64,000 nt of DNA, taken from NCBI GenBank assembly GCA_017443025.1, contig JAFSPG010000018.1:248001-312000 (forward strand), in the 5' to 3' direction. The position numbers were made by a program, and so were the translations under genes. Positions 1-64,000 of this stretch are shown here, piece by piece. Source of the DNA: Bacteroidales bacterium. GTDB lineage: Bacteria; Bacteroidota; Bacteroidia; Bacteroidales; UBA932. Under the pieces are notes generated by a model that was not told the DNA's origin, made no database searches, and worked only from the letters and a program-made list of their open reading frames with translations. Numbering within the stretch: the stretch's first letter is position 1; the number at the start of each line of letters is the position of its first letter.

Positions 1-1944
1 CTGGGACAGGATGATGCTATAATTTCCTTCTCCCCGGAAGATGCTATCAGGAAACCTGACAAGACCTTCACCGTAATAAGGGAAATGTCCGTCGGCGAAC
101 AAGCGTTTTTTATTCCACCAGGAGGAAGACATATCCGGTTGTCGTACAAGAATAACAGTTTTTCCATCCGTCTTGCCGAGCTGGCTTTTGCCAATCAGAA
201 TCAGCATTTATATTCCTGGATGCTACAGGGTTTCGACAATGAATGGAATGCGCCTTCTCTGTCTCCGATAGCAACCTATACCAAGGTGCCGCCAGGTGAA
301 TACGTCTTTATGGTACAGGGCTCCAATGATACAGTACGAATCAGCATTTCTTCTCCATGGTGGAAATCACACATTGCAATCGCAGCTTTCGTACTCATAA
401 TAATTGCCGGAATGGTATCCCTGTTCTTTTTTGGAAAAAACAGGCTGGAAAAGAGATACTCAGACCTGATGAAGAAGCGGGAAGAAGAGAGGGAAAAAGC
501 TCTATACAAACAAAAAATCCGTTTCTTTATGGGGCTGGTCCACGAAATTCGCACCCCTCTTACCTTAATCCGGCTCCAACACGAAAAAGACAGCAGGAGT
601 ACGAACGACACCATTACCCGCAACCTCAATTATATGCAGGATACCATAAACAAGATTCTGACATATGACAAGCAGGCTTCCGGGAACATCAACGTTCTTA
701 TGACACGAATGGATTTGCGCGACGTAGTTTCCTCCGTTGCCGGATCGTTTGTTGACAGCGCATCTTCGGAAGGGATAAAACTGGATACAGTCATTGGCGA
801 AACCCCAGTAATTGTCTCCGCAGATGAAGATATGGTCACTAAAATCTTGACCAACCTCCTGTCCAACGCCTTGAAATATACCAAAGACCGCATATCGGTG
901 AGCGTCCACGAAGAGGAAGAGAATGCAGTAGTGGTAGTCACTGATAATGGTCCTGGTGTAAAAAAGGATCAGCAGGAGAAGATTTTCGAAATGTTCTACA
1001 CTTCTCCTGACAATCCGGTCGCAGAGACTTCCGGAATCGGAGTAGGCCTCGCCTACGCCCGTCAGCTGGCAGAAGCCAATCACGGAAAACTGTCCGTAGA
1101 AGACGCTGTCACGGAAGGTGCTTCATTTGTATTCCGTCTTCCTTTGGTAAAGAATCAATCCGCCGTTGACAATGATGCCAAACCAGCATTATTGCCATCA
1201 AGTGAACGGATAAAAGTACTGGTGGTTGAGGACAATCGTGAGCTTCGCGAGACCCTTAGAAACGAATTATCGGCGTGGTACGATATTCTTACGGCGAAAA
1301 ACGGTGAAGACGCCTTCAATATGGTCAGGAAAGAAGCAGTAGATGTCATTATAAGCGACGTGATGATGCCTATAATGGACGGTTTCGAACTGTGTCGGAA
1401 AGTTAAGGAACAGCTGTCCTTCAGCCACATCCCGGTTATCCTGCTGACGGCTAAAGTGAGTCTTGATGCAAAATCCGAGGGTATGGAAAGCGGCGCTGAC
1501 GCATTTATAGAAAAACCGTTCTCCATAAGACAGCTTCGCGGACAGGTCGACAATCTTCTCAGACTCAGAGAAACTTTCAGGGATGCCGTATTGAGCGGTT
1601 CAGTACTGCCCGAAACGACAACCAAGGGGCCTGAATTCAACTTTATCAATGCCATTAACGATGCTATCGAGAAGCATCTTAGCGACGATGACTTTTCAAT
1701 CGAAGCGCTTGCCTCCGACATGGCAATGTCCCGGACAAATTTCTTCCGTAAGTTTAAGGCCCTGACCGGCTTCACCCCCAACGACTACCTCAAGCAGTAC
1801 AGACTTGAACGAGCTGCCAGGCTTATCCGCGGAGGAGCCAGGGTCAATGAAGCCGCCGAAAGTGTCGGATTCGTTTCTTCATCTTACTTTGCGAAGTGCT
1901 TCAAGGCGCACTTCGGAGTGCTCCCCAAGGATTATTTGAAATAA
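1..1944 (+). CDS. Hybrid two-component sensor/regulator (HTCS), 3' part
   Basis: The open frame runs in from the left edge without a stop, so this is the C-terminal 647 residues of a longer protein. Order seen: end of a Y_Y_Y-type periplasmic beta domain, one membrane segment (about residues 123-145 of this fragment), a HisKA domain with the phospho-acceptor His in FMGLVHEIRTPL, a HATPase domain (N box TNLLSNALKYT; G boxes DNGPGV and GIGVGLAYA), a receiver domain (VLVVEDN, phospho-acceptor Asp in IISDVMMP, Lys in IEKPFS) and an AraC-type double HTH at the C terminus. HTCS proteins in Bacteroidota usually sense glycan fragments through an N-terminal propeller and control nearby polysaccharide-use genes. 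The propeller and any target locus would lie to the left, outside the window. All phosphorelay residues look intact. Confidence 0.93.
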   Translation: MGQDDAIISFSPEDAIRKPDKTFTVIREMSVGEQAFFIPPGGRHIRLSYKNNSFSIRLAELAFANQNQHLYSWMLQGFDNEWNAPSLSPIATYTKVPPGEYVFMVQGSNDTVRISISSPWWKSHIAIAAFVLIIIAGMVSLFFFGKNRLEKRYSDLMKKREEEREKALYKQKIRFFMGLVHEIRTPLTLIRLQHEKDSRSTNDTITRNLNYMQDTINKILTYDKQASGNINVLMTRMDLRDVVSSVAGSFVDSASSEGIKLDTVIGETPVIVSADEDMVTKILTNLLSNALKYTKDRISVSVHEEEENAVVVVTDNGPGVKKDQQEKIFEMFYTSPDNPVAETSGIGVGLAYARQLAEANHGKLSVEDAVTEGASFVFRLPLVKNQSAVDNDAKPALLPSSERIKVLVVEDNRELRETLRNELSAWYDILTAKNGEDAFNMVRKEAVDVIISDVMMPIMDGFELCRKVKEQLSFSHIPVILLTAKVSLDAKSEGMESGADAFIEKPFSIRQLRGQVDNLLRLRETFRDAVLSGSVLPETTTKGPEFNFINAINDAIEKHLSDDDFSIEALASDMAMSRTNFFRKFKALTGFTPNDYLKQYRLERAARLIRGGARVNEAAESVGFVSSSYFAKCFKAHFGVLPKDYLK

Positions 1945-1964
1945 CGAAAAATTTAGTAACTTTG
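1935..1964 (+). promoter_or_regulatory. Predicted secDF promoter
   Basis: A -7 box TAACTTTG lies at 1957-1964, with a TTTG -33 box at 1935-1938 after an 18-base gap. The Bacteroidota housekeeping consensus is TTG, about 19-21 bases, then TAnnTTTG. The -33 box sits inside the last codons of the upstream regulator, and the start codon of secDF is 66 bases downstream of the -7 box. Confidence 0.5.
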
Positions 1965-2030
1965 CAGGCTAATTTGCCGCATTGGCATCAGATGTATTTG
2001 AAAAAGTTAAATTTTTAAAATAAAAGTACA

Positions 2031-5000
2031 ATGCAAAGTAAAGGCGCTATCAAGTTCGTGGCTATCCTGCTTGGCCTTGCCTGCCTCTGGCAGCTCTCCT
2101 TCACTGCGATTTCCGCTCTCCAGGAGAAAAAAGCCGAAGCATACGCAGATGCAGCCGTCGAAACTTTCAAGAGCAGTGCAGCCTTCAGTAAGATCAGCGA
2201 GGACAATCAGGCCTACGCCATTGACTCCCTGAGCAAAGTGAAGAACAGATGGTACATCGACTCCATTTCTTCACAGAAAGTTTACTTCGGCTACACCTAC
2301 AAAGATGTAAAAGCAAAAGAAATCAACCTGGGTCTCGACCTCAAGGGTGGTATGAACGTCATGCTGCAGGTGCAGCTCGAGGACCTCGTAAAGGCCCTTG
2401 CTACCGACACTCCTCCGGAGGAATTCTTCGCAGCCCTTGCTCTCGCAAAGCAGAACGACGTTGATTCCCGCGAAGATTTCATCACCCGTTTCGCCGACGC
2501 GTGGAAGCAGGTTTCCAACGGCAAGAGGCTCTCTGCCGTATTCGGAACCTATGACATGAAGGACCGTATCCGTCCCGAGTCCACCGACGAACAGGTAATA
2601 TCCGTCATCCGCGAGAACGCAGAGGCCGCCGTGGCCAACTCCTTCAACGTGCTCCGCAACCGTATCGACCGCTTCGGTGTTACCCAGCCCTCCATCCAGA
2701 GGCTTGGCAGCAGCGGCCGTATCCTTGTCGAGCTCCCTGGCGTCAAAGAGCCTGAGCGTGTAAGGAAGCTGCTCCAGGGCACTGCATCCCTCGAATTCTG
2801 GACAACCTTCACCTATGAAGAGCTTGAGGGTTACCTCAACGAGGCCAACTATACTCTCTCCCAGATTCTCGCCGATGCCGAGCCCGCAGCCACAGTCGCT
2901 GAGGCCGAAAAGGCTCCCGCAGAAGGTGACGCTCTCGTAGCCGAGGAAGAGAAAGCCAGCCTCGAGTACAAGAAGCAGAATCCTCTCTTCGCCGCTCTCA
3001 TGCTTTCAAGAGCCAACGGTTCAGCCTGCATCGGTTATGCACAGGGCGCTGACACCGCAGTGGTGAACAGGTATCTTGCAATGCCTCAGATTCGCGACAT
3101 CTTCCCGGTTGAATTCAACCCTATGTGGTCCGTAAAGCCCTCCGAGAGGGTTGCCGGCAACAACTGGTATGAACTCGTAGGTATCAAGGTTTCCACCATC
3201 GACGGCAAGGCTCCGCTTGACGGCGGTGCAGTCGCAGACGCACGCGTATCCTATGATAACGGCAGCGCCAAGGGTGGCCCCGGAGTCTCCATGACTATGA
3301 ACGCCGAAGGCGCCAACATCTGGGCCGGCCTCACCAAGGCTAACGTAGGCCGCCAGATTGCCATCGTCCTCGACGGAATGGTATATTCCTATCCTGTAGT
3401 CCAGAACGAAATCACCGGCGGCAACTCCGCCATCACCGGCGACTTCACCATCGAAGAAGCAACCGACCTTGCCAACGTTCTCAAGTCCGGTAAGCTTCCC
3501 GCCCCTGCCAAAATCATCCAGGAGCAGGTCGTAGGTCCTTCCCTCGGTGCCAAGTCCATCAACGCCGGTATGCTTTCATTCCTGATTGCATTCGTTCTGG
3601 TACTTATTTATATGATTATCTTCTACCGTGGCGCAGGTGTTGCCGCAGACGTAGCTCTGCTCTGCAACGTCCTCTTCCTCTTCGGTATCCTCACCGCCTT
3701 CGGTGCAGTTCTCACCCTTCCCGGTATCGCCGGTCTCGTCCTTACCCTCGGTATGGCCGTTGACGCCAACGTTATCATCTACGAGCGTATCAAGGAAGAG
3801 CTTGCCGCAGGCAAGGGCATCGGAAAGGCAGTCGCCGACGGTTACAAGAATGCATACTCAGCAATCATCGACGGTCAGGTAACCACCCTCCTTACCGGTA
3901 TCGTTCTCTTCGTGTTCGGTTCCGGTCCTGTACAGGGCTTCGCTACCACCCTCATCATCGGTATCATCACCTCTATCGTAACTTCCATCTTCATCACCCG
4001 TCTTATCTTCGAACACAAGATTTCCAAGGGCAAGAAGATTACCTTCGACAGCGCTGCTACCCGCAACTTCCTCAAGAACACCAAGATCGACTTCATCGGC
4101 AAGCGCAAATTCTCCTATGCCATCTCCGGTATCGTGATTGTGATTGCCCTCGCGTCCATCTTCACCAAGGGCTTCACCTTCGGTGTCGATTTCCAGGGAG
4201 GTAGGACCTTCGTCGTCCGCTTCGACCAGCCGCAGGTAACCGAGCAGGTTCGCGCTGCTGCCATCGAGGCCTTCACGACCGAAGACAACTCCGCTTCCGT
4301 AGAGGTCAAGCAGTTCGGCGGCCCTACCCAGATGAAGGTTACCACCACTTATAAGGTAAACGATGATTCTTCCGAGGCTGACGCAGATGTCGAGAGCAAG
4401 CTCTACGATGCAATGAAGGGCTTCTTCGCAAGTGAGATTTCCTTCGACGACTTCAAGGAGACCCTCAACAACCCGAACGGTATCATTTCCTCCGACAAGG
4501 TTGGCCCGACCATCGCAAACGATATGAAGCGCGACGCCGTCATGGCCGTTATCTTCGCTCTCATCGTTATCTTCGGCTACATCGCCGTGAGGTTCCGCGG
4601 ATGGACCTGGGGTCTTGGCGGCGTCGTGTCACTGGCACACACCTCCATCATCATCATCGGTTTCTTCTCCCTGTTCTCCGGCATACTTCCGTTCAACCTG
4701 GACGTTGACCAGACCTTCATCGCGGCTATCCTTACCATCATCGGTTACGCCATCAACGATAACGTGGTTATCTTCGACCGTATCCGTGAGATGAAGGCCC
4801 TCCACCCGAACCAGGACTTCAAGGAGACCGTCAACACCGCTCTTAACGCAACCCTCACCCGTACGGTCAACACCTCCGTATCCACCCTCCTCCCTATGCT
4901 TGCCATTGCAATCTTCGGTGGAGAGTCCATCAGGGGTCTGTCGGTTGCCCTCTGCCTCGGTATCGTAATCGGTACCTATGCTTCCATCATGATTGGTACT

Positions 5001-5060
5001 CCGGTCATGTTCGACAGCACCAAGAAGGCTGAGGCCAAGAACGGCTCAAAGAAGAAATAA
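2031..5060 (+). CDS. secDF: Fused protein translocase subunit SecDF
   Basis: This 1009-residue protein joins SecD and SecF, as is usual in Bacteroidales. SecDF uses the proton-motive force to help preproteins leave the SecYEG channel on the periplasmic side. The SecD half has an N-terminal membrane segment, the D1 motif LGLDLKGGMNVML, a P1-domain motif RNRIDRFGVTQPSIQ and the membrane motif GMAVDANVIIYERIKEEL. The SecF half begins near residue 690 and has DFQGGRTFVVRF and GYAINDNVVIFDRIRE, which carries the membrane Asp. An Ala/Glu-rich low-complexity stretch around residues 280-310 of the SecD periplasmic part is probably a linker. It has its own promoter and a strong terminator, so it is likely monocistronic. 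ATG start at 2031. Confidence 0.96.
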   Translation: MQSKGAIKFVAILLGLACLWQLSFTAISALQEKKAEAYADAAVETFKSSAAFSKISEDNQAYAIDSLSKVKNRWYIDSISSQKVYFGYTYKDVKAKEINLGLDLKGGMNVMLQVQLEDLVKALATDTPPEEFFAALALAKQNDVDSREDFITRFADAWKQVSNGKRLSAVFGTYDMKDRIRPESTDEQVISVIRENAEAAVANSFNVLRNRIDRFGVTQPSIQRLGSSGRILVELPGVKEPERVRKLLQGTASLEFWTTFTYEELEGYLNEANYTLSQILADAEPAATVAEAEKAPAEGDALVAEEEKASLEYKKQNPLFAALMLSRANGSACIGYAQGADTAVVNRYLAMPQIRDIFPVEFNPMWSVKPSERVAGNNWYELVGIKVSTIDGKAPLDGGAVADARVSYDNGSAKGGPGVSMTMNAEGANIWAGLTKANVGRQIAIVLDGMVYSYPVVQNEITGGNSAITGDFTIEEATDLANVLKSGKLPAPAKIIQEQVVGPSLGAKSINAGMLSFLIAFVLVLIYMIIFYRGAGVAADVALLCNVLFLFGILTAFGAVLTLPGIAGLVLTLGMAVDANVIIYERIKEELAAGKGIGKAVADGYKNAYSAIIDGQVTTLLTGIVLFVFGSGPVQGFATTLIIGIITSIVTSIFITRLIFEHKISKGKKITFDSAATRNFLKNTKIDFIGKRKFSYAISGIVIVIALASIFTKGFTFGVDFQGGRTFVVRFDQPQVTEQVRAAAIEAFTTEDNSASVEVKQFGGPTQMKVTTTYKVNDDSSEADADVESKLYDAMKGFFASEISFDDFKETLNNPNGIISSDKVGPTIANDMKRDAVMAVIFALIVIFGYIAVRFRGWTWGLGGVVSLAHTSIIIIGFFSLFSGILPFNLDVDQTFIAAILTIIGYAINDNVVIFDRIREMKALHPNQDFKETVNTALNATLTRTVNTSVSTLLPMLAIAIFGGESIRGLSVALCLGIVIGTYASIMIGTPVMFDSTKKAEAKNGSKKK

Positions 5061-5080
5061 AGCGGAATAAAAAATTCCTT

Positions 5081-5122
5081 AAAAAATAGCGGGAGCTCTT
5101 GAATGGGTTCCCGTTATTTTTT
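5081..5122 (+). terminator. Intrinsic terminator after secDF
   Basis: An A-run and AATAGCGGGA pair with TCCCGTTATT (one G-U), followed by a T-run. The stem begins 20 bases after the secDF stop. The predicted dnaE promoter overlaps its 3' half. Confidence 0.8.
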
Positions 5123-5129
5123 ATCTTTG
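5099..5129 (+). promoter_or_regulatory. Predicted dnaE promoter
   Basis: TTG at 5099-5101, a 20-base gap, then TATCTTTG at 5122-5129, which fits the Bacteroidota -33/-7 pattern. The dnaE ATG is 21 bases beyond the -7 box. The -33 box lies in the loop of the secDF terminator, so the two signals are interleaved. Confidence 0.55.
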
Positions 5130-5150
5130 TAGATACATACCCCGCGAAAT

Positions 5151-8100
5151 ATGGCATTCGTTCATCTACACGTACATACGCAATATTCGATTCTCGACGG
5201 TCAGTCGTCCATTGAAAACCTGTTCAACCGGGCGGAGGAACTCGGTATGCCCGGTCTGGCCATAACCGACCACGGCAACATGTACGGGGTGAAGGAATTT
5301 TTGAAGTATGCCGCCAAGCACGAGTCGGTAAAGCCTATCATCGGCTGCGAAATCTATGTAACCCGCGGCTACGACCATACCCTCAAGGACAAAAACCACT
5401 CAAAATACTATCATCTCATTCTCCTTGCGAAGAATTACGAGGGATACAAGAATCTGATGAAGATAGTGTCGATCGCCCACGTAGATGGCATGTACTACAG
5501 GCCCAGGGTGAGCCACGAAGTAATCGAGAAATACCACGAGGGGCTTATCTGCTCATCGGCCTGCATGGTAGGCGAGATTCCTCAGTATATACTTGCGGGC
5601 GACGAAAAGGGGGCATCCGAGGCCATTGAATGGCACAAGAGAGTCTTCGGCGACGATTATTACCTCGAGGTGATGCTGCACAAGACCGAAGTCCCCGGCC
5701 TCAGCCTCGAGACTTACGAGCAGCAGAAGCTTTATACGGCAGAGATTTTCCGTCTGGCCGAGAAGCACGGAGTAAAGGTCATCGCCACCAACGACGTACA
5801 CTTCGTACGCAAGGAGGACGGCCCGGCGCACGACCGCCTGATTTGCCTTACCACAAATAAATTCATCGACGACCCCGACCGCCTCCGCTATACCCAGCAG
5901 GAGTATCTCAAGAGCGAGGAGGAGATGCTGGCCCTCTTCCCGGAGCATCCGGAGGCCATCTCCAACACCCTTGAGATTCTTGACAAGGTCGAGAGATACA
6001 AGATTGACCGCGGCCACGTTCTGCCCAAATACGAACTCCCCAAGGACTTCCTCGACCATATTGACGAGTGGTCGGCCAAATACAAGGATGTAATCGACGA
6101 AGGCCGCAACGACGAAGAAGGAAATCCCCGCGGCGAAGAATTCTGCAACTCGGTGGCGTATATGTGCTACCTTACTTACGAAGGCGCCCGCAAGCGCTAC
6201 GGCGACACCCTTACGGAAGAGCAGGCCGAAAGGCTCGACTTCGAGCTCAAGACCATCTCCCGAATGGGCTTCCCCGATTACTTCCTGATTGTGCAGGACT
6301 TCATCAACTGGGCAAAGAACAACGGCATCTCGGTGGGGCCCGGCCGTGGTAGCGCCGCCGGCTCGGCTGTAGCCTATTGCCTCAGCATCACCAATCTCGA
6401 CCCTATCCGCTACGACCTCCTGTTCGAGAGGTTCCTCAACCCCGAGCGCGTGTCTATGCCTGATATAGACGTGGACTTCGACGACGAAGGCCGCTATCGC
6501 GTGATTCAGTATGTGCAGGACAAATACGGCATCGACCATATCTCGCACGTCATTACCTTCGGTACGATGGCCGCCAAGAGCGCCATCAAGGACGTCGCCC
6601 GAATCAGCCGCCTGAGCCTCGACGAATCGAACCGCCTGTCGAAGCTTATCCCCGACCGCCCTTTCACCGTTAAGGTGAACGGAGAGGAAAAGGAGATGAA
6701 GCCTACGCTCAAGAACTGCCTTGAGTATATTCCTGAACTGAAAAACGAGGTTGACAACGGCACCGACCTCGTCAAGGACGTTCTGAAATACGCCAAACAA
6801 CTGGAAGGCTGCATCCGCCAGACCGGCGTACATGCGTGCGCGATGATTATCGGCCGCGGCAACCTAATGGATTACATCCCCATCACGATGGCCAAGGATA
6901 AGGCCACCGGACAGGATGTATGGGTATCGCAGTACGAAGGAACATATATCGAGGAGGTCGGAATGCTCAAGATGGACTTCCTCGGGCTGAGAACCCTTTC
7001 CATCATCAAGGAATGCCTTGCGATGGTAAAGAAACGCTACGGCAAGGATATCGATATCGAAGAGATTCCTATCAACGACCCTGAAACCTATGCCCTTTAT
7101 TCGCGCGGCGACACCAAGAGCGTGTTCCAGTTCGAATCTCCCGGGATGAAGGAATGGCTGCAAAGGCTCCATCCACAGCGCTTCGAAGACCTCATTGCTA
7201 TGAACGCCCTGTATCGTCCGGGGCCTATGGATTACATCCCTTCGTTCGTAAGACGTAAAAGGGGCGAGGAAGAGATTCGCTTCGACCTTCCCGTAATGGC
7301 CGAATTCCTCGACGAGACTTATGGAGTTACCGTTTACCAGGAGCAGGTGATGCGTATCTCGCAAAAGGTTGCGGGCTTCTCAAAAGGCAAGGCCGACAAG
7401 CTCCGTAAGGCGATGGGCAAGAAGAAGCTCGACGTGCTGGAGTCGCTTTATGCAGAATTCGTGGAAGGCGGAGTCAAGAACGGACACCCCAAGGAAACCC
7501 TCGAGAAAATCTGGGCCGACTGGCGCAAGTTTGCATCGTACGCCTTCAACAAGTCTCATTCCACCTGCTATGCCTGGGTTAGCTACCAGACAGGCTGGCT
7601 CAAGGCCCATTATCCCGCGGAATTCCAGGCGGCCAACCTCAGCCAGAATCTCAACAACATGGATGAGATCAAGGAGATAATGGACGACTGCCGCAAGAGC
7701 AAGATTAAAGTTTTGATTCCCGATATCAATGAATCCGAGGCGCATTTTGCCGTCAACCCCAAGGGAGATATCCGCTTCGGGCTTGGTGGAATGAAGGGCT
7801 TCGGCTCAAATATCGTCGATGCCATTATAGCCGAGCGTGAGGCCCACGGCCCCTTCGAAGATATCTGGAACCTCATGGAGAGGATGAGCGGAGTCATCAA
7901 CCGCAAGGCCCTCGAATCTCTGGTTTATTCCGGAGCCCTGGATTCCTTCGGCATTGACCGCGATGCTTATTTTGCCATTGGCGCCAGCGGTGCTGACTTT
8001 ATTGATGAACTCGTGGATTACGGCGTGCAGTTCAAGGCCGACCAGGAAGACAGTTCGTCATCCCTTTTCGGCGAGAGCGAAGAATTGAAGCCCGTACGCC

Positions 8101-8822
8101 CGGACGTACCTTCATTCAGCAAGAACGACGACCCTCTGCCGATGCTGCAGCAGGAAAAGGAGCTAGTGGGAATGTATCTGAGTTCGCATCCTCTGGATAA
8201 ATATCGTTTCGAGCTGGATAATTTCACGAATTGCCGGTTGGGAGCGCTCGCCGACGAAATCACCGGCTGCGAAACCCGCGAAGAAACCCGTAAAATCGCG
8301 GTCGGCGGACTGGTCACTTCCTGCAAGCAGATGACAACCAAAGCAGGCAAGCCCTGGTCGCGCAGCACCGTGGAAGATTTCAGCGGCTCCTATGAAATAG
8401 CCCTCTTCGGCAAGGACCACGAGGCATTCATGAACATGTTCCAGCCTCATTCGGCTATCTATATCGAGGGTGAAATCTGCCCGAAGTATAAGATTTCGCC
8501 GGAGGAAAAAGCCGCCGGAAAGAAAGCTCCTTTCGGCCTGAAAATCAGCGGAGTACGCCTGCTCGGTAATTTAACCGAGGATCTTGTCAGAGGATTTGCT
8601 ATTACCCTCTCGTCGCCGATGCTCACACCCGAATTCAGAAAGAAGCTGGGCAAGGTCCTGTCGCACCACAAGGGCAAGACTCCCCTTAAGGTAATCCTCT
8701 TCGACCCCGCAACCAATTATAGGGTTGAATTCAATTCCCACAAGCAGTCGGTCAATGTATCCACCGACCTTGTAGCCGACCTCTACGAAATCGGCGTGGG
8801 CTATCACATCATCAGGAAATAA
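5151..8822 (+). CDS. dnaE: DNA polymerase III subunit alpha
   Basis: The 1223-residue replicative polymerase catalytic subunit. Order seen: N-terminal PHP domain (starts MAFVHLHVHTQYSILDG), palm/fingers with the catalytic acid motif MPDIDVDFDDEGR, finger motifs YRPGPMDYIPSFVRRK and FNKSHSTCYAW, a helix-hairpin-helix region near residues 900-930, and an OB domain (IAVGGLVTSCKQMTTKAGKPW) near 1050-1110. The PHP domain keeps the metal-ligand pattern HxH, D, DHG, CE, H, C, DxH, which E. coli DnaE has lost, so it may proofread. The stop lies only 9 bases from that of the convergent thiL-like gene, with no terminator between. The long minus-strand open frames inside this gene are shadows of its codon bias. 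Confidence 0.97.
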   Translation: MAFVHLHVHTQYSILDGQSSIENLFNRAEELGMPGLAITDHGNMYGVKEFLKYAAKHESVKPIIGCEIYVTRGYDHTLKDKNHSKYYHLILLAKNYEGYKNLMKIVSIAHVDGMYYRPRVSHEVIEKYHEGLICSSACMVGEIPQYILAGDEKGASEAIEWHKRVFGDDYYLEVMLHKTEVPGLSLETYEQQKLYTAEIFRLAEKHGVKVIATNDVHFVRKEDGPAHDRLICLTTNKFIDDPDRLRYTQQEYLKSEEEMLALFPEHPEAISNTLEILDKVERYKIDRGHVLPKYELPKDFLDHIDEWSAKYKDVIDEGRNDEEGNPRGEEFCNSVAYMCYLTYEGARKRYGDTLTEEQAERLDFELKTISRMGFPDYFLIVQDFINWAKNNGISVGPGRGSAAGSAVAYCLSITNLDPIRYDLLFERFLNPERVSMPDIDVDFDDEGRYRVIQYVQDKYGIDHISHVITFGTMAAKSAIKDVARISRLSLDESNRLSKLIPDRPFTVKVNGEEKEMKPTLKNCLEYIPELKNEVDNGTDLVKDVLKYAKQLEGCIRQTGVHACAMIIGRGNLMDYIPITMAKDKATGQDVWVSQYEGTYIEEVGMLKMDFLGLRTLSIIKECLAMVKKRYGKDIDIEEIPINDPETYALYSRGDTKSVFQFESPGMKEWLQRLHPQRFEDLIAMNALYRPGPMDYIPSFVRRKRGEEEIRFDLPVMAEFLDETYGVTVYQEQVMRISQKVAGFSKGKADKLRKAMGKKKLDVLESLYAEFVEGGVKNGHPKETLEKIWADWRKFASYAFNKSHSTCYAWVSYQTGWLKAHYPAEFQAANLSQNLNNMDEIKEIMDDCRKSKIKVLIPDINESEAHFAVNPKGDIRFGLGGMKGFGSNIVDAIIAEREAHGPFEDIWNLMERMSGVINRKALESLVYSGALDSFGIDRDAYFAIGASGADFIDELVDYGVQFKADQEDSSSSLFGESEELKPVRPDVPSFSKNDDPLPMLQQEKELVGMYLSSHPLDKYRFELDNFTNCRLGALADEITGCETREETRKIAVGGLVTSCKQMTTKAGKPWSRSTVEDFSGSYEIALFGKDHEAFMNMFQPHSAIYIEGEICPKYKISPEEKAAGKKAPFGLKISGVRLLGNLTEDLVRGFAITLSSPMLTPEFRKKLGKVLSHHKGKTPLKVILFDPATNYRVEFNSHKQSVNVSTDLVADLYEIGVGYHIIRK

Positions 8823-8831
8823 TCCCGGAGA

Positions 8832-9824
8832 TTAATCTTCGTCTTTCCAGCCCTGGCTGCGGATGGGTAGTTCAGCCCCTTCCGGGGTGACCATAACCGT
8901 ACCGGCCTCCGGCAAGGCAAGATGACCTACAACGTCGAAAGTCTGGAAGTTGCGGCGGAATTCCTCCGCCTTCAGAATGGGAATTACAAGAAGCAGCCTG
9001 TAGTCTTCGCCGCCGTTGAATGCGGCGGATACGGGGTCGATGTCGAGTTTCTTGCCCAATTCGAAGGAATTACCCTCGAAGGGGATTTTGTCGGCGTAAA
9101 CCTTGACGCCGAGCGAGGTGTCGCGGGCGAGGCGCCGGACGGCGTCGGCGAGACCTCTGTCGATGACGCACGCCGCCGAGGGCACGATTCCGGTCTCTTC
9201 AAGGTGATTCACCACAGCAGGGCTGATTTCCGGCTTGAGATAGTCGGCGATAATCATTTTATAAGCCTCCAGGTCAGGCTGAGGGCCGCCTTGCTGGTAT
9301 TCGGCAGCTTTTTTCTCGAGAAGACTCATGCCGAGATATGCCGCTCCGAGCGAACCGCTTACGCAAAGCAAATCTTTGGTCTGGGGCTTCGGGCGCTGAG
9401 CCTCCATTATGGAAGACACGGCTCCTGCGGCGCAGACTGAAATCGTCAGGCCGTTTCGGGAGGGGAGCAAATCGAGGGATACACTATTATATCCGTGTTC
9501 CTTTGCCGCGGCAACGATTCCGCTCCACAATTCGCTGATTTGCGGATAATCGAGCTTTGCCGACACTCCGAGAATTACCGAAAGTACCTCCGGGCGGGCC
9601 AGAGAGGCGTATAAATCCGCAGTCACGGCAACCACCGACCTATAGCCGAGATGCTTCAGCGGGAAGTACACGAGGTTGAAATCCGTACCTTCCATAAAGA
9701 GCCTGGACGCCTGGGCCGAAAGGCCTTCAGGTGCGAATGAAGCAGATTTGAACGGCTTGTAAGGAGTGCCTTCGTAAAGGGCCTCGATGGCGCCCGTACG
9801 GCCAAGATCGGAGAAGCTTTGCAT
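8832..9824 (-). CDS. Thiamine-monophosphate kinase (ThiL)-like protein, degenerate active site
   Basis: A 330-residue AIR-synthase/ThiL-fold protein. Recognisable family pieces are FNLVYFPLKHLGYRSV, DLLCVSGSLGAAYLGMSLLE and FNGGEDYRLLL; the Gly-Gly-Glu-Asp motif of the C-terminal domain is intact. ThiL phosphorylates thiamine monophosphate to the diphosphate and binds ATP and Mg through an N-terminal GDDAAV motif, a TTDMLVEG motif and a GGDT motif. Here the first is not visible, the second reads ASRLFMEG, and the third is replaced near VSLDLLPSRNG. It may therefore be a diverged paralogue with altered or no kinase activity, so I give no gene symbol. ATG start at 9824; predicted promoter at 9856-9863. 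Confidence 0.75.
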   Translation of the reverse strand: MQSFSDLGRTGAIEALYEGTPYKPFKSASFAPEGLSAQASRLFMEGTDFNLVYFPLKHLGYRSVVAVTADLYASLARPEVLSVILGVSAKLDYPQISELWSGIVAAAKEHGYNSVSLDLLPSRNGLTISVCAAGAVSSIMEAQRPKPQTKDLLCVSGSLGAAYLGMSLLEKKAAEYQQGGPQPDLEAYKMIIADYLKPEISPAVVNHLEETGIVPSAACVIDRGLADAVRRLARDTSLGVKVYADKIPFEGNSFELGKKLDIDPVSAAFNGGEDYRLLLVIPILKAEEFRRNFQTFDVVGHLALPEAGTVMVTPEGAELPIRSQGWKDED

Positions 9825-9855
9825 CTTTCTTTGACTTGTTTTGCGGTTTATAATG

Positions 9856-9863
9856 CAAAAGTA
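9856..9863 (-). promoter_or_regulatory. Predicted -7 box of the thiL-like gene
   Basis: On the minus strand it reads TACTTTTG, matching TAnnTTTG, 31 bases upstream of the ATG. No clear -33 TTG is found at the usual distance. It faces away from a plus-strand -7 box 13 bases further on. Confidence 0.4.
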
Positions 9864-9876
9864 GAAAGAATATTTC

Positions 9877-9884
9877 TAAATTTG
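9877..9884 (+). promoter_or_regulatory. Predicted -7 box of the secreted EEP gene
   Basis: TAAATTTG matches TAnnTTTG and lies 22 bases before the ATG at 9907. It argues for that ATG rather than the in-frame TTG at 9886, which would be almost at the transcription start. Confidence 0.4.
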
Positions 9885-9906
9885 CTTGTCAACAAGCTTT
9901 GAAAGT

Positions 9907-10755
9907 ATGAAACTCTTATTTCGCATTCTGTCGGTTTTGCTGATTGCTTCACCCGCGGTCGCCTTCGCAAAAGAACCGGTGAAGCCCGCCACCATCAGCG
10001 TTATGTCATATAATGTAAGATATGGCGAAGCGAAAGACGGCACCAACGAATGGCTGTACCGCATGCCGGCCAATATAATGATGTTCGAAGACCAGAAGCC
10101 TGACATCGTGGGTATGCAGGAGGCACTTGAGTATCAGATGGCCTTCTTCAAGGAGTATCTTGACGGATACAAGGGTGTCGGAGTCGGCCGCGACAACGGC
10201 AAGAAAGAAGGCGAGCATATGGGAATTTTCTATAACACCAAGACCTTGAAGCTTCTCAAATGGGGTACTTTCTGGCTTTCCGAAACCCCCGACAAGCCCT
10301 CGCGCGGCTGGGATGCGGCCTGCTACCGCACCGCCACCTGGGCCCTTCTCAAAGACAAGGCCTCCGGCAATAAATTCTTCTTCGTGGATACCCACCTCGA
10401 CCACAAAGGTGTCACTGCGCAGGAAGAAGGCCTCAAGCTGATTGTCTCCCGCATCGACAGCATCAACCCCGAGAATCTTCCTATGGTTCTGGTCGGCGAC
10501 CTTAACGTCCGCCCCGACAATCCTATCCTCAACCCTCTCAACGAGGTGATGAAGAGCGCCCGCGAAGTTGCAATGAAGACCGATACCGGCGTAACCTACA
10601 ACGCCTGGGGCAAGACTGAGCATGCCCAGACCATAGATTACATCTATTTCAAGGGCTTTACAAGCTGCCCGGTGTTCGAGGTTGTCCGCAAGCCGTACGA
10701 TGACCGCAAATTCATCTCCGACCATTATCCAGTTAAAGCCACACTTATTTTCTAG
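9907..10755 (+). CDS. Secreted endonuclease/exonuclease/phosphatase (EEP) family hydrolase
   Basis: A 282-residue exported metal-dependent phosphoesterase. An N-terminal signal peptide (MKLLFRILSVLLIASPAVAFA) is followed by the EEP motifs in order: VMSYNVRYG, the Glu in GMQEAL, DTHLDH, VGDLNVRPD, TIDYIYF and ISDHYPV. This set coordinates Mg and provides the catalytic His/Asp. The family includes DNases, sphingomyelinases and inositol-phosphate or glycan phosphatases, and the substrate cannot be told from the sequence. The start was set at the ATG giving a clean signal peptide. It abuts the next gene exactly (TAG followed at once by ATG), so the two are probably co-translated. Confidence 0.88.
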   Translation: MKLLFRILSVLLIASPAVAFAKEPVKPATISVMSYNVRYGEAKDGTNEWLYRMPANIMMFEDQKPDIVGMQEALEYQMAFFKEYLDGYKGVGVGRDNGKKEGEHMGIFYNTKTLKLLKWGTFWLSETPDKPSRGWDAACYRTATWALLKDKASGNKFFFVDTHLDHKGVTAQEEGLKLIVSRIDSINPENLPMVLVGDLNVRPDNPILNPLNEVMKSAREVAMKTDTGVTYNAWGKTEHAQTIDYIYFKGFTSCPVFEVVRKPYDDRKFISDHYPVKATLIF

Positions 10756-11301
10756 ATGAAACGATTACTTCTCTGCCTTATCATATCCCTGATTCCGGCC
10801 TTCTCTTTTGCACAGGAAGGGCTCGCAGGGCAGCATATCCTTTTTGAAGGAATCAGCGTCGACGGCGACGTCAATCCCTTTGTCAAGGCTCTCATAAACA
10901 AAGGATTCAAGCAAGTTAAATATGACGCCATCGTCACCGGCAAGGTTTTCGGGCACAAAGGCACCATTATAGTGGCCTCTCGGCAGAACGACAATATCGT
11001 GTACCTGGTGCTGGTCAATTTCGACACAAAAAAGACCTGGGAGAATGTCCGCACCTGCTACGAATCTATCAAGATGCAGTTGAATCTCCGATACGGCGAA
11101 CCTGCCATTCAAAAAGAAGAGTTCGCATCGGAACTTGCCGAAGCGAACCCTCTTCTTGCGCTGGAGCATAAAAACTGCACCTATGTGAGTCATTACTCCG
11201 TACCGGGCGGGGAGATTCTTCTTTCAATCAACCCCGAAGCCACCGTTCAGCTGTTTTTCATCGACGCGGTGAACTCCAAACCGATGCGGCCGGCCCTATA
11301 G
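10756..11301 (+). CDS. Small secreted protein of unknown function
   Basis: A 181-residue protein with a signal peptide (MKRLLLCLIISLIPAFSFA) and a mature part of about 160 residues with mixed alpha/beta character and few cysteines. I recognise no family. A stretch reading KVFGHKGTIIVASRQND and a later VLVNFDTKKTWENV suggest a small alpha/beta domain. It starts directly after the stop of the EEP hydrolase with no spacing, so it is probably its operon partner. Its stop codon shares the palindrome CTATAG with the stop of the convergent transglutaminase-like gene. Confidence 0.75.
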   Translation: MKRLLLCLIISLIPAFSFAQEGLAGQHILFEGISVDGDVNPFVKALINKGFKQVKYDAIVTGKVFGHKGTIIVASRQNDNIVYLVLVNFDTKKTWENVRTCYESIKMQLNLRYGEPAIQKEEFASELAEANPLLALEHKNCTYVSHYSVPGGEILLSINPEATVQLFFIDAVNSKPMRPAL

Positions 11302-13851
11302 CCGTTTTACAACCGAAATAATCTGCTCACCCAGGCCGATGGTGTATCCCTCGGACTGGAAGTAAACCTTGCCCAAAGCATCGGCAAGGATGAATTTCGG
11401 AAGACGGGATGAATCCGGCTTCAAGGCTGCGGCAATCTGTCCGTCGGTATCCATTGCGAAGGCAACTGTTGACGGCAGCTGACCATAACGGCCTTCGGCA
11501 ATCTCCTTGTTCAGCCTCTCGAGCGAAGCCTCGTCGGGGCAGACCAGAATCACCGGGCGGGCCCATTTTTCAAAGCTTTCGCGGGCTCGGGCTATGTCGG
11601 CCAGAGCGTGATTTGTGGGCTCCTTGCCAACTTCGAGATAGCCAAGGGCATAGTTTCCGTTACCGGCAAGCGCCTGTACCTGTGACGGTGCCTCAAACAG
11701 GGCGACGACGCTCAGGGCCTCCGACTTTTCACGGATTACCAGCTGCACGTCCGTAGCTTTACCCGGGGTAATGGTAAAGAAGGCGATATTTACAGGAACG
11801 GAACCGTCGGAAAGGCGGTTTGCGCTTGCAAGTATATAATTGCCCTCTTCAATTGCGATTCCCTTCTTGAATACGTTCCAGCCGGCTCCGCCGCCCATAT
11901 CAACTTCTCCTTCGTCGAAGGAAAGCAGCTGCGTGCGGCCGTCGGGGCGAATCTTGGAGATTGTGAAATGACGGTAGTATCCGGGGGCCTCGACTGTAGG
12001 CGTAGGCTTGAAGTGAAGCCTGAGTGTACCCGTAGGGGCTACCTTCTGCTCTTCGGCATCCCAGTCTACGTTAGTCCATACGCCCTTGGCATCCTGGAAC
12101 TGCACCTTTCTTGTAACGGGATTGATTCTGGCTTCCGTTCCAAGCGTACGGGCGAGGCTTACGAAGAATATGTCGCGACCACGGGCAAAAGCCTGTCGGC
12201 TTTCGAACACTCCACGGGGCGACTGGTTTATCATCCAGGCCGTAGGATCGTCGATAACCTCAATATTCTCCTTTGTCCAGGCAATCAGGGCAAGAGGGTC
12301 CTTGAGGGCAGACTTCTGCTCGGGAGTAAGGGTTTCGAGGAAATAATGCTTGTAGGGAGTAAGGAACTCGTTGGCTACGCGGGGGCAGAGGACGGATTCC
12401 TTTGCATCAAAGCTGTCTTCGAGCACCTCGAGCTTTACGTCGTGCAAATCCTTCTTGCTCAGGCTGCGGAGCAGCTCCTCGGCGCGAGGGTCATCCTTGT
12501 GTTCCTGGAGGAATAAATCGACGACACTCCAATTGCCGCGTGAGTCTACCAGCAAATCCGGAGCAAAACCCTTCTTGTGGAAGGTCCCTTCGTAGGCGTG
12601 GCGGAGCGAATCTTCTTCGGCGAGTCTCTTGTCGTTCAGGGCCCTCTGCTCGGGAGTTACGGGCGGCAGAGTGTACTGCTCTGGAGGAGGCACTATGTCA
12701 ATCTCGGCAGATGCTGCCTCAGGGGCATCGCGAAGGACTATCTTAACGAGCTCATCAGAACCGAAGCTGACCTTTGAGAATCCGTATTTTCCATCCTTGG
12801 ACGCCCAGGCGAGCATATCACCGAGGCCGGCTGTAAGGAAGATACGGCCGTCGGGGCCGGTGTACTTCTTGACTGCCGGATAGAATTCGGAATAATTGTA
12901 GATGCAGAAATCCACACATGCTCCGGGGACGGGCAGGCCGGCTTCATCGACGACGACAAGGTCGGCGCGGCCCGTCTTGGCATAATTGTCTATAAGATTG
13001 ACTTCGGTAAAGTTGGGGCCTTCGAGCATAACCTCTTCCGGGCCTTCATAGTGGCCGAACACCTTGGTATGCATGAGCATTCCGCGGGAAGCGGGCTGGT
13101 TGAACCATCCGAGATTAAGTACGGGCTCGGGCTCGCAGGCGCCGAGGAAATACCATTTTCCGTCGGCCCAGGCCTCAACCCAGGCGTGATTGTCGTCGGT
13201 GTGTGCCCAGCGGGGGGTATAGACCTGGCGGGCGGGGATGCCGACGGCCCGCAGCGCGGCCACGGTGAAGGTGGATTCCTCGCCGCAGCGGCCAAGGGCG
13301 TTCCGGACGGTATTCATCGGGGAGGAGGTCCTGGCGTCTGAAGGCTGGTATGTAACCTTCTCGTGGCACCAATGGTTGACTTCGAGAATGGCATCCGCCA
13401 TACAAAGGCCCTGCACGCGAGGCTTAAGCTCTTTATAGAACTCAATCCTGGCGTAATCGAGGTCTTCATTGTTGACACGGAGCGGTAGCACGAAGTGCCG
13501 GAATATCATCTCCGGAATCTCGCTTCCCCATCTCATTTCCTCTTTTACCTCGAAGGTCTTGCGGACGTTTTCGAGATAGAATTCCGTGGAATAGTCGGTA
13601 AGGTCAGCCAAGGGCATATAAGCATACAGGAAGTGCAGGGCTCCTTCTTCGACTGAGCTTACTTCTTCATCTTCCGGAAGCTTGTAGAATGCCGCAAGGC
13701 GGGCGTCGGCCATGCGGGTGGAGAAATCAAGCTCCACCCGCTCGCGGGCCGCGCAGTCGGAGATAAAGGATTCTTCCTTTCCGAGACCTTTGATTATCAC
13801 AAGGGCAGCCACTACGGCTACCAGTATCCATATTTTAGTGCTTAGTTTCAT
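11296..13851 (-). CDS. Transglutaminase-like protein with C-terminal thioredoxin-like domain
   Basis: An 851-residue envelope protein, last in a five-gene operon. The N terminus has one hydrophobic segment (about residues 7-23), an uncleaved anchor or signal. A transglutaminase-like core follows at about 165-245, with the catalytic Cys at 189 (GRCGEES) and His at 222 (DDNHAWVEAW); the usual third acid may be the Glu in GACEPEP. After it comes a carboxypeptidase-regulatory/Ig-like beta domain (about 293-370, LVVVDEAGLPVPGACV), a long unassigned region, and a C-terminal stretch resembling a thioredoxin fold without CxxC (LPKFILADALGKVYFQSEGY). Bacterial proteins with this core may cross-link or cleave peptides; here the substrate is unknown. 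The spacing to the flotillin gene is 9 bases. Confidence 0.82.
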   Translation of the reverse strand: MKLSTKIWILVAVVAALVIIKGLGKEESFISDCAARERVELDFSTRMADARLAAFYKLPEDEEVSSVEEGALHFLYAYMPLADLTDYSTEFYLENVRKTFEVKEEMRWGSEIPEMIFRHFVLPLRVNNEDLDYARIEFYKELKPRVQGLCMADAILEVNHWCHEKVTYQPSDARTSSPMNTVRNALGRCGEESTFTVAALRAVGIPARQVYTPRWAHTDDNHAWVEAWADGKWYFLGACEPEPVLNLGWFNQPASRGMLMHTKVFGHYEGPEEVMLEGPNFTEVNLIDNYAKTGRADLVVVDEAGLPVPGACVDFCIYNYSEFYPAVKKYTGPDGRIFLTAGLGDMLAWASKDGKYGFSKVSFGSDELVKIVLRDAPEAASAEIDIVPPPEQYTLPPVTPEQRALNDKRLAEEDSLRHAYEGTFHKKGFAPDLLVDSRGNWSVVDLFLQEHKDDPRAEELLRSLSKKDLHDVKLEVLEDSFDAKESVLCPRVANEFLTPYKHYFLETLTPEQKSALKDPLALIAWTKENIEVIDDPTAWMINQSPRGVFESRQAFARGRDIFFVSLARTLGTEARINPVTRKVQFQDAKGVWTNVDWDAEEQKVAPTGTLRLHFKPTPTVEAPGYYRHFTISKIRPDGRTQLLSFDEGEVDMGGGAGWNVFKKGIAIEEGNYILASANRLSDGSVPVNIAFFTITPGKATDVQLVIREKSEALSVVALFEAPSQVQALAGNGNYALGYLEVGKEPTNHALADIARARESFEKWARPVILVCPDEASLERLNKEIAEGRYGQLPSTVAFAMDTDGQIAAALKPDSSRLPKFILADALGKVYFQSEGYTIGLGEQIISVVKRL

Positions 13852-13860
13852 GTGGTAGGG

Positions 13861-15264
13861 TTATTGGTTGTCGGTTGATTCATCGGCCGCAGGCTTCGGC
13901 TCGCCCTTGAGATATGACGGGAGCTCCATTCCGGCCATCTTGAACAGATCGTCGAGCGGGGGAACGGATTTCATCATACCGGAAATGAAGTTCGAAGTGG
14001 CGGTCTTGCCGTCGGCGGCTGCGCCGGTATCCCAAACGGTGACTTTGTCGATATTGATACCCTTGACAGCCTCGACCTGAGTCTTGACGAGCTCGGGGAG
14101 TTTGTCGGCAATCATCATCAGTACGGCCTTGCGTGCATCGCCTTCGGCGGCGGTAACGAGATTCTTGAAACCGTCGGCCTGCTTGGTGAGGATTTCGAGC
14201 ATACCGCGGGCCTGGGCGTCCATCTTGGCATAAATTGCGTCGGCCTCACCCTTGGCCTTGCGGCGAATCTGCTCGGCTTCAGCCTCGGCTTCGATGATTT
14301 TCTTCTGCTTGTCGATTTCGGCGGCAACTACGATATTGGCCTTCTGTGTGGCCTGCTCGCGTTCGGCGCGGGCAAGCTCGGCGTCACGCTCGCTCTGATA
14401 AGCCTCTTCGAGAGCCTTTGCGGCCTGTACCTTTTCAGCGGCGACGGCGAGCCTGTCGGCTTCAGCAGTCTTCTGACGACGCAGGGCATCGGAGTTGGCG
14501 ATTTCAATCTTTGCGTTGTTCTCTCCCTTGACGGCATCTGCATCGGCTGCAGCTACGTTGATACGAGTGTCCTTGTCGGCCACAGCCTTGCCGGTTTCAC
14601 CGAAACGGTTCTGCTCGGCAACGCTCTTCTTGGCGTCGTTGATGGCCTTTGCGGCAGCTTCCTTACCAAGGGCCTCGATATAGCCGGATTCGTCGCGGAT
14701 ATCGGTTACGTTGACGTTGATGAGCTTCAGACCGATTTTGCGGAGCTCTGCCTCAACGTTGGTAGATACGTTGGCAAGGAATTTATCGCGGTCGGCGTTG
14801 ATTTCCTCGATGTCCATCGTTGCGATGACCAGACGGAGCTGACCGAAGAGGATATCGGTTGCAATGTTCTGGATGCTGTCGATGGAGAGGCCGAGAAGGC
14901 GCTCGGCGGCATTTGTCATGCTGTCCGATTCGGTAGAGATACCTACGGTAAAGCGGCAGGGGACGTCAACGCGGATATTCTGTTTGGAAAGGGCGTTGGT
15001 CAGGTTGCACTCGATTGAAATAGGCGTCAGGTCCAGGAAGGCATAATCCTGGAACACGGGCCAGATAAAGGCTGCACCGCCGTGGACACATTTTGCCGAT
15101 GAGATTGAGCCGGCCTTGTTCTTGCCCGTCTTTCCGTAGATTACCAGAATCTTGTCGGAGGGGCAGCGGCGATAGCGTTTGAGGATGGCGGTAAAGGTGA
15201 CGAACAGAACGCCGACAATTACCAGAATGAGTAAAATAGGATGTTGAACTGCCATTTCTTGCAT
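13861..15264 (-). CDS. Flotillin-family (SPFH) membrane protein
   Basis: A 467-residue flotillin-like protein. It has one N-terminal membrane segment (about residues 9-27), an SPFH/Band 7 domain (about 35-205, with NIRVDVPCRF and INADRDKFLANV), a long Ala/Glu/Lys-rich coiled coil (about 210-370, rich in AEAEAEQIRRKAKGEAD-type repeats) and a C-terminal tail ending in Pro- and acid-rich residues. Flotillins oligomerise on the inner membrane and organise protein- or lipid-rich patches. The gene lies directly after an NfeD-family gene, the classical bacterial partner. ATG at 15264, with an alternative ATG nine bases later. Confidence 0.92.
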   Translation of the reverse strand: MQEMAVQHPILLILVIVGVLFVTFTAILKRYRRCPSDKILVIYGKTGKNKAGSISSAKCVHGGAAFIWPVFQDYAFLDLTPISIECNLTNALSKQNIRVDVPCRFTVGISTESDSMTNAAERLLGLSIDSIQNIATDILFGQLRLVIATMDIEEINADRDKFLANVSTNVEAELRKIGLKLINVNVTDIRDESGYIEALGKEAAAKAINDAKKSVAEQNRFGETGKAVADKDTRINVAAADADAVKGENNAKIEIANSDALRRQKTAEADRLAVAAEKVQAAKALEEAYQSERDAELARAEREQATQKANIVVAAEIDKQKKIIEAEAEAEQIRRKAKGEADAIYAKMDAQARGMLEILTKQADGFKNLVTAAEGDARKAVLMMIADKLPELVKTQVEAVKGINIDKVTVWDTGAAADGKTATSNFISGMMKSVPPLDDLFKMAGMELPSYLKGEPKPAADESTDNQ

Positions 15265-15283
15265 AGCTGTATGTATTTAATGA

Positions 15284-15883
15284 TTATTTCTCGATTGTTT
15301 CCACCAGGAGGGTCTCTTCGTCAATGGCCTCGATTACCTTGATCGGAGCGCCGGTCGGGAGGGCGGAGCCGTCGGTAATGGCGGCGTATTCACGTACGGC
15401 GTTATTGACGGTAATCTGTACCTTGCCGGTGCCTTTTCTTGCTTCCGGGACAGCCAGATAGACCTTTCCCTTGCAACCCGGGGCCGCCTGACGAATGTTG
15501 ATGTTGCCGGCCTGCTGCATTCCGCTAAGCCACTTGAACAGAAACATGACGGCTGCCACCAAAACGGCACCAATCAGTACCGAAACGATTATGAGCAGGA
15601 TGCGTGATGCAATTGAATCGTGAAGTATGATATAAGACCATCCGAAACCGAGCAGGAAATTAATGAGGTTGCGAAAGGTATAAAGGTTCATGTCGGTGCC
15701 GCCGGCAATGGCGTCCGGGACGTCGGAATCGAGCCCGTCGAAGTTGATGTCGGTATCGATGTCCGAGCTGCCGGCGCCGATGAAGGTCGCGATGCTCTGG
15801 ATAAGGAAAATCGCGGAGGCAACGAGAGTCACCCCCCAGATTATTTTCATTCCGGCACTGAGTGCCGCCCAAGCTAGAATCAT
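15284..15883 (-). CDS. NfeD-like membrane protein, flotillin partner
   Basis: A 199-residue protein with hydrophobic segments near residues 11-32 and two close together around 75-125, then a C-terminal OB-like beta domain of about 65 residues (GCKGKVYLAVPEARKGTGKVQ). This is the layout of NfeD proteins, which are encoded beside and act with flotillins or SPFH proteins. The start was set at the ATG at 15883, four bases after the glycosyltransferase stop; a longer frame to 15979 would overlap that gene and add a non-membrane leader. It is 19 bases upstream of the flotillin gene. Confidence 0.85.
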   Translation of the reverse strand: MILAWAALSAGMKIIWGVTLVASAIFLIQSIATFIGAGSSDIDTDINFDGLDSDVPDAIAGGTDMNLYTFRNLINFLLGFGWSYIILHDSIASRILLIIVSVLIGAVLVAAVMFLFKWLSGMQQAGNINIRQAAPGCKGKVYLAVPEARKGTGKVQITVNNAVREYAAITDGSALPTGAPIKVIEAIDEETLLVETIEK

Positions 15884-15887
15884 AGTC

Positions 15888-16886
15888 TTATACAGTTTTT
15901 GTAAATATACGTAAATTTTTCCACCATGCGCGGATAAAACCACTTCCGTAGCCGATAAGTTGGATAAATGATGCGGCAATCGACAGTAGCCCTATCCAGG
16001 GGTTCTTGTTCTTGATTGTCGAATCCGTGAAGATTGCCAGAGCCCAGAGGGCGAGCGGGGAGAGTGCGGCTGCCGCCGTCCAGGCCGGCAGGAGCACGGA
16101 GCATGCGAGCGCCCCAAGCACCATTAACGCGACTGCAAGAGTAAAGAGCGCAGGAAGCGTATGCACCAGCTTCAGCGATTCAGGGTACTTCTTGTATAGG
16201 GTTATGCGGGCCATGCCGAAATTGTGCACCTGATGGAAGAACTTCCTGAGATTGGTACGACGTTTATGCCACACCCAGGCTTCGGGCAGCAGGCGGCAGC
16301 GGTATCCGGCCTTGAATATGCGTATGCTCAGGTCGATGTCTTCGCCGAAGCGCATTTCTGAAAAGCCTCCGAGCTCCCTGTATGCTTCCGTCTTGATGCC
16401 GAGATTGAAGCTGCGAGGATAGAACTTGTCCACCTTTACCTTACCGCCGCGGATACCGCCGGTGGTAAGGAAGGAGGTCATTGAGCAGTTGATGGCTTTC
16501 TGAACGGAGGTAAAGTCGGAATGTGCGCGGTCGGGGCCACCGAAGGCGTCGCAGTCGCCTTCGGGAGCGGCGAGCCCGGAGCGGACGGCCTCGAAATAAT
16601 CCTCGGGGAGGATTACATCCGAGTCGAGGATTATTAGCCATGGCGCCGAGGCATGGGCGGCGCCATAGTTGCGGGCCAAGCCCGGGCCGCCGTTCGGCTT
16701 GACGAAATACTTTACGTCAAGCCGGCCCCGGTACCGCTCCACAACATCCTTGCAGGGCAGCGTGGACCCGTCCTCGACTATAATCACCCCGAAATCCTTG
16801 AAGCTCTGGGAGCACAGACTCTCCAGCAGCTCCTCCACCTCGCCGGGCCGGTTATATACAGGTACTATTACTTCAAAAGCCGCCAT
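15888..16886 (-). CDS. GT2-family glycosyltransferase with C-terminal membrane segments
   Basis: A 332-residue inner-membrane glycosyltransferase. The GT-A domain shows VIVPVYNRP at the N terminus, IIVEDGST, NGGPGLARNYG and the DxD motif in ILDSDVILP. A second acidic site reads MRFGEDIDLSIRI, matching the ED of the GT2 catalytic base region, followed by a Trp-rich acceptor-site piece (EAWVWHKRR). Hydrophobic segments follow at about 245-285 and 290-315. Such enzymes move a sugar from a nucleotide donor to a lipid or glycan at the membrane. Its start overlaps the end of the DUF4838 gene by 19 bases, so translation is probably coupled. The acceptor is unknown. Confidence 0.9.
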   Translation of the reverse strand: MAAFEVIVPVYNRPGEVEELLESLCSQSFKDFGVIIVEDGSTLPCKDVVERYRGRLDVKYFVKPNGGPGLARNYGAAHASAPWLIILDSDVILPEDYFEAVRSGLAAPEGDCDAFGGPDRAHSDFTSVQKAINCSMTSFLTTGGIRGGKVKVDKFYPRSFNLGIKTEAYRELGGFSEMRFGEDIDLSIRIFKAGYRCRLLPEAWVWHKRRTNLRKFFHQVHNFGMARITLYKKYPESLKLVHTLPALFTLAVALMVLGALACSVLLPAWTAAAALSPLALWALAIFTDSTIKNKNPWIGLLSIAASFIQLIGYGSGFIRAWWKNLRIFTKTV

Positions 16887-19063
16887 TTCTCTTTAACTGT
16901 TATTTCATCAATGAAGAACCAGCAGGGATTCCCCACTCCATAGTGCCACGTGGGGCAGGTCTTCACTCCTTTTACTTCAACTTTCACATATCTCGCGTTG
17001 ACCGCCTCGTCCTTGCGGCCTTCGATTTCAACGAATTCCACCTTACCAGTACGCTTTTCCGGGATATCTATCGTGGCGAGGGGCTCCCAGGACTTGCCGT
17101 CGAGGGAAGTGCTGTAGCTTACCTGCTGCGGCAGCAGAATCCAGGCTCCAATCTGATGGAGGAAATCGCAGCTGACAGAAACTATTTCGGCGGGTATTTC
17201 AAGGTCCAGGACAAAAGCTCCGTCGGTGCCTTCCCAGCCGACCCAGTTCTCCACGTATGTCGTTCCGCCGTATATCCCGTCGGTAAGGGCGTTCTCGGAC
17301 AGAGCCGCGTAGCGCTTGTGCGGAGGAAGCAGGTAAGTTATCTTCTTCCCGCAGGCCAGATTGCCGGGGCGCTCCCCGAGATATCTCCTGCGATACAGTT
17401 CGACGTATTCTGCCGGAGGATTGCTCCTCTCGTTAAGCGTAGGGACGTTGAACATCTTGCAGCGCGAGGCAAACACGTCAAGGTCGAACGACAACTTGTA
17501 TTTATCCATGAAAGGATTGGTCCTGGCAATTTCCAGCGCGGAATACTGCAGAGGCAACCGGCTCCTCATCACCCGGTTCAGCCGAACCGGATCGTCGGCG
17601 ACCAGGGCCTCGGCTTTGTCGAAGAGAGCATTATAACGCCTCATAAGTACCGGACGGAGGATGTTGTTCTTGTACGAAACGGGCGAATCGTAGATGAATA
17701 AATCCACGTCCGAGCCCACGGCAGCTCCTTCCATAATCTTGATATACTGGAACAAGGGCTTCCCCGCGGCACCGTAATATCTGTCAAGGAAAGACTGTAT
17801 GAGGGAATCCGCATCAGCATAAGCGTCCCACATCAGGTTGGCGGCCAGATATGACCTCAGCTCCGCGAACTCTCCCCCGCGGTTCGAAGCTATCTGCGAG
17901 AAATGCATCTTCACGTTATTCCCCTTGAAAATCTTCATGTTCTCGGCCATGGTGGCAAAGTTGGGGAAGGGCGAGAGGTAATTGTCGAAGTTGATGCCGT
18001 AGTCCCAGACAAAGAGATTCTTGCACATCGGAGCCCATCCTTTGAGAGCCCCCCAGAGGAATTTCTGGCCGGAAGGATTGTCGGCCAGGGAAGTCTGCCT
18101 GCGGCAGTCGATGTCGCAGAGCATTATGGAGACATTGTCTCTGGGCTTGGTAACTTTTGGCGGATCGACGGAGAACAGATAGGCCAGCGTTGAGATGGTC
18201 TTGTCCGGGAATCTTTCGGCCACCTTGTTGATGAAACGGAGGATGGGGCCGGAGGGGCCACCCTCGATATCCATTACGGCCTGGCACTCCGGGCAACGGC
18301 AATAGGTATCACTGCCGTCGTTCTGGCTGATGCTTATGAATGTCTGCTCCGGATGTGCCTTGAACAGGGAATCCAGCCTCTCGCAGACAATTTCCAGAAC
18401 CTCCGGGTTGCTCATGCACCACTGGCTGGCGCTCCCGGGATGGCGCTTCCCGCCATAAAAAGCGTAGTATTCAGGATGAGCTTCGCCATATCTTGAGGCA
18501 GGGAGAAGTCGGTTGCAGGTGTGAACCCAAAGATTGTCGACAAAGATTTCGGAGGGCTCTTCGAGGCGGTACCACCATTTGTAAAGAGGATCGACTCCAA
18601 GCAGATAATTCTGCGTCTGGCGATAGCTGAAAGCCGGCTCGCTGACTGTATTTCTGGCCTGCACATAACGTTTCTCTCCCTGCACCGGGGAAACGAAATA
18701 TTCTCCGTCGCCCCAGTATTCTATGCCGAGATAATCCTTCAGAAAGCCACAGACGCCATATACAAGGCCTTTGTCTTTTCCGGAGATGACGATCTTGTCC
18801 GCCTCCACGGAAATGGCATAGCCATCCTCCTCGAGAGCCCGGCCCGCAATGGCCGGTGCGGCGTTGTTTTCGAGAACTATTGCACAGGGCTTTTTCCGCC
18901 CCTCGACGATAATGGGGCCGATCTGGCAATCGCTTGCCACTTTTTCAAAGATGCCGGCCGCGGTGGCGGCGAATCTGTCATTGCCGTCGAATGAGATTTT
19001 CCTCTCCTGCGGCTTTGCCGCAATAAGGAAAAGTATTGGAATGAGGAGCAACAGGCGCTTCAT
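16868..19063 (-). CDS. Secreted DUF4838 (glycoside-hydrolase-like) protein
   Basis: A 731-residue exported protein and first gene of the five-gene operon. A signal peptide (MKRLLLLIPILFLIAA) precedes an N-terminal alpha/beta region like the carbohydrate-processing N-domain of alpha-glucuronidases (about 20-130). The DUF4838 barrel-like region comes next (about 170-460), with YYAFYGGKRHPG and the family's cysteine cluster TYCRCPECQAVMD. A C-terminal galactose-binding/F5-8C-like domain follows (about 590-725). DUF4838 proteins are found in glycan-use loci of Bacteroidota; the activity is not established here. The frame opens further upstream, but the ATG at 19063 gives the signal peptide. It overlaps the GT2 gene by 19 bases. 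Confidence 0.83.
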   Translation of the reverse strand: MKRLLLLIPILFLIAAKPQERKISFDGNDRFAATAAGIFEKVASDCQIGPIIVEGRKKPCAIVLENNAAPAIAGRALEEDGYAISVEADKIVISGKDKGLVYGVCGFLKDYLGIEYWGDGEYFVSPVQGEKRYVQARNTVSEPAFSYRQTQNYLLGVDPLYKWWYRLEEPSEIFVDNLWVHTCNRLLPASRYGEAHPEYYAFYGGKRHPGSASQWCMSNPEVLEIVCERLDSLFKAHPEQTFISISQNDGSDTYCRCPECQAVMDIEGGPSGPILRFINKVAERFPDKTISTLAYLFSVDPPKVTKPRDNVSIMLCDIDCRRQTSLADNPSGQKFLWGALKGWAPMCKNLFVWDYGINFDNYLSPFPNFATMAENMKIFKGNNVKMHFSQIASNRGGEFAELRSYLAANLMWDAYADADSLIQSFLDRYYGAAGKPLFQYIKIMEGAAVGSDVDLFIYDSPVSYKNNILRPVLMRRYNALFDKAEALVADDPVRLNRVMRSRLPLQYSALEIARTNPFMDKYKLSFDLDVFASRCKMFNVPTLNERSNPPAEYVELYRRRYLGERPGNLACGKKITYLLPPHKRYAALSENALTDGIYGGTTYVENWVGWEGTDGAFVLDLEIPAEIVSVSCDFLHQIGAWILLPQQVSYSTSLDGKSWEPLATIDIPEKRTGKVEFVEIEGRKDEAVNARYVKVEVKGVKTCPTWHYGVGNPCWFFIDEITVKEKWRLLK

Positions 19064-19104
19064 AGGTATAAATCTTGTTATCTTTTGCAATATACGAAGA
19101 ATTA

Positions 19105-19125
19105 TCGAAAATTTTTCGAACTTTG
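19105..19125. promoter_or_regulatory. Palindrome and weak -7 box between divergent DUF4838 and serpin genes
   Basis: TCGAAAATTTTTCGA at 19105-19119 is a perfect inverted repeat with 7-base arms. It overlaps GAACTTTG (19118-19125), a one-mismatch -7 box for the serpin gene. The arrangement would suit a repressor site but is only a short AT-rich palindrome. Confidence 0.3.
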
Positions 19126-19149
19126 CACAAACACTAATCATTTGATAGT

Positions 19150-20403
19150 ATGAAACGCTTCGCTCTACTTACTATTGGGTTCTTACTGTCATCAATTTTA
19201 ACTTCTTGCTCAGAAAGTGCCATGGCAGGTTATTCATCCAACGAACCAAGGAAGACCCTGAATCTCAGCACCAAGAGTGCCGAATTCCTTCGTACGGGCA
19301 CAACTTTTTCCTATGATTTCCTCTCGCGGATCAACGCAGAGAAAAAAACCGATTATGTAATTTCTCCCTTAAGCATGCAGTTCCTGCTGGGGATGATTCT
19401 TGACGGAGCCAAAGGCGAAACAGCCGAGCAAATCTGCAATGTGCTCGGTTATGGAGCCGGCGAAGAAGCCGAGGTCAATGAATTCTGCCTCTCGATGCTT
19501 CAGCAGCTGCCCGACCTTGACTATCTCACAAAACTGTCGCTGGCAAACGCAATCTATGTCGATAACGGATTCCATCTGCTCGACGAATATTGCAAGACCG
19601 TCGAAACGTACTACAACGCCGGAGTCGGCAATCTCGATTTCAATGACCGCAAGGGCTCTGCCGATATCATCAACGCCTGGTGCAGCAAAAACACCAACGG
19701 CCTGATTCCCAAGGTTCTTGACGAAGTCACCCCCGACAATCTCGCCTACCTGCTCAATGCTCTTTATTTCAAGAGCCAGTGGAGCAGCCCCTTCAAGAAG
19801 CAATACACCTGTAAGGAAGATTTCACCGACGAGAAAGGCGTCAAGTCCAGAGTGGACATGATGAAGAAGGAGGGCATGTACAAATACAGCCACAACGATG
19901 TCTGCGAAGTCCTTGAACTCCCATACGGCAAAGGCTCATTTGCAATGACAATCCTTCTCCCGAAGAAGGGTCACAACGTAGCCGAGGTCATCGAAGCCCT
20001 GAAGGCCGACAGAAGTATCGCCTGGCCCGAGAGGCGTCAGGATGTAGATATCTGGCTGCCGAAATTCGAGACCAAGTTCAAGATGAAGATGAACGACATT
20101 CTCTCGGAGATGGGTATGCCTCTGGCCTTCGACAAGAATAAAGCCGATTTCACAAGGATGTCGGAATACGCTCTGGCCTTAAGCTACGTACGCCAGGACG
20201 CCATCATCAAGGTGGATGAAGAGGGTTCTGAGGCCGCAGCGGTTTCGTCGGCCGGCATGATAAAGGCTACGGCAATCCCCAGCGAACCGCTGGTTATCTT
20301 CTTCCGCGCAGATCATCCTTTCCTCTATCTGATTACCGAGACCAGCACCGGTGCCGTTCTTTTCGCCGGACGCTACTCCAACCTTCCCGCCCGGGCAGAA
20401 TAA
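19150..20403 (+). CDS. Serpin-family protease inhibitor, lipoprotein
   Basis: A 417-residue serpin. The signal peptide ends in the lipobox LTSC (Cys20), so it is probably anchored to the outer membrane. Core serpin motifs are present: YVISPLSMQFLLGMILDGA, the shutter-region NALYFKSQW, FTRMSEYALALSYVRQDA and the C-terminal DHPFLYLITE with LFAGRYSNP-like ending. The reactive-centre hinge reads DEEGSEAAAVSSAG (about 356-369), with small residues at P12-P9 as in inhibitory serpins. By counting from the hinge, the scissile bond falls near MIKATA (370-375), suggesting a trypsin-like or elastase-like target. It is monocistronic and divergent from the DUF4838 operon. Confidence 0.94.
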   Translation: MKRFALLTIGFLLSSILTSCSESAMAGYSSNEPRKTLNLSTKSAEFLRTGTTFSYDFLSRINAEKKTDYVISPLSMQFLLGMILDGAKGETAEQICNVLGYGAGEEAEVNEFCLSMLQQLPDLDYLTKLSLANAIYVDNGFHLLDEYCKTVETYYNAGVGNLDFNDRKGSADIINAWCSKNTNGLIPKVLDEVTPDNLAYLLNALYFKSQWSSPFKKQYTCKEDFTDEKGVKSRVDMMKKEGMYKYSHNDVCEVLELPYGKGSFAMTILLPKKGHNVAEVIEALKADRSIAWPERRQDVDIWLPKFETKFKMKMNDILSEMGMPLAFDKNKADFTRMSEYALALSYVRQDAIIKVDEEGSEAAAVSSAGMIKATAIPSEPLVIFFRADHPFLYLITETSTGAVLFAGRYSNLPARAE

Positions 20404-20415
20404 TCGCTCCTTGCC

Positions 20416-20500
20416 TGCCAGGTGGCGCATTTTATGTTCCACTTGCCGGGAAAAGGGCCTAAAACATGTCAGGTGGTGCAGATTCCCGCACCACCTGACA
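20416..20500. repeat. Intergenic 13-bp-arm hairpin with an upstream partial copy
   Basis: Between the convergent serpin and FISUMP genes, TGTCAGGTGGTGC (20467-20479) and GCACCACCTGACA (20488-20500) form a perfect 13-bp inverted repeat with an 8-base loop. A related copy, TGCCAGGTGGCGCA, sits at 20416-20429 (12 of 14 bases identical). There is no T-run after the stem, so it is not a standard intrinsic terminator. It could still end transcription from both sides or be a dispersed palindromic element. Confidence 0.75.
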
Positions 20501-20518
20501 AGTATTTATGCGGAATGC

Positions 20519-21190
20519 TTAGTCCGCGACAGGGCGGATTGAATTGCCTTCGGTGCGGCGTAGAGTTCTATATAAACCGGGACCGTGCTGCTGTTCCATA
20601 TTAAGGCCGTATATATACGACAGAAAATCAGCATCCATTACGAGTTCATCGGAAAGATAGTACCCGTACGCTTCCACGTAACGGTAAGTTGCATTATCGA
20701 CCAAGCCTGAAGCGGGTAGGAAGATGCTGTTTCCGTTTTGGAGGTACTTTATCTCGAACCCCATATGTCCGCCGACACGGGTCCAGGTCCATTGATAATT
20801 CGGATTCGTGTAGGTTGATACAAGTTCCTGAATGTTTTCTTTTGTTGGCATGCGCCAGTTTTTTCCAAGGCGAACGCGCGCAGCGTCATCTTCAGGACGG
20901 AGAAAAGCCGGGCTGCCTTCCTCTTCGATTCCGTAATACTGATACATTCCGTTCTTGACCCATTTGTAGTTTTCGACTGTAAAAGTCGCTTTAGTTGTGG
21001 TTTCGCCCCAGGCATAGTAATCACCTAAATCACCTACGCTGCTGGCTCCAAGATTTCGGTCACTCCATTTTACTGAAAGGCCGATATCAACTGCCTTTAC
21101 TGACGAATAGCCATTGGATGAACTGGACTTACTGCAGGACACGGAAAGAAGCGGCAGAATGACTACTGCCGCAAAGAAGAGTTTCTTCAT
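20519..21190 (-). CDS. Lipoprotein with FISUMP-type domain
   Basis: A 223-residue lipoprotein. The signal peptide ends in a lipobox with Cys19 (LLSVSC), followed by a Ser-rich spacer. The mature part matches the Fibrobacter-succinogenes-major-paralogue-like domain common in Bacteroidales surface proteins: VDIGLSVKWSDRNLGA, GDYYAWGETTTK, LGKNWRMPTKENIQELV and the closing EGNSIRPV. These domains appear in cell-surface proteins and their function is not settled. No clear promoter was seen in the 136 bases upstream, which separate it from mrp. It converges on the serpin gene across the palindromic spacer. Confidence 0.87.
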   Translation of the reverse strand: MKKLFFAAVVILPLLSVSCSKSSSSNGYSSVKAVDIGLSVKWSDRNLGASSVGDLGDYYAWGETTTKATFTVENYKWVKNGMYQYYGIEEEGSPAFLRPEDDAARVRLGKNWRMPTKENIQELVSTYTNPNYQWTWTRVGGHMGFEIKYLQNGNSIFLPASGLVDNATYRYVEAYGYYLSDELVMDADFLSYIYGLNMEQQHGPGLYRTLRRTEGNSIRPVAD

Positions 21191-21326
21191 AATAATTTAC
21201 TTGGCTGATTATAAATTCGTTATACCCACCTCGATTAACGGAATGAGTTTTAGGTCTGGCGGTATTACGTAAAAGTATCATCTCCACAAATATCGTAATT
21301 CCCCACAATTCCGCAAAAAAAAGTTA

Positions 21327-22391
21327 TTACTCCTTTCCAGTTTCCTCGGCAAGGTGCCGGGCAAGGTCGAGGAAGGCGAGGGCGTCGGGGCGCGAAGACA
21401 GCGCCACCGGCTCGCCTGCGTCGCCGCATTCGCGGATTCCCTGCACGAGCGGAATCTGGCCCAGGAGGGGAATCCCGACCTTTTCGGCCATCTTCACTCC
21501 GCCGTCGCGGCCGAAGATGTAGTACTTGTTCTGCGGAAGTTCTTCCGGAGTGAACCAGGCCATATTCTCAACCAGACCGAAGAGTTTGCGCGAGACTTTC
21601 TCGTTGCGGAAAAGATCTATACCCTTTTCGACATCAGACAGGGCTACCGCCTGAGGTGTCGTGACTATTACCGCACCCTCCATCGGGATATCGTTCACAA
21701 GACTGATGTGAATATCTCCGGTTCCGGGGGGCATATCTATAAGAAGAAAATCTAGCACTCCCCAGCGTACCTGCAGTATCATCTGCTTTAGGGCGTTGCA
21801 GGCCATGGGGCCGCGCCAGATAAGCGCCTGCCCGGCCTGGGCGAAATAACCGATTGACATCCACTTGACGCCGAACTTCTCTATCGGCAGCATCACCGTC
21901 TTGCCATCCTCCTCCATTGCTCCGGGAACGGCATCTTCCGTGCCCGTCATGATGGGAATCGACGGCCCGTACACGTCTGCGTCGGCAAGACCGACCTTAT
22001 ATCCAAGCCGGGCTAGGGCGACGGCAAGGTTTACCGATACGGTGGATTTGCCAACGCCTCCCTTACCTGAAGCTATGCCGATAATATGTCTTACGTTGGT
22101 CAGTTCGTCGAGCGTCAGGTCGTTGACCGAAGGCTTTTTCTCGCGCGGAGCGGAAACTTCGGTCTTTACGACAATCTCCGTCCCGGCAGGGAGAGCACGG
22201 TAAAGCGCAGCCCGGACGCTGCCGGAAAGGTATTCTGCGAGAGGATCGCGGCGGGCGGGGAACAGCAGCTGCACCTCAACCTTGCCGGGCTCTTCCTTTA
22301 TGTCGCCTACCATCCCGAGCTCGACCACGCTGCGGTCGTCGCGCCCGGGGTGAAGGACGGTTTTAAGTATTTCTATTATCTCTTCTCTCAT
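21327..22391 (-). CDS. mrp: Mrp/NBP35-family iron-sulfur carrier ATPase
   Basis: A 354-residue P-loop ATPase of the Mrp/ApbC family, which carries or inserts Fe-S clusters into client apoproteins. An N-terminal MIP18/DUF59 domain covers about residues 1-80, and the deviant Walker A motif GKGGVGKSTVSVNLA follows at about 107-121. Other motifs are DADVYGPSIPIMTG, IDMPPGTGDIHISL and LVENMAWFTPEE. The CxxC cluster-binding motif of E. coli Mrp is not present, as is common in this phylum, so cluster binding must use other ligands. The start overlaps the S46 peptidase stop by four bases (ATGA). Confidence 0.93.
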   Translation of the reverse strand: MREEIIEILKTVLHPGRDDRSVVELGMVGDIKEEPGKVEVQLLFPARRDPLAEYLSGSVRAALYRALPAGTEIVVKTEVSAPREKKPSVNDLTLDELTNVRHIIGIASGKGGVGKSTVSVNLAVALARLGYKVGLADADVYGPSIPIMTGTEDAVPGAMEEDGKTVMLPIEKFGVKWMSIGYFAQAGQALIWRGPMACNALKQMILQVRWGVLDFLLIDMPPGTGDIHISLVNDIPMEGAVIVTTPQAVALSDVEKGIDLFRNEKVSRKLFGLVENMAWFTPEELPQNKYYIFGRDGGVKMAEKVGIPLLGQIPLVQGIRECGDAGEPVALSSRPDALAFLDLARHLAEETGKE

Positions 22392-24544
22392 TTCCTGACG
22401 ATGTCGAGTTCTTTAAGGAGATGGCTTGCGCCGCCAATCTTATCCATCATGAAGAGGACGTAGCGGATATCTACGCATATACACCTCTGGAGCTGGGGTT
22501 CGAACATGACGTCGCTCGACATCGACTCCCAGTTGCCATCGAAGGCCAGGCCGATAAGTTCGCCTTTAGCGTTCAGCACGGGGCTGCCGGAGTTGCCACC
22601 GGTGATGTCGTTGTTGGTAAGGAAGCAGGTGGGGAGCTTGCCGTCTGCGTTGGCATACTGGCCGAAATCTTTGGCCGCCCAGGCTTCTTTTACCTTAGCA
22701 GGCACCTTGAATTCATAATTTGAAGGGTCTTCCTTTTCAATCACGCCGTCAAGGGTAGTATAGTGCTTGTACCAGACACCATCCTTGGGAGAATAACCTC
22801 CGACCTTTCCGTAGGTAAGGCGCATCGTGAAGTTGGCGTCAGGGTATGACGGCTTGCCGGCCTGCCACTCCAGAAGGCCTCCGGCAAAGGCTTTCGAGGC
22901 CGCAGCTATGGCGTCTGCGTCGAGATTGGCATAATGCATCTTGTCGCGGTACAGCTTCATGGTTGCATCGTAGAGTACCTGTGCGGGATCATCTGCCGCA
23001 GGCCAGGCACCCTCTCCGAGTTTTGTAAAATTCTCGGCGGAGGCAAAAACCGAATTGGCAAAGAGACTTTCAACATAGGCGGGTATATCCAAAGTTGCGA
23101 AGTCAACTCCTTCGATTGCGGGATAATTCTCAGGAGCGGCCTGTTCACGATAATACTCGAGCATCCTTACGGTAATCTGCTTTTCGAGTTCCACGTCGTA
23201 ATCCTTGTAGGCGGCCTTTGCTGCAGCTACGCCCTTGGCAAGGGCAGCAGTCGAATCACTCCCGCTGCGGAAAGCGCGCTGGGAGGCACGGTTAAATCCG
23301 CCAAGCACCCCGAGGGGTCCTATCCTGACAAGGGTTTCCCTGATGAGGGTTCCCTCCTTGACCGGTTTGGTGCGAAGTCCGGTAAGCATGGCAATGTCTT
23401 CAAGGGCGGAACCGTATTTCTTTTCGCGGGCCGGGCTCTGGCTTACCCACTGGGTAAAGGCGGCCTCTTTCTCCTTCTCGCGGCCGATGATGTTCAGTTT
23501 TTCGAAAGCGAGTTTCTCGCCCTGCCATTTCTTCCAGGCATTTGAAGAACTTGCATATTTGCTGGCATACTGGAGACGAATCTTCGGGTCGGACTCCATT
23601 CCGCGGCGCATTACCTCCTGACGGGCGGTACGGGCGCCTACGGCCACCATGAATCCGTCAATCATAGACTCCAGCTGTGCAGCGGTCTGGAACCTCTGGG
23701 TGCGGCCGGGATAGCCCATTATGAAGGAGAAATCGCCGTCCTTTACACCTGCCAGGGAAATCTTAAGGGATTTTTTGGGGTGATAGGGGACATTATCCTT
23801 CGAGTATGCGGCCGGCTCGTTGTCTGCACCAGCATAAATGCGGAACATGGAGAAGTCGCCGGTGTGGCGGGGCCACATCCAGTTATCGGTTTCTCCGCCA
23901 AATTTGCCTACTGATGCCGGAGGAGCGCCTACGAAACGCACGTCGCGATATACCTTGTACACGATGAGGTAATGGACATTCTCGTTGTAGAAGCCCTGGA
24001 TGAGAACTTCGCAGCCGGGGTGGTCGGCTTTTGCCTCGGAAATAAGCTTGTCGCTTGCTTCTTTGCGGGCCTTTTCGGCTGAATCATCGTCATTTGTAAG
24101 CTCAAGGGCCTTGGCGGCTGCCGTTTCAATTACGGATGTAACGTCGGTAAGGCTCTCGAGGAAAGTGACTGTGAGCCCCGGAGCGGGGATTTCTTCCTCG
24201 CGGGACATAGCCCAGAAGCCATCTTCAAGATAGTTATGCTCAGGGGAAGAAAGGCTCTGGATTGTGCCGTAGCCGCAGTGATGGTTGGTTACGAGCAGGC
24301 CTTCGCCGGAAATCACCTCTCCGGTGCAGCCGCCGCCGAACTGCACTATGGCATCCTTCAGGGAAGAATGATTGATGCTGTAGATATCCTCGGCCGAGAG
24401 TTTGCAGCCAAGGGCCTTCATTGATTTGATGTTCATTTTCTGCAGAAGCGGAAGCATCCACATTCCTTCGTCGGCCTTTACCGGGGCCGAAATTACCATT
24501 GCGGCCAGAATGGCCAGGATGGAGGTCTTGAAAATTCGTTTCAT
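22388..24544 (-). CDS. S46-family dipeptidyl-peptidase (DPP7-like)
   Basis: A 718-residue secreted serine exopeptidase that releases dipeptides from peptide N termini in the periplasm. A signal peptide (to about residue 24) is followed by DEGMWMLPLL, the usual S46 start. The triad is visible: His in LLVTNHHCGYG (about 88-89), Asp in GGETDNWMWPRHTGDF, and Ser in DITGGNSGSPVLN. The residue 18 places after the Ser is Gly (LAFDGNWE), the DPP7 state; DPP11 enzymes have Arg there and take Asp/Glu. So a hydrophobic P1 preference is likely. It is co-transcribed with mrp (four-base overlap) and rnhB (18-base gap). Confidence 0.94.
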   Translation of the reverse strand: MKRIFKTSILAILAAMVISAPVKADEGMWMLPLLQKMNIKSMKALGCKLSAEDIYSINHSSLKDAIVQFGGGCTGEVISGEGLLVTNHHCGYGTIQSLSSPEHNYLEDGFWAMSREEEIPAPGLTVTFLESLTDVTSVIETAAAKALELTNDDDSAEKARKEASDKLISEAKADHPGCEVLIQGFYNENVHYLIVYKVYRDVRFVGAPPASVGKFGGETDNWMWPRHTGDFSMFRIYAGADNEPAAYSKDNVPYHPKKSLKISLAGVKDGDFSFIMGYPGRTQRFQTAAQLESMIDGFMVAVGARTARQEVMRRGMESDPKIRLQYASKYASSSNAWKKWQGEKLAFEKLNIIGREKEKEAAFTQWVSQSPAREKKYGSALEDIAMLTGLRTKPVKEGTLIRETLVRIGPLGVLGGFNRASQRAFRSGSDSTAALAKGVAAAKAAYKDYDVELEKQITVRMLEYYREQAAPENYPAIEGVDFATLDIPAYVESLFANSVFASAENFTKLGEGAWPAADDPAQVLYDATMKLYRDKMHYANLDADAIAAASKAFAGGLLEWQAGKPSYPDANFTMRLTYGKVGGYSPKDGVWYKHYTTLDGVIEKEDPSNYEFKVPAKVKEAWAAKDFGQYANADGKLPTCFLTNNDITGGNSGSPVLNAKGELIGLAFDGNWESMSSDVMFEPQLQRCICVDIRYVLFMMDKIGGASHLLKELDIVRK

Positions 24545-24562
24545 ATAATAACTGTTTATTGA

Positions 24563-25180
24563 TTAATCGAAAAGGGTTGGTTCGAGTTCTTTGGGATGGA
24601 AGGATTGACGGTGATACGGGGTCAGTCCGAATTCCTTTATTGCGACGATGTGCTCCGGGGTGGGGTATCCCATATTCTTTTCCCAGCCGTATTGGGGATA
24701 CTCTTTGGCGATTTTGCACATATATTCGTCGCGCCAGGTCTTCGCCAGGACCGATGCCGCCGCGATGCTGGCATAGGTGGCATCGCCGTGTACGACTGTT
24801 TCATAGCGGTATCCGTCGAAAGGCCGGAACTTGTTGCCGTCGATGAGCAACAGCTGAGGCTTAAGGGAAAGCCGCCGCACTGCCCTCTGCATTCCGGTGA
24901 TGGAGGCGGAAAGTATGTTGATTTTGTCTATTTCCTCGGGGCTGACCATCTCCACGGCCCAGGCCAGGGCCTCTTTTTCAATTATCGGGCGAAGGGTTTC
25001 GCGCTCCCTGGCTGTCATTTTTTTCGAATCGTTCAGCAGCGGATGGTGAAAGTCACGCGGCAGGATTACCGCGGCGGCTGCCACCGGGCCGGCCAGAGGG
25101 CCGCGGCCCGCCTCGTCGCAGCCGGCCTCGATGAGGTCGGGGGTCATTGCAATACGCAGAGAGGGGGCTGATTTTCGCAT
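24563..25180 (-). CDS. rnhB: Ribonuclease HII
   Basis: A 205-residue RNase HII, which removes ribonucleotides and RNA from RNA-DNA hybrids. Active-site acids are visible in AGCDEAGRGPLAGPV (Asp, Glu), LLLIDGNK (Asp) and HGDATYASIAAASVLAKTWRD (Asp). The C-terminal signature YGWEKNMGYPTPEH and the final HRQSFHP are typical. The ATG at 25180 was chosen; a second ATG 11 codons later would also keep the fold. It is first of, or joins, the rnhB-S46-mrp transcript; the XRE gene lies 41 bases upstream. Confidence 0.96.
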   Translation of the reverse strand: MRKSAPSLRIAMTPDLIEAGCDEAGRGPLAGPVAAAAVILPRDFHHPLLNDSKKMTARERETLRPIIEKEALAWAVEMVSPEEIDKINILSASITGMQRAVRRLSLKPQLLLIDGNKFRPFDGYRYETVVHGDATYASIAAASVLAKTWRDEYMCKIAKEYPQYGWEKNMGYPTPEHIVAIKEFGLTPYHRQSFHPKELEPTLFD

Positions 25181-25221
25181 ACCGGTTATTATTCGATGGA
25201 ACCGAATGCGAAAATACGTAA

Positions 25222-25668
25222 TTATTTTGAATTTTTCTCCTGAAGTTCCCGGTTCTGTGCTTTCAAGAATCCTATAAGGTCCGTTTTGTCCTGAATGATA
25301 TTCTCGAGCACGCGGATTCTTTCGGCCTGGGAGTCAACTTCCACCTGAAGTTGTTCATTTTGTTTCCTGACCTCTTCGAGCGTTCTGTCAAAACGGTTCC
25401 CGTATGCGGCTTTGATATCGCTCAGGTGAGGATTTGTGTCGGGGCTTGAAGGATCGTAGCCGAGCAGCAGTTCTTCGATTGTGCAGTGCAGTTCACGACA
25501 AATAGCCGGAAGATGAGGGTTAATCATCATCGTGGCGCCGGATTCAATATTCCGATAGGTGTTTCGGTCGATATTGACTTTTTCAGCAAGGGCCGCCTGC
25601 GTGAGATTTTCCTGTTTACGCCTGGCGGCCAGATTGGCCTTGATTGTTTTATCGTACTCGTTTGCCAT
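25222..25668 (-). CDS. XRE-family HTH regulator with coiled-coil tail
   Basis: A 148-residue protein. Residues about 8-70 form an HTH_3 domain (LTQAALAEKVNIDRNTYRNIESG). Residues about 95-145 form an acidic coiled coil (heptads of Leu/Ile/Val within EVRKQNEQLQVEVDSQ), which would dimerise it. Nothing in the sequence names a ligand or target. Two imperfect 20-bp repeats in the divergent spacer to its right (25764-25801) are candidate operators for autoregulation. Its predicted -7 box is at 25691-25698. Confidence 0.88.
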   Translation of the reverse strand: MANEYDKTIKANLAARRKQENLTQAALAEKVNIDRNTYRNIESGATMMINPHLPAICRELHCTIEELLLGYDPSSPDTNPHLSDIKAAYGNRFDRTLEEVRKQNEQLQVEVDSQAERIRVLENIIQDKTDLIGFLKAQNRELQEKNSK

Positions 25669-25690
25669 AAAAACTATGCTTCGTTCTGCA

Positions 25691-25698
25691 CAAATTTA
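25691..25698 (-). promoter_or_regulatory. Predicted -7 box of the XRE regulator
   Basis: On the minus strand it reads TAAATTTG, a perfect TAnnTTTG, 22 bases upstream of the ATG at 25668. No -33 TTG is seen at the expected spacing, which fits a regulated promoter. Confidence 0.45.
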
Positions 25699-25753
25699 CC
25701 GGGCACGACCATATTATTTTGGCGCGTTTTTCTAAGCAAAGCAACGATATTAT

Positions 25754-25811
25754 ATGCATCAAAACATAAGAATCGTAAAAAAAACATAAAAAACGTAAAA
25801 ATTTTATGCAT
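25754..25811. repeat. Paired 20-bp repeats flanked by ATGCAT, candidate operator
   Basis: ACATAAGAATCGTAAAAA (25764-25781) and ACATAAAAAACGTAAAAA (25784-25801) are two direct repeats exactly 20 bases apart, about two helical turns. The palindrome ATGCAT stands on each side (25754-25759, 25806-25811). They lie between the divergent XRE gene and a small plus-strand ORF. AT-rich bias explains part of the likeness, but the phasing is striking. Confidence 0.5.
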
Positions 25812-25827
25812 TTGGAGCAAACTTTTC

Positions 25828-25858
25828 TTGACAGGGCCGTCAAATAGGGCAAGATTTG
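25828..25858 (+). promoter_or_regulatory. Predicted promoter of the 82-residue ORF
   Basis: TTG at 25828-25830, a 20-base gap, then AAGATTTG at 25851-25858 (one mismatch to TAnnTTTG). The ATG at 25880 lies 21 bases beyond. This favours the ATG over a TTG at 25856. Confidence 0.4.
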
Positions 25859-25879
25859 CACAACAAAAACCATATCATT

Positions 25880-26128
25880 ATGAAAGCCTCTGCGATTGAA
25901 AAAAAATTTGAACTGCTAAGCCGTATGATGGAAGAAGATTTCATATATCTCGCTCCCGATATCGGCTTTGACGGCGCCTGTCTCATCATCGGCGCCGACC
26001 CACGTAAAATGAACGACTATGCCCTCCGGACCTTCGGAATTAGCGGTTCCGGGATTTTTACGGCCTACCGCTCTTCCTACAGGCGGCGCTTGTTTAATAA
26101 ATACCGCCGCGGTGTTGTTATTGAGTGA
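25880..26128 (+). CDS. Small protein of unknown function, upstream of the EF-G paralogue
   Basis: An 82-residue basic protein, not confidently assigned to any family. The middle part (YLAPDIGFDGACLIIGADP, then NDYALRTFGISGSGIFTAYR) resembles one helix-turn-helix half of an AraC-type domain, with the small-residue turn and the FG-S-x-F-x-YR spacing, but this is a weak resemblance. The C terminus is Arg-rich (SSYRRRLFNKYRR). It lies between the XRE regulator and the EF-G paralogue, whose own promoter begins inside the end of this ORF. It has its own plausible promoter and an ATG start. Confidence 0.65.
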   Translation: MKASAIEKKFELLSRMMEEDFIYLAPDIGFDGACLIIGADPRKMNDYALRTFGISGSGIFTAYRSSYRRRLFNKYRRGVVIE

Positions 26129-26145
26129 TTATTTTAGTAGATTTG
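26115..26145 (+). promoter_or_regulatory. Predicted promoter of the EF-G paralogue
   Basis: TTG at 26115-26117, a 20-base gap, then TAGATTTG at 26138-26145, the best-spaced -33/-7 match in the window. The -33 box lies inside the end of the 82-residue ORF. The leader to the ATG at 26197 would be about 45 bases. Confidence 0.6.
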
Positions 26146-26196
26146 CAGGCTATCTTCATCGAACTGAAAGCAAATATTCAAAATACAATAACAAAT

Positions 26197-28350
26197 ATGA
26201 AATCTTACTCTACCAAAGACATCCGCAACGTGGTTCTCCTCGGAAGTTCCAAATCCGGTAAGACCACTCTTGCAGAAGCTATGCTTTTCGAAGGCAAGGT
26301 CATCGACCGCAGGGGTACAGTTGAGGGCAAGAACACCGTGTCCGACAACACTGAATTCGAGCAGACCAACCAGAAGTCCGTTTACTCGACCCCTCTGTAC
26401 GCCGAGTTCATGAACACCAAGATCAACTTCATCGACGCACCCGGTTCCGATGATTTCAGCGGCGGCGCACTTGCAGCTTTCAAAGTCTGCGAAAGCGGCG
26501 TTCTCGCTGTCAACGCACAGCAGGGTGTTGAGGTCGGTACCGAAATTTTCGCACGCTACGCCGACCAGTACAACGTTCCCCTCATCCTTGCCGTCAACCA
26601 GCTCGACCACGAGAAGGCCAACTGGGACCTCTGCCGCAACTCCATTCAGGAAGCTTTCGGCAAGAAGGCCGTGTTCATCCAGTTCCCTCTTGCAGTAGGC
26701 ACCGGATTCAACGGCTTCGTTGATGTCCTCACCCAGAAATGCTACAAATTCAAGGATGCCAACGGTACCCGCGAAGAGATGGATATCCCTGCAGAGTTCG
26801 CCGACGAGGCTGAAAGCCTCCGCCAGGAACTTATGGAGAAGGCCGCTGAAGGCGACGACGCCCTCATGGAGAAATTCTTCGACACCCTCGAGCTCAGCAC
26901 CGAGGAAATCGTAAAGGGTCTTGCCGCAGGTCTCAAGAAGCACGAGGTCATCCCAGTACTCTGCCTCTCCGCAAAGAATGATATCGGCGTAAAGCGCCTC
27001 ATGGAGTTCATCATCGGCGTAGCACCTTCACCCGAAGGAACCGTACAGAAGACCGTCGAAGGCGGCGAGCTTGCCTGCAAGGCAAACGGCCCCGTCAGCA
27101 TCTTCATCTACAAGACTTCCGTCGAGCAGCACCTCGGTGACGTATCTTACTTCAAGGTAATGAGCGGCACCCTCAACGAAGGCGCCGACCTCGTCAACCC
27201 CGAGAATGGCAACGGCGACCGCCTTTCCGCCATCTACGCCGTAGCAGGCGCCAAGAAGGAGAAGGTCACCAGCATCTGCGCCGGCGACATGGGTTGTACC
27301 ATGAAGCTCAAGAACGGCAAGACCGACGTTACCCTCGCAGTAGCAGGCCAGGATGCAATCGAGCATATGGTATTCCCTGACGCCAAGTATCGCTGCGCCG
27401 TCAAGGCTATTGACAAGAACGACGAAGCCAAGGTCGGCGACGCCCTCAACAAGATTGCAGCCCAGGATCCTACCATCACCGTAGAATATTCCAAGGAGCT
27501 CCGCCAGACCATCCTCAGCGGTATGGGCGAGCAGCACATCAACCTCGTCAAGTGGAGAGTCAACAACGAGTTCAAGCTCCAGATCGAGCTCTACGCCCCG
27601 AAGGTTCCTTATCGCGAGACCATCACCAAGATTGCAACGGCTCAGTACCGTCACAAGAAACAGTCCGGCGGCGCCGGTCAGTTCGGCGAGGTTCACCTCC
27701 TCGTCTGCCCTTACGTAGAGGGTCAGGAAGCTCCCAAGAATTTCAAGATCGACGGCAAGGACACCGTATTCAACTTCAAGAGCCAGGATATCTCTGAGCT
27801 CGAGTGGGGCGGCAAACTTGAATTCTACAACTGCGTCGTGGGTGGTTCCATCGACCTGGGCTTCATGCCCGCCATCCTCAAGGGTATCAAGTCCAAGATG
27901 GAGGAAGGCCCTCTCACCGGTTCGTACGCCCGCGATATCCGCGTTTACGTATATGATGGTAAGATGCACCCGGTAGACTCCAAGGAAATCGCCTTCATCA
28001 TCGCCGGCCGCAACGCCTTCAAGGAGGCCTTCCGCAACGCCGGTCCGAAGATTCTCGAGCCTATTTACAATGTTGATATCCTTACCCCTAACGACTATGT
28101 AGGTCCTTGTATGTCTGACCTCAACGGTCGCCGTGGCATGATTATCAACCAGGATATGGAGAAGGGCTTCACCGTGCTCCATGCACGCGTTCCGCTCGCC
28201 GAGCTTTACCGCTACTCCACCACCCTCAGCTCCCTTACCGGAGGCAGCGCTACATTCACGATGAAGTTTGCAGAGTACCAGCCCGTTCCGGCTGACGTAC
28301 AGACCAAACTCCTCGCCGAATACGCCGCACAGGAGAAGGACGAAGACTAA
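26197..28350 (+). CDS. Elongation factor G paralogue with altered GTPase motifs (EF-G2-like)
   Basis: A 717-residue five-domain EF-G homologue, a translocation factor on the ribosome. The P loop is kept (GSSKSGKTT, 16-24), but the usual G-H-[IV]-D there is gone. The switch I RGITI signature is absent; the region reads NQKSVYSTPL. Switch II is DAPGSDDF (80-87) instead of DTPGHVDF, so the catalytic His is Ser84. The guanine motif is NQLD (134-137) instead of NKxD. Domains III-V follow, with the domain IV loop region near GGAGQFGEV and the domain V end LSSLTGGSATFTMKF. In Bacteroides an EF-G paralogue lacking GTPase activity (EF-G2) supports translation in carbon-limited cells; this protein fits that type. 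The ATG at 26197 was chosen over an earlier in-frame start. Confidence 0.93.
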   Translation: MKSYSTKDIRNVVLLGSSKSGKTTLAEAMLFEGKVIDRRGTVEGKNTVSDNTEFEQTNQKSVYSTPLYAEFMNTKINFIDAPGSDDFSGGALAAFKVCESGVLAVNAQQGVEVGTEIFARYADQYNVPLILAVNQLDHEKANWDLCRNSIQEAFGKKAVFIQFPLAVGTGFNGFVDVLTQKCYKFKDANGTREEMDIPAEFADEAESLRQELMEKAAEGDDALMEKFFDTLELSTEEIVKGLAAGLKKHEVIPVLCLSAKNDIGVKRLMEFIIGVAPSPEGTVQKTVEGGELACKANGPVSIFIYKTSVEQHLGDVSYFKVMSGTLNEGADLVNPENGNGDRLSAIYAVAGAKKEKVTSICAGDMGCTMKLKNGKTDVTLAVAGQDAIEHMVFPDAKYRCAVKAIDKNDEAKVGDALNKIAAQDPTITVEYSKELRQTILSGMGEQHINLVKWRVNNEFKLQIELYAPKVPYRETITKIATAQYRHKKQSGGAGQFGEVHLLVCPYVEGQEAPKNFKIDGKDTVFNFKSQDISELEWGGKLEFYNCVVGGSIDLGFMPAILKGIKSKMEEGPLTGSYARDIRVYVYDGKMHPVDSKEIAFIIAGRNAFKEAFRNAGPKILEPIYNVDILTPNDYVGPCMSDLNGRRGMIINQDMEKGFTVLHARVPLAELYRYSTTLSSLTGGSATFTMKFAEYQPVPADVQTKLLAEYAAQEKDED

Positions 28351-28389
28351 GCGTGGCGCGCAAATAGTTAATAATCAATCAAATAAGCA

Positions 28390-28423
28390 AAATTGGTGTC
28401 CCGATTTCAGGACACCAATTTTT
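28390..28423. terminator. Bidirectional terminator between the EF-G paralogue and folA
   Basis: AAATTGGTGTCC (28390-28401) pairs perfectly with GGACACCAATTT (28410-28421) around an 8-base loop. T-runs follow on both strands. The two genes converge, so it should stop both transcripts. Confidence 0.9.
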
Positions 28424-28447
28424 ATTAAAGTATTAATTTACAGTTAT

Positions 28448-28951
28448 TTACGCGCCACGACGGCAATAGCGGACAAAACGGAAGTCGAGATTGTTTTCCT
28501 CGTCGTGCTTTAATTCAGACTGCCAGTCGGGGACCCACTGCGCCGGAGAAATCTCCGGGAAAAATACATCGGCATCCTCCGGGATTGCATCGACGTGGGT
28601 TATGTACATAGTGTCCGAAAGCGGCATAGCCTCGGCGTAAGTGTACGCCCCGCCGATAACGAAGCATTTCTCAGCGCCGGATGCTTCGGCGGCCGCATAG
28701 GCGGCATCAAGAGAATCCACTATGGTGATTCCTGAAGGAGCATCTGGCCAGGGGAAGATGGAAATCACAATGTTCATTCGCCCGGGGAGCGGTCGGCCGA
28801 TAGACTGGTACGTCATGAAGCCCATGATGACCGGGCAGCCGGCTGTCGTGGCCTTGAAGTACTTGAGATCTTCAGAGAGGTGCCAGAGAAGCTGGTTCTT
28901 GCGACCGATGGCGTTATTTGCCGCGATGGCAACGATGAGTGATTTCTCCAT
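28448..28951 (-). CDS. folA: Dihydrofolate reductase
   Basis: A 167-residue DHFR, which makes tetrahydrofolate from dihydrofolate with NADPH. The fold is clear: IVAIAANNAIG, LLWHLSEDLKYFK (the Asp is the catalytic acid), SIGRPLPGRMNIVIS, CFVIGGAYTYAEAM and MYITHVDA. Two things are odd: the LPW loop reads LLW, and the usual G-[RK]-x-T, which binds the NADPH phosphate, reads GFMT. It is two bases after mutS and shares its transcript. ThyA, its metabolic partner, lies 6.5 kb away in another operon. Confidence 0.94.
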   Translation of the reverse strand: MEKSLIVAIAANNAIGRKNQLLWHLSEDLKYFKATTAGCPVIMGFMTYQSIGRPLPGRMNIVISIFPWPDAPSGITIVDSLDAAYAAAEASGAEKCFVIGGAYTYAEAMPLSDTMYITHVDAIPEDADVFFPEISPAQWVPDWQSELKHDEENNLDFRFVRYCRRGA

Positions 28952-28953
28952 GA

Positions 28954-31542
28954 TTACAGTCCGAGTTCTTTTTTCATGTCGCGGAGCAGGTCGAAGGCCT
29001 GCATCGGGGTCATATTGTCAAGGTCGGCCCTGCGGAGCGAGTCGCGCAGCGAAGAAAGCGTAGGGTCGTCGAGCTGGAACAGCGACAGCTGCATCGCCGA
29101 CTCGCCCTTGGCGCCGCTGCGTTTCGAAGCTTCGGCGGCATCTTTCTTCTCGAGGGCCGAAAGGGTTTCTTCCGCCCTTTCTACAACTATCTTAGGCATG
29201 CCCGCCATACGGGCGACGTGAATACCGAAACTGTGTGCCGTTCCTCCGGGTTCGAGCCGGCGGAGGAAAATGATATTCTTGCCGCTTTCCTTGACCGCAA
29301 CGTGGAAATTGCGGACGCGGGGATATATGTCTTCAAGGTCGTTCAGCTCGTGATAATGGGTGGCGAACAAGGTTTTCGCCCTGTGGCCATATTCGTGGAT
29401 ATATTCCACTATCGAACGGGCGATGGACATTCCGTCGTAGGTGGATGTACCGCGGCCGATTTCATCGAGAAGGACAAGAGAGCGGGGGCTGAGATTGTGG
29501 AGAATCATCGACGTCTCGAGCATCTCCACCATAAAGGTTGATTCGCCACGGGAAATATTGTCGGACGCCCCTACGCGGGTGAAAATCTTGTCGAAATATC
29601 CTATTCTTGCCGATTCCGCAGGTATGAAGCTGCCTGTCTGGGCCATCAGGACGATAAGGGCCGTCTGGCGGAGAAGGGCAGATTTTCCCGACATGTTCGG
29701 GCCGGTCAGAATCATTATCTGCTGCTGCGTACGGTCGAGGTAAATGTCGTTGGGAACATATTCCTCTCCGGGCTTCATCGTGGTCTCGATTACCGGATGG
29801 CGGCCTGCCTTGATTTCGAGGGAATCGCCGTCGTCGACGACAGGACGGCAATAGTGGTTTGCGAGCGCAAGGTCTGCAAAGCCGGCAAGGACGTCTAGCT
29901 TGGCCAGCATTCCGGCGTTCGCCTGAATCTGGGGAATCGCCGCCTGAATCTCCCTCACAAGGGCCCCGTAAATCTCAGCCTCGAGGACGTAGATCTTTTC
30001 TTCCGCGCCGAGAATCGCCTCCTCGTATTCCTTCAGTTCCGGAGTGATATAGCGCTCGGCTGAAACCAGAGTCTGTTTGCGAATCCACTCCGGCGGAACC
30101 TTATCCTTGAAGGTATTCCTCACCTCGAGATAATATCCGAAGACGTTGTTATAGCTTACCTTGAGGGAAGTAATGCCGGTACGCTCGCTTTCGCGCTGCT
30201 GAAGTTCGAGAAGATAGTTCTTGCCGCCGCGGGAAATGTCTCGCAAGCGGTCGAGCTCGGGACTTACGCACGCGGCAATTACGTCGCCTTTGCCAAGAAT
30301 GGCGGCAGGGTCGGCGCAAAGGGTTCCGGTGATGGTTTCAATAAGTTTGCTGCAGTCGCTGAGCCTTGATACGAGCGGCTCGAGAGCCGGCTGCTCCAGG
30401 CAGAGGGCCCGGATAGGAGCTATCTGCGAAAGCCCGCGGCTGAGCTGCATGGTTTCGCGAGGGCCTATTTTGCCGGCGGCAGCCCTGGCGATTATGCGCT
30501 CAAGGTCGCCGATGGCCGATATCTTTTCACGTACCTCGGAAAGCAACTCCTCGTCTTTCGTGAAAGTTTCAACGGCGTCGAAACGCTTTCCGAGCTCCTC
30601 CGTGTCCATGATGGGCATCGAAAGATAGGTTCTCAGAAGGCGGGCTCCCATCGGGGAGGCGGTATGGTCCATCACCGAAAGAAGACTGGCTCCTTCGGAG
30701 GAAAATACTTCGAGATTGCGGACGGTAAAGCGGTCCATCCAGACATATTTCCCTGCATCGATACGTGAGAGGGAGCATATATTGCCGATTCCGGAATGGA
30801 AGGTCTGCTCAAGATAAACGAGGAGGGCGCCTGCGGCCGCTACGCCGAGAGGGCACTGCTCCACCCCGAAGCCCTTGAGACTGTCGGTCCCGAGCTGCTT
30901 GCAAAGGCGCTTTTCGGAGCTGTCGGACACAAAAGCCCACTCGTCGAGAGTGGTAATATATACTTCCGGGAATTTTTCCTTGAGGCCGCGGGCGGCGGAG
31001 CGGGTGGAAACCAGTTCCCTGGGCTTCATGAGGGAAATCAGATTGCCCACGAAATCTTCCGACCCCTGGGCAACCTGGAAGGTGCCCGTAGAAACATCTA
31101 GGAAGGCCACGCCCGAAGATGTTTTTTCCTGAACGAGGCCGCAAAGGTAGTTATGCTCCTTCTGCTCGAGCATGGTGTCGCCGAAGGCTACACCGGGCGT
31201 GACGAGCTCGGTAACACCTCTTTTCACCAGCTTGCGGCCGGCCAGCTTGGGGTCTTCGAGCTGGTCGCATACGGCCACCTTGTAACCGGCACGGATAAAC
31301 TTGGGGAGATATACGTCAATGGCGTGATGCGGAAAGCCTGCAAGCTCGATGTTGCCCTTATTGCCATTGCTTTTTTGGGTAAGGACTATGCCCAGGACCT
31401 TGCTGGCAATGACGGCGTCGTCGGAGTATGTTTCATAAAAATCACCCACCCGGTAAAGCAGGACTGCTTCGGGGTTTTGTGCCTTAACCTCGAAATACTG
31501 CTTGATAAGGGGGGTGTCTTCTGCTTTCTTCTTAACTGCCAT
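28954..31542 (-). CDS. mutS: DNA mismatch repair protein MutS
   Basis: An 862-residue MutS1, which recognises mismatches and starts repair. The N-terminal mismatch-binding motif is present (LYRVGDFYETYSDD, with Phe-x-Glu). The clamp and lever domains cover about 270-550. The ATPase has Walker A LTGPNMSGKSALL, the Walker B region LVLLDEIGRGTSTYDG and FATHYHEL. The C terminus (MTPMQAFDLLRDMKKELGL) is the usual dimer/tetramer tail. The -7 box lies only seven bases upstream of the ATG, so the mRNA may be nearly leaderless. folA follows at two bases. Confidence 0.97.
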   Translation of the reverse strand: MAVKKKAEDTPLIKQYFEVKAQNPEAVLLYRVGDFYETYSDDAVIASKVLGIVLTQKSNGNKGNIELAGFPHHAIDVYLPKFIRAGYKVAVCDQLEDPKLAGRKLVKRGVTELVTPGVAFGDTMLEQKEHNYLCGLVQEKTSSGVAFLDVSTGTFQVAQGSEDFVGNLISLMKPRELVSTRSAARGLKEKFPEVYITTLDEWAFVSDSSEKRLCKQLGTDSLKGFGVEQCPLGVAAAGALLVYLEQTFHSGIGNICSLSRIDAGKYVWMDRFTVRNLEVFSSEGASLLSVMDHTASPMGARLLRTYLSMPIMDTEELGKRFDAVETFTKDEELLSEVREKISAIGDLERIIARAAAGKIGPRETMQLSRGLSQIAPIRALCLEQPALEPLVSRLSDCSKLIETITGTLCADPAAILGKGDVIAACVSPELDRLRDISRGGKNYLLELQQRESERTGITSLKVSYNNVFGYYLEVRNTFKDKVPPEWIRKQTLVSAERYITPELKEYEEAILGAEEKIYVLEAEIYGALVREIQAAIPQIQANAGMLAKLDVLAGFADLALANHYCRPVVDDGDSLEIKAGRHPVIETTMKPGEEYVPNDIYLDRTQQQIMILTGPNMSGKSALLRQTALIVLMAQTGSFIPAESARIGYFDKIFTRVGASDNISRGESTFMVEMLETSMILHNLSPRSLVLLDEIGRGTSTYDGMSIARSIVEYIHEYGHRAKTLFATHYHELNDLEDIYPRVRNFHVAVKESGKNIIFLRRLEPGGTAHSFGIHVARMAGMPKIVVERAEETLSALEKKDAAEASKRSGAKGESAMQLSLFQLDDPTLSSLRDSLRRADLDNMTPMQAFDLLRDMKKELGL

Positions 31543-31549
31543 TGCACGG

Positions 31550-31557
31550 CAAATATA
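31550..31557 (-). promoter_or_regulatory. Predicted -7 box of mutS-folA
   Basis: The minus strand reads TATATTTG, a perfect TAnnTTTG. Only seven bases separate it from the mutS ATG, so transcription should begin about at the start codon. Confidence 0.5.
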
Positions 31558-31580
31558 GTGATTCTTTCCGGAATTATTTT

Positions 31581-31588
31581 TATTTTTG
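31581..31588 (+). promoter_or_regulatory. Predicted -7 box of the GT4 gene
   Basis: TATTTTTG matches TAnnTTTG and ends seven bases before the ATG at 31596, mirroring the mutS box on the other strand. A leader of zero to four bases is expected. Confidence 0.5.
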
Positions 31589-31595
31589 TAGGGAT

Positions 31596-32912
31596 ATGAA
31601 GAGGGTGCTCGTAATCACATATTACTGGCCGCCTGCGGGCGGCAGCGGCGTCCAAAGATGGGTGAAATTCTCGAAATATCTCCCGTCGGAAGGATGGCAG
31701 CCGGTAATTTACACACCTGAAAATCCGGAGATGCAGTCCGAGGATTCTTCCCTTGGCGCTGACGTCCCGCCTGAAGCCGAAATCATCCGCCGGCCCATCA
31801 CTGAAATCTACAGCCTGTACCGCCGGCTTACCGGCAAATCAGCCAGCCGCTCACAGGTCAATATGGTGAACGGCGGGAAGAAATCCCTTGCAGGCCGCCT
31901 GATGATGTGGGTCAGGGGAAAGTTTTTTGTGCCCGATCCAAGGGTGAGCTGGGTGCGTCCGTCGGTAAAATTCCTGAAAAAATATCTCCGGGAGCATCCC
32001 GTTGATGTAATAGTGAGCACCGGGCCGCCACACTCCATGCATCTCATTGCGCAGAAAGTGTCGCTCGCTACCGGCATCCCCTGGATATCCGACTTCCGCG
32101 ACCCCTGGACGAAAATTTTCTACTTCAAGCATCTGCATCTTTCGCCAAGGACGGTAAGGAAACACCAGCACCTCGAAAAGTCGGTACTTGACGATTCGAA
32201 AGCCGTCATAGCCGTTTCGCCCCTTGTCCAGGAGGAGTTCCACGAGATGACTTCTACTCCGGTGGAACTCATAACGAATGGGTTTGACCCTGAGGATTAT
32301 GCCGCGGCCGGTAGCCCCGATAAAGAATTTTTCACAATCTGCCATACGGGGCAGTTCGCCGCCGACGGCAACCCTGACGTCCTCTGGAAGGTTCTCGCAG
32401 GGAAGGCTGCCTCTGACGCTCAGTTCGCAAAGCTCCTTCGCATCCGCCTTGCCGGAGTTAGCGACGAAGCCGTGCTGAACTCCATCAGGGAGGCCGGCCT
32501 CGGAGATAATCTTACAGATTTGGGTTATGTAAACCACGATACCGCCATAAAGGAACAATGCGGAGCCTCCATCCTGATTCTTCCGCTAAGGAAAGAGCCT
32601 GAATACAGAGCCACGCTGCCCGGGAAACTCTTCGAGTATCTTGGAGCCCGCAGGCCCATCCTCGGCATAGGCCAGACCGACGGCGCCATGGCGCGCGTCG
32701 TGTCGGACGCAGGCGCCGGGCTGACCGCCGGATGGGACGACGAAAGCGCCATCACAGCTTTCATTGACAAGGCCTGGAAAAGCTTCGTTGAAGGAGGCTG
32801 CAAATTGGGGCCGGACGGCTTGTTCCCCGGAGGAAACATAGAAGCATATTCACGTAAAAATACAGCGGCAGCCCTTGCCGCCCTGCTTGAAAAAATCAGC
32901 TGTCATGAATAA
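31596..32912 (+). CDS. GT4-family glycosyltransferase
   Basis: A 438-residue GT-B glycosyltransferase. The N-terminal acceptor domain starts MKRVLVITYYWPPAGGSG, and the Rossmann-like C-terminal donor domain has ICHTGQFAADGNPD and the E-x7-E-type segment LPGKLFEYLGARRPILGIG. Bacteroidota proteins of this type transfer sugars in surface-glycan synthesis. The ATG at 31596 fits the -7 box; an upstream in-frame start would lie within the promoter. It overlaps the YfhO-type gene by eight bases (ATGAATAA), so the two are co-translated. Donor and acceptor are unknown. Confidence 0.9.
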   Translation: MKRVLVITYYWPPAGGSGVQRWVKFSKYLPSEGWQPVIYTPENPEMQSEDSSLGADVPPEAEIIRRPITEIYSLYRRLTGKSASRSQVNMVNGGKKSLAGRLMMWVRGKFFVPDPRVSWVRPSVKFLKKYLREHPVDVIVSTGPPHSMHLIAQKVSLATGIPWISDFRDPWTKIFYFKHLHLSPRTVRKHQHLEKSVLDDSKAVIAVSPLVQEEFHEMTSTPVELITNGFDPEDYAAAGSPDKEFFTICHTGQFAADGNPDVLWKVLAGKAASDAQFAKLLRIRLAGVSDEAVLNSIREAGLGDNLTDLGYVNHDTAIKEQCGASILILPLRKEPEYRATLPGKLFEYLGARRPILGIGQTDGAMARVVSDAGAGLTAGWDDESAITAFIDKAWKSFVEGGCKLGPDGLFPGGNIEAYSRKNTAAALAALLEKISCHE

Positions 32913-35472
32913 AAAATCTGTTTTGCAATATATCGGAATCATCCTCGCTTTCATAGTTTTGTCCTACGGCTTCGTGCCTCAGGTCCTGAGCGGGAAAATC
33001 GTTAATCAGAGCGATATCAGCGGCTATATAGGAATGGCTCACGAGGCCAATTCCTGGAACGCCGAACACCCCGACGAGCCTGCACTCTGGACTAATTCCA
33101 TGTTCGGAGGAATGCCCACGACCATGCTTAACGGGAACCAGGGCGGCGACGCCACACAGCCGATATACGATGCATTTTTCATTGGTAAACGGCCGGCCAG
33201 TTATCTGCTGATTTCCCTTCTCGGCGCGTTCCTGCTGATGCTGACATTCGGAATAAGCCCCCTGCTTGCCGCGGCCGGCGCAGTGGCGGTAACCTTCTGC
33301 TCCTACAATTTCCAGATTATACAGGTGGGGCACAACGCTAAAATGGTGGCCATCGCCTGGGCGCCCTGGGTTCTTGCCGCAGTAGTCTTTACCTACAGAA
33401 GAGCCCTGGAAACGATGGCCGGAAAAGAGGCTTGCGGAAGATTCGGAAAGGCGGCCTCAATGCTCGCCGGGCCCGTGCTTTTCGGCTTTGCCCTCAACTT
33501 CCAGATTAAGGCCAATCACGTCCAGATTTCATATTACCTCGCTCTCATCATCGCCGCATATGTGCTTGTACTGCTGGCGTGGATTCTGCTCAGGCATCGT
33601 GAACTTCTGAAAAAATTCTTCATCGCCTCCGGGCTCTTGCTGGTGCTCGGAATGGTAGGTATAGCCACCAATGCCAACAGGCTTATCCCCACATGGGAAT
33701 ATACCAAACAGACCATGCGCGGAGGCTCATCCCTGACATCCGACGGAGGCAAAAAGTCCACCGGTCTTGATTTCAGCTATGCCACACAGTGGTCTTACGG
33801 CCTGGAAGAACTTCCGAACCTGATGGTGGCCGATTTCAACGGAGGGGCCTCGGCCGCGGCAGTCAATCCCGATAAATCCGAGACCGTAAAAGCTCTGCAG
33901 AAAATGGGCTACGGCCGCAGGGAGTCCAGAAACTTCGCCAAATCCCTGCCAATGTATCACGGGCCTCAGCCCTTCACCGCCGGCCCCATGTACATGGGCG
34001 TCATTTCCGTTTTCCTTTTCATTCTGGCTCTGGGGCTCTATAAGGGCAAAGAAAAGTGGTGGCTGCTGATTCCTACAATCCTGGCGATTCTGCTGGCTCT
34101 CGGCGGGACATACGGAAGGGATGATTTCTTCAACACCCTCTTCCGCGATTTCAATAGGTTCTGGTTCGACCATACTCCATTCTACAATAAGTTCAGGACG
34201 GTTTCCATGGCCCTTGTGGTACTGCAAATCACCCTCCCTCTTCTCGGCGTGGCTGTGCTGGACAAGATTCTCAAACAGGAATATGACCTCAAGGATGTCA
34301 GGAAACACGTTCTTATAGCCACAGGAATAACAGGAGGATTCTGTCTGCTTCTGCTGCTTTTCCCGGGCATTGCCGGCTCTTTTACCAGTGCCGCAGACAA
34401 GAGTTTCCCGGAAATCATGCGGCCCGCTCTGGCCGCGGACAGGCAGGGGCTGCTTACTTCTGATGCGCTGGTCTGCCTCGGCCTAATACTGGCCACTGCC
34501 GGACTGATACTGTGGCAGGCTCTCGGGAAAGACGAGCAGAAACGTCTGTCGAGGGCCACGCTGGCAGGAATAGGCATTTCGGTGCTGGTCGTATTGAATC
34601 TGTGGGTGACAGGCAAAAGGTATCTGAACGCCGGTCATTTTGTGACTAAAAGCGATTTCAACTCCCATTTCGACCTTCGCGAAGTTGACAAATGGATTCT
34701 CGCAGACGATGCACTCGATTACAGAGTGGTGGACCTGAGTGTAAATACCTTCAGCGACGCAACTCCGAGCTTCCATCATAAGAATATCGGCGGTTATTCA
34801 CCTGTAAAATTCCAGCGCTATCAGGATCTTATAGACCACTATATAAGCGGTGAGCTTTCCAGCATTTACCGCCAGATTCAGGGTGCCGCCACGGTTCAGG
34901 AAGCCCAGGAAAAACTCGGGAAACTTCCCGTTCTGTCGGCCCTCAACTGCAAATACATCATTCTTGAAGGAAGTATTCCTCCGCTTGAAAACAAGGGTGC
35001 GCTAGGCAATGCCTGGTTCGTCGACAGCTGCGTAGTAGCCTCAAGCCCTGACGAAGAAATCGCCCTCCTTGGAGCCGTGGATTTATCCAGGGTAGCCGTG
35101 ATTCCGGCGGATTCTCCCGTCAGGGCTGCCGCCGCCGGGAATAACGACGACAGCATAGAACTCGTAAGCTATTCCCCCAACACTCTCATTTATTTTACCC
35201 GTACGCAGAGCGAGAGGCTCGCCGTTTTCAGCGAGGTCTGGTGCCCTTACGGCTGGAAAATGAGCGTTGACGGAAAGCCCGTCGCCGCACCGGCAAAGGC
35301 CGACTGGACGCTCCGCGCTGCGCTTATCCCTGCAGGGGAACACGAAATTACAATGACTTTTGATCCGGCCTCATATCGCACGGGAAGAGCGGTCGCGGCG
35401 GGCGGAAGCTGGATTTTAATCCTGCTCGCCCTTGCCGTAGCCGTAGCCTCATGGAAGAAAAAACGCAGCTAA
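32905..35472 (+). CDS. YfhO-family polytopic membrane protein, possible GT-C glycosyltransferase
   Basis: An 855-residue membrane protein. Many hydrophobic segments lie within about residues 8-560, and a mostly soluble domain of about 250 residues comes before a final membrane segment near the C terminus ([15 protein letters not shown]). A short extracytoplasmic loop after the first segment contains acidic residues (NQSDISG), as expected for GT-C proteins. YfhO of Bacillus adds sugars to cell-surface polymers using lipid-linked donors; the substrate here is not known. It overlaps the GT4 gene at its start, and its stop codon overlaps that of thyA (CTAA). Confidence 0.87.
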
Positions 35473-36263
35473 ACTGCAACGGGCGCCTTTATCGCTGGCC
35501 AGGGGTCGTAACCTTCGAGTGTAAAATCCTCGTACTTGAAATCAAAGATGCTCTTTACCTCGGGATTGATTATCATCCTGGGCAAAGGTCTCGGCTCGCG
35601 TGAGAGCTGCTCACGCACCTGCCCGAAATGGTTGAGGTAGATATGCGTATCGCCGGTGGTATGGATGAATTCGCCGGGCTTAAGGCCGCATACCTGAGCT
35701 ATCATCATTGTCAAGAGAGCATAGGAAGCAATATTGAACGGCACCCCGAGGAAGGTATCGGCGCTGCGCTGATACAGCTGGCAGGACAGCTTTCCGTCCG
35801 CCACATAGAACTGGAAGAGGCAGTGGCAGGGCGGAAGAGCCATTATATCAACTTCTGAAGGGTTCCAGGCAGTAACGAGCATTCTGCGGGAATCGGGGTT
35901 CCGGCGGATGGTGTCGATTACCTGCGAAAGCTGGTCTACGGCTTTACCGGAGGATGAATTCCAGCTGCGCCACTGATGTCCGTACACCGGCCCGAGGTCT
36001 CCGTTTTCGTCGGCCCATTCATCCCATATTGTCACGCCGTGCTCCTTGAGATAACCTATGTTGGTGTTGCCGGAAATGAACCACAGCAGCTCGTAGATTA
36101 TGGATTTAAGATGGACTTTCTTGGTCGTGAGCAGGGGGAATCCGGCCGAAAGGTCGAAGCGCATCTGGTGTCCGAAAACGCTCTTGGTGCCAACTCCTGT
36201 ACGGTCGTGCTTGACAGCGCCTTCCGTCATTATCCTGTTTAACAGATCGAGGTACTGTTTCAT
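35469..36263 (-). CDS. thyA: Thymidylate synthase
   Basis: A 264-residue thymidylate synthase, the same length as E. coli ThyA; it methylates dUMP to dTMP with methylene-tetrahydrofolate. Seen: [12 protein letters not shown] start, DRTGVGTKS phosphate-loop Arg, [11 protein letters not shown], the nucleophile Cys in [13 protein letters not shown], the dUMP site [17 protein letters not shown] and HIYLNH. The ATG at 36263 matches the family start; an earlier in-frame start would add 19 foreign residues. It is four bases after galM and last in the operon. Confidence 0.97.
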
Positions 36264-36267
36264 CTGC

Positions 36268-37314
36268 TTAAATGGTTGAGAAGGCAAAGATAATGGCTTC
36301 GCTGAAGGTCTCACCTTCACGAAGTACGACGGAAGGATATTCCGGCTTGTTCGGACTGTCGGGGAAATGCTGGCACTCTATGGCAACGGCGTCATAGTCG
36401 TGGTACTTGCGTCCACCCTTGCCTTCAGGGCAGCCTTCGAGCCAGTTTCCGGTATAAATCTGTACTCCGGGCTGGGTGGTCAAGACCTCAAGACGACGGC
36501 CTGAGGCGGAGTCGCTGAGAACTGCGGCCTTGCGCAGCTGGCCGGGAACATAATCGTCAATCACGAAGCAATTGTCGTAGCCCTTGCCGAATTTAAGGGC
36601 AGGGAAGTCGGCCTTGATGTCGCGGCCGAGCGGCTTGGGATTGATGAAATCCATCGGAGTTCCGGCCACGGGCTCGGAATCTCCGACCGGAATGAGGGTT
36701 TCGCTCGTGGGGAGGTATTCCGAAGCCGCGAGGCAGAGTTCGTGCCCGAGCACATTCTCCTTGAAGCCTCCGAGGTTGAAATATGCGTGATTGGTGAGGT
36801 TCAGTACCGTCGGGCCTCCGGATACAGCGTTGAAGGTGAGTTCCAGGACGTGGTCTTCGCTCCAGGAATAGCGGGCTACGACTTTAAGGTCGGAGGGATA
36901 TCCGGCTTCACCGTCTTCAGAGAAGTACATGAATTCCACGGCTTCGCCGTCAATCCTGCTTTCCCATACCTGATTCTGGAAGCCTGCGGGGCCTCCGTGA
37001 AGATGGTTGGGGCCGTTGTTGATGGGCAGAGTATATGTTTTTCCGTCGAGGGTGAAATGGCCAAGAGCGATACGGTTGGCGTAACGGCCGGGGCATTTGC
37101 CGGCGCAGGGGCCGTCGTCGAAGTACGACAGGGGATTGTCGTAGCCAAGAACTACGTCGGCGAGCTTGCCGTCCTTGTCGGGCACATTGACGGAGACTAT
37201 CGCGGCACCTATACTGCAGAGTTCTACAAATGCTCCGTCGGAAGCCGTAAGCTTGTATTTGAGGATTTCCTTACCATCGGGAGCGGAGCCCCATTTGATT
37301 TTTTCTATTGTCAT
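36268..37314 (-). CDS. galM: Galactose mutarotase (aldose 1-epimerase)
   Basis: A 348-residue mutarotase that interconverts alpha and beta galactose or glucose. Motifs: [35 protein letters not shown] (catalytic His), [14 protein letters not shown] (catalytic His), GKGYDNCFV and the catalytic Glu in [13 protein letters not shown]. No signal peptide is seen, so it is cytoplasmic. It sits 12 bases after the DUF5106 gene and four before thyA; galK is 5 kb away on the same strand in a different operon, so the Leloir genes are split. Confidence 0.96.
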
Positions 37315-37326
37315 TGTTCAGTGGTA

Positions 37327-38307
37327 TTATAATGAGGTCATAAATGCTATCTTGTTCAAAACTACGTGCAGGGGCGCATCTTTCAGGATGACAGTTTTGT
37401 CGGAGCCAAGAAGATACAGCGAAGGTATTGCCCAGAGGTTATATATCTGCTCGTTCCTGATGGACTGGTCCTTGTCGATGCCCGATATCCATGTCTTGGG
37501 ATAATCCTTGACTACCTTGCGCCAGGCGGCAACATCTTCGTCGGGGTAAATATTGACGATTGCCAGCTGGCCGTCTTCGAGCATTTCCGCCAAATCGGGA
37601 GATCCGGCCATTACCCTCTGGATATCCTCGCACATTTTGCAGCCCGGGTTGCTGAACACAAGAAGGGTCAGCGGGGCTTTGACGCCGTAAAGAGTCTTCT
37701 CTGAGCCATCGGGGGTAATAAAGGTGAAATCGCCGGCCTTGGTGCCCTCTTTGTTAAGGGAGCATAGATGAGCCTGGTTTGCATAAATCTTTCGCTGCAG
37801 GGAGTCTATTCCGGGATACTGCGAAAGGGTTTGGGCAACTACTGCATATGATACTTCATTGTGTACCGGAGACTGGGGGTCATACATATACTTCCCGGCA
37901 AGAGCTGTCATTTCATTGAAAATACCAGGGTGTACTGCACATACAGGCCAGGAAGTAATACCCTTGAACCACTGGGCTACAGCCTTGGTGACAACCTCTT
38001 CAGATGACGGTTCGAGCAGTACGGCCCATAGGGCGAAGTTGTCTTCGAGGGCTTTGCGCGAGATGCCGTTCATACAGAGGGAATCAACTCCCATTTCGTA
38101 TATCTCGCTAAGATAGGCATCCCAGAAATGGATGGTCAGGTATTCGGCCCTGGCCTCCTCGGATACTATCGTCTCGGGAGGGGTTATCATAGGGAAGCCA
38201 TCTTCTCCGCGGGTAAATGAAACAGGAGGCTGCTGGCTGCCGGAACATGCCATACAAAAGGCTACTGCCGCGCATGCTCCGATACGGGAAATAATTCCGA
38301 TACTCAT
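37327..38307 (-). CDS. DUF5106/thioredoxin-like lipoprotein
   Basis: A 326-residue probable lipoprotein. The signal segment ends AFCMAC, with Cys21 the likely lipid site although Cys at -3 is unusual. The N-terminal half (about 30-200) resembles DUF5106, with ARAEYLTIHFWDAY. The C-terminal half is a thioredoxin fold with a CxxC active site, NPGCKMCEDIQ (near 230), and a downstream cis-Pro region (NLWAIPSLYLLG). This layout is common in Bacteroidales periplasmic disulfide reductase-like proteins. The ATG at 38307 is preferred to a TTG at 38340, which would coincide with transcription start. It leads the operon with galM and thyA. Confidence 0.86.
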   Translation of the reverse strand: MSIGIISRIGACAAVAFCMACSGSQQPPVSFTRGEDGFPMITPPETIVSEEARAEYLTIHFWDAYLSEIYEMGVDSLCMNGISRKALEDNFALWAVLLEPSSEEVVTKAVAQWFKGITSWPVCAVHPGIFNEMTALAGKYMYDPQSPVHNEVSYAVVAQTLSQYPGIDSLQRKIYANQAHLCSLNKEGTKAGDFTFITPDGSEKTLYGVKAPLTLLVFSNPGCKMCEDIQRVMAGSPDLAEMLEDGQLAIVNIYPDEDVAAWRKVVKDYPKTWISGIDKDQSIRNEQIYNLWAIPSLYLLGSDKTVILKDAPLHVVLNKIAFMTSL

Positions 38308-38346
38308 AATACTTCGTTTGACGCCGGTCTTGACGGCCAATCCTTA

Positions 38347-38354
38347 CAAATATA
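38347..38354 (-). promoter_or_regulatory. Predicted -7 box of the DUF5106-galM-thyA operon
   Basis: The minus strand reads TATATTTG, a perfect match. It is 39 bases upstream of the ATG at 38307 and only 13 bases from the -7 box of the divergent gene. Confidence 0.5.
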
Positions 38355-38367
38355 TCATATTTTTTGC

Positions 38368-38375
38368 TAAATTTG
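38368..38375 (+). promoter_or_regulatory. Predicted -7 box of the metallopeptidase-like gene
   Basis: TAAATTTG, a perfect match, 23 bases before the ATG at 38399. It lies back to back with the opposite -7 box, so the two RNA polymerase footprints must overlap. Confidence 0.5.
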
Positions 38376-38398
38376 AGGGTTTTGTAATGATTTTTCAG

Positions 38399-41300
38399 AT
38401 GAGACTACGTTGTCTTTTGTCAATCTCCCTTATTTCTTTGGCCGCCGTTTCTGCAAGCGCTCAGTTTTATCTGGCCGGTGATGACCCCGGCAGCGTCCGC
38501 TGGGCTTATATCCTGACTCCCCACTATAAAGTCATATATCCCAAAGGACTGGACTCCCTGTCGCGGGCCTATGCCAGGGCTCTCGAGAGCGCCCGCTTGA
38601 AAGTAGGCTTGAGCGCCGGATATAACCCCGGCGAAACCTACGGAGCACGCTCCCAGGTTGTCCTTCACGCTTATACCGGCGATTCCAACGGCTCCGTAGC
38701 CTGGGCTCCGATGAGGATGGACCTATATACTCTTCCGGAAGCATATTCCCCTTCGGCCACCCCCTGGATTGAAGAGCTGGCGGTACACGAAAGCAGGCAC
38801 GTAGCCCAAATGCAATTCGGTAAAGACGGGCTCCTCCGCATCAGCTCCTGGATTTTCGGCGAACTCCCTACCGGAGCGGAGGCCGGTGTATTTCCAAGCA
38901 CCTGGATGCTGGAGGGAGATGCAGTCGTGGCCGAGACGGCTCTTTCTGATTACGGCCGCGGCCGCGACGGTGCCTTCCTCGCTTACTATATGGCAGCTTT
39001 TGACAAAGGCGACCGGCGTTCCTGGACTCAGTGGAGATGGGGCTCTTCGCGCAGATATGCCCCCAACCACTATGCCCTCGGTTATCTTACCATAGCGGGA
39101 GCCAGATATCTCTATAATGACCCTCTGTTTACAAGTACATATCTAAAAGGCGCCGCGAAACGCCCTTACAAGCTTTCAAAGGTTCGCGCCTGGTTCAAGG
39201 AGCGTAGCGGCAAGCATTTCTACGATGCCTTCGAGGATATTTATTCCACCTTTCACGGGCAGTGGGAAGACAGCTTCCGCAGCCGCGGAACTGCGGTTGA
39301 GGGACAGCGGCTGACAGGCACCCCATCTTGGTACACAAGTTATAGTTCTCCCCTGACGTCAGGCGACGATATCTATGCCGTAAAAGCCTCTCTTATACGC
39401 CCGGCCTATCTTGTTAAAATCGGAAAGGACGGCAGCGAATCTTCAGTTCTTCCTTTCGCGCAGAATACAAGCAAGCTTTTTAAATCGGGGAATAATATTT
39501 ACTGGTCTGAATCCGTGCCCGACAAGCGCTGGTCGCTTGCAGCGAGCTCCCGCATCAGGGTTCTTTCCGAAGACGGTTCCGTCCGGGATTTAACCAACAA
39601 GGGGCGTTATTTCAATCCGGCAGTTGCCGCAGATGGCAGAATCTCCGCTACTGAATATCCCGTCCGGGGTGGATGCGCAATAGTGCTACTTTCTGAGGAA
39701 GGAAAAGAGCTGAAACGCTTCGAGGCTCCGGATGGAATTCAGTTTACCGAAAGCGCTTTTGTACGTGACGGTATCATCGTATGTTATGTCGGCAAGAAGG
39801 GAACGGGGCTTGGCTGGCTTAAAGACAGCGGTATCGAAGAAATCATCCCTCAGGGGCCTTATACTATCAAAAGTTTAAGTGAAAGCGACGGAAGTCTTTA
39901 CTTTTTAAGCGGAAAGGATGGCGTAGAGGAGCTTTACTGCCTTGATGCCGCCGGCAAGACCAGCAAGCTGTTCGCCTCGAAATACGGAGTTACCTCTTTC
40001 ACCATTGACGGCGACACGGTAGTGTGGACATCCCGTGAACACGAGGGGAACCTCCCTTTCAAGGGCTCTCTTTCTTCAATGCCTAAAAGCGAAGCATCCT
40101 TCCTTACCTGGAGGCGAAACGAAGTTGCCGACACCCTTGCAGCTCAGGAAAAACGCCTTGCCGCGGCGGCCGGAGTTGACTTGACCGAAGAATGGGGCGG
40201 AGACATTTCCGAGCCGAAATCTTATAACAAACTCCTGAATGCCTTCCGCTTCCACTCCTGGCTGCCCCTTGGTATAAAATATGACGCCATCAACGACCTG
40301 AGCGACGATTCCGCTCTTGAAGAAACTTCGCTCGGAGCCACAGTATTGTTCCAGAACACCCTTGGAACTCTTTCCGGTCTGGCCTCGTACCGTTATATGA
40401 AAGACGAGCTCACCGGGAAAGGTTACAGAAACGCCTTCCATCTGTCGCTGACATATTCGGGCCTATATCCCGTAATTGAGGCGAAACTGGATATCGGCGA
40501 GCGCAAGGCCATCCAGTACGGACGTCTTCTGGCCAAATACGGCGATTTAAGCTCCGAACAAACCAAAGGCTGGGTTCTCGACTGCCCTATGGTCAAGGCG
40601 GAAATCGACGCTTACATTCCATTCAACTTCTCAAAGGGAGGATGGAACAAAGGCCTCGTTCCAAGGCTGGAGTACGTAATTTCCAACGACCGTTTCAATA
40701 CAGGAGCCCCGATTTTCGGGCTTGGATACAACCTCGGAGCTTTCCAGACCAAGGCTGTGTTCCTCGATTATATTCCCGGCAAGAATTCCCTGTTACAAAC
40801 CATAACGGCATCGGTACGTGCCTATGCGACGCGTAAACAAGCCCAGTCTCAGATTTATCCTTCCATAGGTATAGGCGCCGAGATTGGATATCGGCAGAGA
40901 ATCAGCCTTGCGAAGCATTTTTCTCCCGATATGTACTGGTATCTGTACGGATATCTTCCGGGTCTCCGCCCTGAACAGGGCCTGAAGCTCTCCGCGCTCG
41001 GACAGCACCAGTTCGATGCCTCAAGGTTTGAAAACGTGGTCAAGACCCGCCCCCGTGGCCTTGCTACAGACGCCTTGAACAACTGGTTGGCAGCCTATGC
41101 TCCCACACAGATAAGGCTGACTGCCGACTATGTAATTCCTATCTATCTGGGAGATATCGACCTGTTGTCGCCAGTAACATACATAAAGCATTTCGTGCTT
41201 ACGCCTCACTACGACTATACCATCATGAAGTTCGGGCGCGGATTCACGGGAACCGGCGGACTGTCGAGCCTTGGTGCTGACCTTACCGCCAAGGTGGCAA

Positions 41301-41440
41301 ATATTCTATGGTTCCCCTATGACAGCGATATCGGACTCTCTTTCTGCTATAACGGAGGTCCCAGCTTCTCGGATATAAAGAAAACAGGCCTGCCTCTCGA
41401 CAGGACCTGGTTTGGAATGGTATTCAGGACAAGCCTTTAA
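38399..41440 (+). CDS. Metallopeptidase-like protein with propeller and outer-membrane barrel regions
   Basis: A 1013-residue exported protein that I cannot assign to a named family. A signal peptide (MRLRCLLSISLISLAAVSASA) precedes a domain with HExxH (HESRH, 130-134) and a second acid in WMLEGDA (Glu172), the layout of a gluzincin zinc peptidase. Residues about 290-620 contain repeated beta blades like a TolB/PD40 propeller (IRVLSEDGSVRDLTN; NGRYFNPAVAADGRI-type repeats). The last 350 or so alternate hydrophobic and polar residues and end in Phe-rich strands (TWFGMVFRTSL), as outer-membrane barrels do. The ATG at 38399 was chosen from the signal peptide. The stop overlaps that of the convergent CpXC gene (TTAA). 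Confidence 0.72.
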   Translation: MRLRCLLSISLISLAAVSASAQFYLAGDDPGSVRWAYILTPHYKVIYPKGLDSLSRAYARALESARLKVGLSAGYNPGETYGARSQVVLHAYTGDSNGSVAWAPMRMDLYTLPEAYSPSATPWIEELAVHESRHVAQMQFGKDGLLRISSWIFGELPTGAEAGVFPSTWMLEGDAVVAETALSDYGRGRDGAFLAYYMAAFDKGDRRSWTQWRWGSSRRYAPNHYALGYLTIAGARYLYNDPLFTSTYLKGAAKRPYKLSKVRAWFKERSGKHFYDAFEDIYSTFHGQWEDSFRSRGTAVEGQRLTGTPSWYTSYSSPLTSGDDIYAVKASLIRPAYLVKIGKDGSESSVLPFAQNTSKLFKSGNNIYWSESVPDKRWSLAASSRIRVLSEDGSVRDLTNKGRYFNPAVAADGRISATEYPVRGGCAIVLLSEEGKELKRFEAPDGIQFTESAFVRDGIIVCYVGKKGTGLGWLKDSGIEEIIPQGPYTIKSLSESDGSLYFLSGKDGVEELYCLDAAGKTSKLFASKYGVTSFTIDGDTVVWTSREHEGNLPFKGSLSSMPKSEASFLTWRRNEVADTLAAQEKRLAAAAGVDLTEEWGGDISEPKSYNKLLNAFRFHSWLPLGIKYDAINDLSDDSALEETSLGATVLFQNTLGTLSGLASYRYMKDELTGKGYRNAFHLSLTYSGLYPVIEAKLDIGERKAIQYGRLLAKYGDLSSEQTKGWVLDCPMVKAEIDAYIPFNFSKGGWNKGLVPRLEYVISNDRFNTGAPIFGLGYNLGAFQTKAVFLDYIPGKNSLLQTITASVRAYATRKQAQSQIYPSIGIGAEIGYRQRISLAKHFSPDMYWYLYGYLPGLRPEQGLKLSALGQHQFDASRFENVVKTRPRGLATDALNNWLAAYAPTQIRLTADYVIPIYLGDIDLLSPVTYIKHFVLTPHYDYTIMKFGRGFTGTGGLSSLGADLTAKVANILWFPYDSDIGLSFCYNGGPSFSDIKKTGLPLDRTWFGMVFRTSL

Positions 41441-42108
41441 CGGAAGGTCTTCGCTACCCACCCGGAATCTACTATCGGGAAGGGGCCGGAAGGTATGATA
41501 TCCGGATTGCGGCCGAGAATAGCCCGGCAGTCCTCATATACGTTAAATCCTACTTCTACCGAATGCATCGCCCCGTCGAGGGAAAAGACAAAGCGTAGCA
41601 GGTTGTCAGGACCTTCCATCGAGTTGAATCTCAGAGAAGCCGATGACAAGGCCGCCGACAGCTGAGGATTCTTTTCCTGCTGCGCAAGTTCCATTGCCGT
41701 TACGTATTTGCACATTTCGACGGCGGCGTCTTCCATTCCGGCCTCAGCTATTCTCACCTTTTCTATGAGAGAACCTGCGTCGTTTACCCGGCGGAAGATA
41801 TAATCCCCCATGCTTTCGTCCGCCTGAATCGACGACCATAGCGAAAGAATCTTGGTCTCCGCTTCAAGGGTGATGGCATCAGGGAGCAGCCAGAGCATAA
41901 GACGGTTGTCGGGGTCGTGGTACAGAAGGTCCGACTGGACCATATTGACCGTACCGCACTCCGGACACTCCCACGTAAAGAGGGATCCGCTGCGCACGGC
42001 CTCTTTCAAGGAAGGTTCCTCGGAGGCGTTAATGCTCCGGGGAACCTGCTTGTTTCCTTTATGGCCGCATTTACGGCAGATTACGGGGATAGATGCTTCT
42101 ATCGGCAT
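41437..42108 (-). CDS. CpXC-domain protein
   Basis: A 223-residue soluble protein. Two zinc-binding cysteine pairs, CRKCGHKG and CPECGTVN, lie at about residues 11-14 and 48-51, followed by a beta-rich region (NMVQSDLLYHDPDNRLML); this is the CpXC domain. The remaining 140 residues are mostly helical with no assigned function. No role has been established for the family. It overlaps the end of galK by ten bases and so is translated with it, though nothing suggests a part in galactose metabolism. Confidence 0.83.
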   Translation of the reverse strand: MPIEASIPVICRKCGHKGNKQVPRSINASEEPSLKEAVRSGSLFTWECPECGTVNMVQSDLLYHDPDNRLMLWLLPDAITLEAETKILSLWSSIQADESMGDYIFRRVNDAGSLIEKVRIAEAGMEDAAVEMCKYVTAMELAQQEKNPQLSAALSSASLRFNSMEGPDNLLRFVFSLDGAMHSVEVGFNVYEDCRAILGRNPDIIPSGPFPIVDSGWVAKTFR

Positions 42109-43247
42109 ATCTCCCTTGCTCCGTCGCTGATTACGACATTGTAAATCTTGGGCTCGTGGCCGAACTTGGCGGCGAACTGCTCCTTGGCGGCTTTAATAAA
42201 GGCGTCATAGAGTTCTTCCTTGACCAGGTTGATGGTGCAGCCGCCGAAACCGCCGCCCATTACGCGAGAGCCGGTAACATCCATCTTGCGGGCCAGCTTG
42301 TTGAGGAAGTCGAGTTCTTCGCAGCTGACTTCATACAGGCGGCTGAGGCCGAAATGAGTCTGATACATAAGTTCGCCGACGGTCTCGTAGTCTCCCCTTT
42401 CAAGGGCGTCGCAGACGTCGAGCACGCGCTGAACCTCACCGATTACATACTCTGCACGGAGGAAATCCTCCTCGGGAATCTCGGCGCGGACTTCGTCGAG
42501 CCAAACCCTCTTGGCGTCACTGAGGAATTCGACATCGGGATGGTTCTTGCGGATGGCAGCGGCTGCCCTTTCGCAGGATTCGCGGCGCTTGTTGTAGGCT
42601 GAAGATGCGAGTTCGTGCTTTACGCAGGAATCAATCAGCACCACTTTATATCCTTCGGGCTTGAAGGGGAAATATTTGTACTCGAGAGTCTTGCAGTTGA
42701 GGCGGATGAGACTGCCGGCCTTTCCGAAGACGGAGGCGAACTGGTCCATGATTCCGCACTTTACTCCGCAGTAATTATGCTCTGTGCTCTGGCCGATTTT
42801 TGCAAGTTCGAATTTGTCGATACCGTTGCCGAAAAGCTCGTTGAGGGCGAAAGCAAATGTGCTTTCAAGGGCTGCAGAAGAGCTTAGGCCTGCACCAAGC
42901 GGAACGTCGCCGGCAAATACTGCATCGAAGCCTTCTACTTTTCCGCCACGTTTGATTGTTTCGCGACAGACGCCGAAGACATAACGGGCCCAGGCCTGTG
43001 AAGGGGCATCTGCCTCCTCCAAACCAAACTCCGTAGACTCGTTGTAATCCATTGAGAACAGGCGCACCTTTGAGGTTCCATTCGGAAGGATTACGGTCAT
43101 TATACCTTTGTCGATAGCTCCCGGGAATACATATCCTCCGTTATAATCGGTATGTTCGCCGATAAGGTTGATACGTCCTGCTGAAGCAAATACACGGCCT
43201 TCCTTGCCGAAGAGCGCCTTGAATTTCTCCTGAAGTTTTGTTTGCAT
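42099..43247 (-). CDS. galK: Galactokinase
   Basis: A 382-residue GHMP kinase that phosphorylates galactose at C1 in the Leloir pathway. Motifs: GRINLIGEHTDYNGGYV (sugar-binding signature), PLGAGLSSSAALE (ATP loop), CGIMDQFASVFG (catalytic Asp) and VMGGGFGGCTINLV. ATG at 43247. The upstream EEP gene ends 46 bases earlier on the same strand, so they may share a transcript; no TAnnTTTG box is seen in the gap. CpXC follows with a ten-base overlap. galM lies in a separate operon. Confidence 0.96.
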   Translation of the reverse strand: MQTKLQEKFKALFGKEGRVFASAGRINLIGEHTDYNGGYVFPGAIDKGIMTVILPNGTSKVRLFSMDYNESTEFGLEEADAPSQAWARYVFGVCRETIKRGGKVEGFDAVFAGDVPLGAGLSSSAALESTFAFALNELFGNGIDKFELAKIGQSTEHNYCGVKCGIMDQFASVFGKAGSLIRLNCKTLEYKYFPFKPEGYKVVLIDSCVKHELASSAYNKRRESCERAAAAIRKNHPDVEFLSDAKRVWLDEVRAEIPEEDFLRAEYVIGEVQRVLDVCDALERGDYETVGELMYQTHFGLSRLYEVSCEELDFLNKLARKMDVTGSRVMGGGFGGCTINLVKEELYDAFIKAAKEQFAAKFGHEPKIYNVVISDGAREICR

Positions 43248-43293
43248 AGTTTATGGTGTTATTTGTTAATTGCGCATATCTTCGTAAATATAG

Positions 43294-44259
43294 CTATTCT
43301 TTTTTAAATATCTGCCTGTTTGGCAGATTTTTAACCGATAACAGAACTGGAAGATGATCCGACAGCCCGCCAAGATATCTTGGTCCGGAATAGGTACGGA
43401 GCGGTTTTTCGCCCGAACGAACATTGTCGCGGGTAAGCAGATGCGGAAAACGCAGAATCTTCATCTGTGCCTCAACCGCCTTGTCGAACAGGAAAAAATC
43501 TATCAGCTCCCATCGGCCGTCAAAGCGTATTGTGCCTTCTCCGGCGGCGGAGAGAGCGGCAGCGGGATGCTTCAGGGAGTATTTCGCGGCGAAGTCCGCG
43601 AAGACCTCGCTTGAAGCATCGTCGTTGAAGTCGCCGCAGGCGACGAACAGGCTGTCGCCTGCAGCCGCCAGGGAATCCCGCACCAGTCCAAGCGCCTCCA
43701 GGGCCGCGAGCCTGCGCCACTGGGATTCTCCTCCGCCGAACTTGGAGGGATGATGATTGACAGCGACTGAAAAAGAGCCGCCGCCCTGCTGCAAAAACTC
43801 TGCAAGAAGTATATCCCGGGTGCGCAGCGAATCCTGCCCCTGCGCGGCCGTTATCCGCACCGGCCGCGCCGCGCGGAGAGCTAACGCCTCCGCCCGGTAA
43901 ATAAGCGCCACGTCTATCCCCCTTCTGTCCGGAGACTCGAAATGCACTATTTTGTAGCCGCATTTATCAAGGAGCGTCCTTTTCAGCAACGTGTGCAGCA
44001 CCGCTTTATTCTCGACTTCAGCGAAACCTATTATATCGGGCAGGCCTCCGGCCTCTTCGGCAGCGAGGAGGATAGTTTTTGCTATGCCTTCGCATTTGCG
44101 GAGGAGCCGCCCGAAGGTCCAGTGGCGGGAGCCTGCAGCCGAGAATTCGGCATCCGAAGACGAATACCCGCCGTCCCTGTGATCGAAGAAGTTCTCCAGG
44201 TTCCAGAACATTATAAGGACCCCGGAGAGGATTATCGTTATTTTTTTTCGACCGAACAT
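43294..44259 (-). CDS. EEP-family nuclease/phosphatase, membrane-anchored or exported
   Basis: A 321-residue protein of the endonuclease/exonuclease/phosphatase superfamily. Motifs in order: MFWNLENFFD, FAEVENKAVL (metal-binding Glu), VNHHPSKFGGGESQWRRLAA, ACGDFNDDASS, LIDFFLFD and LSDHLPVLLS. This set, with the S-x-x-x-R-R and GGGES region, is like the Bacteroidota group annotated as endonucleases. The N terminus is hydrophobic (ITIILSGVLIMFW) and runs straight into the first motif, so a cleavable signal is doubtful. It differs from the secreted EEP protein at 9907-10755. Substrate unknown. Confidence 0.88.
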   Translation of the reverse strand: MFGRKKITIILSGVLIMFWNLENFFDHRDGGYSSSDAEFSAAGSRHWTFGRLLRKCEGIAKTILLAAEEAGGLPDIIGFAEVENKAVLHTLLKRTLLDKCGYKIVHFESPDRRGIDVALIYRAEALALRAARPVRITAAQGQDSLRTRDILLAEFLQQGGGSFSVAVNHHPSKFGGGESQWRRLAALEALGLVRDSLAAAGDSLFVACGDFNDDASSEVFADFAAKYSLKHPAAALSAAGEGTIRFDGRWELIDFFLFDKAVEAQMKILRFPHLLTRDNVRSGEKPLRTYSGPRYLGGLSDHLPVLLSVKNLPNRQIFKKE

Positions 44260-44312
44260 GCGGGCAATTTATGCTTTTGGCTGAAGAAGTAGGATAAGAA
44301 TCGTATAATTGT

Positions 44313-44320
44313 TATTTTTG
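44313..44320 (+). promoter_or_regulatory. Predicted -7 box of ychF
   Basis: TATTTTTG matches TAnnTTTG, 34 bases before the ychF ATG. No TTG is seen at the -33 spacing. Confidence 0.5.
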
Positions 44321-44354
44321 CAACACAAAATTTTTACAAAAACACCGATTCCAT

Positions 44355-45458
44355 ATGTCTTTGAAGTGCGGAATAGTAGGCTTGCCCAATGTAGGTAAAT
44401 CCACCCTCTTTAACTGTATCAGTTCGGGCAAGGCCCAGAGCGCCAACTTTCCCTTCTGTACAATTGACCCCAACTTAGGTTCTACAAATGTGCCCGACAG
44501 AAGGCTCGATGTCCTTACTGAAATATGCCAGCCCAAGCGGACCGTCCCGGCTACCGTAGATATCGTAGATATTGCCGGACTTGTCAAGGGCGCCAGCAAG
44601 GGCGAGGGCCTGGGCAACCAGTTCCTGGCAAACATCCGTGAGACTGACGCAATCCTTCACGTGCTGCGCTGCTTCGACGACGGTAATATCGTCCACGTTG
44701 ACGGCAGCGTGAATCCCGTGCGCGACAAGGAAGTTGTCGATGCCGAACTCCAGATTAAGGACCTTGAAACCGTAGAGGCCCGCATAGCAAAAGTCCAGAA
44801 ACAGGCCAAAATAGGCGCCGACAAAGAAGCCGCAAAACTGCTCTCTCTGCTGGAGCGTTACCGCGAAGCCCTGCTCAAGGGCTGCTCCTGCCGCAGCGTG
44901 GAACTTCTTAACGAAGAAGAGGCCGCCATGGCAAAAGACCTCTATCTCCTTACCAACAAGCCGGTAATGTATGTCTGTAATGTTGATGAAGCATCTGCCG
45001 TTAAGGGTAACGCATACGTGGATGCCGTCCGCGAAGCCGTAAAGAACGAAAACGCCGAAGTCATTGTCCTGGCCGCAAAGACGGAATCAGACATCGCCGA
45101 GATTGAAGACTACGACGACCGCAAGCTCTTCCTTGACGAGCTTGGCCTCGAGGAACCCGGCGTTGTCAGGTTGATTCAGGGTGCATACCGCCTTCTCGGC
45201 CTCCAGACCTTCTTCACCGCCGGCGCCGATGAATGCCGCGCCTGGACCATCCGCAAGGGTGACAAAGCCCCCAAGGCCGCCGGAACCATCCACACAGACT
45301 TCGAGAAAGGCTTCATCAGGGCCGAAGTCATCAAGTACGACGACTTCGTCAAATACAAGTCCGAGGCCGCCGTCCGTGCCGCCGGCAAAATGGGAATCGA
45401 AGGAAAAGAATACGTCGTCCAAGATGGCGACATAATGCATTTCCTCTTCAACGTCTAA
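44355..45458 (+). CDS. ychF: Redox-regulated ATPase YchF
   Basis: A 367-residue Obg-related P-loop protein that binds ribosomes and prefers ATP to GTP. Walker A is [12 protein letters not shown], and the switch II region reads [20 protein letters not shown] with the hydrophobic residue in place of the catalytic Gln. The base-recognition motif is NVDE, the N-x-x-E form that gives ATP preference. A coiled-coil insertion covers about 125-185, and the C-terminal TGS domain contains [23 protein letters not shown]-type residues. It is monocistronic and ends at a strong terminator. Confidence 0.97.
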
Positions 45459-45461
45459 CAA

Positions 45462-45489
45462 AAAACGCTGACCGTTCGGTCAGCGTTTT
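45462..45489. terminator. Intrinsic terminator after ychF
   Basis: AAAACGCTGACC pairs perfectly over 12 bases with GGTCAGCGTTTT around a GTTC loop, starting three bases after the ychF stop codon. A/T runs flank both sides. Confidence 0.9.
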
Positions 45490-45558
45490 CATGTATGGTT
45501 TCGGAGATCGAAGATCGACGGAGTGGGTTTGGGAGAACTTTCTCCTAATCATTAGATC

Positions 45559-45590
45559 CTTCTTCTAAAATTCGGGAATTTTAGAAGAAG
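45559..45590 (-). repeat. Perfect 15-bp inverted repeat across the ppiD-like stop codon
   Basis: CTTCTTCTAAAATTC (45559-45573) and GAATTTTAGAAGAAG (45576-45590) are exact reverse complements. The right arm contains the last codons and the TAA of the ppiD-like gene. No T-run follows in the direction of that gene, so it is a strong hairpin but not a textbook terminator; it might protect the mRNA 3' end. Confidence 0.7.
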
Positions 45591-47668
45591 CGTGCGCGGT
45601 GATCTTTAACCTTGGCTTCTTCCATCATTACAGGAAGGATGCCCTGTGATGCCTGCGCGGCGGCTGTAGTGGCTGCGGTCTTGGCATCATCCTCGGTAAA
45701 GAATGCTCCGGTATCGCGGGCTGTAACCTTGAATACATAGGTAGCAATCGAACCTGCGATGGGCTTTGAAACCTTGCCGACCTCGGCGGTGCAGACGGCA
45801 CCGATAAGAGCGGGGTCAAGACCTGCGCCGGCGCAGGTGACGCCGCTGCGGGTGCTGACGGATGTTCCAAGCTTCTGGGCAATGGCCTCGAGGTCATCGA
45901 GACCTTCGATTTCAGCCTCGACTTCGGCAGTCTTCTTCTCGCCGAGCTTCTGGAGATACAGCTGCTGGCGGATAGACTCTGCAACCTCGCTGAGTTTGGA
46001 AGTTCCCTCCTCGTGGACCTCATTTACGAGGGCGATGATGAAGAACTTGTTGTCGATGGTGATGATGTCGGATACGTCGCCGGCCTTGTGGTCGAAGGCC
46101 CAGCGCACAACCTCCTTGGCATTCTCGACGGAACCGAGCCTTTCGGTGCTCTCGAGCATATTCTTCTGAGGATGTGAATATACTCCGAGGGTATCGGCAG
46201 CCTTGTGGTAAGCTTCGGCGCCGTTATGGGCGATGACTGCGAAGCTGTTGGCCTGACTGTAAGCGGCGGAGATGGTTTCGTTGCTGGCCTGTGCGGTCTT
46301 CTCGTAGATGGCCACGAGCTTCTTCTCAACCGGCTTGGTCTGCTTTGTAACGGCTACGATATGGGTGCCGTACTGAGTCTTGGCAATGTAGGGAACGTCC
46401 TTCTTGGCAGTGAAGATGGTCTGCTCGAAACCGGGGATGATGTAGCTCTGAGTCATCCAGCCGATATTGCCGAGAACACCGTCAGCTGCCGAATTCTTGT
46501 CGTCGCTGTAAAGAGCGGCCACGTTCTCGAATTTCTCCTTGCCGGCGGAGAGAACCTTAAGAAGGCTGTCGGCCTTTGCAGCATTTGCTCCCTGAAGAAG
46601 AATGTGCTTTACATAAACGGAGTCGGGGCGCTGCTTAGTATCAAGTACGCGGGCGATGAAGAACTTGTTGCCGGAAGTGATAACCTCGGAAACATTCTTC
46701 TTGCCGCCGTCCCATACGAAATTCTCAACCTTGGAGTTGACGGTGCGGAGCTCACCCTTCTTGTACCAATAGTTCTGGAACTGGCGCTCGGAGGCGTTGC
46801 GTGAAAGGAAGACCTTTACGTTGTCTGCGGAAGCGAAGCCGTCATAAATCTTGGCAACTACGTCCTTGGTGGCCTCAACGTCAGTCTTGGAAGGCTTTAC
46901 GTCGAATACGACATATTCGATGTCGCGGCTCTCGGCCTGGCTGAAGAACTTCTTGTGGTTGTCGTAGTAAGCCTTGATTTCGGACTGGCTGACGACAACG
47001 GTAGTATCCTGCTTGTAACCGTAAGGGAGCATCACGAACTCAACGTCGTTGGTAACGTTGTTGTCGGCGATGTTGCGCTTGAGCTCCAGAGGGGTTACGA
47101 TAGAAGCCTTCGTGAAGAGAGCGTTATACTTGCTGACATACTGCTGGTTGAAAATCGTGTTCTGGAGATAGGTCCAGTAGAGGTTTGCCATAGGCTCATC
47201 CTTGGCGGACTGGCCGAATTCGATGACTTTCTCGGCGGAGAAGTTACCGTCTTCGTCCTGGAACATAGGATTCTGAGCGATAGCCGGAGAAACCATGGGG
47301 CCACTGATGAGGTCGAGTTTCTCGTCGTCGCCGACGGAGATGCCAGCCTTCTCTGCGTTGCGCAGGAAGAGGTCCCTCATAATGATTTCCTGCCAGGCGG
47401 CGTCTCGGATCTGAGCCTGCTGCTGGGCACTCTTAACGGAAGAACCGGTTGTAATTTCTGAGATTTGAGAAATCTTGGCAACTTCGGCGTTGAAATCCTC
47501 GTAGGAGATGGATTTGCCGTTGATTTCACCTACGTCATTGCGAGACGAAAGGGAATTGCAGGCAGATACGATATCGTCCGGGCTGACAATGAAGGACAGC
47601 AGGCCGATAGCGATGATAATGGTCGCGCCGATGCCGAATTTTACTCTGATTTTTTCAAGAACAGCCAT
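45581..47668 (-). CDS. PpiD/SurA-like periplasmic peptidyl-prolyl isomerase
   Basis: A 695-residue membrane-anchored chaperone. One N-terminal membrane segment (about 12-28) is followed by a SurA-N-like helical region (about 45-200, GEINGKSISYEDFNAEV). A parvulin domain lies at about 345-445 (SVYVKHILLQ, GVLGNIGWM, TQYGTHIVAVT). A second, weaker parvulin-like part and a C-terminal helical region finish it. These proteins help fold outer-membrane proteins after Sec export. It is last in the minus-strand coaX-porin-TPR-lptC cluster, with an 88-base gap that may hold its own promoter (a one-mismatch -7 box at 47714-47721). Confidence 0.92.
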   Translation of the reverse strand: MAVLEKIRVKFGIGATIIIAIGLLSFIVSPDDIVSACNSLSSRNDVGEINGKSISYEDFNAEVAKISQISEITTGSSVKSAQQQAQIRDAAWQEIIMRDLFLRNAEKAGISVGDDEKLDLISGPMVSPAIAQNPMFQDEDGNFSAEKVIEFGQSAKDEPMANLYWTYLQNTIFNQQYVSKYNALFTKASIVTPLELKRNIADNNVTNDVEFVMLPYGYKQDTTVVVSQSEIKAYYDNHKKFFSQAESRDIEYVVFDVKPSKTDVEATKDVVAKIYDGFASADNVKVFLSRNASERQFQNYWYKKGELRTVNSKVENFVWDGGKKNVSEVITSGNKFFIARVLDTKQRPDSVYVKHILLQGANAAKADSLLKVLSAGKEKFENVAALYSDDKNSAADGVLGNIGWMTQSYIIPGFEQTIFTAKKDVPYIAKTQYGTHIVAVTKQTKPVEKKLVAIYEKTAQASNETISAAYSQANSFAVIAHNGAEAYHKAADTLGVYSHPQKNMLESTERLGSVENAKEVVRWAFDHKAGDVSDIITIDNKFFIIALVNEVHEEGTSKLSEVAESIRQQLYLQKLGEKKTAEVEAEIEGLDDLEAIAQKLGTSVSTRSGVTCAGAGLDPALIGAVCTAEVGKVSKPIAGSIATYVFKVTARDTGAFFTEDDAKTAATTAAAQASQGILPVMMEEAKVKDHRARFF

Positions 47669-47756
47669 TGTGTTATTAATTTTTAAATATTTACTATCAA
47701 TTTATTTGGGGTGCGAAGTTAGCAATTTTCTCTCAATTTCTAAGACTTGTCACCAA

Positions 47757-48395
47757 TTATTTACTTTTCTGGGGGAGAGGCCCTATCAAATTCGTTGTAT
47801 CCACCGAGACTTTTGTCGTATCCTGAACAACCACGAAGAAGTTGTTGAAGGGCTTGAGAATGATGGAATTGCGTGCCCTGTCGTCGGAGCGCAGGCCATA
47901 GCCCTGGATAAAGCCGTCGGGGGAATAAAGGCGAACGTAGCATTCGTTAAAAATCTCCCCTTTTGCCTTATCCCAATAAAGGGTATCTGTCTCAATTGTC
48001 TCCTGTTTGATGATATTGGTGATTTTGACATTGCCGAAAGCCATCCAGACTTCTTTTTTGGTCTTGGGGTCCGTGTCGTGGCGGGCGTTGTCGCTGCGAA
48101 GAGTCGATTCCAAAAGGCCTTCTTCATTATAAGCAAAGACCTCGAGCCCTCCGGGGAATAATTCCCAGTCGAGGGTGTCGCAGCTGTATCTCTCCATCCT
48201 GTCCGAAAGAATCCTCATCTGAAGCAGGCCGTTCTTGGACTGAATTACATTCATTCCGTCGACGACCTGATAAGGAACCTCGGCAAGATTCAGGGGCTTG
48301 GCCTCCGATTCTCTTCCCTTGCAGGAAATAACGACGAAAGCAACCGCCGCAGCGGTTGCAATCATCAATCTCGTATGAAGAATTCTGCCTCCCAC
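47757..48395 (-). CDS. lptC: LPS export protein LptC, lipoprotein form
   Basis: A 212-residue lipoprotein (lipobox VISC, Cys25) with a beta-jellyroll of the LptC/OstA type (about 60-190). Typical pieces are LRSDNARHDTDPKTKKEVWMA and IETDTLYWDKAKGEIFN. LptC passes LPS from the LptBFG transporter to LptA. The start is a GTG directly after the TAA of the TPR gene with no spacing; a later ATG would lose the positive residues of the signal peptide. It lies in the cluster coaX-porin-TPR-lptC-ppiD that is well known in Bacteroidales. Confidence 0.9.
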   Translation of the reverse strand: MGGRILHTRLMIATAAAVAFVVISCKGRESEAKPLNLAEVPYQVVDGMNVIQSKNGLLQMRILSDRMERYSCDTLDWELFPGGLEVFAYNEEGLLESTLRSDNARHDTDPKTKKEVWMAFGNVKITNIIKQETIETDTLYWDKAKGEIFNECYVRLYSPDGFIQGYGLRSDDRARNSIILKPFNNFFVVVQDTTKVSVDTTNLIGPLPQKSK

Positions 48396-49742
48396 TTATT
48401 TCTGGGTGCGAACCGTAGTGGTGGCCGTCATGCCTCCGCAGGAAACAGTATAGGATTTTCCGTCGGTGAGGTCATACATGAAAGCCTCTGCGGTCTGAGG
48501 GAAGTAAACCTTATACTGGGCAATCATCTTGTTGCAGTCTTCGGCGAGCGTAGGATCTGCAGCCTTGGCTTTGTTCATATAATCAACGGCTACCCAATAA
48601 GGTGCGCGGCGGGAGATTTCGTCTCCTCCGCAAGAGGTAGTTCCCCATATCTGGCCAATGATGAAGAATGCCTGTCCGGCAAATGCAGGATTGAGGCTTG
48701 CTGCCTTCTGTGCGTTTGCAACGGCTTTTGCGTTCTGTCCTTTCTTGGCGCAGAATCTTGCATACTGGATACCGTAATCTGCTGCGGCAAGGGAATCCGT
48801 ACCGGAAGCGAGGGAAACGGCCTCCTCAAGGAATCTACCGGCCTCGGCGTCATTGTCGCGGGCGGCATTCAGGCGATACAAGAAGTATGCGCTCTGAGCT
48901 GAAGGAGTATCCTTGTGAAGAAGGGTAGTAGCCTGCAGGAAAAGATCATTGTTGACGCAGTCGTCCGCGCTGGCAAGGAGCTTTGCAATATTGGCTGCAA
49001 GGGTAACATCTTCCGGGTTAGCCTCGAAGCGGGGAGTAAAGAGGGCGATAAGGTTGTCGCAGCTCGCCACCTTGCTCTCCATGAACAGACCTTCGATATC
49101 GGATTTAACCTTGGCTATGGTCTCTTTTTCCTTGTCGTTCTTGGGCTCAATCTCGCCAAGAATGGCTATGTTGCGCTGATACAGGGAGATAATCTTCTCA
49201 GGATCGATATCCGGGCTGCCGTTCTTGAACATCTTGATGGCTGCGTCGATATCGAACAGAAGCAATGAGGGCTTCACGTCCTTTCCGAGAGTCTCGATAA
49301 TGCCCTCAAGTCCGGCGTACATCTTACCCTCTTCGTTACGGTAGAAGTTGGAAATATCGGTTCCCTTGTTGTTGGCTGCAATCTTTGCGTACTTGGTATA
49401 TGTCTTTGCGCGAAGGTCGTGGAGCATAAGGAGGGTATCGATAAGGCCCTGGCGGAGCTCCTTGTTGACAGCATTCTTGGCAATAAGGCGGCGGTACATT
49501 ACCATACCGTCGATAAACATATTATGATTGGCCGTAGGAGGGCAATACTTGAAGAATGCATTACGCCAATGAGGAAGAGCTACATCATAATTTTTCTGCT
49601 TGTAGTGCATCGTGTAATACGTCAGGTACTCGACGCATCTTGCACTGTCCGCGCCAAATTTTCCCTGGGCGGAGACGCTGTTGCCAAGACCGCTCACAAG
49701 AAGCAGGGCCGTGGAAACCAATGCGACTGAAAGTTTTTTCAT
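48396..49742 (-). CDS. Periplasmic TPR-repeat protein
   Basis: A 448-residue exported protein. A signal peptide (MKKLSVALVSTALLLVSGLGNSVSA) precedes helical repeats with TPR spacing, e.g. TMHYKQKNYDVALPHWRNAF near the start and YGIQYARFCAKKGQNAKAV and ALNPAFAGQAFF-like turns near residues 320-370. TPR proteins are protein-protein scaffolds; the position before lptC suggests an envelope-assembly role, but no partner is known. The C terminus carries two cysteines in a short tail (YTVSCGGM). It abuts lptC exactly and lies 25 bases after the porin gene. Confidence 0.86.
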   Translation of the reverse strand: MKKLSVALVSTALLLVSGLGNSVSAQGKFGADSARCVEYLTYYTMHYKQKNYDVALPHWRNAFFKYCPPTANHNMFIDGMVMYRRLIAKNAVNKELRQGLIDTLLMLHDLRAKTYTKYAKIAANNKGTDISNFYRNEEGKMYAGLEGIIETLGKDVKPSLLLFDIDAAIKMFKNGSPDIDPEKIISLYQRNIAILGEIEPKNDKEKETIAKVKSDIEGLFMESKVASCDNLIALFTPRFEANPEDVTLAANIAKLLASADDCVNNDLFLQATTLLHKDTPSAQSAYFLYRLNAARDNDAEAGRFLEEAVSLASGTDSLAAADYGIQYARFCAKKGQNAKAVANAQKAASLNPAFAGQAFFIIGQIWGTTSCGGDEISRRAPYWVAVDYMNKAKAADPTLAEDCNKMIAQYKVYFPQTAEAFMYDLTDGKSYTVSCGGMTATTTVRTQK

Positions 49743-49767
49743 ATCTATTCCTTTTAAGTTTATATTT

Positions 49768-51081
49768 CTATTCGTACTGCGGTTGCTTGAACCAGATATC
49801 GTGGATGTTGAATCCTACCGAGAATGTTACGTATCTCTCCCTGACAAGCCCGTCAGATGTAGTTCCTCTCTGGCCGAGGTCAAGTCCGAGTGTCAGACCG
49901 TTGTTCAGGCGGAATATCGGAAGCGTCATACCTATGGTCAAGCCCATTGTATTGACTGAATGTCCGCCGGCCTTGTAATAAGCCTTGTCGAAATAGAACC
50001 CGGCACGGTATGCGCAGCGGCGGAGATAATAACGGATATCGTTCTTGTTGGGAGTATATTCAACACCGGCCCTGATCGAGTGCGATACCGAGGGAGTGAA
50101 TACGGTGTTGGAATTTCCGTTTGCAAAACCTGCGGCTTTGCCGATGCCTGTATTTTTCCATGAAGAGAAGAGGTAGTCGACCTCAACCATCCATTTGTCG
50201 CCCTTGCGGATAGATATTCCGATGCCCGTTTCGGAGGCAAGTTTAACTTTTGAAGCGGCAAGGGAAAGGGTGTCATTCCTAAGCGTATCCGTTACCGACG
50301 ACATCACGGCATACTGATAATCCCTGACTTCGCCGTGAAGACGGGTGGGGAAGCGGTGGGTAACGCCCGCCGTAAATGTGAGGCCGTTCGAAAGAGTTGT
50401 TTCATACTGCACGCCAAGTTTGGCCGACACACCGTTGAGATTCATCGTATAGCCGGTATAAAGGCTGTTGCTGGAGGAAGAAGTGAAACTGTATGTGTAC
50501 TTCTTGTCGATTTTTCCAAAATAATACAGGGCCTGGGCACCAAGGGACCATTTTCCGAGGGTAAGTCCGGCTCCGCCCATAATCTGGTAAATACCGCCGT
50601 CTCCGTGCGCCGCCCTGGTTATGATGTTGGTTTCAGCGAGGTGTGCGTTTTTCTCACGGCTGGAGAAATCAAAGGCAACGTCGCTGAAGGGGGTGATTCC
50701 TACGAGGAAAGCGGATTTTCTGTATATCGGGAATGAAAATGCTATGCTGCTGATATTGAAGTTGTTGTTGAAGGTCTTCCTTCCGCTCTGGCTGAAAGAA
50801 GTACCGTTGAGGTTTACGCTGATATCGGCCATGAAGGACAAGGTATCGCGGGAAGCCACGGCAGCAGGATTAAGGAAATTGATATAACCTTTGTTTCTGG
50901 ATGCAATTCCAACTCCGCCCATTGATCTGTTGTAGGCGGAACCTTGTTTTACGATATTTCCGACACCGAAGATTGAATATGGCGAAAAAGCGTTGTGGGC
51001 GTTGTCGTCGGTGGCTTTTGCGCCAAGACCGAACAGCGCCATAAATAGCGGCATCAGGACTATTTTACAAATTTTTGACAT
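49768..51081 (-). CDS. Outer-membrane beta-barrel protein, FadL/OmpP1-like
   Basis: A 437-residue outer-membrane protein. A signal peptide (MSKICKIVLMPLFMALFGLGAKA) is followed by NAFSPYSIFGVGN, RSMGGVGIAS and NPAAVASRDTLSF, the start typical of Bacteroidota FadL/OmpP1-like barrels with a plug. The remaining 370 residues alternate as amphipathic strands and end near an aromatic residue (IWFKQPQYE). It may move hydrophobic compounds, but the substrate is not known. The ATG at 51081 was preferred to a CTG at 51093. It overlaps the end of coaX by 17 bases. Confidence 0.87.
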   Translation of the reverse strand: MSKICKIVLMPLFMALFGLGAKATDDNAHNAFSPYSIFGVGNIVKQGSAYNRSMGGVGIASRNKGYINFLNPAAVASRDTLSFMADISVNLNGTSFSQSGRKTFNNNFNISSIAFSFPIYRKSAFLVGITPFSDVAFDFSSREKNAHLAETNIITRAAHGDGGIYQIMGGAGLTLGKWSLGAQALYYFGKIDKKYTYSFTSSSSNSLYTGYTMNLNGVSAKLGVQYETTLSNGLTFTAGVTHRFPTRLHGEVRDYQYAVMSSVTDTLRNDTLSLAASKVKLASETGIGISIRKGDKWMVEVDYLFSSWKNTGIGKAAGFANGNSNTVFTPSVSHSIRAGVEYTPNKNDIRYYLRRCAYRAGFYFDKAYYKAGGHSVNTMGLTIGMTLPIFRLNNGLTLGLDLGQRGTTSDGLVRERYVTFSVGFNIHDIWFKQPQYE

Positions 51082-51784
51082 ACTCGTCAGCAATTAACGC
51101 CAGGCCCATAAGGACCAGGTTACAAACTACAAATATCGACTTTTTCATCCGTTTTGCAAAATAAATCGCGTCACCGCCGGTGAATACGACTATGTTTTCC
51201 GGATAAAGTCCGATATAGCCTCCTATTTCAAACTCTATGCCCGATATGACTCCTGATGCCATACTTCCCTGCAGACCATCGCCCAGAAGGGGGGCTTCGG
51301 CAGGAGTGTCGACAAGCGGAAGGGCCCTGGAATATCTGTTAAGAGCCTTGAATCTTGTGCGGCATCCGAGAGAAATGTTTCCTCCCAGATATTTACCGTT
51401 TTCGCCTATAAAATCGACGGTGAGGGTAGTTCCGAAATCAACCAGAGTGCAACCCTTTTCCTTGAACAGATACTTTGAAGCGAGAATTGCCGCCGCGCGG
51501 TCATAGGTAAGATACTCCGGAAGATCCTTTTCTTTCAGAAGGCGGGTATGTTCCTTATCAAGGATAAGAAGATGGGAACATTCTCCGGAAAGAATCTTTT
51601 CGTCTGCGGCCGATATCGCGTAAACAGACGATACGACCATGACTTCCGGCTTTTCCTTATCCGAAAGAGATGTGATGAAATCCATCACCTTTTCGCCCTG
51701 GTAACGGAAGGTTTTTCCGAGGGTCATTCCGTCGCACCAGGCAGCCTTGACGGCAGTGTTTCCTATTTCGACTATCAGATTCAT
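51065..51784 (-). CDS. coaX: Type III pantothenate kinase
   Basis: A 239-residue CoaX, which makes 4'-phosphopantothenate in CoA synthesis. The ATP-binding N terminus reads MNLIVEIGNTAVK, with Glu where most CoaX have Asp. Others: LPEYLTYDRAAA (Asp/Arg of the pantothenate site), VDFGTTLTVDFI (catalytic acid), GGNISLGCRTRFKAL and VVFTGGDA. The kinase is insensitive to CoA feedback in this family. It is the first gene of the coaX-porin-TPR-lptC cluster; the link between CoA supply and envelope genes is conserved but unexplained. Confidence 0.92.
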   Translation of the reverse strand: MNLIVEIGNTAVKAAWCDGMTLGKTFRYQGEKVMDFITSLSDKEKPEVMVVSSVYAISAADEKILSGECSHLLILDKEHTRLLKEKDLPEYLTYDRAAAILASKYLFKEKGCTLVDFGTTLTVDFIGENGKYLGGNISLGCRTRFKALNRYSRALPLVDTPAEAPLLGDGLQGSMASGVISGIEFEIGGYIGLYPENIVVFTGGDAIYFAKRMKKSIFVVCNLVLMGLALIADEYVKNL

Positions 51785-51811
51785 ATCTTGACAGGGGGCA
51801 AAATTAGACTT

Positions 51812-54800
51812 TTATGCTTGTTTTTCCAATTTTTTCAGCGCAGAGAAGGCTTCTGACGTCGAATTAATGTTTCTTGATATCACCCTGAGCCTCGAATCAG
51901 TATTCTTGAGTTCGAATACCTTTTCGTTAAGGCTTAAAAGCTTCAGAATCCCTGAAAATACCTCGCTTCTGTAATATGACGACATCTGGTTTGCAATGAA
52001 GAACGCTATCAGTATGCCGTTCTTTATTATGATTTTTTCAAAGCCGAGCTTTTCTCCAAGGTGCCTTATCCTCACTATATCCATAAGATTTGATACCTCT
52101 TGAGGCAAGGGGCCGAATCTGTCTTCCAGGCGTTTTGCGAGATTATCCAGGTCACTGTCCCTAACGGCTGAATCGAGTTCCTTGTAAATTCTGATTTTCT
52201 CGGCGGAAATATCTATGTAATCATCAGGGATATGCGCCGGCTGGTCGGTTTCAATCGTACAGTCTTCGATAAATGACTCCTTGTCGCGATGCACCGTAAT
52301 ACCTGTTTCGAGCCCAAGTTCTTCCATCGCTTCTGAAAGAATCTTCTGGTAGGTTTCATAACCCATGTCGGAGATGAAACCGCTTTGCTCGGCTCCAAGA
52401 AGGTTACCGGCACCACGGATATCCAGATCCTGCATTGCTATATTGAATCCACTTCCGAGGTCGGAAAATTCTTCTATGGCCTTAAGACGGCGGCGGGCAT
52501 CGTCGGTAAGGGTTGTAAGCGGCGGCACAATCAGATAGCAGAATGCCCTTCTGTTCGATCGTCCTACCCTGCCTCGAAGCTGGTGAAGATCGCTCAGACC
52601 GAAATTCTGAGCCTGGTTTATGATGATGGTATTGGCGTTCGGGATATCAAGTCCGTTTTCAACTATCGTAGTGCAGAGCAGAAGGTCATAGTCGCCGCGC
52701 ATGAAATCCAGCATCTTGTTTTCAAGAGTCCTGGCTTCCATCTGCCCGTGTGCTACGCATATCTTCATATCCGGTACCAGACGGTGGAGTATATCTTCAA
52801 TCGCGGGAAGTTCCTCAACCTTGTTATGAAGGAAAAATATCTGACCGCCCCGGCCCAGCTCGTAGTTCAGGATATTCCGTATTTCCTCTCCGTCGAAAAG
52901 AATTATTTCAGTCTGTGTTGGTATCCTGTTCGGCGGGGCTGTATTTATAATCGAAAGGTCTCTTGCTCCGAGCAGAGAGAATTGAAGGGTACGTGGAATT
53001 GGAGTAGCCGTGAGAGTAAGGGTATCTACAGTTACTTTCATCTCACGGATTTTTTCCTTGGCACTAACTCCGAACTTCTGTTCCTCATCAATTATCAGTA
53101 AGCCTAAATCCTTGAATTCAAAGTCTTTGGATAGTATCTTATGGGTACCGATAAGAATGTCGATTTTTCCTGCTTTGAGGTCCTGCTTGATTGCGCTTAT
53201 TTCCTTTGCTGAACGAAGCCGGCTTACATAGTCTACGCGGCAGGGAAGATTTTCCAGTCTTGATTCGAAAGTCTTGAAATGCTGAAGAGCAAGTATGGTG
53301 GTCGGGACAAGCAGGGCTACCTGCTTGCTGTCGGCGGCAGCTTTGAAGGCCGCGCGGATGGCTATTTCTGTCTTTCCGAAACCTACATCTCCGCAGATAA
53401 GCCTGTCCATCGGACTCTTGTCCTCCATATCCCGCTTGACGGCTATGGTTGCCGACTGCTGGTCGGGGGTATCCTCATACATGAAGGATGATTCCAATTC
53501 TTCCTGAAGGTAGGTATCGGCCGAATATGCGAAGCCCGCGGTAGATTTGCGCTTTGCGTAGAGTTTTATCAGATCCTTGGCTATATCCTTTACCTTCGAT
53601 TTGGCAGCAGTTTTAAGGTTCTGCCATGTCTTAGAGCCAAGCTTGTGTATTTTAGGAGGTAGAGAATCCTTTGATTTATAACGGCTTATCTTATGAAGGG
53701 CGTGAACGGAAACAAAGACCACATCTCCGTCCTTATACATCAGTTTGACCACCTCGTGCATCCTTCCCTTGTCGTCTTTCATCCTCACAAGTCCGCCGAA
53801 GATACCGACTCCATGGTCGATATGGACTATATAATCGCCGATATTGAAAGAGTTCAGGTCGTTGAGGGTAAGTTGCTCACTCTTATCCACAGTCCGGCGT
53901 ATGACAGCCCTGTGATATCTGTCAAAAATTTCATGGTCGGAATACAGACAGACCTTGCTTTCCGTATCTATAAAACCATTATGGAAATTCTTTCCGGAAA
54001 TGAAATCGGGAAACAAGCCACTGTTTGCGGCTAAAATATCCCTTATCCTGTCGAGCTGCGACTGCTTCTCCCCTACTATATAAACTTTAAATCCGTTTTC
54101 AATTTTCTGACGGATGTCTTCAGTAAGAAGTTCAAAGTTTTTATTAAATACCGGCTGAGGTGAAATATAGAATTTAACGGGTTCTGATGATGTTTTCCCG
54201 TTAATAGGAACATCAAGGAAAACTCTTTTGTATTTAGCGGTTTCCTTGAAAAAATCCCTTTCCTTATACATATCGGCCGAATCGGCCCAGATAAGGGAAT
54301 CAGGGGGTAGAAGAGAAAAAAAACTGTTGCTTACGCTATCGTCAGCCAAATCCGGATAAATATCAGCTGAATTTGTTTCTTCCTTTGATAACTGTGTGTT
54401 ACAGTCGAAGATATGTATTTTCTCTATTTCGTTTCCAAACAGGGATATTCTGAATGGATTGTTATATGAATAGGAAAAAATATCTATGACTGAACCGCGT
54501 AATGCAAACTGTCCGGGGGATGATACGAAATCTGCTTTTTCGAATCCTATCTTTCCAAGTTCCTCCCTGAGTAAATCATATTTTATTTCTTCACCTTTTT
54601 TTAACCGGAGTATAGAATCACTTACATTCTTTTTTGCAGGTACTCCTTCCTCGAGGGCTTCCGGATAGGATACGAATATGAGTCTTTCATCATCTGCCGG
54701 ATTATATGAAACCAGCTTTCCTATGGATGATGTACGCTGGACGGATATAGATGCTTTATAATTACTCTTCTCTATGTTTTTACCGGAATCAGGAATAAAG

Positions 54801-55015
54801 AATACTTTATCTCCCGGAATCAGTTGATATAAATCAGATGCACAGTATTCGGCGGATTCCCTGGTAGGTAGTATCACAAGATGTATTCCTTTATCAGCAC
54901 ATTCCGACAAGACGAACCATCGGGCCGACAGATAAAGACCACTGCAATAACTTTCCTCCTGGCTGGCGAGCAGATCTTTCAGTATATCGGTATTTGATAT
55001 CTTTATTTCGTTCAT
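51812..55015 (-). CDS. mfd: Transcription-repair coupling factor
   Basis: A 1067-residue Mfd, which removes RNA polymerase stalled at lesions and recruits UvrA. The N-terminal UvrB-like region covers about 20-340. The CarD/RID polymerase-binding domain has GDYIVHIDHGVGIFGG (about 390-405). The superfamily 2 motor has LICGDVGFGKTEIAIRAA (Walker A), LIIDEEQKFG and TATPIPRTLQ. A TRCF C-terminal domain with LAKRLEDRFGPLPQEVSNL follows. The predicted leader from a -7 box at 55126-55133 is about 105 bases. Codons here look more A/T-rich than in most of the window. Confidence 0.97.
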   Translation of the reverse strand: MNEIKISNTDILKDLLASQEESYCSGLYLSARWFVLSECADKGIHLVILPTRESAEYCASDLYQLIPGDKVFFIPDSGKNIEKSNYKASISVQRTSSIGKLVSYNPADDERLIFVSYPEALEEGVPAKKNVSDSILRLKKGEEIKYDLLREELGKIGFEKADFVSSPGQFALRGSVIDIFSYSYNNPFRISLFGNEIEKIHIFDCNTQLSKEETNSADIYPDLADDSVSNSFFSLLPPDSLIWADSADMYKERDFFKETAKYKRVFLDVPINGKTSSEPVKFYISPQPVFNKNFELLTEDIRQKIENGFKVYIVGEKQSQLDRIRDILAANSGLFPDFISGKNFHNGFIDTESKVCLYSDHEIFDRYHRAVIRRTVDKSEQLTLNDLNSFNIGDYIVHIDHGVGIFGGLVRMKDDKGRMHEVVKLMYKDGDVVFVSVHALHKISRYKSKDSLPPKIHKLGSKTWQNLKTAAKSKVKDIAKDLIKLYAKRKSTAGFAYSADTYLQEELESSFMYEDTPDQQSATIAVKRDMEDKSPMDRLICGDVGFGKTEIAIRAAFKAAADSKQVALLVPTTILALQHFKTFESRLENLPCRVDYVSRLRSAKEISAIKQDLKAGKIDILIGTHKILSKDFEFKDLGLLIIDEEQKFGVSAKEKIREMKVTVDTLTLTATPIPRTLQFSLLGARDLSIINTAPPNRIPTQTEIILFDGEEIRNILNYELGRGGQIFFLHNKVEELPAIEDILHRLVPDMKICVAHGQMEARTLENKMLDFMRGDYDLLLCTTIVENGLDIPNANTIIINQAQNFGLSDLHQLRGRVGRSNRRAFCYLIVPPLTTLTDDARRRLKAIEEFSDLGSGFNIAMQDLDIRGAGNLLGAEQSGFISDMGYETYQKILSEAMEELGLETGITVHRDKESFIEDCTIETDQPAHIPDDYIDISAEKIRIYKELDSAVRDSDLDNLAKRLEDRFGPLPQEVSNLMDIVRIRHLGEKLGFEKIIIKNGILIAFFIANQMSSYYRSEVFSGILKLLSLNEKVFELKNTDSRLRVISRNINSTSEAFSALKKLEKQA

Positions 55016-55125
55016 CTTATACCCGATGGATGTTTATAAGTCTGTTTAAACCCTGTTGATAAATAATGATAAGTAAATTTTCAAAAGCGGATAATTTTTA
55101 GAATCCAAAACTGATTTTTGAAATG

Positions 55126-55133
55126 CAAATTTA
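55126..55133 (-). promoter_or_regulatory. Possible -7 box of mfd
   Basis: The minus strand reads TAAATTTG, a perfect TAnnTTTG, but 110 bases from the ATG and without a clear -33 TTG. Chance matches are likely in such AT-rich DNA. Confidence 0.33.
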
Positions 55134-55275
55134 TTCCAAATTTTTTATCCTTAATTTTTACAACCGGTAATAAACAATTAAAAATATATCTAAATTATTA
55201 ATATTTAATTATTTGTATATACTTATCAACATATTGACATCTCTATATCCATTACCTAAATACAATAAATTTATA

Positions 55276-55283
55276 TATATTTG
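55276..55283 (+). promoter_or_regulatory. Predicted -7 box of ruvB
   Basis: TATATTTG matches TAnnTTTG, 19 bases before the ruvB ATG. No -33 TTG lies at the usual distance. Confidence 0.42.
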
Positions 55284-55302
55284 TAATGGTAATTGATTTG
55301 AT

Positions 55303-56355
55303 ATGTCCGATTCGTTCAACCCTTACGAAACAGCAGGAGACAAAGATAAGGATTTAGAGGGAATTATCCGTCCTCAGGAACTGGAAGATTTCACAGGTCA
55401 GACAAAGATTGTTTCCAACCTTAAAATATTCATTGAAGCTGCCAAGATGCGGGGTGAATCCCTGGATCATGTATTGTTTCACGGCCCTCCCGGTCTTGGT
55501 AAGACTACCCTCGCCCATATCATAGCAAATGAATTAGGTTCCAATATAAAGATAACCTCCGGACCGGTTCTGGATAAACCCGGCGACCTTGCCGGACTTC
55601 TCACTTCACTTGAAAGCGGTGACGTCTTGTTTATAGATGAAATTCACAGGCTCTCCCCTGAGGTTGAGGAATATCTTTATTCAGCAATGGAAGATTTCGT
55701 GATAGATATAATGATAGATAAAGGCCCTGGAGCCAGATCTGTCAGGATTGATTTATCACCTTTTACCCTCGTGGGAGCAACTACCCGCAGCGGACTTTTG
55801 ACTGCACCTCTTCGCGCTCGTTTCGGAATAACCTGCGCGCTCGAGTATTATGGAACTCCCGAGCTTATTAAAATTATTAAAAGGAGTGCAAATATACTCA
55901 AGGTTGAAATAGATGATGAAGCTGCGAGTGAAATAGCTCTCCGCAGCCGTGGTACCCCTAGAATTGCAAATGCGTTATTACGCAGGGTCAGGGATTTTGC
56001 TCAGGTCAAGGGTAACGGCCGTATAGAAATGGATATAGCAAAAATTGCCCTGGATGCCCTGAATATAGATAAACTTGGACTGGATATGATTGACAACAAA
56101 ATATTACATACAATCATAACAAAGTTCAAGGGTGGCCCGGTAGGTATAAATACTATTGCAACTGCAGTAGGCGAAGAGGCCGGAACAATCGAGGAGGTAT
56201 ATGAGCCATTCCTTATCATGAACGGATTTATCCAGCGCACACCGAGAGGAAGGATAGCGACGGATTTATCTTACCGTCATCTTGGATTGGACAGATATTT
56301 ATCTTCCAGAAACAGCAATGATGGTCTGGAAGTAATAGAAAATTCACTCTTTTAA
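55303..56355 (+). CDS. ruvB: Holliday junction helicase RuvB
   Basis: A 350-residue AAA+ motor that drives branch migration with RuvA. Seen: [21 protein letters not shown], Walker [15 protein letters not shown], Walker [17 protein letters not shown], sensor [19 protein letters not shown], the sensor-2 Arg in [21 protein letters not shown] and a C-terminal winged helix with [23 protein letters not shown] at 55303 with a Bacteroidota -7 box 19 bases upstream. ruvA is 8 kb away on the other strand, so the genes are not an operon here. Confidence 0.97.
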
Positions 56356-56376
56356 TACGTCAGAGTGTATCTAAAA

Positions 56377-56407
56377 TTGCTCTTTTGGGTAAAATTGATT
56401 AAAATTG
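56377..56407 (+). promoter_or_regulatory. Predicted promoter of frdAB
   Basis: TTG at 56377-56379, a 20-base gap, then TAAAATTG at 56400-56407 (one mismatch to TAnnTTTG). TAAAATTG occurs three times, at 56372, 56390 and 56400, possibly by AT bias. The leader to the ATG at 56448 would be about 35 bases. Confidence 0.42.
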
Positions 56408-56447
56408 CAGACTGTTTCACCCGACAATAATTTTTAATAACAATAAA

Positions 56448-58394
56448 ATGGCCGATAAATTAATTTCAAAGATTCCTGACGGACCTTTGTCTGAAAAATG
56501 GAAAAAGCGTAAGTCGGAAATCGGACTTGTCAGTCCAAACAACAAGAGAAAACTTGAAATTATAGTTGTAGGTACCGGTCTCGGCGGTGCATCAGCAGCT
56601 GCTTCTCTCGGAGAATTGGGTTATAATGTCAAGATTTTCTGCATCAGCGACACTCCCAGGCGCGCACATTCAATCGCCGCTCAGGGTGGTATCAACGCTG
56701 CAAAGAATTATCAGAACGACAATGATTCAGTGTACCGCCTCTTTTATGACACCATAAAGGGCGGTGACTACCGTGCACGCGAGGCTAATGTTTACCGTCT
56801 TGCAGAGGTCAGCGCATCCATTATTGACCAGTGCGTTGCCCAGGGAATTCCTTTCGCCCGTGAGTATGGTGGATATCTTGCAAACCGTTCCTTCGGTGGT
56901 GTGCAGGTGAGCCGTACTTTCTATGCCCGCGGTCAAACCGGCCAGCAGCTTCTCCTCGGAGCTTATGCTTCCCTTAATAAGGAAATTGCTGCAGGTACCG
57001 TCAAGAGTTATCCCCGTCATGAAATGCTTGACCTTGTAGTTATTAACGGCCAGGCAAAGGGTATTATAGCAAGGAACCTTGTAACAGGTAAACTTGAGCG
57101 TTTCGGCGCTCACGCCGTAGTTATTGCAACCGGCGGATACGGGAATACCTATTTCCTTTCTACCAATGCAATGAATTCCAACGGTTCAGCCGCATGGCAG
57201 TGCTATAAGAAGGGAGCTTTCTTTGCAAATCCCTGCTTCGCGCAGATTCATCCTACCTGTATTCCTGTTCACGGAGACCAGCAGTGCAAACTTACCCTTA
57301 TGTCGGAGTCTCTCCGTAATGACGGCCGCATATGGGTTCCCAAGAAAATGGAAGATGTACTTAAACTCCGCAAACACGAGATTAAGCCTTCACAGATTTC
57401 TGAAGAAGACAGGGATTACTATCTTGAGCGCAGGTATCCGGCTTTCGGTAACCTCGTTCCCCGTGATGTTGCTTCACGTGCTGCCAAGGAGCGCTGCGAT
57501 GCAGGTTTCGGTGTAAATGAAACAGGTCTTGCCGTTTTCCTCGACTTCTCCGACGCCATTAAACGACTCGGCGAGAAGAGAGTGGCCGAGCGCTACGGAA
57601 ACCTCTTTGAAATGTACGAGAAAATCACCGCTTCTTCTCCCTGGAAGGAGCCTATGATGATTTATCCTGCTATCCATTATACCATGGGCGGTATCTGGGT
57701 AGATTATGATCTCCAGACCACAATTCCCGGCCTGTATGCAATCGGTGAGGCCAACTTCTCAGATCACGGCGGAAACCGTCTCGGTGCTTCTGCTTTGATG
57801 CAGGGTCTTGCTGACGGATATTTCGTACTTCCCGTTACTATTGGAGATTATCTCGCCCATAAGTTTGCCGAGCCCAAGACTGACATCAACGCCCCTGAAT
57901 TCGAGGAGGCCGAGAAGAAAGTCCAGGAAAAGATTGACAAACTCTTCGCTATCAAGGGCAAGAAAACTGTCGATTCTCTCCACAAAGAGCTCGGTCATAT
58001 CATGTGGAACTACGTAGGTATGGCCCGCAACGATGCAGGCCTTAAGAAGGCTATCGCAGATATTCAGGCTCTCAAGAAAGAGTTTTGGAGCAATGTTTAT
58101 GTTCCCGGCGAGCAGGGTGAGTTCAACCAGGAACTCGAGAAAGCCCTCCGTCTGGCCGACTTCTTTGAGATTGGTGAACTGATGGCCCGCGACGCCCTTA
58201 ACCGTACCGAATCCTGCGGCGGACACTTCCGCGAGGAAAGCCAGACCCCTGAAGGCGAAGCCAAGCGCGACGATGCCAACTTCATGTATGTTGCCGCCTG
58301 GGAGTACAAGGGTGAAGATAAAGAGCCTGAACTCCATAAGGAGCCTCTCAAATACGAGTTTATCGAGGTAAAAACCAGAAACTACAAAGACTAG
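56448..58394 (+). CDS. frdA: Fumarate reductase/succinate dehydrogenase flavoprotein subunit
   Basis: A 648-residue flavoprotein of the Wolinella/Bacteroides type, which interconverts fumarate and succinate. FAD-binding [18 protein letters not shown]; the FAD-linking His in [14 protein letters not shown]; active-site pieces [39 protein letters not shown] and [20 protein letters not shown]. The C-terminal helical domain ends with [10 protein letters not shown]. The direction in a fermenting Bacteroidales would be fumarate reduction. No cytochrome b subunit gene lies upstream (that space is ruvB) or downstream. Confidence 0.95.
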
Positions 58395-58399
58395 AAGAG

Positions 58400-59179
58400 A
58401 TGGATTTCAATCTTAAAATATGGCGTCAGAAGAACGCCAAGAGTAAAGGTCATTTTGAGACCTATCATATCTCCGGTATTGAAGAGGATGCGTCTTTCCT
58501 CGAGATGCTCGATATCCTTAATGAGCAGCTTATCCGCGAAGGAATCGACCCTGTAGCAGTTGATAAAGGCTGCAAGAGCAGCGGTCCTGTTTCTTTCGAC
58601 CACGACTGCCGTGAGGGCATCTGCGGAGCCTGCTCGCTCTATATCGACGGACGTGCCCACGGCCCGGACAACCACGTGACTACCTGCCAGCTGTTCATGC
58701 GTCATTTTAAAGACGGAGCTACCATTACCGTAGAACCCTGGAGAAGTTCAGGTTTCCCTGTAATCAAGGATCTCGTCGTTGACAGAACAGCCTTCGATAA
58801 GATTCTTCAGGCCGGTGGATTTATCAGTGTCAGGACAGGAGCCGCCCAGGATGCGAATAATATCCTCATTCCTCACGACAAGGCCGAAGAGAGTATGGAT
58901 GCTGCCGCCTGCGTAGGTTGCGGTGCTTGCGTTGCAACCTGCAAGAACGGTTCTGCAATGCTCTTTGTAGCTGCCCGCGTCAGTTCTCTCGCTCTGCTTC
59001 CTCAGGGTCGTATCGAGGCCGCAAAAAGGGCAAAGGATATGGTTGCAAAAATGGACGAACTCGGCTTCGGCAACTGTACCAATACCCGCGCCTGCGAGAT
59101 GGAGTGCCCTAAGGGAATATCAGTCGAGCATATTGCAAGGCTCAACAGGGAATTCCTTTCAGCAAAATTCAAGGACTAA
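58400..59179 (+). CDS. frdB: Fumarate reductase/succinate dehydrogenase iron-sulfur subunit
   Basis: A 259-residue electron-transfer subunit. A [2Fe-2S] ferredoxin-like part has cysteines in [14 protein letters not shown] and a later TCQL. Two further cluster motifs are [14 protein letters not shown], a [4Fe-4S] site, and [17 protein letters not shown], the ligands for the third cluster. It is five bases after frdA and ends at a strong terminator. It should hand electrons from a membrane quinol-oxidising subunit, whose gene is not in the window. Confidence 0.95.
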
Positions 59180-59195
59180 ACCTGATAACATTAAT

Positions 59196-59222
59196 AAAAA
59201 AGAGGCTTTTGGCCTCTTTTTT
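59196..59222. terminator. Terminator between frdB and hflX
   Basis: AAAAAAGAGGC (59196-59206) pairs with GCCTCTTTTTT (59212-59222) around a five-base loop. T-runs follow on both strands, so it serves the convergent frdB and hflX. Confidence 0.88.
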
Positions 59223-59244
59223 TTAAATGTCATTATTCGGTAAA

Positions 59245-60429
59245 TTACCACAGGAAATTATTGAAAGGATATCTTCCGGCGTGGATTTCAGCTACGATTT
59301 TATAGAGGTCGTTGCGTAATTTCTGCAGGCCTATCTTTTCTCTTGCAGAGATGAATACACAAGGAGTTTTTTCCTCAGCTATCCAGCTGTTTTTGAGTTC
59401 TTCGAGAGTGTAGTTGATTTTCTCTTTAGGCTTGATGCTGAACTCATCATAACTCTCGTAACTGTATGCGTCGATTTTATTGAAGATGACAAACACAGGT
59501 TTATTGTCGGCCTTGATATCTTTCAAGGTTCGCTCTACCGTCTGCATCTGTTCTTCGAAATCCGGCGCCGAAATATCCACTACGTGAAGCAGTACATCCG
59601 CTTCCCTGACCTCGTCAAGGGTGCTTTTGAATGCCTCTACAAGCTGCGTGGGGAGTTTACGGATAAAGCCTACCGTATCGCTTAAAAGGAAGGGAACGTT
59701 ATCAATGACAACCTTCCTTACCGTCGTGTCGAGAGTAGCGAAGAGTTTATTCTCGGCAAATACGTCAGATTTTGCCAGGAGATTCATAAGGGTGCTCTTG
59801 CCGACGTTGGTATATCCTACGAGAGCAAGGCGGACCAGAGAGCCGCGATTGCCCCTCTGGGTGGCCATCTGACGGTCGACCTTTTTGAGGTCTTCCTTGA
59901 GCTTACTGATGCGGTCCTTTACGATTCGACGGTCAATCTCAATCTGGGTTTCACCCATACCTCCTCTGGTCCCGACTCCACCCCTCTGTCGTTCGAGATG
60001 GGTCCACATTCCGGCCAGACGGGGTAACATGTAATTGTACTTCGCCAACTCCACCTGCATCTTTGCATAGGAGGTTTTGGCCCTCTGGGCGAATATTTCT
60101 AGAATGAGACTTGTACGGTCTATGACCGAGGCTGTCTTTATTGTCTTTTCAATGTTTCTCTGCTGAATACCGGTCAGTTCATCATCGAAAATAACATATT
60201 TGACAGCTTCCGCGGCGACATAATCGGCTACCTCCTGAAGTTTTCCGCTTCGGATATAGGTAGAACTTTCCGGCCGGGACAGACGCTGGATAAATTTCTT
60301 ATCCCCGTCTATACCGGCCGTAGTAGCAAGAAACTGAAGTTCGTCGAGGTATTCGTTTACTTTACGTTCGTCCTCTCCGTCACGGATTATCCCGACGAAA
60401 ACAGCTTTTTCTGTATTAATTGTGTCCAA
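59245..60429 (-). CDS. hflX: GTPase HflX
   Basis: A 394-residue ribosome-associated GTPase that splits or rescues stalled ribosomes. N-terminal domain: RPESSTYIRSGKLQEVADYV, RTSLILEIFAQRA and RLAGMWTHLERQRGG with GTRGGMGETQIEIDRR. G domain: LVGYTNVGKSTLMNLL, DTTVRKV, LLSDTVGFIRKLPTQLVEAF and FNKID. The start appears to be a TTG at 60429, directly after the TonB stop TAA, with no nearby ATG, suggesting translational coupling. It ends at a bidirectional terminator. Confidence 0.95.
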   Translation of the reverse strand: MDTINTEKAVFVGIIRDGEDERKVNEYLDELQFLATTAGIDGDKKFIQRLSRPESSTYIRSGKLQEVADYVAAEAVKYVIFDDELTGIQQRNIEKTIKTASVIDRTSLILEIFAQRAKTSYAKMQVELAKYNYMLPRLAGMWTHLERQRGGVGTRGGMGETQIEIDRRIVKDRISKLKEDLKKVDRQMATQRGNRGSLVRLALVGYTNVGKSTLMNLLAKSDVFAENKLFATLDTTVRKVVIDNVPFLLSDTVGFIRKLPTQLVEAFKSTLDEVREADVLLHVVDISAPDFEEQMQTVERTLKDIKADNKPVFVIFNKIDAYSYESYDEFSIKPKEKINYTLEELKNSWIAEEKTPCVFISAREKIGLQKLRNDLYKIVAEIHAGRYPFNNFLW

Positions 60430-61119
60430 TTATCTCAGCTGGAAGACCACCGGGAAGGTGTACGAAACCTTTACAGGGCTACCGGCATTCTGTCCGGGAG
60501 TCCACTTAGGTGACATTGAAACTACGCGTACAGCTTCCTTGTCGAGAGATGAGTCAACACCACGGAGAACCTTGATGTTCGAAACGGTGCCGTCTTTGTT
60601 GACGGTGAATCCGAGGATAACCTTACCCTGAACGCCATTTTCTTTTGCAATCTCAGGATATACGAGGTTCTTGTTAACCCACTTCGAGAAGTTGTTGGCG
60701 TCGCCGCCCTGGAATGAAGGCTTCTTTTCTACAGCAGCCCAGGGAATTGCTTCTTCGGCAACGGCCTCTTCCTTAACCTCTTCTACGTAGTCGTAGATAT
60801 CTACGCCGAGATTAGGATCGTCGTCGAGGCTCTGGAAGGTGTCTTCAACCTTGATATCATCATCGACGATTTCAATTTCATCGTTGAATACAGGAATCTT
60901 TGGAGCAGCCTCGGGCGGGGGAGGAGTCGATTCGGTAATAGGTACCATTTCGTCGTCGATGACGGCGGCGACATCAGCCTCAAGGGTAGAGGCGCTCTTC
61001 TCTGAAGATGTCCACTCAAAGCAGACGAGAACAAAGAGGAGAGAAAAGACAAGGCCGATTTCAATAAACAGCAACTTCTTGTTTTCAAGACTTGCCTTGT
61101 TGGTCTTTTTAAGTTCCAT
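60430..61119 (-). CDS. tonB: TonB-family energy transducer
   Basis: A 229-residue protein that couples ExbBD energy to outer-membrane receptors. One N-terminal membrane segment (about 17-36), an acidic/Pro periplasmic spacer (STPPPPEAAPKIPVF near 62-76) with many Asp/Glu/Val, and the C-terminal TonB domain (about 135-229) with FSKWVNKNLVYPEIAKENG, GKVILGFTVNKDG and SPKWTPGQNAG. A predicted promoter (-7 at 61155-61162, -33 at 61182-61185) lies upstream. exbB/exbD are not adjacent. hflX follows with no gap. Confidence 0.92.
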   Translation of the reverse strand: MELKKTNKASLENKKLLFIEIGLVFSLLFVLVCFEWTSSEKSASTLEADVAAVIDDEMVPITESTPPPPEAAPKIPVFNDEIEIVDDDIKVEDTFQSLDDDPNLGVDIYDYVEEVKEEAVAEEAIPWAAVEKKPSFQGGDANNFSKWVNKNLVYPEIAKENGVQGKVILGFTVNKDGTVSNIKVLRGVDSSLDKEAVRVVSMSPKWTPGQNAGSPVKVSYTFPVVFQLR

Positions 61120-61154
61120 ATCTCTTGAATTTTAAATGTTTTTCATTTATGACG

Positions 61155-61185
61155 CTAAGTTAGCATTCCTGCCTTTTTAAACAAA
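61155..61185 (-). promoter_or_regulatory. Predicted tonB promoter
   Basis: On the minus strand TTTG (61182-61185) is followed after 19 bases by TAACTTAG (61155-61162), a one-mismatch -7 box. The tonB ATG is 35 bases downstream. Confidence 0.42.
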
Positions 61186-61330
61186 TTTTCGGGCCTTTTA
61201 TTATCTCTCACTTTTTAAATAATTGATATATAATAAGTTAGTATTATAAATATTTGATTTTAAGTCTGATTTTCGGTATTTTCGCCCCTTTTTTGGCTGT
61301 TTTTGAGAGTTTTTTATGGGGCATATTTAC

Positions 61331-61338
61331 TATCTTTG
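61331..61338 (+). promoter_or_regulatory. Predicted -7 box of ybeY-mnmG
   Basis: TATCTTTG, a perfect TAnnTTTG, 20 bases before the ybeY ATG at 61359. It shows that the longer open frame beginning at 61254 cannot be the true start. Confidence 0.52.
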
Positions 61339-61358
61339 CGCATGAAAAATACCATCCT

Positions 61359-61790
61359 ATGGTCAACTATTTTTTCGAAGATACTGACTTTGTTTTCAAA
61401 GGTTGCAGGGAATGTAACGCCTGGCTGAAAGCCGTCGCCGAGTCTGAAATCAAGAAACTCGGGGCTGTCAATATCATATTCTGTTCAGACAATTACATAC
61501 TTGACATCAATCAGAAGTATCTTCAGCACGACTATTTTACCGATATCATCACCTTCGACTATTGCGAGGGCAAGGTTCTTTCCGGTGATTTATTCATCAG
61601 CGTCGATTCTGTCAGGGAGAATTCGGTAACATATAAAACGGAGTTTTCTCAGGAACTTCTGAGGGTAATAGTCCACGGACTTCTTCATCTTATCGGTTAC
61701 GACGATCATAGCCCCGAGGAGCAGAAGCAGATGCGCACCAAGGAAAATTACTATCTTTCTTTCAGGGAACAGCTGTTTCCAGCAAGGTAA
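61359..61790 (+). CDS. ybeY: rRNA maturation endoribonuclease YbeY
   Basis: A 143-residue zinc-dependent endoribonuclease needed for 16S rRNA 3' processing. The metal site is HGLLHLIGYDDH (three His), preceded by DYFTDIITFDY and GDLFISVDSVREN. The length fits the family when started at the ATG at 61359; the frame stays open upstream but only as an unlikely hydrophobic leader that would precede the promoter. mnmG starts three bases after the stop. Confidence 0.94.
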   Translation: MVNYFFEDTDFVFKGCRECNAWLKAVAESEIKKLGAVNIIFCSDNYILDINQKYLQHDYFTDIITFDYCEGKVLSGDLFISVDSVRENSVTYKTEFSQELLRVIVHGLLHLIGYDDHSPEEQKQMRTKENYYLSFREQLFPAR

Positions 61791-61793
61791 AAC

Positions 61794-63782
61794 GTGGAAC
61801 GTATTTTCGACATCATAGTTGTTGGCGGCGGACACGCCGGTTGCGAGGCTGCCATGGCTGCTTCGAGAATGGGCTCGTCTGTCCTTCTTATTTCGATGGA
61901 CCTTGACTCCTTTGCAAGGATGTCCTGCAATCCCTCGATAGGTGGAATTGCAAAGGGGCAGATTGTCCGTGAAGTCGACGCACTTGGCGGATGTACCGGA
62001 ATCATCACCGATTACTCCACACTTCAATTTCGCATGCTCAACCGGTCAAAAGGTCCGGCAATGTGGAGTCCTCGCGCCCAATGCGACAAAAAGGCTTTTT
62101 CCGCCAACTGGAGGAAAATCCTTGAAAGTAATTGTAAATTAAGCATTTATGCGGATTTAGCGACTGAATTCCTCTTTGAGAATCAAAAAATTGCGGGCGT
62201 TCGTACGTTAACCGGTGCAATTTTTAAGTCTCAGGCAGTAATTTTAACCGCCGGAACCTTCCTTTCCGGAAAACTTTTCATAGGTCGGACTCAGTTCGAA
62301 GGTGGACGCATCGGAGAAAAATCTTCTTATGGTCTGACCGAACAACTTGTCGCTGCCGGCATTCCGTCTTACAGGATGAAGACCGGAACACCCCCGAGGA
62401 TAGATATACGTTCGGTTGATCTTTCCAAGTCCATTATTCAGAAGGGAGACGAGAATCCTTCCAAATTTTCATATCTGCCCTTCCTGTCGCATATCCAGAG
62501 GGACAAGAATCAGATGGACTGCTATATCTTTCATACAAACGAGCAGGTGCATGATGCTCTGAGAGAGGGATTTAAGGATTCACCCCTCTTTACCGGGCTT
62601 ATTCACGGCCGCGGCCCGAGATATTGCCCGAGCATTGAGGATAAACTTCATACTTTTGCCGACAAGGATTCTCACCAGCTTTTCCTTGAGCCGGAAGGCA
62701 GAAATACGCACGAATATTATCTGCAGGGCTTTTCTTCCTCTCTTCCGCTTGATATTCAGGTCAATGCACTCCGTCAGATTCCGGGATTCTCCAACGTATC
62801 AATACTCAAGCCTGCCTATGCTGTTGAGTATGATTATTTTGACCCGGTGTATCTGAAGGCTTCCCTCGAATCGAAAGTGGTCGAAAATCTCTTCCTTGCC
62901 GGCCAGGTCAACGGAACAACAGGCTATGAAGAAGCTGCTGCGCAGGGTCTTATAGCCGGGATTAACGCTCATCTCAAGATTTCCGGCAGGGAGCCTTTTG
63001 TTCTTTCCCGCGACCAGGCTTACATAGGCGTGCTCATAGACGATCTTATAACTAAGGGTGTCGATGAGCCATATCGAATGTTTACTTCCAGGGCAGAGTA
63101 CAGAATACTCTTGCGGCAGGATAACGCGGACCTTCGCCTTACCGAACTTTCTTATAAAATCGGCCTTGCATCAGCCTTTAGGCGTGATTACACTCTTAAG
63201 AAGTATGAGCAGGCCGCCCAGCTTTCGGATGCTGTCTCCCAGACGAAAGTTAAGCCAGCCGAGGCAAACGACTACCTTTCTTCAATATCAAGTGCTGAAA
63301 TTGAAGACGGCAAACGTCTCGCTGAACTTATTGCTCGTCCCGACGTAAAATTGGCGGATTTTTTAAATTCTGTTCCACGTGGAACAAAATTCGACAAACT
63401 CAGAGAGATTCCCAAAATCGAAACGACTATCGACCTCGGCGTGGATTATTTCCCCTGTGAGGTGAAGTTTATTGCAATAGATGAAAGTCCCGACTCATCC
63501 TTGCTTGAAAGATTCCACGTGGAACAAGTTCAGGATAATGTTGAGATCAACCTCAAATATTCCGGATATATAGAACGCGAGAAAATCCTGGCGGCAAAGA
63601 TGCACAGGCTGGAGCATATAGCTATCCCCGAGGATTATGACTTTGACAGAATAAGCGGACTCTCGATAGAGTGCCGTCAGAAATTAAAAAGATACCGCCC
63701 GGCCACAATCGGTCAGGCGTCACGTATCTCGGGCGTATCTCCCTCGGATATTTCTGTTCTGCTGATTTTCTTCAACAGATAG
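61794..63782 (+). CDS. mnmG: tRNA uridine 5-carboxymethylaminomethyl modification enzyme MnmG (GidA)
   Basis: A 662-residue flavoprotein that with MnmE modifies the wobble uridine. Starts with a GTG three bases after ybeY. FAD site [20 protein letters not shown]; the GidA signature pieces [23 protein letters not shown] and [51 protein letters not shown]. The C-terminal MnmE-binding helical domain covers about 550-662. It is somewhat longer than E. coli MnmG (629). Two parS-like palindromes lie in its 3' third, and a single half-site overlaps the start codon. No mnmE in the window. Confidence 0.96.
63371..63386. promoter_or_regulatory. parS site (ParB binding), perfect consensus
   Basis: TGTTCCACGTGGAACA is a perfect 16-bp palindrome matching the bacterial parS consensus TGTTNCACGTGNAACA at every fixed base. 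It lies inside mnmG and encodes SVPRGT in that frame. ParB is known to nucleate on such sites near the origin. Confidence 0.85.
63511..63526. promoter_or_regulatory. Second parS-like site
   Basis: GATTCCACGTGGAACA matches 14 of 16 parS bases, with the inner 13 of the palindrome intact, 140 bases after the first site. In this copy the mnmG frame is shifted: it encodes part of FHVEQ, so the protein sequence does not explain the likeness. Confidence 0.75.
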
Positions 63783-63785
63783 TCT

Positions 63786-64000
63786 TTACAGTCGTTTAAG
63801 GGCTTCTTTTATCAGAATTTCAACCTTGGCGTCCGGAGTCTTTTTCAGAATCTCCGGCAGCACCTTATTGATATTGGCCTTGCTGAATCCAAGCATTACG
63901 AGTGCGGTAGAGGCTTCGTCTATGATGGAAGGGTCAGATACTCCATAACTTACGGGCGTTGAGTCCACTCCCCCGCCTTTGACAATCTTGTCTTTCAGTT
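63786..64000 (-). CDS. ruvA: Holliday junction protein RuvA, 3' end
   Basis: The last 71 codons of ruvA; the gene starts to the right of the window. The visible part starts with LKDKIVKGGGVDSTPV, the end of the second domain and linker, and continues with the three-helix domain III that touches RuvB (DEASTALVMLGFSKANINKVLPEILKK). An internal GTG at 63968 is not the start. It converges on mnmG with three bases between the stops and no terminator. Confidence 0.9.
   Translation of the reverse strand, partial: LKDKIVKGGGVDSTPVSYGVSDPSIIDEASTALVMLGFSKANINKVLPEILKKTPDAKVEILIKEALKRL

Follow-up and report, generated by a model that had tools for sequence, protein, structure and literature searches.

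The window analyzed here is a stretch of 64,000 nucleotides of a Bacteroidales contig, and near its end it encodes the tRNA-modifying enzyme MnmG (GidA) on the forward strand at 61794-63782 (Pfam GIDA, E 2e-152; SAM_GIDA_C, 1e-26), for which the ORF tool lists a GTG start codon. Two parS-like palindromes lie inside this gene. Site 1, TGTTCCACGTGGAACA at 63371-63386, is a perfect palindrome of the parS type and is read as V-P-R-G-T, while site 2, GATTCCACGTGGAACA at 63511-63526, is read as F-H-V-E-Q. Gene offsets of 1577 and 1717 put the two sites 140 bp apart and in different reading frames, which confirms, in coordinates and in frames, the pair that an earlier note on this DNA had described. 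Mismatches were counted against the parS consensus TGTTNCACGTGNAACA, a 16-bp palindrome: site 1 has none, in agreement with the perfect fit claimed by the note, and site 2 has two, both at the outer left bases, so that its right half-site is perfect. Upstream in the window, mfd (51812-55015, reverse strand; NCBIfam TIGR00580 above cut-off) and ruvB (55303-56355, forward strand; TIGR00635 and NF000868 above cut-off) are transcribed away from a shared intergenic gap.

The genome from which the window comes comprises 1,658,720 bases (1.66 Mb) in 19 contigs and is 93.5% complete. Site 1 is the sole exact parS match in all of these bases. The degenerate parS pattern occurs exactly at one place, with two mismatches at two places and with three mismatches at 22 places, and sites 1 and 2 are two among the three best places (up to two mismatches) in the genome. 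Simple arithmetic under uniform placement gives a chance of about 3e-4 that one of the two further places falls within 140 bp of the first. When the window alone was considered, 14 of 100 shuffles also reached at least three matches at up to three mismatches, and this coarse count is not significant; what is significant is that one match is exact and that the two sites lie so close together. The reversed pattern, which has the same composition, gave no exact match in any row of the surveys of 148 and 296 genomes, in which the true pattern was found exactly in 48 and 36 genomes, respectively. At two mismatches this control is not clean, with matches in 21 of the 39 genomes of the window's family. 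Across 80 related loci (989,349 bases), 140 matches with up to one mismatch were found, as against none for each of 60 palindromes built from shuffled half-sites. In each of the 29 genomes with at least two exact copies, all copies share a contig and span no more than about 2.03 kb. The earlier note had asked if such 16-mers are scattered over the genome; the 16-mer is instead unique in the window's genome and clustered wherever it is present in several exact copies.

The 80 related loci were taken from genome contigs whose titles mostly name Bacteroidales or Bacteroidia, with some Candidatus Cryptobacteroides, and family-level taxonomy was inferred. In 78 of the 80, the palindrome (up to two mismatches) lies within mnmG at offset 1565-1580 and in a single common frame. 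The internal site is absent in L025 and L061, each of which carries an exact copy directly after the gene, and L079 has an extra palindrome at mnmG offset 1729 in another frame. The linker of the L025 protein, whose gene has its exact palindrome immediately on the 3' side, reads CHSGRLSCHSERSEGIF. An alignment of the window with four near relatives shows the entire site 1 palindrome to be invariant between variable flanks. At the protein level VPRGT forms a fixed island in a MnmG linker that is variable elsewhere, both in its residues and in its length, the stretch after it ranging from 6 to 95 residues.

Codon usage at site 1 was counted after the relatives had been thinned to less than 90% identity, which kept 74 of the 80. 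Four codons are essentially fixed (GTT 72/72, CCA 72/73, CGT 67/68 and GGA 72/73), that is, to 98.5-100%, as compared with top-codon medians of 35-46% in other conserved columns (median shares of 0.43, 0.46, 0.35 and 0.42 for V, P, R and G; 0.35-0.46 with T included). The fifth codon is ACA in 46 of 72; its third position, which is free to vary, forms the outer edge of the palindrome. A scan for excess codon identity along mnmG gave two strong peaks, one at site 1 and one at residues ~106-158. Four residues of the peptide, V, P, G and T, do not vary among 27 aligned proteins of the family, as would be expected if MnmG needed VPRGT and the palindrome were its by-product. We regard this explanation as exceedingly improbable, since the codons are fixed far beyond those of other conserved residues, none of the 29 MnmGs examined from other families (the loci retrieved among 80 genomes) has the peptide, and many relatives carry the same palindrome outside mnmG, some of them with VPRGT in the unrelated enzymes SufS and FolK. 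Within the window's genus, 29 MnmGs, at least eight of which repeat loci of the 80-relative set, carry VP(R/H/C)GT in 26 cases, VPRRT in two and neither in one. Selection of site 1 as DNA, rather than as a peptide, is thus supported by its codons.

Site 2 behaves differently. Both its DNA and its peptide are absent in the four nearest relatives aligned (L017-L020). The suggestion in the earlier note that the palindromes are kept for a reason at the DNA level, to be seen in the synonymous choices of related mnmG genes, therefore holds for site 1, with its fixed codons and its presence in 78 of 80 relatives, and fails for site 2, which is not conserved. Site 2 is probably a secondary parS of this lineage, for which we put it forward as a candidate. 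According to the title of PMC10419367, ParB of Pseudomonas aeruginosa also binds half-parS sites, which lends slight support to such a role.

The association of the palindrome with mnmG extends well beyond these relatives. The order and phylum surveys overlap by few genomes; no exact copy occurs in 100 of the 148 order genomes or in 260 of the 296 phylum genomes, and 83 genomes have exact matches. Of these, 80 were searched for mnmG, and the gene was found in every one. In 73 of the 80, an exact copy falls in the range from -700 to +2700 relative to the mnmG start, so that across the phylum many genomes have their parS locus in the neighborhood of mnmG. Counted from the same start, the 111 exact sites fall mainly at 1500-1980 (58 sites, near the end of mnmG, positions before and after the stop codon being counted together) and within 700 bp upstream (35 sites), with eight at 1980-2700 and ten elsewhere. 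In the seven exceptional genomes, the palindrome is on another contig in three, ~18 and 120 kb away in two, and 0.9 and 3.4 kb upstream in two. Variant forms in genomes that have no exact copy were examined within the window's family, where a form with up to one mismatch is present in 30 of 39 genomes and one with up to two mismatches in 35 of 39 (reversed control at up to two mismatches, 21 of 39). The position at mnmG codons 527-531 is found, among the 80 order and phylum genomes with mnmG, in the window only, and otherwise in the sets of relatives and genus members; placement at codon 527 seems to be particular to the window's group.

Sites outside mnmG were also frequent. The 80 related loci hold 72 such sites with up to one mismatch, of which 43 lie within 700 bp after the gene, 27 at 0.7-4 kb after it and two, both in L024, elsewhere. 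Open frames of 409-433 codons contain 21 of the 27 more distant sites. The one protein of this type that was examined, from L042, is an aminotransferase class V enzyme, and a reading of its motifs suggests that it is SufS. The SufS-type gene encodes GVP(R/H/C)(G/E/R)(T/N) in 22 of the 37 loci that have such a gene. In L017, L021, L042 and others, the palindromes of the SufS-type gene lie ~1.3-2.7 kb after mnmG and are read as a VPRGT-type peptide, as in MnmG. In eight further cases (L026, L045, L047, L052, L062, L069, L086 and L093) a site ~2.9-3.4 kb after mnmG falls in a frame of 157-184 codons and is read as VP(R/Q/C)GT; the gene of L047, the sole one of these examined, encodes HPPK (FolK). 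Forms with two mismatches are read as FPVE in L055, L085 and L090, and the frame in L055 is SufE. The sufS gene of the window's own genome (C17:312386-313675) contains no parS-like site. VPRGT dominates among the peptides read from the three frames of the palindrome, and the C-S-T-W-N frame was seen in just two opposite-strand frames of 134-146 codons (L050 and L080).

The distribution of substitutions bears on a different kind of DNA-level explanation, in which a hairpin of a 6-bp stem and a 4-base loop is selected in mRNA or single-stranded DNA and there is no duplex binding site. The 111 variants with one or two mismatches change mainly at bases 1, 16, 7 and 10, followed by 8 and 9, so that the arms are the most conserved part, and some sites after mnmG differ at the middle bases alone; both patterns would suit a stem with a free loop. 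Within mnmG, however, the four middle bases are kept in 75-77 of 78 sites, whereas the outer pair is often broken (T/T in 16 and A/A in 5 of 78). Moreover, the palindromes cluster near the origin whatever gene they lie in, which an mRNA hairpin does not predict, and we consider the hairpin explanation very improbable. The intactness of half-sites was set aside as evidence for ParB: 107 of the 111 variants keep one half, the 79 with a single mismatch do so by construction, and the informative fraction is 28 of the 32 with two mismatches.

Both partners of a parS site are encoded in the genome, as the earlier note had recommended checking. A single ParB_N gene is present, its product carries ParB_N and HTH_ParB domains, and parA is adjacent to it. 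The parA-parB pair (contig C2:22359-24087 of the window's genome) does not share a contig with mnmG; its neighbor is a long gene for a helicase, priA by our reading. The C-terminal dimer domain of ParB scores just under the Pfam cut-off. Among NCBIfam models parB_part is above its cut-off, and the top-scoring model, nucleoid_noc, is below its own (232.5 versus 315). This score, together with best PDB matches that are Noc structures and with the kinship of Noc to ParB and the resemblance of their sites, raises the question of another protein reading the palindrome, either a Noc-like occlusion factor or a transcription regulator. When the HTH of the protein was aligned to solved relatives, Arg and Gly were found at positions 173 and 201 (numbering from our own alignment). 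ParB has Arg173 and Gly201, and Noc has Gln and Arg at the same positions, in the excerpted text of PMC7383237; the protein encoded here thus has the ParB-type residues and lacks those of the Gln173/Arg201 type. Noc sites are described as scattered over the chromosome in the part of PMC4331003 that was available, unlike the clustered sites found here, and only one ParB_N gene was matched in the genome. A reader other than ParB is accordingly a highly unlikely alternative.

The earlier note had further suggested that this part of the chromosome is origin-proximal. Skew along the window's own contig (C17) shows no flip and was rejected as proof of an origin. dnaA was rejected as a marker: it was not found in the 93.5% complete genome, and in the relative G443 it lies ~610 kb from the site, that is, away from the origin. 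Since the genome's own skew does not flip, the case for origin proximity comes from relatives and from the mfd-ruvB gap. G443, a member of the window's family assembled as one contig of 2,229,011 bases, was sampled in 39 windows for third-position skew. The skew is below zero in 17 of the 18 windows between -1087 and -38 kb of its site, slightly above zero at -18 kb, and above zero in 17 of the 20 windows between +2 and +1082 kb, which places the flip at ~20-40 kb or less from the site. Over a contiguous 120 kb, the cumulative skew minimum is at 671.6-672.0 kb, at the gap between divergent mfd and ruvB genes of this genome (671,993-672,403); the parS-like site of the G443 mnmG is ~15 kb away. 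Plain GC skew also flips at the sites of G344 (11/11 windows negative, then 7/8 positive) and G203 (7/9 negative, then 10/10 positive), and shows no clear flip at the site of G280.

The equivalent gap in the window lies at 55016-55302 and is 79% AT, a value matched by just 0.008% of equal-length windows on the contig. It holds two DnaA-box-like sequences, few for a cluster, of the form TTATCAACA, at 55054-55062 (reverse strand) and 55223-55231 (forward strand), each one mismatch away from TTATCCACA. These are the only two exact TTATCAACA in the 400 of 405 kb of the contig that were scanned, and they are mutually inverted. With this AT content, these boxes and the skew minimum at the homologous gap of G443, the mfd-ruvB gap of the window is a likely candidate for oriC, although that skew minimum has no counterpart on the window's own contig. 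Site 1 is ~8.1-8.4 kb from this candidate. The suggestion of origin proximity is thus supported by the skew of three relatives (G443, G344 and G203) and by the gap, and not by the skew of the genome itself.

The second peak of excess codon identity, region A (62109-62270, residues ~106-158), is a codon-frozen block with the core GAAAGTnnnTGTAAATTAnnnATTTA. Excess codon identity peaks at 0.52, against a gene mean of 0.07 (sd 0.09). The core pattern GAA AGT nnn TGT AAA TTA nnn ATT TA is nearly fixed, with GAA for E111 in 71/71, AAA for K115 in 70/70 and ATT for I118 in 68/68, and TGTAAATTA occurs at this place in 64 of the 80 relatives. It is missing at the aligned place in 29 genes of other families (the 9-mer occurs somewhere in four of those 29 loci) and in some members of the window's genus (e.g., L253). 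The family consensus of region A holds an inverted repeat, GTAAAT-N5-ATTTAC. The core pattern occurs in the window's genome as one exact copy and at seven more places with two mismatches, and a regulon site was rejected on this count. Several other identities were also rejected. For an RNA structure, no consensus fold was obtained (energies of -1.43 sense and 0.0 antisense), and an Rfam search of 61300-64000 gave two sub-threshold matches that look like chance. As for an overlapping gene, every alternative frame is open in at most one of the 80 loci. An oriC was rejected because the skew minimum of G443 is in the mfd-ruvB gap, not in mnmG, and the core was not found in the mnmG of that genome.

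Taken together, we propose that the two palindromes are very probably parS sites, predicted from their sequence, of a chromosomal ParABS system that loads ParB near the origin. The parS identity put forward in the earlier note is supported by the exact match to the 16-bp palindrome, its uniqueness, the codon constraint, and the presence of parA and parB. By analogy with other bacteria, site 1 would be the principal site bound by a ParB dimer, and site 2, with one full half-site retained, would probably be bound as well. ParB with CTP would then load as a clamp and spread across the origin-proximal DNA, and ParA would move the ParB complex such that newly copied origins part first. Since site 1 lies within coding DNA, selection for ParB binding would fix the codons GTT CCA CGT GGA ACN and hence impose VPRGT on a tolerant linker of MnmG. 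On this reading, the same five residues recur in unrelated enzymes because ParB must read the DNA. A bolder version, which we hold tentatively and at somewhat less than even confidence, is that centromere selection wrote VPRGT into at least three unrelated origin-side housekeeping enzymes (MnmG, SufS and FolK), that such sites, carried in tolerant loops of the proteins, come and go in genes and in intergenic DNA, and that 62109-62270 is one more cis-element of this region, not described before.

For a gut and rumen Bacteroidales lineage that is represented here mostly by metagenome assemblies, these results supply a centromere that can be put to the test and a likely origin of replication. They would also offer a clean case of a DNA-binding site that shapes protein sequence, with five residues recurring in unrelated enzymes, and they call for caution when conserved residues of MnmG and SufS are interpreted in this group. 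A parS site at the origin is of a kind already known; among the titles and beginnings of abstracts listed in a literature search, none describes the codon-frozen position in mnmG, the recurrence of VPRGT in SufS and FolK or an origin at mfd-ruvB, and the survey of Livny et al. (2007) may list sites of this kind.

Several known systems can be compared directly. The parS of P. aeruginosa and P. putida is printed as the same 16-mer, TGTTCCACGTGGAACA, in a table of PMC7022226, making it identical to site 1, and an excerpt of PMC4368675 places Pseudomonas parS sites near oriC. The arrangement differs here in that there is one perfect copy, at mnmG codons 527-531 in a conserved frame, and parAB is not adjacent. 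The Noc binding site is likewise a 16-bp palindrome read by a ParB relative, but it has other bases at two specificity positions (PMC7383237, in excerpt) and is scattered over the chromosome (PMC4331003, in excerpt). In gut bacteria, parS clusters and skew, together with Hi-C, were used to place the origins of 12 species, including the Bacteroidales Bacteroides caecimuris and Muribaculum intestinale, and dnaA was reported as not always being at the origin; the available portion of that paper (PMC10197239) makes no mention of mnmG, codon conservation or a recurrent peptide. Finally, gidA, gidB, parA and parB are given among the genes often found near the origin in the excerpted text of PMC2099444. 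Compared with this gene set, the parAB genes of the window's genome are on another contig and dnaA of G443 is ~610 kb from its site. The link between parS and mnmG in many genomes of the phylum, with parAB located elsewhere in the window's genome, is relevant to the question of how an ancestral origin region came apart.
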